Below are positions 1 to 20,556 of a stretch of DNA of 20,556 nt, piece by piece (the first letter of the stretch is position 1; each line of letters opens with the position of its first letter). Position numbers and translations under genes: made by a program. The notes beneath the pieces are model-generated. The model was given only the letters and a program-made list of their open reading frames with translations, searched no databases and was not told where the DNA came from. The stretch is taken from IMG/VR virus record IMGVR_UViG_3300045950_000318, positions 1-20,556 of that record, one strand, 5' to 3'. Source of the stretch: a virus.

Positions 1-327
1 GCCCCGCCGCCGTCCGGCGACCGAGAACGGCTGGCACGGATAGCCCGCAAGCACGATGTCCACCGCGCCACGCCACGGGCGGCCGTCGAAGGTGGCAAGG
101 TCGTCCCAGACAGGAGCCGGATCCAAGGCCGCGTCTTCCATCCGGGCCACGAGGACGGCCGCGGCATAGGCTTCCCGCTCGACGTAACCCACAGTCCGGT
201 ATCCGGGCTCGGCAAGGACGAGGCCAAGATCGAGTCCGCCGGCGCCGGAGCACAGCGACAGTCCGAACAGGCTTCGCCCCTCCCGGCCTCCAGCAGCCGG
301 AGCGGGATGTAGAGCCAGGTCATGCAC
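1..327 (-). CDS. DNA C5-cytosine methyltransferase, N-terminal part (cut by the left edge)
   Basis: This enzyme transfers a methyl group from SAM to carbon 5 of cytosine. Only the first 109 codons are in the window. Translating the minus strand gives the SAM-binding motif I, LFGLSLCSGAGGLDLGL, about 18 residues from the start. The catalytic motif IV, GYPCQPFS, whose cysteine attacks cytosine, follows about 95 residues in, near the left edge. This order and spacing are typical of Dcm-type enzymes. The only reasonable start in this frame is the GTG at 327-325; an in-frame TGA lies at 342-340. No good Shine-Dalgarno is seen. It lies 12 bases after the stop of a ParB-methyltransferase and probably shares its transcript. 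A second open frame that begins with ATG at 323 covers the same bases. Target specificity cannot be read because the recognition domain is missing. Confidence 0.88.
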   Translation of the reverse strand, partial: MHDLALHPAPAAGGREGRSLFGLSLCSGAGGLDLGLVLAEPGYRTVGYVEREAYAAAVLVARMEDAALDPAPVWDDLATFDGRPWRGAVDIVLAGYPCQPFSVAGRRRG

Positions 328-339
328 GACGGGTTCCGG

Positions 340-1602
340 TCAGGCGGCGGGCCGGGAGTTAGATGAAAGTTCTTCGAACGCGCGGCCATCGGACTCCAGC
401 ACCGCCTTGCAGCCCGTGAGCTTCTGCCAGCGCCCGACGATGACATCGCAATAGCGCGGATCGATCTCGATCCCGAGGCAGACGCGCTCGGTCTTCTCGG
501 CGGCGATCAGCGTGGTGCCGCTACCGCAGAAGGGCTCGTAGATCGCATCGCCCCTGGCGCTGTTGTTGAGGATGGGCCGGCGCATGCATTCCACCGGCTT
601 CTGAGTGCCGTGGACGGTGGCCTCGTCCTCCGCGTTATCGTTTCCGATGCTCCAAACCGTGGACTGGTCGCGCGCCCCTTGCCAGCGGCCGGTCGCCCCC
701 TCGCGCACCGCATACCAGCAGGGCTCGTGCTGCCAGTGATAGTCGCCCCGGCCGAGCACGAAGCGCGGCTTGGCCCAGACGATCTGCGAGCGGATGCGAA
801 AGCGGCACACCTCGAGGCTCTCGGCGACGGTGCAGGCATGAACGCCCGCGTGCCAAACGTAGGCGACGTCGCCCGGGAACAGCGACCAGGCTTCGCGCCA
901 GTCGGCGCGGTCGTCGTTCTTCACTTTTCCGGTGCGGGCAGTGGCGGAAACGCCCACCTTGTTGCGCCAGCCGGGATCGTAATCGACGCCGTAGGGCGGG
1001 TCGGTCACCATCAAGTGCGGGACCGTCTTGTCGAGCAGCTGCTCCACGTCCGTCGCCACGGTGGCGTCGCCGCAGAGCAATCGGTGGGGGCCGAGCAGCC
1101 AGAGGTCGCCCGGACGGGTGACGGGATCGGCCGGCGGCTCGGAGACTTGGTCTTCGCCCGCATCGCCGACGCCGTCGTCGAGACCGTCGAGCAGTCGGCC
1201 GATCTCCTCCTCGCCGAAGCCGGTCAGCGACAAGTCGAAGCCGTCCTCGCCGAGGCGTGCCAGTTCCGCGGCCAGCGCTTCCTCGTCCCAGCCCGCGATC
1301 TCGGTGAGCCTGTTGTCGGCGATGCGATAGGCCCGGGCCTCGGCGTCGGTGAGATGATCGAGCCGGATGACCGGCACTTCCTTGAGCCCGAGATGGCGCG
1401 CGGCGAGCAGCCGGCCGTGGCCGGCGACCAGCACGCCGCGCTCGTCGACGAGTGCCGGCACCGTCCAGCCGAAGCGCGCGATGGACGCGGCGATCCGGGC
1501 GATCTGGTCGGCGTCGTGGATGCGCGCGTTGCCGGCATAGGGCAGCAGCCGCTCGATGGGCACGAGCTCGACGGCCGACGGCGCGAAACGGAGATCGGTC
1601 AT
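340..1602 (-). CDS. ParB-domain DNA methyltransferase (amino-methyltransferase, 420 aa)
   Basis: Two domains are visible. Residues ~10-115 are a ParB/sulfiredoxin-like domain with a GHGR motif at 61-64 and the LLPYAGNARIH opening. Residues ~160-400 are an N6-adenine/N4-cytosine methyltransferase of the beta order: the catalytic DPPYG comes first (201-205) and the SAM-binding FCGSGTT last (358-364). DPPY favours adenine N6 but does not prove it. Proteins with this fusion are common in alphaproteobacterial phages, where they modify phage DNA and may protect it from host restriction. The start ATG overlaps the stop of the upstream paralogue (ATGA at 1602-1599), which indicates translational coupling. 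No restriction endonuclease gene is seen beside it, so it looks like an orphan modification enzyme. Confidence 0.93.
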   Translation of the reverse strand: MTDLRFAPSAVELVPIERLLPYAGNARIHDADQIARIAASIARFGWTVPALVDERGVLVAGHGRLLAARHLGLKEVPVIRLDHLTDAEARAYRIADNRLTEIAGWDEEALAAELARLGEDGFDLSLTGFGEEEIGRLLDGLDDGVGDAGEDQVSEPPADPVTRPGDLWLLGPHRLLCGDATVATDVEQLLDKTVPHLMVTDPPYGVDYDPGWRNKVGVSATARTGKVKNDDRADWREAWSLFPGDVAYVWHAGVHACTVAESLEVCRFRIRSQIVWAKPRFVLGRGDYHWQHEPCWYAVREGATGRWQGARDQSTVWSIGNDNAEDEATVHGTQKPVECMRRPILNNSARGDAIYEPFCGSGTTLIAAEKTERVCLGIEIDPRYCDVIVGRWQKLTGCKAVLESDGRAFEELSSNSRPAA

Positions 1603-2984
1603 GGTCGGGCGGCCTTGCGCTCCGCGGCCACGTCATCGAAGGGACGGCCGTCGAGCGTCACCGGCACCTCGGGGAAAAGTTGCTTCCAGCGCAGCAGCGC
1701 CACGTCGGCGTATTCGGGGGCGAGCTCGATCGCCCGTACGATGCGTCCGGTGCGCTGCCCCGCGACGATGCACGTTCCGCTACCCGCGAACGGCTCGAAC
1801 ACGATCTCGCCCGCGCCCGAATAGGCGCGCATGACGAACTCGGGCAGCGCCACCGGGAACACGGCCGGATGCTCGGTCTCGATGCCGCGCGCCTTGTGCC
1901 GCGTGATGCGAATCACGTTGTCGGGAATGCGCATGTCCTGCACGCCCTGGCCGGCATGGGTCCATTCCCCGACGCTGCCATCCTTGTTCCGCATACCGCC
2001 GTGGGCGTCGTTGACGTGGCCGGCCCATTTGCAGGGCACAATCTTGTTGGGCTTGCGCGCCTGGCGGTTGAAGTGGAAGACGAGCTCGAAGCTCGGCGCC
2101 AGGCGCCCGTTCCAGTCGCCCGGCAATGCCGGTCCCTGGTCCCAGGCGTAGAGGCCGAAGCGCCGCCAGCCTTGCTCGCGCATCCACGCGATCCAGCCGT
2201 CCCAATAGGGCACCCATTCGTTGTTCCGGTGGATCAGCCCGAGGTTGACCAGCACCTGGCCGTCGTCGCGCAGCGCGTCCGGCAGATGACGGAACGCGCC
2301 GATCATCAGCGCGGCCCAATCGGGGACGCCGCCCGTCGTGTAGTCCCGCTGATTGCCGTAGGGCGGCGAGGTGAACAGCAGCGCCGCCTTGTCGCCGGCC
2401 ATCAGCCGGGCGACGGTCGCGGGGTCCGTGGCATCGCCGCAGAGCAGCCGATGCTCACCGAGACGCCACAAATCGCCGGGCCGCGACACCGGATCGCGGG
2501 GCGGCTCGGGAGTCGCGTCGGCGGCGTCATCGCCGCCCGCATCGTCGCCGGTGTTCGGCTCGTCGCCTAGCGGCGCCAGCAGGCGGTCGAGCTCGGCCTC
2601 GTCGAATCCGAGAAGCGGCAGGTCGAAGCCCTCGCCGTTGAGGGCGTGCAGCTCGGCGGAGAGAATCTCCTCGTTCCAGCCGGCGTTAAGCGCGAGCTTG
2701 TTGTCGGCGATGACGTAGGCCCGGCGCTGCGCCGGCGTGAGGTGGTCGAGGACGATCACCGGCACCGTGTCGAGCCCGAGCTGGCGCGCCGCTTCGAGCC
2801 GTCCGTGACCGGCGATCACGCTGCCGTCGCCGGCGGCGAGGATCGGATTGGACCAGCCGAACTCGACGATGCTGGCGGCAATCTGTGCTACTTGCTCGTC
2901 CGAATGCGTGCGCGGGTTGTTCGCATAGGGGCGCAGGCGCGCGATCGGCCATTGCTCGACCGCGTGGGGCAGCCGTGGCGTCAT
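1599..2984 (-). CDS. ParB-domain DNA methyltransferase (amino-methyltransferase, 461 aa)
   Basis: This is a paralogue of the next gene downstream. An N-terminal ParB-like domain (~10-120, GHGR at 59-62) is followed by an acidic linker (~140-160, rich in D and G) and a methyltransferase domain with TSPPYG at 205-210 and FEPFAGSGT at 396-404. The serine in TSPPY is typical of N4-cytosine enzymes but also occurs in some N6-adenine ones, so its base target may differ from that of the DPPY neighbour. It is the first gene of the methyltransferase run. The preceding 347 bases carry no gene but hold GGTAACC repeats, so transcription may start there. The role of the ParB domain (DNA targeting or nuclease) is inferred only from the family. 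Confidence 0.93.
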   Translation of the reverse strand: MTPRLPHAVEQWPIARLRPYANNPRTHSDEQVAQIAASIVEFGWSNPILAAGDGSVIAGHGRLEAARQLGLDTVPVIVLDHLTPAQRRAYVIADNKLALNAGWNEEILSAELHALNGEGFDLPLLGFDEAELDRLLAPLGDEPNTGDDAGGDDAADATPEPPRDPVSRPGDLWRLGEHRLLCGDATDPATVARLMAGDKAALLFTSPPYGNQRDYTTGGVPDWAALMIGAFRHLPDALRDDGQVLVNLGLIHRNNEWVPYWDGWIAWMREQGWRRFGLYAWDQGPALPGDWNGRLAPSFELVFHFNRQARKPNKIVPCKWAGHVNDAHGGMRNKDGSVGEWTHAGQGVQDMRIPDNVIRITRHKARGIETEHPAVFPVALPEFVMRAYSGAGEIVFEPFAGSGTCIVAGQRTGRIVRAIELAPEYADVALLRWKQLFPEVPVTLDGRPFDDVAAERKAARP

Positions 2985-3010
2985 GGACCTCGAATTCCGG
3001 ATCGATAGGT

Positions 3011-3139
3011 GGTAACCGCAGGGTGGTAACCGGCGGGCGGTTACCGGGGTGGGTTACCACCCGGGCGGAAGCGCCAAGCCCGCGCAGACGCGGGCTTCTT
3101 GCGGGCGCTATGCCGTCGACGGAGTGGTAACTGGTAACT
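3011..3139. repeat. GGTAACC-type short repeats (six copies)
   Basis: GGTAACC occurs at 3011-3017 and 3025-3031. Its complement GGTTACC occurs at 3039-3045 and 3052-3058. Two tandem GGTAACT copies lie at 3126-3132 and 3133-3139. The first three copies start exactly 14 bases apart and the fourth follows after 13. The mix of direct and inverted copies in a gene-free region suggests binding sites for a DNA-binding protein or a secondary iteron set. Confidence 0.75.
3076..3097. terminator. Perfect 9-bp hairpin, possible weak terminator
   Basis: AAGCCCGCG pairs with CGCGGGCTT around a 4-base CAGA loop. On the minus strand it would end the transcript coming from the DUF6362 gene (stop at 3332). Neither strand has a run of Ts after the stem, so intrinsic termination is uncertain. 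Confidence 0.4.
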
Positions 3140-3289
3140 CAGATTTTACGGCTGTCGGTAGCGAACTTCCGGGCCAAGGGCGCCAGCATACGCTCTGCGC
3201 CCGGGAGGACCCGTGCTGCGCGGCACCGTATCGGCGCCCGCACGCGGCTCTCCCGAGCCTAGTCGGAATCTAGCCCGAAACCCCGGATT

Positions 3290-3334
3290 GCGTCTCGCCG
3301 GCAAATGTCTCACCGAAAAATGTCTCAGCGGTCA
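3290..3334. repeat. 15-base tandem repeat, three units
   Basis: Three consecutive units begin at 3290, 3305 and 3320 with an exact 15-base period. The shared core is GTCTC followed by [AG][CG]CG. On the minus strand this reads as three GAGAC cores, two of them TGAGACAT. The last unit touches the stop codon of the DUF6362 gene (3334-3332). The function is unknown. Confidence 0.65.
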
Positions 3335-3781
3335 CGATGCGCTTGACAGCGCTTGCGCCCGCTCGACGAGGAACTCGCGCGAACGCTTGGCCGGCACGCG
3401 CCGGCCATTGAGGCGCCAGACGATGACGCTGATGCTGTACTGCCAACGCCGGTGCGCCGTCGCCCGGCTCACGCCGAACCGCCAGCAGATCGCTTTCCAC
3501 GGCGCGCCCTCGGCCCGCGTCCATACCAGCCGGGCGTCGTCGGATTCGAGCCAGGAGAGCCAGGCGAGCACCTCATCCATGCGGTCGATCGCGGCGGCCG
3601 AGGGCGGTGGGAGGCGGAGACGCACGTCCCCCCGGCCGAACGCTTCCCAGTAATCCCGGATCACCGGCGGCCAGGTGCTGAAGTAGCCGCGCACGCGCTC
3701 CTCGGGCAGGCGGCGCAGAGTGTCCGCCGCTTCCTCCAGGCGTTCCTCGACGGCCGGGGCGATCCATCGCTGCTCAGCCAT
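3332..3781 (-). CDS. DUF6362 family phage protein (helix-turn-helix, 149 aa)
   Basis: I recognise this as the DUF6362 family found in alphaproteobacterial prophages. Landmarks are the RLEEAADTLRRLP segment near the N-terminus, GYFSTWPPVI (32-41), the LRLPPPS segment (55-61), and a C-terminal region with DARLVWTRAEGAPWKAICWR (82-101) followed by FGVSRATAHRRWQ (102-114). The last part has the form of a helix-turn-helix recognition helix, so the protein probably binds DNA and may be a regulator or small-terminase-like factor. Its exact job is not known to me. It is the last gene of the RuvC operon. Its ATG (3781) lies 8 bases inside the preceding 65-residue gene. A tandem repeat starts at its stop codon. 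Confidence 0.85.
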   Translation of the reverse strand: MAEQRWIAPAVEERLEEAADTLRRLPEERVRGYFSTWPPVIRDYWEAFGRGDVRLRLPPPSAAAIDRMDEVLAWLSWLESDDARLVWTRAEGAPWKAICWRFGVSRATAHRRWQYSISVIVWRLNGRRVPAKRSREFLVERAQALSSAS

Positions 3782-3971
3782 GGCCGACTCCCTGCGTCTC
3801 GCGCTTGCCGTAGAGCTTCGTGCCCAGCTGCTTCACCAGTTCCCGCTCCGGCCAGGCGAGGCGTGGATCGTCCTCGGCAACCACCAGGACGCCCTGCTCA
3901 TGCCAGCCGTCGCGCTTGACCTCGTCGGGCGCACGCCGCTCGCCGCCATAACCCTTGGGGAAGCGCCTCAT
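3774..3971 (-). CDS. Small phage protein, 65 aa, unknown function
   Basis: The protein is charged and starts MRRFPKGYGG. The middle holds WHEQGVLVVAEDDPRLAWPE, followed by a basic end. No domain is recognised. I call it a gene because its ATG (3971) overlaps the stop of the RuvC-like gene as ATGA and its stop overlaps the start of the DUF6362 gene by 8 bases. This is the same tight coupling seen throughout the element. It has no other start codon that would fit better. Confidence 0.72.
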   Translation of the reverse strand: MRRFPKGYGGERRAPDEVKRDGWHEQGVLVVAEDDPRLAWPERELVKQLGTKLYGKRETQGVGHG

Positions 3972-4504
3972 CGCACGCCCCCGTTTGTCTCCATGGCCCA
4001 GAGCAGGATGGCGATGGCGTCGGCCTCGTTGTCGTCGGCGGGCGCGAATCCGCGGGCGCGGATCGCCGCCATGACCGCGGCCTTGTCGGCGTTGCCCTTG
4101 GCGGCGACGTGGCGCTTGACGGTGCCGACCGGCACGCCCTGGTAGGCGATGGAACGCTGCTCGCACCAGGCGGTCAGCGTGGCGAGAAATCCGCCGTAGA
4201 GATGCGCCGCGTCGGTGCCGATATGCCGCCGGACCTCCTCGAAGTAGATCGCGGCAAAAACGCCGGCGTCGCTCGCCAGCCGGTCGAGCCAGCCACGGAA
4301 GCGAAGATAGCGCATGCCGCCGCCATCGTAGCGGCTCGGGCGGAATGACGTGGTGCCGCTGACGACCGCGCCATCGGAAAGGCGCATCGCCCAGCCGGTG
4401 GTGGTGCCGAGATCGAGAGCGAGGACGGGAAGACGGCGGCGGTCGAACGGTCCCGCGGCCGGATCGGAAACTGCCGTTGCCGGCAGATCGGGAGCGATGT
4501 TCAT
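3968..4504 (-). CDS. RuvC-like Holliday junction resolvase (178 aa)
   Basis: The fold is RNase H-like. The first acidic residue lies in LALDLGTTTGWA (D31), the second in IYFEEV (E89/E90), a conserved lysine region follows at 130-142 (VKRHVAAKGNADK), and the last acids are in DDNEADAIAILL (157-168). These match phage-type RuvC enzymes, which cut four-way junctions made during phage recombination and replication. The size fits the family. The ATG at 4504 is the first possible start, since an in-frame TGA lies 12 bases upstream. The Shine-Dalgarno is poor. It heads a three-gene run (RuvC, 65 aa, DUF6362). A promoter is predicted 46-74 bases upstream, with GTTGGTGAC repeats beyond it. Confidence 0.88.
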   Translation of the reverse strand: MNIAPDLPATAVSDPAAGPFDRRRLPVLALDLGTTTGWAMRLSDGAVVSGTTSFRPSRYDGGGMRYLRFRGWLDRLASDAGVFAAIYFEEVRRHIGTDAAHLYGGFLATLTAWCEQRSIAYQGVPVGTVKRHVAAKGNADKAAVMAAIRARGFAPADDNEADAIAILLWAMETNGGVR

Positions 4505-4549
4505 GACGAAGGCTCACGGTGCGTGGGCCTTCGGCTTTGGTCGGCGAGG

Positions 4550-4578
4550 ATTCTACGGGCCGCATAACGGCGCGGCAA
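4550..4578 (-). promoter_or_regulatory. Predicted sigma-70-type promoter for the RuvC operon
   Basis: On the minus strand TTGCCG (4578-4573) and TAGAAT (4555-4550) are separated by 17 bases. The -10 is a good match and the -35 matches four of six positions. Transcription would start near 4543, about 40 bases before the RuvC ATG. The nearest GTTGGTGAC repeat starts 15 bases upstream of the -35, so a protein bound there could affect this promoter. Confidence 0.45.
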
Positions 4579-4592
4579 ACGAAAAAGCTCTT

Positions 4593-4872
4593 GTCACCAA
4601 CCCCCATCGCGAGGTTGGTGACGGGAAAGAGCGCCGTGGGATCAGGCGCTTGACCCCGCCTGTCACCAACCTTGGCTGTCACCAACGGGGTCACAACATA
4701 TTCGTATGGAAAATGCGCATTCCCTTTGGAAGCGGTCGGACATCCATTCTCCACGTATCGGTTTCAAACCCGTCGGTGACGTTGGTGACGTTGGTGACAG
4801 CGTTGATCCGAAAGCATTATTCCTGTCACCAACCCCTCCGCGAGGTTGGTGACAACGCAGGGGGTTGGTGAC
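4593..4872. repeat. GTTGGTGAC iteron array, probable replication origin
   Basis: Nine exact copies and one near copy of GTTGGTGAC or its complement lie in this gene-free 280 bases. Forward GTCACCAAC copies are at 4593, 4662, 4678 and 4825. GTTGGTGAC copies are at 4614, 4781, 4790, 4845 and 4864, and GTCGGTGAC is at 4772. The copies at 4772, 4781 and 4790 are head-to-tail with a 9-base period. Two sets form inverted repeats with 10-base arms (4593-4602/4613-4622 and 4825-4834/4844-4853) around similar loops. An A+T-richer stretch lies between (about 4691-4722). The array follows the terminator of the primase-helicase gene. P4-type primase-helicases bind GGTGA-containing iterons, so an origin is a reasonable inference; an operator array is the alternative. 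Confidence 0.7.
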
Positions 4873-4882
4873 AGCGCGGACG

Positions 4883-4905
4883 AAAAAAGAGCGCCCGAAG
4901 GCGCT
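4883..4905 (-). terminator. Intrinsic terminator after the primase-helicase
   Basis: On the minus strand AGCGCC-TTCG-GGCGCT (4905-4890) forms a six-base-pair stem with a stable UUCG tetraloop. One C follows and then six Ts (4888-4883). It lies 20 bases after the stop codon of the primase-helicase gene. This is a textbook rho-independent terminator and marks the end of the large replication operon. Confidence 0.9.
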
Positions 4906-4924
4906 TCGATCGCCGGCAGGCTTG

Positions 4925-7468
4925 TCAGCGGCGGTATCGCCACTCCCGTGGCGCGTCCGCGCCCGAGCCCAGCCGCGCCTGGTATCGGCGCCAGCCCCTG
5001 GCCTTGAGCCAGGCCGTCACCCGCATCTGGTCCGAGCGCGACCAGCGTCCCGGCTCCAGCCCGATCGCGTACTGCAGGATTTCGCCGACTGACACGTCGG
5101 CGAGCGGCGTCGCCCGCGCGACCTCCTCGTCGCGCCAGTCGTCGTAGCCCGCGTAGCCGTGGTTGACCCGCCGCCGCTCGAAGGCGAGCCAGCGCTCGAT
5201 CAGCGCGTCCCAGGCGTCGGAATGGTAGCGGGCTTCCTGCTCGACATCGGCGGCGGCGACCAGGGCCGGGTCGTCGAGCCACCAGATGGCACCCGCGCGG
5301 TAGCGGGCGGCGGCCTCGGCCCAGAGCTGGTCGCGGTCGCGGCGGAGCACGTCGAGGTCGATGCGCCCGCAGCGCACCGGCCAGAAGCGCCGGTTGCCGG
5401 TCTCGTCGCGCAGATAGGTGTCGGGGTTGACGCTGCCGGCGAACACGCACTGGCGCGGCACCTCGACGACGTAGCGCTCGTAGGGCGGCCGGTAGCGGTC
5501 GACGGTGCGGGTCAGGAACGCCTTGATGCGCGAGACCTCGGCGCGGCCGATCGCGTCCAGTTCGGCGATCTCAATGATCCAGATGCCGCGCATCTGCTGG
5601 GCGGCGTCCTTCGAGCCGATCTCGGCGATCTCGTCGGTGAACCATTCCTCGCCGGCCAGGACCTTCAGCGCGGTGGATTTCTTGGCGCCTTGCGGGCCTT
5701 CGAGGATGAGCATGTGATCGACCTTGGCGCCCGGCCGCATGATGCGGGCGACGGCCGAGATCATCCAGAGCGAGCCAAAGGCCCGGTTGAGCGGCGTGTC
5801 CTCGGCGCCGAGATAGGCGAGCGTCCAGGTCTCCAGCCGGGGCGTGCCGTCCCAGACGAGACCCTGCAGATAGTCCCGGACGGGATGGATGCGAATGTCG
5901 CGCGCGACCGCGCCGACGCCGCGGCTGACGACGGCGGGCGCGACGTTGATCTCGCGCCGCTGCAGCCATTCGGCGCAGCGCACATCGTCGGCGTCGCTCC
6001 ACGGGCGGGGGACGCGAATGCTCCCGGGCGCCGCCTGCTCGTCCCACGGCAGCGGCCGGGTGATCAGGATTTCCTGGCGGAACTCGTCGAACACCAGCGC
6101 GCCGGCGAAGGCCTCGTCGCTGCCGAGCGCGGTGATGACGTTGGCCTCGTTGCGCTCGGGGGTGCCGGCGAGGTCGAGACGCAGCCGGCTTGCCCAGCGC
6201 GGACGGATCGGCCGGTGATGGATGTCACCGGTCGCGTTCAGGCGGCGGCGCAGCTCGCCGATCTGCTTCTCCAGGATCGCCACGGAGATCCCGGTCGCGC
6301 CCTTGATCGCCGCCAGAACCTGCCGCTCGGGCAGCGGCTCCAGGCGAACCTTGACGAGCTGGCCGAGCAAGGTGCCGAGCGTCTGCAGATCGGGCGGGCT
6401 GGTCAGCGCCCGGGCGGCCGCCTCGAACTCCGCGGCCGTGGCGGGAGCGGCGGGAACCGCGGGCGCTGCCGGTTCCGGGGTGCGATAATCGGCCGCCGTC
6501 ACGCCGCGGCGCAGGTCGTCGTTGAAGTCGTCGCCATGCAGCGGCGAGACGATCGCGTTGGCGATGCCGGCGGTGTTCAGCCGCTCGGCGAGCTGGGCGG
6601 CGGCCTCGGCGCCCGCCTCGCCGGCATCGGCGAAGACGGTGACACGGGCGACGCCGTCGGGCCATTGCCAGCGGCGCAAGCCCTCGGCGGAGAGCGCCGC
6701 CCATGTCGGCACCCCGAAGATGGCCTGGGCCGAGAGCGCGGTCTCGATGCCTTCGGCGACGCCGAGGTGGCCGTCCGCGCCTACGGCCGAGAGTCGGACC
6801 GAGCCGCCGGCGACCGGGCCGAGCATCTTCTTGCCCGGCGGCGCCTTGGCCGAGCCGTCATCGAGCAGATAGGTGCGGTGGATGCCGCCGGTCGGCTTGC
6901 CCGCGCCGTCGCGGACCCGCGCCACCATGCCGGACCAGCCGCGCTTGGTCTCGAAGTCGGCGAGATCGGCATGGAAGAGGAGATCGGGAGAGCCCGGATC
7001 GCCGAGGCCGCGCGCGCGTAGATAGGCTTCCGCCGGCGAGCCGGCGAGCGGCCGGCATCCATCGAGAATCCGGGCGACCTCGAGGCGGTGGTGCGGTCTC
7101 GGCGGCGATGCCGGCCGTGACGGCGCCGGCCGGTCGAGCCGCGCGAGCCGGGCCGCCTCCTCGAACAGCGCCCGGTCGGCCAGCCCGGTCGCATGGTGAA
7201 TGAGGTCGATCGGACCGGCGCTCTCGCCGGTGGCATGGTCGTAGCCCCGGCCGGCATGCGGGCCGGCGAGGTGGATCACGCACGAGCCCTCGTTGCGGGG
7301 CGGCCGGCCCGAGAGATCGGCGCAGCGCAACGTTTTCCTGTCGGGCGCCGGCCGCGCCTGCGGGAACAGCGGCGGCAGCCAGCCGGCCGCCGTGGCCGTC
7401 AGGCGCTCGCGGACCTCATCGAGATCAATCCGGACAGGCGGCTGCCAGACGTCGTTCAGATCGATCAT
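4925..7468 (-). CDS. Toprim primase / VapE-type helicase fusion (847 aa)
   Basis: A replication initiator-type protein with two halves. The N-terminal half is primase-like: a Toprim domain with the glutamate motif GVAEGIETALS (236-246) and the acidic motif VFADAGEAG (278-286). The usual DxD of this motif reads DAG, so the second aspartate is replaced by glycine. A linker rich in Ala and Pro lies at 331-348. The C-terminal half is a virulence-associated E / P4-alpha type SF3-like ATPase with Walker A GPQGAKKST (591-599), Walker B IWIIEIAELD (629-638) and the arginine motif GNRRFWPV (691-698). It probably primes and unwinds DNA at the adjacent iteron array. It follows the RecD-like helicase gene by 9 bases and is the last gene of the operon, before a terminator. 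The start MIDLNDVW resembles the starts of three operon neighbours. Confidence 0.92.
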   Translation of the reverse strand: MIDLNDVWQPPVRIDLDEVRERLTATAAGWLPPLFPQARPAPDRKTLRCADLSGRPPRNEGSCVIHLAGPHAGRGYDHATGESAGPIDLIHHATGLADRALFEEAARLARLDRPAPSRPASPPRPHHRLEVARILDGCRPLAGSPAEAYLRARGLGDPGSPDLLFHADLADFETKRGWSGMVARVRDGAGKPTGGIHRTYLLDDGSAKAPPGKKMLGPVAGGSVRLSAVGADGHLGVAEGIETALSAQAIFGVPTWAALSAEGLRRWQWPDGVARVTVFADAGEAGAEAAAQLAERLNTAGIANAIVSPLHGDDFNDDLRRGVTAADYRTPEPAAPAVPAAPATAAEFEAAARALTSPPDLQTLGTLLGQLVKVRLEPLPERQVLAAIKGATGISVAILEKQIGELRRRLNATGDIHHRPIRPRWASRLRLDLAGTPERNEANVITALGSDEAFAGALVFDEFRQEILITRPLPWDEQAAPGSIRVPRPWSDADDVRCAEWLQRREINVAPAVVSRGVGAVARDIRIHPVRDYLQGLVWDGTPRLETWTLAYLGAEDTPLNRAFGSLWMISAVARIMRPGAKVDHMLILEGPQGAKKSTALKVLAGEEWFTDEIAEIGSKDAAQQMRGIWIIEIAELDAIGRAEVSRIKAFLTRTVDRYRPPYERYVVEVPRQCVFAGSVNPDTYLRDETGNRRFWPVRCGRIDLDVLRRDRDQLWAEAAARYRAGAIWWLDDPALVAAADVEQEARYHSDAWDALIERWLAFERRRVNHGYAGYDDWRDEEVARATPLADVSVGEILQYAIGLEPGRWSRSDQMRVTAWLKARGWRRYQARLGSGADAPREWRYRR

Positions 7469-7477
7469 GCCGGGATC

Positions 7478-8800
7478 TCAAGCAAGGATCACCAGTCCCC
7501 TCTCGGCGCGGGTGATGACCGTGTAGAGCCAGCGCCGGCGATCCGTCTCGGTGCGGCCGAGGCCGTCGTCCCACACGATCACGTTCTCCCATTGCGAGCC
7601 CTGGGACTTGTGGCCGGTGATCGCCCAGCCGAAGGTCGCCTCGGTCAGGTTGCGCTTCTCCTTCCAGTCGCGGTCATGTCGGTGCCGGTCGAAGGCGACG
7701 TGATCCTCGAAGTGCCCCTTGTAGATGCGCAGGCGTCCGGGCGCGCCGTCGGGTCCGGGCGGCCCGATCCGGCTGCCCTCCTCGTCGGTCACCGTGGCCG
7801 AGAAGAACAGGCTGCCCTCGTCGACGACGTCGCCGAGCGAGACGAACATGCCGTTGATCAGCCCAAGGTCATTCTGGTTCTTGAGGCAGACGATCTTCTC
7901 GCCCGGCCCGGACGGCAGCCAGCCGCCGTCGAAGCCCGCGGCCAGGCGCAGGGCGTTGTTGAGCTGCAGCCGGGTGGCGTTCATCCCGCAGATGACCTGG
8001 CCGCCGCGCAGGCACTGCTCGGGCGTCACGTCCATCTTGCGCATCTTCCAGACGAAGGTGTCGTACTGGCCGAAGCCGATCGGCTCGCCCTGGCGCGCCA
8101 TGGTCGCGAGCCGGATGATCGCGCTTTCGCCCGCTTGCCGGTGGATCTCGGTCAGCATGATGTCCGGCGCGTCCTTGGTGAACGCCCCTTCGCCCTTGAT
8201 CGGCGGCAGCTGGCCGGGATCGCCCAGCACCAGGATCGGCTTGCCGAAGCTCATCAGGTCGCGTGCCATCTCCTCGCCGACCATCGAGACCTCGTCGAGC
8301 ACGATCAGCTTCGCGTGCGTGGAGTCGCTCTGCGGATTGAGCGCGAAGCGCGGCTTCTTCATCGCCGAGAGCGCCTGGCGCATGGCCTCGATCGCCGCCT
8401 CGGCCGCGGTGCGCTCGAATCCGGCGAGCCGGCGCGCGTCCTTCTCCGCCTGCTCGATCTTCTTCCTCGCCTCCTCGATCTCTTCCTCGGTCGCCTCGAT
8501 GACGCTGTAGATCAGGCTGTGGATGGTGCGCGCGGGCGTGCCCTTGCGGCGCAGCACGAGCGCGGCCTTTCCGGTGAACGTCGCCGTGACCACGCCCGGA
8601 ACGCAGGCGCCGCCGTCGCGATCGCTCCGGTGTGCCTCCAGCCCGAGCTCTTCGAGCGCGAACTTGAGGACCGTGGACTTGCCGGTGCCGGCATAGCCGA
8701 AGAGCCGGAACACCTGCTGTTCCCGCGCCCGGCTGCCGTACCAGTCCTTGATGGCGGCGATGGCGCGGGCCTGCGTGCCGGAAGGGGTGATGCCGGTCAT
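7478..8800 (-). CDS. RecD/Dda-like superfamily 1 DNA helicase (440 aa)
   Basis: An ATP-dependent helicase of the exonuclease V alpha-subunit type. Motifs in order are Walker A FGYAGTGKST (34-43), motif Ia VTATFTGKAA (71-80), Walker B LIVLDEVSMVG (165-175), motif III GDPGQLPP (193-200), IHRQ (219-222), and near the C-terminus WAITGHKSQGSQWENVIVW and YTVITRAERGLVIL. A charged segment rich in E, K and A (103-130) is probably a coiled coil. The frame is open further upstream, but I chose the ATG at 8800 because it overlaps the stop of the nuclease gene as ATGA and the recognisable protein begins there. Together with the nuclease it may form a two-gene helicase-nuclease, as AddAB or RecBCD do. It may instead help unwind DNA for the primase. 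Confidence 0.92.
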   Translation of the reverse strand: MTGITPSGTQARAIAAIKDWYGSRAREQQVFRLFGYAGTGKSTVLKFALEELGLEAHRSDRDGGACVPGVVTATFTGKAALVLRRKGTPARTIHSLIYSVIEATEEEIEEARKKIEQAEKDARRLAGFERTAAEAAIEAMRQALSAMKKPRFALNPQSDSTHAKLIVLDEVSMVGEEMARDLMSFGKPILVLGDPGQLPPIKGEGAFTKDAPDIMLTEIHRQAGESAIIRLATMARQGEPIGFGQYDTFVWKMRKMDVTPEQCLRGGQVICGMNATRLQLNNALRLAAGFDGGWLPSGPGEKIVCLKNQNDLGLINGMFVSLGDVVDEGSLFFSATVTDEEGSRIGPPGPDGAPGRLRIYKGHFEDHVAFDRHRHDRDWKEKRNLTEATFGWAITGHKSQGSQWENVIVWDDGLGRTETDRRRWLYTVITRAERGLVILA

Positions 8801-9594
8801 CGTCCCGCCCTCCAGCACCGCTCCCGCCAGGGGCATGGCGGATGCCACTCGCCCCCGGTCATGCCGCCGCGGCAGACGGCGGACGACGGATCGCCGACCG
8901 CCCGCGGCAGCAGGTCCTCGGCCTCGCTCGCCCGCACGATAAGCACCGCCTTGTCGCTCGCGGCCTGCGCGAGCCCGGCGTCGAACGGCACGAGCTCGCA
9001 GTGCAGTTCCCAGGTGTCGCGGTTGAGCGCGGTGAACAGCGCCGGGTTGGGCAGATCGAGGTACGCCTGGTAGAGCGCGATCTGCGCGGCGTAGACGGGC
9101 CTGGCGAGGACGACGCCCTTCTTGACCACCTCGTTCCAAGAGGAAGGGCCAAGCGCCTTGTTCTCCCACAGCGCGGGGTAGGCCATGGGGGCGGGACCTG
9201 ACAGAAGGCAGCCGTCGATATGCCCCTTGAAGCGGCCGTCCAGCTCGGTGAAGCCGAACTGCCGGCCATCCCTGCGGGCGGTGCGGAGCTCGAAGCCGGT
9301 GGCGCGCAGCCAGCCCGCCACCACGTCCTCCGCGCGATGCCCGGCCTCGAAGATGCGCAGCGTGCCGCCGTCGAAACCGCTGCCTGCGTCCTTCGGCACG
9401 GCAAGATAGTCGTACTGGATCTGGCGCAGGCATGCGCGTCCGAGACCGGAGGCGCTGACGTAGCGGCGGGGCGCCTGTTCCCGGTTGCGCGCGACAAGGG
9501 CGGCATCGATGGCGGCATTGACCGCAACGCCGATGCCGGGATCGCGCGCCGGGCCCTCGTACTGGCAGCCGGAACCGTGGTTGAGATCGATCAT
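8797..9594 (-). CDS. PD-(D/E)XK nuclease with probable Fe-S cluster, Cas4/AddB-like (265 aa)
   Basis: The catalytic core is readable: GHIDG with D127, then LWENKAL with E144 and K146, then YAAQIALYQ with the glutamine helix (~170-176). One cysteine precedes the core (C55 in LGRACLRQIQYDY) and three follow at the C-terminus (C241, C254, C260). This one-plus-three layout, closing in C-x5-C, is that of the 4Fe-4S nuclease domain of AddB and Cas4. The expected role is DNA end resection that feeds the Sak4/SSB annealing proteins encoded upstream. It has no association with cas genes or a CRISPR array here. I chose the MIDLNHGSG start at 9594: it overlaps the upstream 70-aa gene by 4 bases and shares the start motif of several neighbours. 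Confidence 0.88.
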   Translation of the reverse strand: MIDLNHGSGCQYEGPARDPGIGVAVNAAIDAALVARNREQAPRRYVSASGLGRACLRQIQYDYLAVPKDAGSGFDGGTLRIFEAGHRAEDVVAGWLRATGFELRTARRDGRQFGFTELDGRFKGHIDGCLLSGPAPMAYPALWENKALGPSSWNEVVKKGVVLARPVYAAQIALYQAYLDLPNPALFTALNRDTWELHCELVPFDAGLAQAASDKAVLIVRASEAEDLLPRAVGDPSSAVCRGGMTGGEWHPPCPWRERCWRAGR

Positions 9595-9803
9595 GCGCCG
9601 CGCTCCCAGAAGCCGCCGCTTCTGGCGATGCAGCGCAGTTTGTGTTCCTGGGCGCCGGTCAGGCCGGCGCGGCTGCCGTAGACATCGAACTTCTCGCGCA
9701 AGGATTCGCAGAACTCGATCTCGAAGTCGGTTTCCGCGTTGGCCTCGGCCGCCTCGAGGAGCGCCAGCCATTCCTCGGCCGGACCGTCGTCGTTCAGATC
9801 CAT
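9591..9803 (-). CDS. Small acidic phage protein, 70 aa, unknown function
   Basis: The protein starts MDLNDDGPAEEW and has an acidic helical middle (EAAEANAETDFEIEFCESL) and a basic end with LRCIARSGGFWERGA. No family is recognised. Support comes from its position: it begins 17 bases after the zinc-finger gene, ends in an ATGA overlap with the nuclease start, and shares the M-x-DLND opening with the ssDNA-binding-like, nuclease and primase proteins of the same operon. It may bind one of these proteins, but that is inference. Confidence 0.7.
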   Translation of the reverse strand: MDLNDDGPAEEWLALLEAAEANAETDFEIEFCESLREKFDVYGSRAGLTGAQEHKLRCIARSGGFWERGA

Positions 9804-9820
9804 CGCGACGGCCGGCCTTG

Positions 9821-10192
9821 TCAGAAAGGGATGGGATCGTCCAGCGCCGTCCCGGTCCGTTCGGCGACGCCGGCCTGGCGCTGCATGCTCTCGACGTAGC
9901 CGGTGACGGCGGCCTCGATCAGCCGGTCGATCTCGGCGGCGGTGCGATGGAGGAAGGGCTCCATCAGGCCGAGCTCGGTCAAAGCTTCGGCGAACGGGCG
10001 CCGCGCGTCCTTCAATGCCTGCGTTTCTCGTGCCGTCTTGTCGATCATCCCGTTGTTCCTTCCCGCGAGCGCGCTGCCGGCGTCGAGGCAGCGCATGGAG
10101 CAGAATCGGTAATGCGGATAGCGGTCCCACCGGAGCCGGTGGACGTAGCCGAAGCCGCGGGCCTCGCGTCCGCAGAGGGCGCAGACGCCTAC
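9821..10192 (-). CDS. Zinc-finger phage protein with SSB-like C-terminal tail (start unclear)
   Basis: I recognise a phage family, probably DUF6511. A zinc-binding part, VCALCG...YRFCSMRC, is followed by GMIDKTARETQALKDAR, ALTELGLMEPF, and a helix ending ESMQRQ. The last residues, LDDPIPF, resemble the DDDIPF tip by which bacterial SSB recruits partner proteins. The start is a problem. The conserved part begins near 10192, but there is no ATG, GTG, TTG or CTG between there and well inside the upstream 75-aa gene. In-frame ATGs are at 10402 and 10357, both overlapping that gene heavily, and at 10048, which would delete the zinc finger. The coordinates given are those of the conserved part, not of a proven start codon. 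Confidence 0.72.
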   Translation of the reverse strand, partial: VGVCALCGREARGFGYVHRLRWDRYPHYRFCSMRCLDAGSALAGRNNGMIDKTARETQALKDARRPFAEALTELGLMEPFLHRTAAEIDRLIEAAVTGYVESMQRQAGVAERTGTALDDPIPF

Positions 10193-10416
10193 CCGAGCAG
10201 GAGCCGGGTCAGGTCCGGATGTCCGTCCGGTTCCGCCTTGATCCTCTCCGAGGCCAGGACCACGAAGCGGCCGATGGCGTTGGCGGCCATGGCTTCCAAC
10301 TCGGGCAGGGTCAGGCAGCGGATCGGCTGGTGCAGCCTTCCTCGTCCTTCCAGCCATTCGCCGATCGCCTTTGCCGCCTCGCGCGTCACATGCGCCTGCC
10401 ACTCGTCATCGGTCAT
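10189..10416 (-). CDS. Small phage protein, 75 aa, unknown function
   Basis: Helical protein beginning MTDDEWQAHVTREAAKAIGE, with ARFV-like hydrophobic helix NAIGRFVVLASERIKA (47-62) and ending LTRLLLG. No domain is named. It lies 28 bases downstream of the ssDNA-binding-like gene in the replication operon, and its TAG (10191-10189) overlaps the start of the conserved part of the zinc-finger gene in another frame. The ATG at 10416 is preferred over upstream in-frame codons because those would overlap the neighbouring gene's C-terminus. Confidence 0.68.
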   Translation of the reverse strand: MTDDEWQAHVTREAAKAIGEWLEGRGRLHQPIRCLTLPELEAMAANAIGRFVVLASERIKAEPDGHPDLTRLLLG

Positions 10417-10444
10417 GGGCCGATGCACCTTGGCGGACCTGGCG

Positions 10445-11152
10445 TCAGCCGTTGAGCCAGGCCGGCCCGGCGACTGGGGCGGGCTGCGCCGGGGCCGCCG
10501 CGGGCTGTCCCGCCCAAGGCACACTGCCCGGCGCTGGGGCTGCCGCCGGCGCGCCCCAGGCGGGCGGCTGCTGGACGGGACCTTCGGGCGCCTTGCGCGG
10601 CTTGGCGTTGACCGGCTCGGGCGCCACGGCCTCGCCGCGCATGATGCCCGCGTATTGCGGCTCGCCAGGCAGGACCACGTTGGCGAGCTTGTTGGCGTCC
10701 TTGTATTGCGGGCTCGAGGCGGGCTCGATCATGATGCGGGCGGCGAACACGATCCCGTCCAGCTGCTTCAGCCCCTGCATCACGCGCTTCTGCCTGGCGG
10801 CCGGGCTCATGTCCTTGGGATCGAGGCCGAGCGCGCTGTCGATCATGGCGCGGAAGGCGCTCTTCGAGATGTTCCAGCCTTTGGATTGGCCCTTCTCGTC
10901 GAGCTTGCCGCCGGCGACGGTGAAGTTCTGCCAGAACTTGCGCCGGGCAAATGGACCCTCGACCACGGTGAACTCGCAGTCGAGCATCCTGGCGTCGCTC
11001 GACTGCGAGGCCTTGAGAAGGCCGGCATCCATCGGCGTCGGGCCGTTCACGCCGCCCGGGCGGATGGTCATCTTGACCTTGGCGAAGGTGCCGTCGGGGA
11101 TCAACTCGCCCATTGGCGCCTTTTGCGGCTGCGCGTCGTTGAGATCGTACAT
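10445..11152 (-). CDS. Phage ssDNA-binding-like protein (235 aa)
   Basis: The N-terminal ~165 residues resemble phage single-strand DNA-binding-like proteins found next to Sak4: LIPDGTFAKVKMTIRPGG (17-34), MLDCEFTVVEGPFARRKFWQ (56-75), NFTVAGGKLDEKG and a helix with FRAMIDSALGLDPKDMS. The C-terminal ~65 residues are low-complexity, rich in Pro, Ala, Trp and Gly, and end PAWLNG, not the acidic tip of classic SSB. It follows the Sak4-like ATPase gene by 24 bases with a good ribosome site (GAGGAG). It probably coats ssDNA during annealing and replication. The acidic SSB-type tip is instead found on the nearby zinc-finger protein. The functional assignment is by family likeness, not a diagnostic motif. 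Confidence 0.72.
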   Translation of the reverse strand: MYDLNDAQPQKAPMGELIPDGTFAKVKMTIRPGGVNGPTPMDAGLLKASQSSDARMLDCEFTVVEGPFARRKFWQNFTVAGGKLDEKGQSKGWNISKSAFRAMIDSALGLDPKDMSPAARQKRVMQGLKQLDGIVFAARIMIEPASSPQYKDANKLANVVLPGEPQYAGIMRGEAVAPEPVNAKPRKAPEGPVQQPPAWGAPAAAPAPGSVPWAGQPAAAPAQPAPVAGPAWLNG

Positions 11153-11176
11153 GGCGTTCTCCTCTTGGTTTGGTAA

Positions 11177-12064
11177 TCAAGCTGCGTGTGGGGCGGCGCC
11201 CGCGGCGGCTGACGCCGCCCACGAGGCCGCCGTGGCCGTCTTGTTGATCTTGGCGAGCAGCGCGCCGAGGTCCGGCGGCTCGGTCAGATCCAAGCGGCCC
11301 GAGCGGTCCTTGGCCGGCAGCCCGAACGGATTGCCGGCGCGGCAGACCAACCGCCGCTCCTCTGCCTTCTCGTCGAGCACGCAGGCGCCCTCGGCATCGC
11401 GCGAGAACAGGTGCATCGAGATCACCTGATCGACGATGGCGGGAAGCTCACGGCCCGCCTTGGAGCCCTCCATCTGCGGCTGCCAGGTGGTGACGTTGAA
11501 TTCGTCGGTCACCTTCTCCAGCACGCCGACGAAGATCACCGTCCTGCCCGGCGCGTGCTGCAGGTGCTTGAGCGCCTGGATGACCTCGCGTCCGAGCAAG
11601 CCGTAGGCGCTCCGGACGTCCGGCTTTCCGGTGCGCTCCGAAAAGGCCTCGGGCTGCTGCTTGGCGTAGACCATCACCTGGCGGGTGAGGTCGGTGATGC
11701 TGTCGACGAAGACGATCGACTTGCCGGCAAGGAACTCCTCGACGCCGCTTCCGGCGTAGACGCCGCGCGCATGGCGGTGATGCTCGGCGCTGTACCAGGC
11801 GGATGCGTCGGCCGCTGGATCGGGCCCGCCGATCAGGACCGAAAGATCGCGGAAATCGACGAAGCTGCGGATCGGGATGCTGGCGCCGGGCCAGTCCTGG
11901 ACGGACTTCATGCCGGCTTCCAGATCGAGGCAGACGGTGCATTCGACGGGCAGCGTCTTCAGCAGCGTCGTCTTGCCGACACCGGGCGGCCCGAAGATGG
12001 CGAGCGAGGTCTTGTTGTGCGCGGCCGACAATCGTTCGTCGGCGGTCACGATGCGTATCGGCAT
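11177..12064 (-). CDS. Sak4-like (RecA/Rad51-fold) phage recombination ATPase (295 aa)
   Basis: An AAA-type ATPase with Walker A IFGPPGVGKTTLL (23-35), LDLEAGMKSV (47-56) and Walker B IVFVDS (117-122), followed by QALKHLQHAPGRTVIFVGV (163-181), consistent with the core of the minimal RecA-like Sak4 family. Sak4 proteins anneal single strands and work with a phage SSB; here an ssDNA-binding-like gene follows directly. The frame is open well upstream, but ATG 12064 has a strong Shine-Dalgarno (AGAAGGAG, about 8 bases before it) and gives the family's N-terminus, MPIRIVTADERLS. The end of the protein is Ala-rich. The leader upstream contains a 13-bp inverted repeat that could regulate it. Confidence 0.85.
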   Translation of the reverse strand: MPIRIVTADERLSAAHNKTSLAIFGPPGVGKTTLLKTLPVECTVCLDLEAGMKSVQDWPGASIPIRSFVDFRDLSVLIGGPDPAADASAWYSAEHHRHARGVYAGSGVEEFLAGKSIVFVDSITDLTRQVMVYAKQQPEAFSERTGKPDVRSAYGLLGREVIQALKHLQHAPGRTVIFVGVLEKVTDEFNVTTWQPQMEGSKAGRELPAIVDQVISMHLFSRDAEGACVLDEKAEERRLVCRAGNPFGLPAKDRSGRLDLTEPPDLGALLAKINKTATAASWAASAAAGAAPHAA

Positions 12065-12131
12065 TCCGATCTCCTTCTCCGTGATCGACCATCGGCCGAT
12101 TGATGGGAGCTTCGGGCTTGGTCGGTTCGGG

Positions 12132-12203
12132 AAACGGCGGGGCGTTGACCAGGTGCCGAAGGATGACCCGCCCGTCCTCGCGGATCGGGCCGCCCCGCCG
12201 TTT
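12132..12203 (-). promoter_or_regulatory. Long-range 13-bp inverted repeat in the Sak4 leader
   Basis: AAACGGCGGGGCG (12132-12144) is perfectly complementary to CGCCCCGCCGTTT (12191-12203), separated by 46 bases. It lies wholly in the 148-base gap between the 163-aa gene and the Sak4-like gene. In RNA it would form a very stable stem closing a structured loop. There is no T-run, so it is not a simple terminator. It may be a leader structure or a protein-binding site. Confidence 0.5.
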
Positions 12204-12212
12204 GTTTCGGGT

Positions 12213-12704
12213 CTAGGACGAGTCCTCCGTCCGGATGGCGAGCCGGTAACTCGCCTTGCCGGTCCTGACGGTGCGGGCTGCGGCGAAGGCTTCGCGGATC
12301 GGCGCCGGCCAGGCCGAGTACTTGCGCTCCGGCGCGCGGTAGGCGATGTCGACGTAGTCGGCGGGATTCTCGCCGCCGGCGCGGATGCGCTCGACCAGCC
12401 GCGCGAGCTGAGCCTGATCCCAGTCGACCTTCTTCGGGATGTCGGCGACCACGGCGACCGGGCCGTCGTCGAAACGGACCGTGCCGGTGTCCTTGCCCTC
12501 GGCATGGCGCAGCGCGGTGGCGCGGTCGGCGTAGCGCAGCGCGATCGCGGCTTCGAGCCAGTCCTTGAGGTGCTTCGCCGCCTGGAGAGCCGCCTCGGCA
12601 TCTTCCTGCAGGAGCGCCAGCTGGTCGGCCGGCAGCGTGGCGATCTCGCCGACCGGCATCGAACGAAGGTCGTCGAGCGGAATGCGGTTGCCGCGGGCGG
12701 ACAT
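12213..12704 (-). CDS. Phage protein of unknown function, 163 aa
   Basis: A helical N-terminal half has EIATLPADQLALLQEDAEAA and an LKDWLEAAIALRYADRA helix. A C-terminal half has KVDWDQAQLARLVERIRAGG, then NPADYVDIAYRAPERKYSAW and PIREAFAAARTVRTGKASYR. The first half resembles a coiled coil. The second half looks like a small conserved phage domain that I cannot name. The ATG at 12704 shares its A with the TGA of the upstream gene, a coupled start. Its place just before the Sak4 gene suggests a part in recombination, but nothing in the sequence proves it. Confidence 0.75.
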   Translation of the reverse strand: MSARGNRIPLDDLRSMPVGEIATLPADQLALLQEDAEAALQAAKHLKDWLEAAIALRYADRATALRHAEGKDTGTVRFDDGPVAVVADIPKKVDWDQAQLARLVERIRAGGENPADYVDIAYRAPERKYSAWPAPIREAFAAARTVRTGKASYRLAIRTEDSS

Positions 12705-13048
12705 CAGGCTGCCTCCTGGGACATGAGCGTGGCGAAGGACAGCGGCGCCTTCTTGGGGCGCGGACGGGCGACGGCGAGATAGGCGAACATGCCCGGCGCA
12801 AGCCGGCGCTGCACGAGATGGACGAAGCCCTGCTCGGCGAGCCTGAAGGCGCGGTTGCTCGTCGCGATCAGGGCGGCGCGATCGTCCGCGGTCATCGCCT
12901 GGCCGTATGGCGTGCGGTCGGCGCCGAGGAACCCGCAATGGTATTCGAGAACGTCGCCGGGCGCGGCGTGGGCGAGCCAGGCGCAGAGCTCGATCTCGGT
13001 GATGCCCGGGCATGCGGCCGGGAGCCGCGCGGAAGCATCGGCGGTCAT
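12704..13048 (-). CDS. Phage protein of unknown function, 114 aa
   Basis: The sequence begins MTADASARLPAACPGIT and contains ELCAWLAHAAPGDVLEYHCG, RTPYGQAMTADDRAALI, and a helical part RAFRLAEQGFVHLVQRRLAP. It ends in a Lys/Arg/Pro stretch, ARPRPKKAPLSF. It looks like a small conserved phage protein but I do not recognise the family. The ATG at 13048 overlaps the previous gene's stop as ATGA, and its own stop overlaps the next gene's start, so all three genes of this cluster are coupled. Confidence 0.75.
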   Translation of the reverse strand: MTADASARLPAACPGITEIELCAWLAHAAPGDVLEYHCGFLGADRTPYGQAMTADDRAALIATSNRAFRLAEQGFVHLVQRRLAPGMFAYLAVARPRPKKAPLSFATLMSQEAA

Positions 13049-13251
13049 CGCGCTGCTCCCGGATCGCCGGCCGGGATGGCCGAGGGCGCGGCCTTGTAGA
13101 CGGCGAACAGCGCCGTGCCGTCGCCGGCGGTGCCGGCGTCCTCGATGCGGTAGTCCTCGCCGGCTTCGATGACCTGGGCCAGCTCCCATCGCCGGAAGAG
13201 GCCGGGAAGGCGGCGAAGCTCCTCGCGCGTGCCGGTCGGTGTGTCGCTCAT
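13045..13251 (-). CDS. Small phage protein, 68 aa, unknown function
   Basis: The sequence starts MSDTPTGTREELRRLPGLFR. It then has RWELAQVIEAGEDYRIED and GTALFAVYKAAP, a plausible alpha-plus-beta small domain. It is the first gene of the three-gene coupled cluster. The 92 bases upstream (13252-13343) hold one copy of a dispersed 32-base repeat, which may be its promoter or operator. The frame is open much further upstream, but that would overlap the sigma-like gene on the same strand. Confidence 0.68.
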   Translation of the reverse strand: MSDTPTGTREELRRLPGLFRRWELAQVIEAGEDYRIEDAGTAGDGTALFAVYKAAPSAIPAGDPGAAR

Positions 13252-13305
13252 GTGGACGCGGTCCCCGGATTCGGGCGCCGGCCATTCCGGCGCTCTCGAA
13301 ACGGA

Positions 13306-13337
13306 AAACGCGGGGTCCGCGGGCGGAATGGGACAAG
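13306..13337 (-). promoter_or_regulatory. Dispersed 32-base element, copy 1
   Basis: Read on the minus strand, this matches 18109-18140 on the plus strand: 20 of the first 21 bases are identical (TTGTCCCA then TCCGCCCGCGG), then four differing bases, then CGCGTTT. It starts 6 bases after the stop of the sigma-like gene and points toward the gene at 13251. Both copies are in non-coding gaps upstream of genes. Confidence 0.55.
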
Positions 13338-13343
13338 GGGCCG

Positions 13344-14099
13344 TCAATCTTCCTCCAGCCCCTCGCGGATTCGCCGGAGCGCGCGCTGGAACCGCTTGCG
13401 TGCCGCCTCGTGCCCGATCCCGAGACGGCCGGCAGCCTCGTCCTGCCCCTCGCCCAGGACCACGACGGCGACGACGAGGTCGGCGTCGGCTCCGACCATG
13501 CGGGCAAGGAGTTCCCGGAGCATGGCCGTCTCGGCGTCCACCCCCGCGCCCGGAGGCAGGCCGAAACGCGAAGGGCCGTGCGACTCGCTGGCAAGCACGT
13601 CGCCCAGGGCATCGGGATCGGGCAGATCGGCCCGCAGGGACCGTTCTGCCCACACCCGCCGCAGATCCTGCCGGATATCCCGCTCGACGTTGCGCACCAG
13701 GGTGGCGGCAAGACGGCGGATCCCGGTGAGATCGGCCCGGAGCACGGCGAGCGTGAACCGTTCGGAGATCGCCGAGACCAGCTCGTCCGGGCGCTCGCGG
13801 AAATGGCGCAGCAGGCGGCGATAGATGCCGTCCAGCGCCGGCCAGAGGGCCAGCCACAGCATCGTCATCGCGATGCCGCGGCCGCCGGCCTGGACCTCCG
13901 CGACGAGAACGGCGAGCAGGCGATCCTTGTCGTCGAGGTCGCCGCTCCTCGCATGGAAATAGTCGAGGACTGCCGCCTGGTCGTGGAAGCGGCGCAATTC
14001 GGAATGGCTCCGTTGAAGGGTCTCGAACCGCCGCCGGGACTCGATGAGCTGGAGGGAACGCATGAAACCGTCGTGAAGGGACTGCCAGAGGGCTCGCAC
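13344..14099 (-). CDS. Sigma-70-like (ECF type) transcription factor (251 aa)
   Basis: Residues ~69-150 resemble sigma region 2: MLWLALWPALDGIYRRLL, then ISERFTLAVL and RLAATLVRNVERDIRQDLRR. Residues ~196-245 resemble region 4 with a helix-turn-helix: LLARMVGADADLVVAVVVLG, DEAAGRLGIGHEAARKRFQR, ALRRI. The protein could direct RNA polymerase to element promoters, possibly the dispersed 32-base element that lies just after its own stop. The start is GTG at 14099, with AAGGCAGG upstream; an in-frame ATG at 14063 is the alternative. The sigma role is inferred from these patterns; a DNA-binding protein without RNA polymerase contact is possible. Confidence 0.68.
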   Translation of the reverse strand: MRALWQSLHDGFMRSLQLIESRRRFETLQRSHSELRRFHDQAAVLDYFHARSGDLDDKDRLLAVLVAEVQAGGRGIAMTMLWLALWPALDGIYRRLLRHFRERPDELVSAISERFTLAVLRADLTGIRRLAATLVRNVERDIRQDLRRVWAERSLRADLPDPDALGDVLASESHGPSRFGLPPGAGVDAETAMLRELLARMVGADADLVVAVVVLGEGQDEAAGRLGIGHEAARKRFQRALRRIREGLEED

Positions 14100-14197
14100 G
14101 GGACGCCTGCCTTGCGGCCGGGCGTCCAGCGCTCACGGGGCCGAGCAGGGGCGTCTTTGCGCTCTGGTTGATGGGATGGGATCGGAGGGAGCGGCGC

Positions 14198-14416
14198 CTA
14201 CGCGGCGTCGCGGCCGTTTCGCTCCGAGGTCGTCAGCCTGATCACGTTCAGGGTTCTGCAGCTGGGGCGGTAGCAGACGATCGACGCATGGAACGCGCCG
14301 TCGACCGTGGCCTGCAGATCGCCCCGCCGGATGGTCATGCCGCTGTCGTCGATCTTGGCGAGGAGAATGCTGCAGGACTTGCAGCGGACTTCCCTCGATC
14401 TGGGTGGTGTACCCAT
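14198..14416 (-). CDS. Com-like zinc-binding protein (72 aa)
   Basis: Four cysteines form a two-knuckle pattern: C12-x2-C15 in VRCKSCSILLAKID and C48-x4-C53 in IVCYRPSCRTLNVIR. The CxxC followed by LLAKI, and the closing C-x-TLN, resemble the Com zinc protein of phage Mu, which binds mRNA and opens a hairpin that hides the mom ribosome site. The segment between the knuckles (IRRGDLQATVDGAFHASI) is like that of short Com-type relatives. The Shine-Dalgarno AAGGAGG is 7 bases before the ATG. That site lies inside a strong hairpin (14419-14468), which suggests translational control of this gene itself. There is no recognisable mom gene in the window. Confidence 0.7.
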   Translation of the reverse strand: MGTPPRSREVRCKSCSILLAKIDDSGMTIRRGDLQATVDGAFHASIVCYRPSCRTLNVIRLTTSERNGRDAA

Positions 14417-14418
14417 GT

Positions 14419-14468
14419 GCTGGCCTCCTTGAGCTCGCGCCCATCGGCGGGCGCCTTCGGAGGCCAGC
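14419..14468 (-). promoter_or_regulatory. Hairpin that covers the Shine-Dalgarno of the Com-like gene
   Basis: On the minus strand GCTGGCCTCC (14468-14459) pairs perfectly with GGAGGCCAGC (14428-14419). Inside it, GCGCCC (14454-14449) pairs with GGGCGC (14442-14437) around a 6-base loop. The right arm contains the GGAGG of the Shine-Dalgarno and ends two bases before the ATG at 14416. When folded, the ribosome site would be closed. This is a plausible translational switch. Confidence 0.65.
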
Positions 14469-14543
14469 TTCGGCGGCGGGTGGAGGGGGGAGTCGAAGCC
14501 GGGAATGCCGGCCTGCTCCGGTATCTCCTCGGGCTTTGCTCCC

Positions 14544-15764
14544 CTATCCCCCGAGGTTCAACGGCACGGGCACGCCCAGCTCGCGCGCCTTCTTGAGCAG
14601 CGTTTCGGCGTTCTTCCGGGCCTTCTCGAGATTCCGTGCAAGCTGCTTCGTGCCGGGTGTCGAAACCTTGCGGCCGGACCTCGGCTTCGTCCGGTTCTCG
14701 CCGACGAACCGCAGGGACTGCAGGCTTTCATCGAAACGGACATGACGAGGATCGAGCGCGAGGCGGATGCGGCCGTCGCGATTCGGCGACGACTTGACCA
14801 GCGATTTCATCTCGGCGGCCGACAGCCCGTCGACCGGATGGCTTTCGAGCTCCCACCGCAGGGCTTCGATGTCGTGGTCCTTGTCGTCTCCGAGAAGCCG
14901 CCATTTCTCGATCCAGCCCCCGCCCTCCGTGTCGGCATCGGCGGCTCGCGCGGCGGCAAGCAGGAGAAGCCGCGCGAACTTGATGTCGCTGATCCGGAAG
15001 CCGCCGCAGTCATGTCCGTTGATGCGCACCACGTGCCGCTCGCCGGGGGCCGTTGCGAACTCCATCGTCACGTCGTCGAAGAGCGCGGCCGGGTCGTCGA
15101 TCCGGACGCGGCGATACTGCGGATCGATCGCGTCGAGGGCACGCCACAGCGCCAGATCGCCGTCCCGCGTTTCCGGTACCGGCAGGATCACGATGCCGCT
15201 CGGACGGCAGACGTCCGGCAGCTGGCCGCCAAGCCGGCTCAGCAGCACGATGAGGCCGTCGCCGCCGAGCCGATGCGCGAGACCGCTGCAGATCGCATCG
15301 AAGGGGGCGTCGGGCTGCAGCATCCAGACCACCGGGACGCGGCGCCCGCGGCGCGCCAGGATGCCGACCGGAACGATCGCGGGCTCAAGACCCGCTTCGA
15401 GCGGCTCAAGATCGTTCCGATCCCGCAGCGCGGCGAACACCCGTTCGGCCGGGCAGCGGTAATCCTCCAGCGCCTTTGCCGGCACCCATTGCCAGCCCGG
15501 CCAGCACGCCGGCTCGTTGGGGCAGGCGACGCCTACGAGATCTTCGTCGCGCCGCGACTCCAGGTCGAGATTCGGCGTGCAGACATGCTCGCAATCGGGC
15601 GGCCGCCACCGGGCGCCATCCATCCGCTCGATGATGCGCGAGCGCAACAGGTCTTCGGCGTCCAGGCCGGCGTCATCGAGGTCGCCCCGCGTGACGACTG
15701 CGTCACGCGCAAGCCGCAATCTTGACAGCAGGAGCGGCCATGGAGAAGGCGCTGCGGCTTTCAT
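14544..15764 (-). CDS. Unknown protein with N-terminal Cys cluster and possible winged helix (406 aa)
   Basis: I do not recognise the family. An N-terminal cluster of cysteines (C58, C62, C81, C87) in CEHVC and ACPNEPAC could bind zinc. The centre (~110-245) has alternating beta-like strands such as VPVVWMLQPDAPF and GLIVLLSRLGGQLPDV. Residues ~250-345 resemble a response-regulator-type winged helix: ISDIKFARLLLLAAA, WIEKWRLLG, DIEALRWELESHP, and RLALDPRHVRF. The C-terminus is basic and helical (NLEKARKNAETLLKKA). The start overlaps the preceding unknown gene by 62 bases, so the two are likely made together. The winged helix and zinc site are inference from residue pattern. Confidence 0.78.
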   Translation of the reverse strand: MKAAAPSPWPLLLSRLRLARDAVVTRGDLDDAGLDAEDLLRSRIIERMDGARWRPPDCEHVCTPNLDLESRRDEDLVGVACPNEPACWPGWQWVPAKALEDYRCPAERVFAALRDRNDLEPLEAGLEPAIVPVGILARRGRRVPVVWMLQPDAPFDAICSGLAHRLGGDGLIVLLSRLGGQLPDVCRPSGIVILPVPETRDGDLALWRALDAIDPQYRRVRIDDPAALFDDVTMEFATAPGERHVVRINGHDCGGFRISDIKFARLLLLAAARAADADTEGGGWIEKWRLLGDDKDHDIEALRWELESHPVDGLSAAEMKSLVKSSPNRDGRIRLALDPRHVRFDESLQSLRFVGENRTKPRSGRKVSTPGTKQLARNLEKARKNAETLLKKARELGVPVPLNLGG

Positions 15765-16908
15765 CGATCCCCCATTCCTTGAGATAGCGGCGGATGATCC
15801 GGTCCCGCTTGGTGTCCCTCAGGTTGGTGCTGTTGGGATTGTGCAGGCTGGCGGTCCGGTATCTGGCGCGCCCCTTGGCGTCCGCGAACTCGAACTGGAT
15901 GCGCACGCCGTCGGCCAGGCTGCCGTCGGCGGGGATGCGGTGATCGGCAAGCACCGTTCGCAGATCGTCGGGGCGGATGTTCGGGACCAGGTCGATGGTC
16001 AGCTTCCGGACGTCGGCGTGTCCGGTCCGCATGACGGCGCGCGTGACGCAGGGCCGGCCAAGGCCGTCCGCCGGATGGGTGGGAAAATCGAATCCGGGCT
16101 GGAACAGCGGCGCGAAGTTGTACTTCGGCGTCCTGCTCAGGTCCTCGAAGTAGTCCGCATCGCCGACGAAGATCTCGGCCCAGAGGTCGCGCAGCTTCTC
16201 GCGCTCGGGCTTGCGCGGCGCCTTCACCAGAAGGGTGCAGGTCTCGGGATAGAAGACGGCGGCGATGCGGCTCACGAGCCGCATCCACACCGGCTCGACG
16301 GTGTCGTCGCTGCGGAACTGATCGAGCGGCTTCACCTCGTCCTCGTGGAAGACGAACACGGCGAACTTGCCGTCCCCGTCGAAATCCTCGACCTGGCAGC
16401 GGGCACCGCCGGCGTGCCGGCGGAAATGCTCCGCCATCGCCTGGCGGATGCGGGCCTTTGCCTCGGGCGCGGCCTTCACCTCGACCGGGTACTTGCCTCG
16501 GTACTCCCGGAAATGGTCGAGCATGTCGACGGCGTAGCTCTGGTGCGCGCGGTGGAACTCCTGCGGCGCGTGCAGGAACAGCCGCATCGCGAGGTCGTTC
16601 GCGGACCAGTCCCGGCTCTCCTCGATCAGATGGGCATCGTCGGTGCCGGCCCAGACCAGCCGGGCGACGTGATCGAGATACGGCCGCGCATGGGTGCCGC
16701 ACATGTCGTTCACGGGCAGGAGCTCCGTTTCCATATGCAGGCGCTCGGCTTCCGGCAGCGCCTTCCACACTCGATAGGCCTGGTTGGGATCGGCCGCCTT
16801 GCCGCGATCGGCGATCAGGACGATGTCTCGGGCGGCCTCGTAGAGGGCGATGACGGACGGGGAGACCTTCCTGAAGAAGGCCTTCGGGTTCCACTCGCGG
16901 TGGCGCAT
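15703..16908 (-). CDS. Unknown protein, 401 aa, first gene after the XRE-type operator
   Basis: I do not recognise the family. The N-terminal half is mostly helical: AFFRKVSPSVIALYEAARDI, RVWKALPEAERLHMETELLP, then ANDLAMRLFLHAP. A middle part has ARCQVEDFDGDGKFAVFVFH and VFYPETCTLLVKAPRKPERE, with a repeated strand pattern. Later come TPKYNFAPLFQPGFDFPTHP and HNPNSTNLRDTKRDRIIRRY. No signal peptide or membrane segment is seen. The ATG at 16908 has AAAGGA 9 bases upstream. A GTTTA-box like the one before the XRE gene lies 26 bases upstream, so it is probably under the same repressor. Its 3' end overlaps the next gene by 62 bases. A DNA- or RNA-processing role is possible but unproven. Confidence 0.78.
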   Translation of the reverse strand: MRHREWNPKAFFRKVSPSVIALYEAARDIVLIADRGKAADPNQAYRVWKALPEAERLHMETELLPVNDMCGTHARPYLDHVARLVWAGTDDAHLIEESRDWSANDLAMRLFLHAPQEFHRAHQSYAVDMLDHFREYRGKYPVEVKAAPEAKARIRQAMAEHFRRHAGGARCQVEDFDGDGKFAVFVFHEDEVKPLDQFRSDDTVEPVWMRLVSRIAAVFYPETCTLLVKAPRKPEREKLRDLWAEIFVGDADYFEDLSRTPKYNFAPLFQPGFDFPTHPADGLGRPCVTRAVMRTGHADVRKLTIDLVPNIRPDDLRTVLADHRIPADGSLADGVRIQFEFADAKGRARYRTASLHNPNSTNLRDTKRDRIIRRYLKEWGIDESRSAFSMAAPAVKIAACA

Positions 16909-16934
16909 TCTGGATGTCCTTTCAATAACGTTGC

Positions 16935-16949
16935 CTAAACGGTAAACAC
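16935..16949 (-). promoter_or_regulatory. Operator-like GTTTA box upstream of the 401-aa gene
   Basis: On the minus strand GTGTTTACCGTTTAG carries two GTTTA units 8 bases apart. It matches the box upstream of the XRE gene (18056-18070) at 13 of 15 positions. It lies 26 bases before the ATG at 16908; the XRE copy is 25 bases before its ATG. A shared repressor site is the simplest reading. Confidence 0.6.
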
Positions 16950-16975
16950 TGCACTCAAAAAAAGGGGGCGGCGTG

Positions 16976-17674
16976 TCAGAACAGCTCCGCCGTCGCCTGG
17001 GATTTGTCCTTGACCAGCTTCAGGTCGAGCAGGCGGTAGCACATCGCCTCGTTGGAGACGTTCAGGAACCCGCCCTCGGCAATGACGTCGCCCGCGAAGG
17101 CACGAAGTCGCGCGTCCGGGACGCCCGTCTTCCGGCTGTCGGCGAGCCCGTCCCAGACCGGCGGCTTGGCGTTGCAGACGGCGAGCGCGGCCGCTCGCAC
17201 CGCCATCGCCGGCATCAATAGCCGGACGGCGAACTGGTCGGCCTGCCATTCGGCCGGCGTCCTGTGCTCCTTCGCGCGGCACACCACGGCCGGCGTCGGC
17301 TTCTCGTCGGGGCTCATGGAAAACAGCGGCAAGGTCACTTTGTCCATCTCGTAGAGAGGGCGGTGCAGCTGCCAGTGGCCGATCTCGTGGGCCACTGTGA
17401 ACGCGAAACGCCCCTCCTTGCCCTCCAGCGACCGGTCGATGCGGACGCACTCCTCGTCGAACCAGGTCGCGCCCAGGACATCGTCCATGCCGAGCCGCTC
17501 CTTGAGATCGGCTACCTCCAGCGTCAGCCGCAGATACCCCTCGGCGATCTCGTCCACGTCGATGGGCGGCTGCACGACGGCCTTCTTCCATGCTCCGTAT
17601 TGCCGCAGCAGCTCGGCGACGGCGTGGTCGAGATCGCTCGGCTTCAGGAAGGGCACCTTGATCTGCAACATCAC
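16976..17674 (-). CDS. ImmA/IrrE family metallo-endopeptidase (232 aa)
   Basis: A zinc protease of the COG2856 type. FAFTVAHEIGHWQLH holds the HExxH zinc site (HEIGH, 96-100), and AEWQADQFAVRLLMP (141-155) supplies the third ligand and the conserved helix. In known cases such as Bacillus ICEBs1 ImmA, the protease cleaves the partner XRE repressor to release the element's genes. Here it overlaps an XRE gene directly upstream. The first possible start is GTG at 17674, which overlaps the repressor stop as GTGA; ATG at 17671 is the next codon, and the two cannot be separated by sequence. A target other than the repressor is possible. Confidence 0.92.
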   Translation of the reverse strand: MMLQIKVPFLKPSDLDHAVAELLRQYGAWKKAVVQPPIDVDEIAEGYLRLTLEVADLKERLGMDDVLGATWFDEECVRIDRSLEGKEGRFAFTVAHEIGHWQLHRPLYEMDKVTLPLFSMSPDEKPTPAVVCRAKEHRTPAEWQADQFAVRLLMPAMAVRAAALAVCNAKPPVWDGLADSRKTGVPDARLRAFAGDVIAEGGFLNVSNEAMCYRLLDLKLVKDKSQATAELF

Positions 17675-18030
17675 GCCTTGCCTTTCTTCGCCTGCGCCTT
17701 GTCCAGAAGCGCCATGAGCTTGTCCGCTGAGACGTTCTGCTCCTTGGCCCGGCGCAGGAATTCCGGCATGCCCGGGTCGGCCTTCACATAGTCCGAGACC
17801 TCCCTTGGGATCCGGCCGGCCAGGATCATCAGCTCGTCGAAGTCCTCCTGGAGCATGTCGGCAAGCTTCCGGATCACCTTCTCGGCGGGGACAGCCTTCT
17901 CGGCCCCGGTTTCGATTCGCGACATGAAGGTGGCCGAGATGTCCGCCTTGCGGGCGGCCTCCCGAAGCCCGATGCCAAGTTCCGTGCGGCGCCGGCGGAT
18001 GCGTTCCCCAAAGGTCTCCGACTTCTTCAT
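17671..18030 (-). CDS. XRE-family transcriptional repressor (119 aa)
   Basis: The N-terminal part is a Cro/CI-type helix-turn-helix: FGERIRRRRTELGIGLREAA (7-26), RKADISATFMSRIETG (27-42), KVIRKLADML (51-60). A short C-terminal tail (DPGMPEFLRRAKEQNVSADK, 85-104) could take part in dimerisation or cleavage. The frame continues upstream to an ATG at 18144, but MKKSETFGER at 18030 gives the normal XRE start and leaves the operator box at 18056-18070 outside the gene. GGAGA precedes the ATG. It overlaps ImmA at its stop. It probably represses itself and the 401-aa gene, both of which carry the same box. Confidence 0.9.
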   Translation of the reverse strand: MKKSETFGERIRRRRTELGIGLREAARKADISATFMSRIETGAEKAVPAEKVIRKLADMLQEDFDELMILAGRIPREVSDYVKADPGMPEFLRRAKEQNVSADKLMALLDKAQAKKGKA

Positions 18031-18055
18031 TTCGGTCTCCGATTCTGCTTGTACC

Positions 18056-18070
18056 CTAAACCCTAAACAC
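18056..18070 (-). promoter_or_regulatory. Operator-like GTTTA box upstream of the XRE gene
   Basis: On the minus strand this is GTGTTTAGGGTTTAG, two GTTTA units 8 bases apart. It is 25 bases before the XRE start codon. A near copy lies upstream of the 401-aa gene at the same distance, which fits repressor autoregulation plus control of a second operon. Confidence 0.6.
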
Positions 18071-18108
18071 CATCGAGTCAATCGCCCCTCCGGCGGCCGA
18101 GCACCGCT

Positions 18109-18140
18109 CTTGTCCCAATCCGCCCGCGGCAGGCGCGTTT
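18109..18140 (+). promoter_or_regulatory. Dispersed 32-base element, copy 2
   Basis: On the plus strand this matches the minus-strand copy at 13337-13306: the first 21 bases agree at 20 positions and CGCGTTT is kept after four differing bases. It points toward DUF2924 and the recombinase. It could be a promoter for an element-encoded sigma factor or an operator. Confidence 0.55.
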
Positions 18141-18374
18141 CCATGGCGAACTTCCATCGCCGGGAACCGCTGCCTTGTCCAACCCCATCTCTTCCGATCG
18201 CATGACCGCAGCTGAGCGAATCGGCGAGATTTGCACGATTCTGGCCCGGGGGCTGGTTCGGCTGAAGGCGCGCCAGTCAAGGCCTGTATCCGACGACCGC
18301 GGAGAAAGTTGCCTCGACTTCCCGGACGACCAACGCGGTCATGCCAACCGCACGCGAAGTCGTGAGGCAAGAGC

Positions 18375-18821
18375 ATGACCGAGACCATCATCGCCCGAAT
18401 CGCGGCTCTGAAGACGACGCCGACCCCGGATCTCAAGAAGCAGTGGCGCGATCTCTTCGAGACTGAGCCGCCGCCCTACAACCGGCGCTTCCTCGAAAGC
18501 CGGCTCGCCTACCGCATCCAGGAACTCGCCTACGGCGGGCTCAAGCCCGAGACGATCGAGCGCCTCGAGGCGCTGGGCGAGCAGCTCGACGGCGGCAACA
18601 TCGTCATGCGCCGGACCCGCGCCCACGACAAGCCGATCACCGGCACGCGGCTGATCCGCGAATGGCAGGGCGTCGAGCACACCGTCACCGTCCTGCAGGA
18701 CGGCTACGAGTGGCAGGGGCGGCCCTACCGGTCGCTTTCCGCCATCGCGCGGGCCATCACCGGCACGCGATGGAACGGCTGGGTGTTCTTCGGCCTCAAG
18801 AACCAGCGGGGCCACGCATGA
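18375..18821 (+). CDS. DUF2924 domain protein (148 aa)
   Basis: Matches the DUF2924 family by LKKQWRDLFETEPPPYNRRF (20-39), ESRLAYRIQELAYGGL (41-56), and the C-terminal half with RLIREWQGVEHTVTVLQDGY, GRPYRSLSAIARAITGTRWN and GWVFFGLK. This C-terminal pattern is like a small DNA-binding fold seen in phage-type proteins. The family is usually encoded just before a large serine recombinase in alphaproteobacteria, as here. It is probably an accessory factor for the recombinase, but its role has not been shown to my knowledge. Its stop overlaps the recombinase start as ATGA. Confidence 0.9.
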   Translation: MTETIIARIAALKTTPTPDLKKQWRDLFETEPPPYNRRFLESRLAYRIQELAYGGLKPETIERLEALGEQLDGGNIVMRRTRAHDKPITGTRLIREWQGVEHTVTVLQDGYEWQGRPYRSLSAIARAITGTRWNGWVFFGLKNQRGHA

Positions 18822-20149
18822 AGAAGCCGCCCCATCCGCCGAAAGCCGCCCGGAAGCTCCGCTGCGCGATCTACACGCGCAAGTCGAGCGAGGAAGGGCT
18901 GGAGATGGAGTTCAACAGCCTCGACGCCCAGCGTGAGGCCTGCGAGGCCTACATCGCCAGCCAGAAGCCCGAAGGATGGGTGCGCCTGGCCGACCGCTAC
19001 GACGACGGCGGTTTCTCCGGCGGCACGCTGGAGCGCCCCGCGCTGAAGCGTCTCCTCGCGGACATCGAGGCGGGCGGGGTCGACGTTGTAGTCGTTTACA
19101 AGATCGACCGCCTCAGCCGCTCGCTCATGGACTTCGCCAAGCTGGTTGAGGTGTTCGACCGGCGGGGCGTGACCTTCGTCAGCGTCACGCAGTCGTTCAA
19201 CACGACGACCTCGATGGGCCGGTTGACGCTCAACATCCTGCTGTCCTTCGCCCAGTTCGAGCGCGAGGTGATCGGCGAGCGCATTCGGGACAAGTTCGCC
19301 GCCAGCCGCAAGAAGGGCATGTGGATGGGCGGCTTCGTGCCGCTCGGATACGAAGTCAAGGACCGCAAGCTCGTCATCAACGAGCGCGAGGCCGCGACCG
19401 TCCGGATGATCTTTGAGCGGTTCGTCAAGGTGGGTTCGGCGACTGCCCTGGCCCGTGTCCTTGCCGCCGAGGGGGTGACGACGCGGCGCGGGCGGCTGGT
19501 CGACAAGGGGTTCCTCTACAAGCTGCTGAACAATCGGGTCTACATCGGCGAGGCGGTCCACAAGGGCACGGCCTATCCCGGCGAGCATGAGGCCATCATC
19601 GGCCGCTCCCTGTGGGACAAGGTCCACGGGATACTCCGCGAGAGCCCGAGGGCCCGCGCCGCGCGCACGCGGGCCTCGACGCCCGCGCTGCTCAAGGGGC
19701 TGATCTTCGGTCCCACCGGCTGCGCCATGACGCCGACCCACACGCGGCGCGGCGAAAAGCTCTATCGCTATTACGTCAGCCAGTCGGTGCTCAAGCGCGG
19801 GCCCGAGGCCTGCCCGGTCGGGCGCGTATCCGCGGCCGAGATAGAGGCGGCCGTCGTCAGCCAATTGCGTGGCCTCCTGCGGGCACCGGAGTTCGTCGTC
19901 GGCACATGGCGCGCCGCCCGGGCAGAGATCGATGGGCTCACAGAATCCGAGGTGCGCGAGGCACTGGAGCGGCTCGACCCGCTTTGGGACGAACTCTTCC
20001 CGGCCGAGCAGGCGCGCATCGTCCAACTGCTCGTCGAGCGGATCGACGTGGCGCCGGGCGGCATCGATATCCGGCTCCGTGTCGACGGACTGGCAAATTT
20101 GGTCCGTGACCTTGCCGGCGCCGGCCCCGAGTCGCGGAGGGCGGCATGA
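18818..20149 (+). CDS. Large serine recombinase (443 aa)
   Basis: The N-terminal resolvase domain has the catalytic serine in CAIYTRKSSEEG (S23), then FNSLDAQREACEAYI, GGFSGGTLERPALKRLLADI, VVVYKIDRLSRSLMDFA and FAQFEREVIGERIRDKFAA. A recombinase domain follows, with GYEVKDRKLVINEREAATVR and RVYIGEAVHKGTAYPGEHEA. The C-terminal part has GLIFGPTGCAMTPTHTRRG and CPVGRVSAAEIE. The zinc ribbon usually seen there appears reduced to scattered cysteines. It is the likely integrase/excisionase for the element, acting on attP/attB sites that cannot be placed here. The open frame begins further upstream, but ATG 18818 overlaps the DUF2924 stop and gives the normal start MKKPPHPPKA. Confidence 0.94.
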   Translation: MKKPPHPPKAARKLRCAIYTRKSSEEGLEMEFNSLDAQREACEAYIASQKPEGWVRLADRYDDGGFSGGTLERPALKRLLADIEAGGVDVVVVYKIDRLSRSLMDFAKLVEVFDRRGVTFVSVTQSFNTTTSMGRLTLNILLSFAQFEREVIGERIRDKFAASRKKGMWMGGFVPLGYEVKDRKLVINEREAATVRMIFERFVKVGSATALARVLAAEGVTTRRGRLVDKGFLYKLLNNRVYIGEAVHKGTAYPGEHEAIIGRSLWDKVHGILRESPRARAARTRASTPALLKGLIFGPTGCAMTPTHTRRGEKLYRYYVSQSVLKRGPEACPVGRVSAAEIEAAVVSQLRGLLRAPEFVVGTWRAARAEIDGLTESEVREALERLDPLWDELFPAEQARIVQLLVERIDVAPGGIDIRLRVDGLANLVRDLAGAGPESRRAA

Positions 20150-20556
20150 CCGGCGCGGCGTCCCTCGCCAAGGACGGGCGCACGCTCACGATTCGCGTGC
20201 CCTTCGCATTGCGAAAGCGCGGGGGTCGGAAAATGGTCGTGGCGCCAGAAGGCGCGACCTGGGGCGCGCCGCACCCACGCGTGGACAGCACCATGATCAA
20301 GGCGATCGCCCGCGCCCATCGGTGGAAGCGCCTTCTCGAAAGCGGCCGGCTCACCTCTGTCGCCGAACTGGCCGCAGCCGAGAAGATCAACCAGTCCTAT
20401 CTGTGTCGCGTCCTGCGGCTAACACTGCTCGCGCCAGACATCGTCGAGGCGATTCTCGACGGTCGACAGCCGGCGGAGATGACGCTGGCGATGCTAATGA
20501 AGCCGTTTCCGGTGGGTTGGCGAGAGCAAGCTCAGATGCTTTCTCATTGCCATTAG
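20146..20556 (+). CDS. Small helix-turn-helix protein of the recombinase cassette (136 aa)
   Basis: The N-terminal part, LTIRVPFALRKRGGRKMVVA, is followed by HPRVDSTMIKAIARAHRWKR and a ParB/KorB-type helix-turn-helix, LTSVAELAAAEKINQSYLCR, VLRLTLLAPDIVEAIL. It ends shortly after EMTLAMLMKPFPVGWREQ. Proteins of this type accompany serine recombinases after DUF2924 in alphaproteobacterial elements. It probably binds DNA and may control recombination direction or transcription of the cassette; this is inference. The ATG overlaps the recombinase stop as ATGA. Its stop codon coincides with the last bases of the window. Confidence 0.85.
   Translation: MTGAASLAKDGRTLTIRVPFALRKRGGRKMVVAPEGATWGAPHPRVDSTMIKAIARAHRWKRLLESGRLTSVAELAAAEKINQSYLCRVLRLTLLAPDIVEAILDGRQPAEMTLAMLMKPFPVGWREQAQMLSHCH

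Follow-up and report, generated by a model that had tools for sequence, protein, structure and literature searches.

The replication origin of SaPIs and other PICIs is reportedly served by an initiator of the Rep or Pri-Rep type (Ubeda 2007/2012; Fillol-Salom 2018). In P4, the alpha protein is a primase-helicase initiator whose C-terminal origin-binding domain is paired with short iterons of the GGTGA type, and the control region crr lies apart from ori. Origins of PICIs comprise two sets of iterons on either side of an AT-rich region (Fillol-Salom 2018, PMC6092414), an organisation that in the view of the same authors is shared by no other known bacterial replicon. The C-terminal domain of SaPI Rep acts on iterons located just 3' of its own gene (PMC7581432), and the SaPI repeats, as opposed half-sites, are thought to direct two head-to-head hexamers (PMC9894130). 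Genes annotated as 'Virulence-associated protein E' are common in phages, and the role ascribed to their products is often vague; the paper on phage PS3 labels the VapE domain a typical auxiliary metabolic gene (PMC8424206). Our search of the literature found no paper joining VapE, an origin of replication, iterons and phage.

Results of our analysis concern an iteron array beside a VapE-type gene, and the SaPI/PICI origin is the closest known system to it. Most probably (about 0.88), replication of a temperate phage starts at this array, with the Toprim-VapE protein encoded next to it as the initiator, which would read the iterons by means of a winged helix.

The iteron array and its genomic surroundings

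The window, by which we mean the whole stretch of DNA analysed (20,556 bases), is an IMG/VR virus record and represents a virus contig rather than a plasmid. It ends ahead of the structural-gene region. Since the related 50.6-kb contig G001 contains genes of terminase, portal, major head and tape-measure proteins, the element is most simply regarded as a temperate tailed phage and neither a plasmid nor a satellite. The term "autonomously replicating element", used in the first-pass annotation of this DNA, thus fits in the sense of an induced temperate phage, the replication of which we infer.

Genes 3' of the array encode the RuvC-like resolvase, a DUF6362 protein and ParB-methylase fusions, and the rest of the window encodes, among others, a Dda-like helicase, a Cas4-domain exonuclease, a Sak4-like annealing protein, an XRE-type regulator with an IrrE-like peptidase, and a serine recombinase. 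At 17671-18821, the genes of the XRE-type regulator and the IrrE-like peptidase are divergent from a DUF2924 gene and the serine recombinase gene, with a lysogeny-switch-like intergenic region between them.

Nine exact copies of GTTGGTGAC and one copy with a single mismatch are located within positions 4593-4872 (Table 1), and every exact copy in the record lies inside the array. Matches to GTTGGTGAC with one mismatch allowed number 14 in the window (2.8 +/- 2.0 expected), a value attained by none of 100 dinucleotide shuffles. The array had been described in the first-pass annotation from the letters alone, and that description proved accurate as regards the nine exact copies and one near copy, the tandem trio with a 9-base period (4772/4781/4790), the two palindromic sets with similar loops (ccccatcgcgag in the pair 4593/4614 and ccctccgcgag in the pair 4825/4845) and the A+T-richer stretch between the repeat sets. 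Likewise, the array follows a terminator-like hairpin of the Toprim-VapE gene, read on the minus strand from 4905 to 4890, and occupies a gene-free stretch bounded by the stop of VapE (4925) and the start of the RuvC-like gene (4504), crossed by mechanical open reading frames only. The distance from the VapE stop to the array is 52 bp.

What that description did not include is the overall symmetry. Taken together, the ten sites make a single dyad-symmetric pattern round the spacer, which nearly maps onto itself when turned: the iteron orientations along the plus strand are - + / - - / 85-bp spacer / + + + / - + +.

Table 1. Features of the array and its flanks (positions as in the window; iterons are compared with GTTGGTGAC)
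Feature	Position	Strand	Remarks
RuvC-like resolvase gene	3968..4504	-	PHROG 159, E 3.5e-26; constant neighbour of the array in relatives
Near-invariant leader hairpin GACCRAAGCCGAAGGCCCAC-N5-GTGAGCCTTC	4505..4542	-	directly before the RuvC-like start
Promoter-like site TTGCCG-17-TAGAAT	4550..4578	-	between array and RuvC-like gene; consensus match only
Iteron, outer inverted pair, RuvC side	4593..4601	-	exact
Iteron, outer inverted pair, RuvC side	4614..4622	+	exact
Iteron, inner block	4662..4670	-	exact
Iteron, inner block	4678..4686	-	exact
Central spacer, candidate melting site	4687..4771		50.6% A+T (window 31.1%)
TTTTCCATACGAATATG, local form of spacer element TTTCCTATA	4698..4714	-	
Iteron, tandem block	4772..4780	+	one mismatch, GTCGGTGAC
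Iteron, tandem block	4781..4789	+	exact
Iteron, tandem block	4790..4798	+	exact
Iteron, outer inverted pair, VapE side	4825..4833	-	exact
Iteron, outer inverted pair, VapE side	4845..4853	+	exact
Iteron closest to VapE	4864..4872	+	exact
Terminator-like hairpin at VapE operon end	4890..4905	-	
VapE, putative self-loading initiator, 847 aa	4925..7468	-	DUF7146 + Toprim_3 + VapE-like AAA+ helicase + C-terminal winged helix
Winged-helix domain, VapE residues 794-846	4931..5089	-	AlphaFold2 models
Codon of VapE Gln830, follows iteron 3' part	4979..4981	-	co-switching
Codon of VapE Thr818, follows iteron 5' part	5015..5017	-	co-switching
Codon of VapE Arg811, follows iteron 5' part	5036..5038	-	co-switching

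Conservation of the array in related loci

Relatives were collected via the VapE protein; the set, for the most part from Alphaproteobacteria, comprised 80 loci of viruses and 80 loci in bacterial genomes. An array was counted where at least 5 copies of one 7-mer were present, in the 146 loci that have VapE and RuvC in order. Arrays of 5-12 copies were found in 140 of these 146 loci, in phages as well as prophages; the control (best of 5 dinucleotide shuffles per locus) gave 5 copies in a single locus and 6 copies nowhere. A 5-copy array before RuvC is missing in six of the 146 loci (L021, L028, L044, L089, L101 and L137), three of which (L044, L021 and L137) have four copies left and may represent decayed arrays. 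As a check of the origin proposal, the first-pass annotation had suggested looking for this motif beside homologues of the primase gene in related elements. It turned out that the array is conserved and the motif itself is variable: the exact 9-mer GTTGGTGAC is present in some relatives only, and the search for any repeated word reveals an array in nearly all. Words found across the loci include GTTGGTGAC, GTGGTGAC, GTGGTGCA, GTGGGAC, GTTGGGAC, GGTTGGAC, GGTAGGAC, GTGGGAAC and others.

The layout of the family, [- +][- -], an A+T-richer spacer of 80-110 bp, [+ +][- +], is largely kept across motif classes in both orientation pattern and spacer length, the '-' and '+' blocks being 80-100 bp apart in most loci, and the array mostly spans 245-300 bp. 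In three whole contigs (G009, G004 and G006), the motif is confined to the array, with counts of 10 of 10, 8 of 8 and 11 of 12 copies inside it; in a fourth one, G001, the 7-base core, which is short, is found outside the array too. Across 112 loci, the A+T content is about 0.50-0.55 at the centre of the spacer and about 0.36 in the flanks, an enrichment that is relative to the G+C-rich genome only. The spacer element TTTCCTATA (at most 1 mismatch) is present in 25 of 48 distinct spacers, as compared to 6 for the best word of shuffled spacers. On the RuvC side, the stem pattern of the leader hairpin recurs in 69 of 115 RuvC-like leaders, with a conservation too high to show covariation, and no Rfam family matched the window, this hairpin included, at curated thresholds.

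In many relatives, VapE is separated from the array by inserted genes of up to about 6 kb. The distance from the array to RuvC, typically 90-250 bp, is kept even with up to about 6 kb of cargo between the array and VapE. The gap between VapE and the array appears as a cargo hotspot, often with defence genes (L158:13134-17009, L031:8803-10926, L011:8659-9540 and L112:11916-14990), which encode LmuA/LmuB (Lamassu), an OLD-family nuclease, a PD-T4-7-like protein and a Lmu-like protein; L085 has a metal-transport ATPase in this position, and L080 a transposase. Several relatives have second, unrelated repeat clusters 3' of RuvC, with the words GGTTACCA, GGTTTCCA and GGTTCGCA (L025:9521-9689, L027:10990-11148, L033:9671-9801 and L041:7586-7671).

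The same layout 3' of a VapE-type gene, spelled in other words, is found in the distant phages APSE-1, Marinobacter PS3 and Pseudomonas Haddon. No clear array was seen in Jess A (a Caulobacter phage) or ACF1 (from Acidovorax), as no 7-mer is present in more than four copies downstream.

Domains and predicted structure of VapE

The domains of VapE were assigned with Pfam, where the VapE-like domain (PF05272) scores 277.8 bits against a curated cut-off of 25 and Toprim_3 has an E value of 1.5e-26; PHROGs assigns the protein as DNA helicase/primase. The AlphaFold2 models place the recognition helix of the winged-helix domain at residues 811-823 and the wing strands at 827-832 and 841-846, so that the recognition helix holds residues 811 and 818, and the first of the wing strands holds residue 830. 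The mean pLDDT of the winged-helix fragment model is 84.9, and the full-length model is of low confidence in part of the helicase core. A Foldseek search with the latter returned PriRep1 with dsDNA (7pds) first (E 1.8e-18) and DnaG primases next; matches to the winged-helix fragment alone were weak, with PriRep1 chains on top (E 0.19). The sole match in the PDB sequence search was also 7pds (E 9e-64, residues 425-760).

VapE residues that change with the iteron

The combination of a fixed layout and a changing motif makes it possible to ask which protein changes along with the motif. With stratification for VapE distance, columns 818 and 811 of VapE scored 0.57 and 0.56 (mean 0.002, sd 0.066), and the maximum for neighbouring proteins in the same test was 0.28. 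Switches were counted on a tree of VapE residues 1-760 from 120 dereplicated loci. In 120 of 120 loci, position 830 is occupied by Gln where the motif ends in GGTGAC (or GGTGCA) and by Arg or Lys where it ends differently (e.g., GGGAC), and all 12 switches of the 3' part of the motif fall on branches where this residue switches. At position 811, Arg goes with GTTGG and Lys goes with GTGG in 116 of 120 loci (motif classes being automatic consensus calls, except for the hand-assigned L026 and L029, which are two of the four exceptions), and 23 of 26 switches coincide. Pairings of each residue with the other part of the motif are at chance level, which argues that the 5' and 3' parts are read separately.

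With a Dda helicase tree as an independent reference, R811 and Q830 of VapE each gave log10 P of -19, and the best column among seven neighbouring proteins (RuvC, DUF6362, Sak4, Cas4, PHROG-2300 protein and two methylases) gave -4.2, these P values being rough because branches are unequally likely to change. The C-terminal domain of VapE, predicted in the first-pass annotation to be the partner of the motif, would thus be the sole region among the proteins compared that switches with it. Glutamine at a T.A pair and arginine or lysine at a G.C pair would be compatible with ordinary base contacts.

The code was applied to a held-out set of 44 VapE proteins from two further viral scans, less than 99% identical to the training set (median identity to the nearest training protein 94.5%), of which 36 are accompanied by an array. 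With automatic scoring, the 5' part was correct in 33 of 36 and the 3' part in 31 of 36 cases. A hand reading, made after this result had been seen, gave 35/35 for the 3' part and 32/35 for the 5' part; in it, L285, L275 and L237 lack T as predicted, L204 is printed on the opposite strand (3' part right, 5' part wrong), and L174 is uninterpretable. Haddon has Lys, Gly and Arg at the positions of 811, 818 and 830, for which the code predicts GTGGGAC, and GTGGGAC is found. PS3 and APSE-1 align poorly at the code residues, and PS3 as aligned departs from the code. As judged from these comparisons, three residues of the VapE tail change with the spelling of the iteron, and the fit between helicase and origin would therefore be largely predictable.

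Probable function of the array

The proposal of a probable origin of replication, already made in the first-pass annotation, gains support from the symmetry and conservation of the array, the change of its motif and the co-switching of the motif with VapE residues. The binding of VapE to the DNA, the loading of its rings, the melting of the spacer, and the firing of the origin and its direction are what we infer, and the process may be pictured as follows. The winged helix of VapE would read the iterons on both sides of the spacer, its recognition helix (residues 811 and 818) addressing the 5' part of the iteron and its wing strand (residue 830) the 3' part. Two mirror-image half-arrays, each with an inverted pair and a tandem block, would load two oppositely facing helicase rings, one on each side of the A+T-rich spacer. 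The rings would melt the spacer, bidirectional synthesis would begin, and the Toprim domain would lay primers. The cumulative GC skew has its minimum near the array in one of four whole contigs, with no consistent turn at the array, and GC skew at fourfold sites, taken by gene, is mixed.

Possibly, the array is instead a control region bound by VapE, either a copy-number/incompatibility site or an autoregulatory operator of the RuvC operon, with replication starting elsewhere; we consider this unlikely. When cargo parts the array from VapE, the array remains beside RuvC, a behaviour that a regulator of the RuvC operon would explain too, and a promoter-like site is situated between them. P4, with crr apart from ori, provides a precedent. 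However, that promoter-like site falls outside the array, no second cluster of the motif is present in the window or in the whole contigs G009, G004 and G006, and 8-11 sites mirrored round an A+T-rich spacer correspond to the plan of a PICI origin and not to a simple operator.

The idea that another protein (the RuvC-like protein, DUF6362 or a repressor) binds the array and turns on downstream genes is very improbable, even though the array has a constant neighbour in RuvC and DUF6362 looks helix-turn-helix-like by eye. Columns of RuvC and DUF6362 reach no better than log10 P of -3.3, as compared to -19 for the VapE residues, and DUF6362 is found in about half of the loci (75 proteins vs. 145 VapE). 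An operator for either of them was rejected, as the motif co-switches with VapE residues instead, and binding by a repressor only is disfavoured because the covarying residues sit in the helicase-initiator itself. Packaging (pac/cos) and partition sites, suggested by the terminase genes downstream in a related contig and the ParB-like methylases close by, were likewise rejected as very improbable, since the motif tracks VapE and the co-switching of ParB-methylases is not comparable (-4.2 at best for the seven proteins).

Comparison with known systems

As in SaPIs and PICIs, the iterons in the window directly follow the 3' end of the initiator gene, an A+T-rich region lies between two sets of iterons in the window and its relatives, and the C-terminal domain of the initiator appears to be matched to the iterons, judging by co-switching on two trees. 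The differences are that the relatives identified here are full tailed phages with structural genes (G001) and not satellites, that the array is tied to the RuvC-like gene, sometimes several kb from the initiator gene, and that the motif turns over following specific residues. Moreover, SaPIbov1 and SaPI5 have an AEP primase, whereas VapE is of the Toprim type (Toprim_3, DnaG fold matches). PriRep1, a staphylococcal self-loading helicase, is both the sole PDB sequence match and the best fold match of VapE, although the Toprim region is absent from the matched stretch. The plan as such is known from SaPIs/PICIs; what our analysis would add to it, set against the 2018 statement, is its occurrence throughout a tailed-phage family whose primase is of another type, together with a residue code of iteron choice.

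The first-pass annotation had pointed to P4 as a precedent, which is correct as to the pairing of a primase-helicase initiator with iterons, but the SaPI/PICI origin is nearer. The motif differs in class from that of P4, one array only is present here as opposed to two separate regions (ori and crr), and P4 alpha was not found among the matches to VapE in the searches run. The P3 protein of the Hamiltonella phage APSE-1 is about 29% identical to VapE in its helicase part, and the array of this phage, [- +][- -] spacer [+ + +][- +], is similar in plan; its iteron, GGTTGTTAC, is different, and its spacer is very A+T-rich. A description of the APSE-1 array as an origin was not found in the literature searched. 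The locus also differs from lambda-type origins, in which the iterons sit within the initiator gene and the helicase loader is a separate protein: here the array is outside the VapE reading frame and the initiator has its own helicase domain.

Possible implications

The probable job of VapE would be that of a replication initiator, with a DNA address recognisable by eye. The symmetric plan described for the origins of satellites would then extend to ordinary temperate phages from two classes of Proteobacteria, a point relevant to the source of the replicons of satellites. The residue-to-motif code offers a natural series in which initiator and origin would have changed together many times, and its predictions can be tested directly by gel shift. 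Such an initiator/origin pair might serve as a plasmid replicon for Alphaproteobacteria.

More tentatively, and with somewhat less than even odds, the match of three residues may set groups of replication specificity (incompatibility), in which initiator and origin switch together by a modular code and prophages residing in one cell avoid firing each other's origins.

Two prophage arrays are present in each of four genomes (L102/L105, L131/L148, L083/L153 and L135/L147). In this small sample, the iteron classes differ in three genomes, those of Magnetospirillum SS-4, Gemmobacter nectariphilus and a Bauldia MAG, and both arrays of the Paracoccus genome are of the same class.

Follow-up and report, generated by a model that had tools for sequence, protein, structure and literature searches.

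A conserved gene pair, p401-p406, under putative XRE-ImmA control: a candidate two-protein regulator of phage-like elements

Introduction

Elements with an ImmR-ImmA switch (TnSmu1, pneumococcal prophages, ICEBs1) carry a repressor that directly controls excision genes, and CapH-CapP switch on CBASS upon DNA damage. SetR of SXT/R391 is an SOS-cleaved repressor, and SetCD is FlhDC-like, FlhC having a Cys4 zinc site. The two conserved genes of the SetR-SetCD system are described as encoding an activator complex required for transfer (PMC4344509). RogA is presented as a LexA-like repressor, devoid of catalytic residues (PMC9632790), that controls a two-gene operon whose products, GafY and GafZ, form a complex and activate the prophage-like cluster of the Caulobacter gene transfer agent (PMC9632790, PMC11150451). 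Induction of TnSmu1 is attributed to control by an XRE repressor and an M78 protease. For pneumococcal prophages, C1-like and ImmAR systems are described as mutually exclusive alternatives (PMC12637031), and Com of Mu is reported to activate translation of the mom mRNA (PMC6483171).

Myxobacterial phages seem little described in the literature searched. Here, a switch block with relatives in such elements is analysed. The window, that is, the whole stretch of 20,556 nucleotides studied, is an IMG/VR virus record (IMGVR_UViG_3300045950_000318).

Results

Layout of the switch block

The original prediction, made from the sequence alone, described overlapping XRE and ImmA genes followed by two long genes overlapping by 62 bases, and both overlaps were recovered: the XRE and ImmA open reading frames (17671-18144 and 16976-17674) share 4 bases, and those of p401 and p406 (15703-16908 and 14544-15764) share exactly 62, an overlap also present in L003, L005, L024 and L006 (9366-9427). 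According to the list of open reading frames, the four genes stand in tandem on the minus strand:

14544..15764, minus strand: p406 ("B"), with a winged-helix-like N-terminus, a Cys4 site, a PD-(D/E)XK-like middle and an OmpR-like winged helix as predicted parts
15703..16908, minus strand: p401 ("A"), partner of p406; matches phrog_37634 (unknown function) at 3.1e-9 over residues 8-384
16935..16947, minus strand: candidate operator box GTTTACCGTTTAG upstream of p401, from the pattern and promoter comparison
16976..17674, minus strand: ImmA/IrrE-type metalloprotease; Peptidase_M78 29.5 bits (cut-off 22), capP model 9.7e-18
17671..18030, minus strand: XRE repressor, frame open to 18144; HTH_31 36.4 bits (cut-off 27), HTH_3 29 bits (cut-off 23)
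18056..18068, minus strand: candidate operator box GTTTAGGGTTTAG upstream of XRE, from the pattern and promoter comparison
18375..18821, plus strand: DUF2924 gene, divergent from XRE; 180.9 bits
18662..20149, plus strand: large serine recombinase; Resolvase 5.3e-40, Recombinase 9.1e-15, zinc beta ribbon 2.9e-7

The adjacent XRE and ImmA genes both exceed the Pfam gathering thresholds (HTH_31 and HTH_3; Peptidase_M78), and ImmA carries the motif HEIGH, an HExxH read off the translation. The probable start of XRE is the ATG at 18030, as indicated by homologues, which occur in L003, L005 and L006. The pair had been placed outside the replication run; it actually stands at the head of that run, on the same strand. 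The scan of 19 window proteins showed no virion genes; the window itself is possibly only a fragment.

A box shared by the XRE and p401 promoters

The operator-like box proposed to be common to XRE and p401 stood up to comparison. GTGTTTAGGGTTTAGG before XRE and GTGTTTACCGTTTAGG before p401 are identical at 14 of 16 positions, which none of 100 shuffles equalled. The two boxes carry GTTTAG repeats. A 13-base pattern, itself derived from such XRE and p401 promoter sites, gave 10 matches in 566,426 bases against 0.2 expected, all of them upstream of XRE or p401. Both sites were found by this pattern in the window, L006, L074 and L079, and the p401 site only in L003 and L077; L005 has its own box variant at both sites, with 16/16 bases in common in inverted orientation. 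The plain 16-base promoter comparison was not clearly above shuffles in L003, L006 and L079 (19, 6 and 62 of 100, respectively). Together with the presence of XRE-ImmA directly upstream of p401 in 8 of 35 loci, the shared operator supports a predicted control of p401-p406 by XRE-ImmA, and argues that the pair would be silent in the quiet element.

A T-run between ImmA and p401 resembled a terminator; the scan found none there and none of five folds was clear (z 0.95, 1.08, 1.43, -1.98 and -1.55). With this terminator unsupported, transcripts from the XRE promoter could read through into p401.

p401 and p406 as a fixed pair

The p401 family was present in 28 of 377 genomes, and its carriers are phage-like elements of myxobacteria and metagenomes. 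Locus counts cover the 35 p401 loci with a fetched 20-kb region; L032, which duplicates L033, and L034, where no p401 open reading frame passed, were left out before counting. L002, L004 and L006 denote a single contig. Of the 33 loci having at least 600 bases downstream, 30 have a p406-type gene behind p401, a count that is partly circular because the p406 profile was made from 22 of these loci. An independent genome-wide p406 search matched 10 of the 377 genomes; all eight matches with E <= 2.1e-8 adjoin p401 and the two marginal ones do not. Moreover, p401 and p406 distances correlate (r 0.83; 0 of 5000 permutations). The expectation of a pair conserved across elements was thus borne out, and by sequence comparison p401 and p406 are families without known identity that form a fixed pair. 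No relatives of either were found in the annotated phages and plasmids searched, viral scans with the p406 proteins of L079 and L081 as queries gave no match, and a PDB sequence search returned none for p406 and two chance-level matches for p401. The literature search, which also covered similar systems, found no description of this pair, which does not prove that none exists.

Neighbourhood in relatives

LexA takes the place of XRE-ImmA in 2 of the 35 loci, 8-11 bases upstream of p401; G162 and G214 each possess a second LexA, so the copies beside p401 are extra. In the remaining 25 loci, p401 is not directly preceded by either XRE-ImmA or LexA. Since p401-p406 is likewise found next to LexA or without an adjoining repressor, a dedicated XRE partner is unlikely. 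A serine recombinase is divergent from p401 within 152 bases in 8/35 loci and lies behind XRE-ImmA in 5/35, and in total the pair adjoins a recombinase or repressor in 18/35 (matches of the ImmA profile opposite DUF2924 in L074, L079 and L080 were judged antisense frames and not counted). Primases of two related profiles were found in 11 of the p401 loci, and are convergent in L077 and L079, so p401-p406 is not always at the head of a replication operon. L025 has no recombinase, repressor or primase among the kinds searched. A portal gene lies on the p401 contig in 3 of the 28 genomes, and L081 and L088 contain a terminase. Terminase, portal, capsid, sheath, tube and tape measure genes follow the pair in G001; this relative sits in a tailed prophage. 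Regarding the possibility, raised beforehand, that the homologues are ordinary phage replication or structural proteins, they proved to be proteins of phages and elements, none of them a known replication or structural protein.

The p401 and p406 proteins

No Pfam or NCBIfam family matched p401 above cut-off, and the family searches gave none for p406. The structure predictions proposed for both proteins yielded weak models (pLDDT 62.0 and 65.5) from shallow alignments, with no Foldseek match at E <= 0.001. Fold matches of p401 to CENP-L/N, CapZ, RdgC and RnlA (best Z 8.2, most about 5-7) were too weak to use. An enzymatic role for p401 was discarded: only L226 is invariant in the 15-member alignment, A107, R210 and L376 being nearly so.

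The Cys cluster predicted for p406 was confirmed (C58, C62, C81, C87), all 22 members having at least four Cys in residues 1-150, and would bind zinc as a Cys4 site. Winged helices, of which one had been predicted, are probable, as suggested by weak models. The C-terminal domain resembles OmpR-type activators most closely in the weak model (BaeR, Z 8.7, rmsd 2.6, 88 aligned; VanR, Z 7.7, rmsd 2.0, 79 aligned), and Trans_reg_C was matched in 1 of 15 members (E 0.26). Owing to the Cys cluster and the probable winged helices, the regulator half of the earlier "sensor or regulator" proposal appears likely. The middle of the weak model aligns with Bax1 (Z 6.8, rmsd 4.2, 109 aligned), EndoMS (6.5, 3.5, 95) and Can2 (6.3, 3.2, 107), which are of the PD-(D/E)XK fold class. 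Visual inspection of the aligned strands showed no catalytic D...(D/E)xK motif, and a nuclease role was set aside; the 15-member alignments of p401 and p406 contain few invariant residues, none of them catalytic-looking.

A Com-like gene, a leader and a sigma-like gene downstream

Three further features follow the pair:

14198..14416, minus strand: Com-like zinc ribbon gene; PF10122 21.4 bits, just under the cut-off of 22.9
14100..14164, minus strand: leader with a putative hairpin directly before the sigma-like gene, conserved in 6 loci
13344..14099, minus strand: sigma-like protein with a region-4-type C-terminus; Sigma70_r4_2 E 0.0076, below cut-off

The Com-like gene is kept in L003, L005 and L006, and homologues of the sigma-like protein occur in these three loci and in L027, L074 and L081. 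The leader had no match in Rfam. Two-sided changes affected only 2 of its 21 pairs, and the covariation term was unfavourable; the hairpin is not claimed as a proven RNA structure.

Discussion

Proposed role and alternatives

On balance, we lean towards reading the block as the switch between lysogeny and lysis (maintenance and induction) of a temperate phage or an integrative element, with p401-p406 as the first early operon, encoding a two-protein DNA-binding regulator. XRE would bind the GTTTAGnGTTTAG boxes found before its own gene and p401, keeping both low in the quiet element. Upon DNA damage, ImmA would remove XRE, as expected from its family; a LexA-type repressor would take over the role of XRE in some relatives. 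Both proteins would then be co-produced, translationally coupled through their overlapping frames, and may act as a complex, in line with their co-occurrence and correlated divergence. p406 would grip DNA through its winged helices and Cys4 zinc ribbon and switch on downstream functions such as the recombinase, the Com-sigma genes or the replication genes, a mode of action comparable to that of SetR-SetCD (SXT) or RogA-GafYZ (Caulobacter gene transfer agent). No target promoter of p401-p406 was found.

The location of the pair, flanked in the window by repressor genes on one side and replication genes on the other, the divergent recombinase neighbour in 8/35 loci and the primases in 11 would also suit a replication or excision factor (an origin-binding or recombination directionality protein) encoded by the first early operon, and several winged helices would fit an initiator too. 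This alternative is rather unlikely, given that L077 and L079 have a separate, convergent primase run, that the C-terminal domain of p406 is closest to OmpR-type activators and that a LexA- or XRE-controlled pair with a Cys4 site matches known activator pairs. We consider it improbable that the pair is a defence or superinfection-exclusion module switched on by DNA damage via XRE-ImmA, as CapH-CapP do for CBASS; a defence role as cargo was among the original suggestions. DNA damage-controlled immune operons are described (PMC13373217), PADLOC likens ImmA to CapP (9.7e-18) and XRE to CapH (2.4e-7), and the middle of p406 resembles PD-(D/E)XK folds; nevertheless, PADLOC assigned no family to p401 or p406, no nuclease motif was seen, none of the few invariant residues of the 15 members looked catalytic, the operator argues for silence while the element is quiet, and recombinases or repressors of prophages and integrative elements are recurrent neighbours of the pair. 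Finally, an anti-repressor or Cro-like switch arm whose target is XRE, not the promoters further down, could account for the common operator and for the place of the pair immediately behind the repressor genes. This explanation is very improbable: the pair is also found beside LexA or no repressor, and about 800 residues are large for such a role.

Within the preferred reading of a two-protein regulator, a bolder version is put forward only tentatively: p401-p406 would be a new class of temperate-phage master regulators (Cys4 ribbon, dead nuclease-like domain, two winged helices) coupled interchangeably to XRE-ImmA or LexA as the DNA-damage repressor and starting a relay in which a Com-like protein opens an RNA hairpin and a sigma-like protein then serves later genes. 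Conservation of a two-protein early regulator across repressor exchange would mean that the switch can be separated from its output. The pair would also provide a marker for such elements, and two large families would gain names and a testable function.

Comparison with known systems

The XRE-ImmA pair of the window resembles CapH-CapP of CBASS, and no CD-NTase or CBASS effector was found among the 19 window proteins scanned. ImmR-ImmA switches share the XRE and M78 pair, but here the repressor box precedes p401-p406. Mu Com-mom is similar in that the gene immediately following the Com-like zinc ribbon gene has a putative hairpin at the start, and differs in that this gene is sigma-like, not mom, the Com-like match itself scoring 21.4 bits against a cut-off of 22.9. 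RogA-GafYZ is likened by arrangement and proposed mode of action; no sign of antitermination was seen for p401-p406, and no GafA, GafY or GafZ name appeared among the NCBIfam matches of the window proteins. SetCD shares the presence of two conserved genes, whereas the p401-p406 proteins are about twice as long as SetC and SetD, the repressor is XRE-ImmA or LexA and the host element is phage-like; no FlhC or FlhD Pfam match was found in 15 p401 and 15 p406 members at E <= 0.5. Judged by gene order and box, a two-gene operon behind a putative SOS-responsive repressor, arranged as in SetCD, is present here, with activation as its predicted output.

Gene order and conservation of the p401-p406 pair

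On the minus strand of the window, a virus record of 20,556 bases, the XRE repressor gene is followed by the M78-type metalloprotease gene ImmA, by the genes for two uncharacterised proteins of 401 and 406 residues (p401 and p406), by com, which encodes a Com-like zinc ribbon, by a sigma-like gene, and then by further genes including those for an AAA ATPase, a helicase, a VapE/Toprim primase and two methyltransferases. DUF2924, large serine recombinase and ParB-like genes lie on the plus strand, divergent from XRE. The original prediction was borne out for the gene overlaps (4 bases for XRE/ImmA, 62 for p401/p406), but its placement of p401-p406 outside the replication run was not: the pair shares a strand with both the repressor and the replication genes and lies between the two. 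Two adjacent minus-strand genes (340-2984) each combine a ParB_N-like part, below cut-off in the first, with an N6/N4 methyltransferase domain.

The XRE-ImmA-p401-p406-com-sigma order is common to two IMG/VR loci (L003, L006) and a Myxococcales MAG contig (L005) and, counting the window, to all four loci first found. In L006, p401 is broken by a stop and a frameshift (8206-9427) and p406 is open. Among 377 genomes from the phylum of G001, a four-row p401 profile matched in 11 and a 15-row profile in 28. A total of 35 p401 loci were examined, L032 being left out as a duplicate and L034 because no ORF passed. A p406-type gene was found downstream of p401 in 30 of the 33 loci having at least 600 bases there; the exceptions were L076, L080 and L085, the first two of which carry a Cys-bearing ORF at that place. 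Since the p406 profile was derived from p401-p406 pairs, p406 was also searched on its own: 10 of the 377 genomes matched, the best eight matches (E <= 2.1e-8) all adjoining p401 and two marginal ones (2.5e-4 and 8.9e-4) not. Distances of p401 and p406 were correlated across 22 loci (r 0.83; 0/5000 permutations), a correlation to which shared descent of entire elements contributes.

Exchangeable repressors and the phage setting of some relatives

XRE-ImmA is immediately upstream of p401 in 8 of the 35 loci (the window, L003, L005, L006, L057, L074, L077 and L079), with a recombinase and DUF2924 beyond it in five (the window, L005, L074, L077 and L079). In L024 and L081 (2/35), a LexA with an S24 peptidase domain lies 8 and 11 bases upstream; the genomes holding them, G162 and G214, each contain a second LexA, and the p401-linked LexA is therefore an extra copy. 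A second LexA-type gene (G360:C187:26851-27039) was also seen approximately 11 kb from the XRE-ImmA-p401 locus L074. Eight loci (L031, L036, L067, L068, L070, L071, L073 and L075) have a divergent serine recombinase at most 152 bases from p401, the DUF2924, recombinase and ParB-like genes of L078 and L080 are arranged differently, and L072 has an XRE gene 1.3 kb away. None of these repressor, recombinase, DUF2924 or ParB-like genes was found within 6 kb upstream in the remaining loci, for some of them because the contig ends. DUF2924, serine recombinase and ParB-like genes form a recurring trio (window 18375-20556, L005, L074, L077, L078, L079 and L080), and a Wolbachia study describes DUF2924 adjoining a recombinase there too (PMC10299305).

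Behind p406, a sigma-54 type activator is present in L026, L028, L029 and L030 (domain shown for L026). An uncharacterised three-gene cassette (about 385, 205 and 162 aa) lies near p401 in L026, L029, L030, L035 and L072, and the cassette proteins tested had no match in Pfam or PHROG. Four recombinase-type loci carry a gene for an FtsZ/tubulin-like GTPase near the pair (PF00091, 1.7e-28 for L068):

FtsZ/tubulin-like GTPase genes near the pair
L067 11923-12504
L068 6480-7139
L069 5559-6239
L071 14318-14893

Phage_portal was detected in 6 of the 28 p401 genomes and on the p401 contig in three (G001, G171 and G214), about 11-25 kb away. In G001, terminase, portal, capsid, tail sheath, tail tube and tape measure genes lie downstream of the block, and in L081 a terminase gene lies approximately 7 kb upstream. 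The other p401 loci may be satellites or plasmids.

A shared operator before XRE and p401

Comparison of upstream sequences revealed GTTTAGnGTTTAG-like repeats preceding both XRE and p401. The pattern [GA]T[TC][TAC]A[GC]N[GA]TTTAG, derived from these same sites, had 10 matches in 566,426 bases, whereas 20 first-order Markov resamplings gave 0.2 on average. All 10 matches were at XRE or p401 of XRE-ImmA loci: at both genes in the window, L006, L074 and L079, and at p401 only in L003 and L077. L005 has a different, palindrome-like sequence, GTTAACCGATTGGTTGAC, at both sites in opposite orientations. In a plain pairwise promoter comparison, the window, L005 and L074 scored better than 100/100 shuffles, and L003, L006 and L079 did not beat all of them (their scores were reached by 19, 6 and 62 of 100 shuffles). 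A repressor binding upstream of p401 should limit expression of p401-p406 while the element is quiescent, as would be expected of an early gene but not of one serving to protect a lysogen.

Protein features

The sole family match of p401 was phrog_37634, itself of unknown function, and its model was poor (pLDDT 62.0, pTM 0.37); p406 had no match in family searches. All 22 p406-type proteins have at least four Cys in their first 150 residues, in most within one short stretch, and two of these N-terminal Cys are invariant across 15 members. In the p406 model (pLDDT 65.5), residues ~232-340 resemble OmpR-type winged helices (BaeR, Z 8.7, rmsd 2.6, 88 aligned). Residues 7-57 resemble a winged helix (AbiEi antitoxin, Z 5.4) and ~103-226 resemble Bax1 (Z 6.8), EndoMS (6.5), Can2 (6.3) and VC1899 (5.9), which have the PD-(D/E)XK fold in common. 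The tool itself warns that Z values below 8 may carry little meaning.

A conserved leader between com and the sigma-like gene

A leader of ~65 bases is kept between these genes in six loci (the window, L003, L005, L006, L074 and L088) and ends in a hairpin, the best single fold of L005 being different:

Window 14100-14164, minus strand: conserved leader directly after com, its GNRA-type hairpin placed at the sigma-like gene's start codon

The loops are GCAA in the window and L003, GUGA in L006 and GAAA in L074. A hairpin in mom mRNA is thought to be opened by Mu Com (PMC6483171), and the leader hairpin may likewise act as an RNA switch under Com control. Because covariation in the consensus fold is slight, this idea is a lead.

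Proposed mechanism and comparison with known systems

The analysis establishes the p401-p406 pair, its place, its operator, the exchangeable repressors and the phage setting of some relatives. In the mechanism we propose as most likely, XRE would bind its operator and be removed by ImmA, and p401 and p406 would then form a complex activating later genes. Precedents have been described for such steps. The metallopeptidase PprI has been termed an ImmA orthologue, and pneumococcal prophages are reported to have either C1-like or ImmAR systems (PMC12637031); DdrO is cleaved by PprI, which ssDNA activates (PMC10904395). Expression of int and xis needs the SetC-SetD activator complex (PMC4344509), and gafYZ is repressed by RogA, its products co-precipitating and activating the GTA cluster (PMC9632790). 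As a likeness of working and not a claim of sequence kinship, the p401-p406 system would on paper resemble PprI-DdrO, ImmAR, SetC-SetD and RogA-gafYZ.
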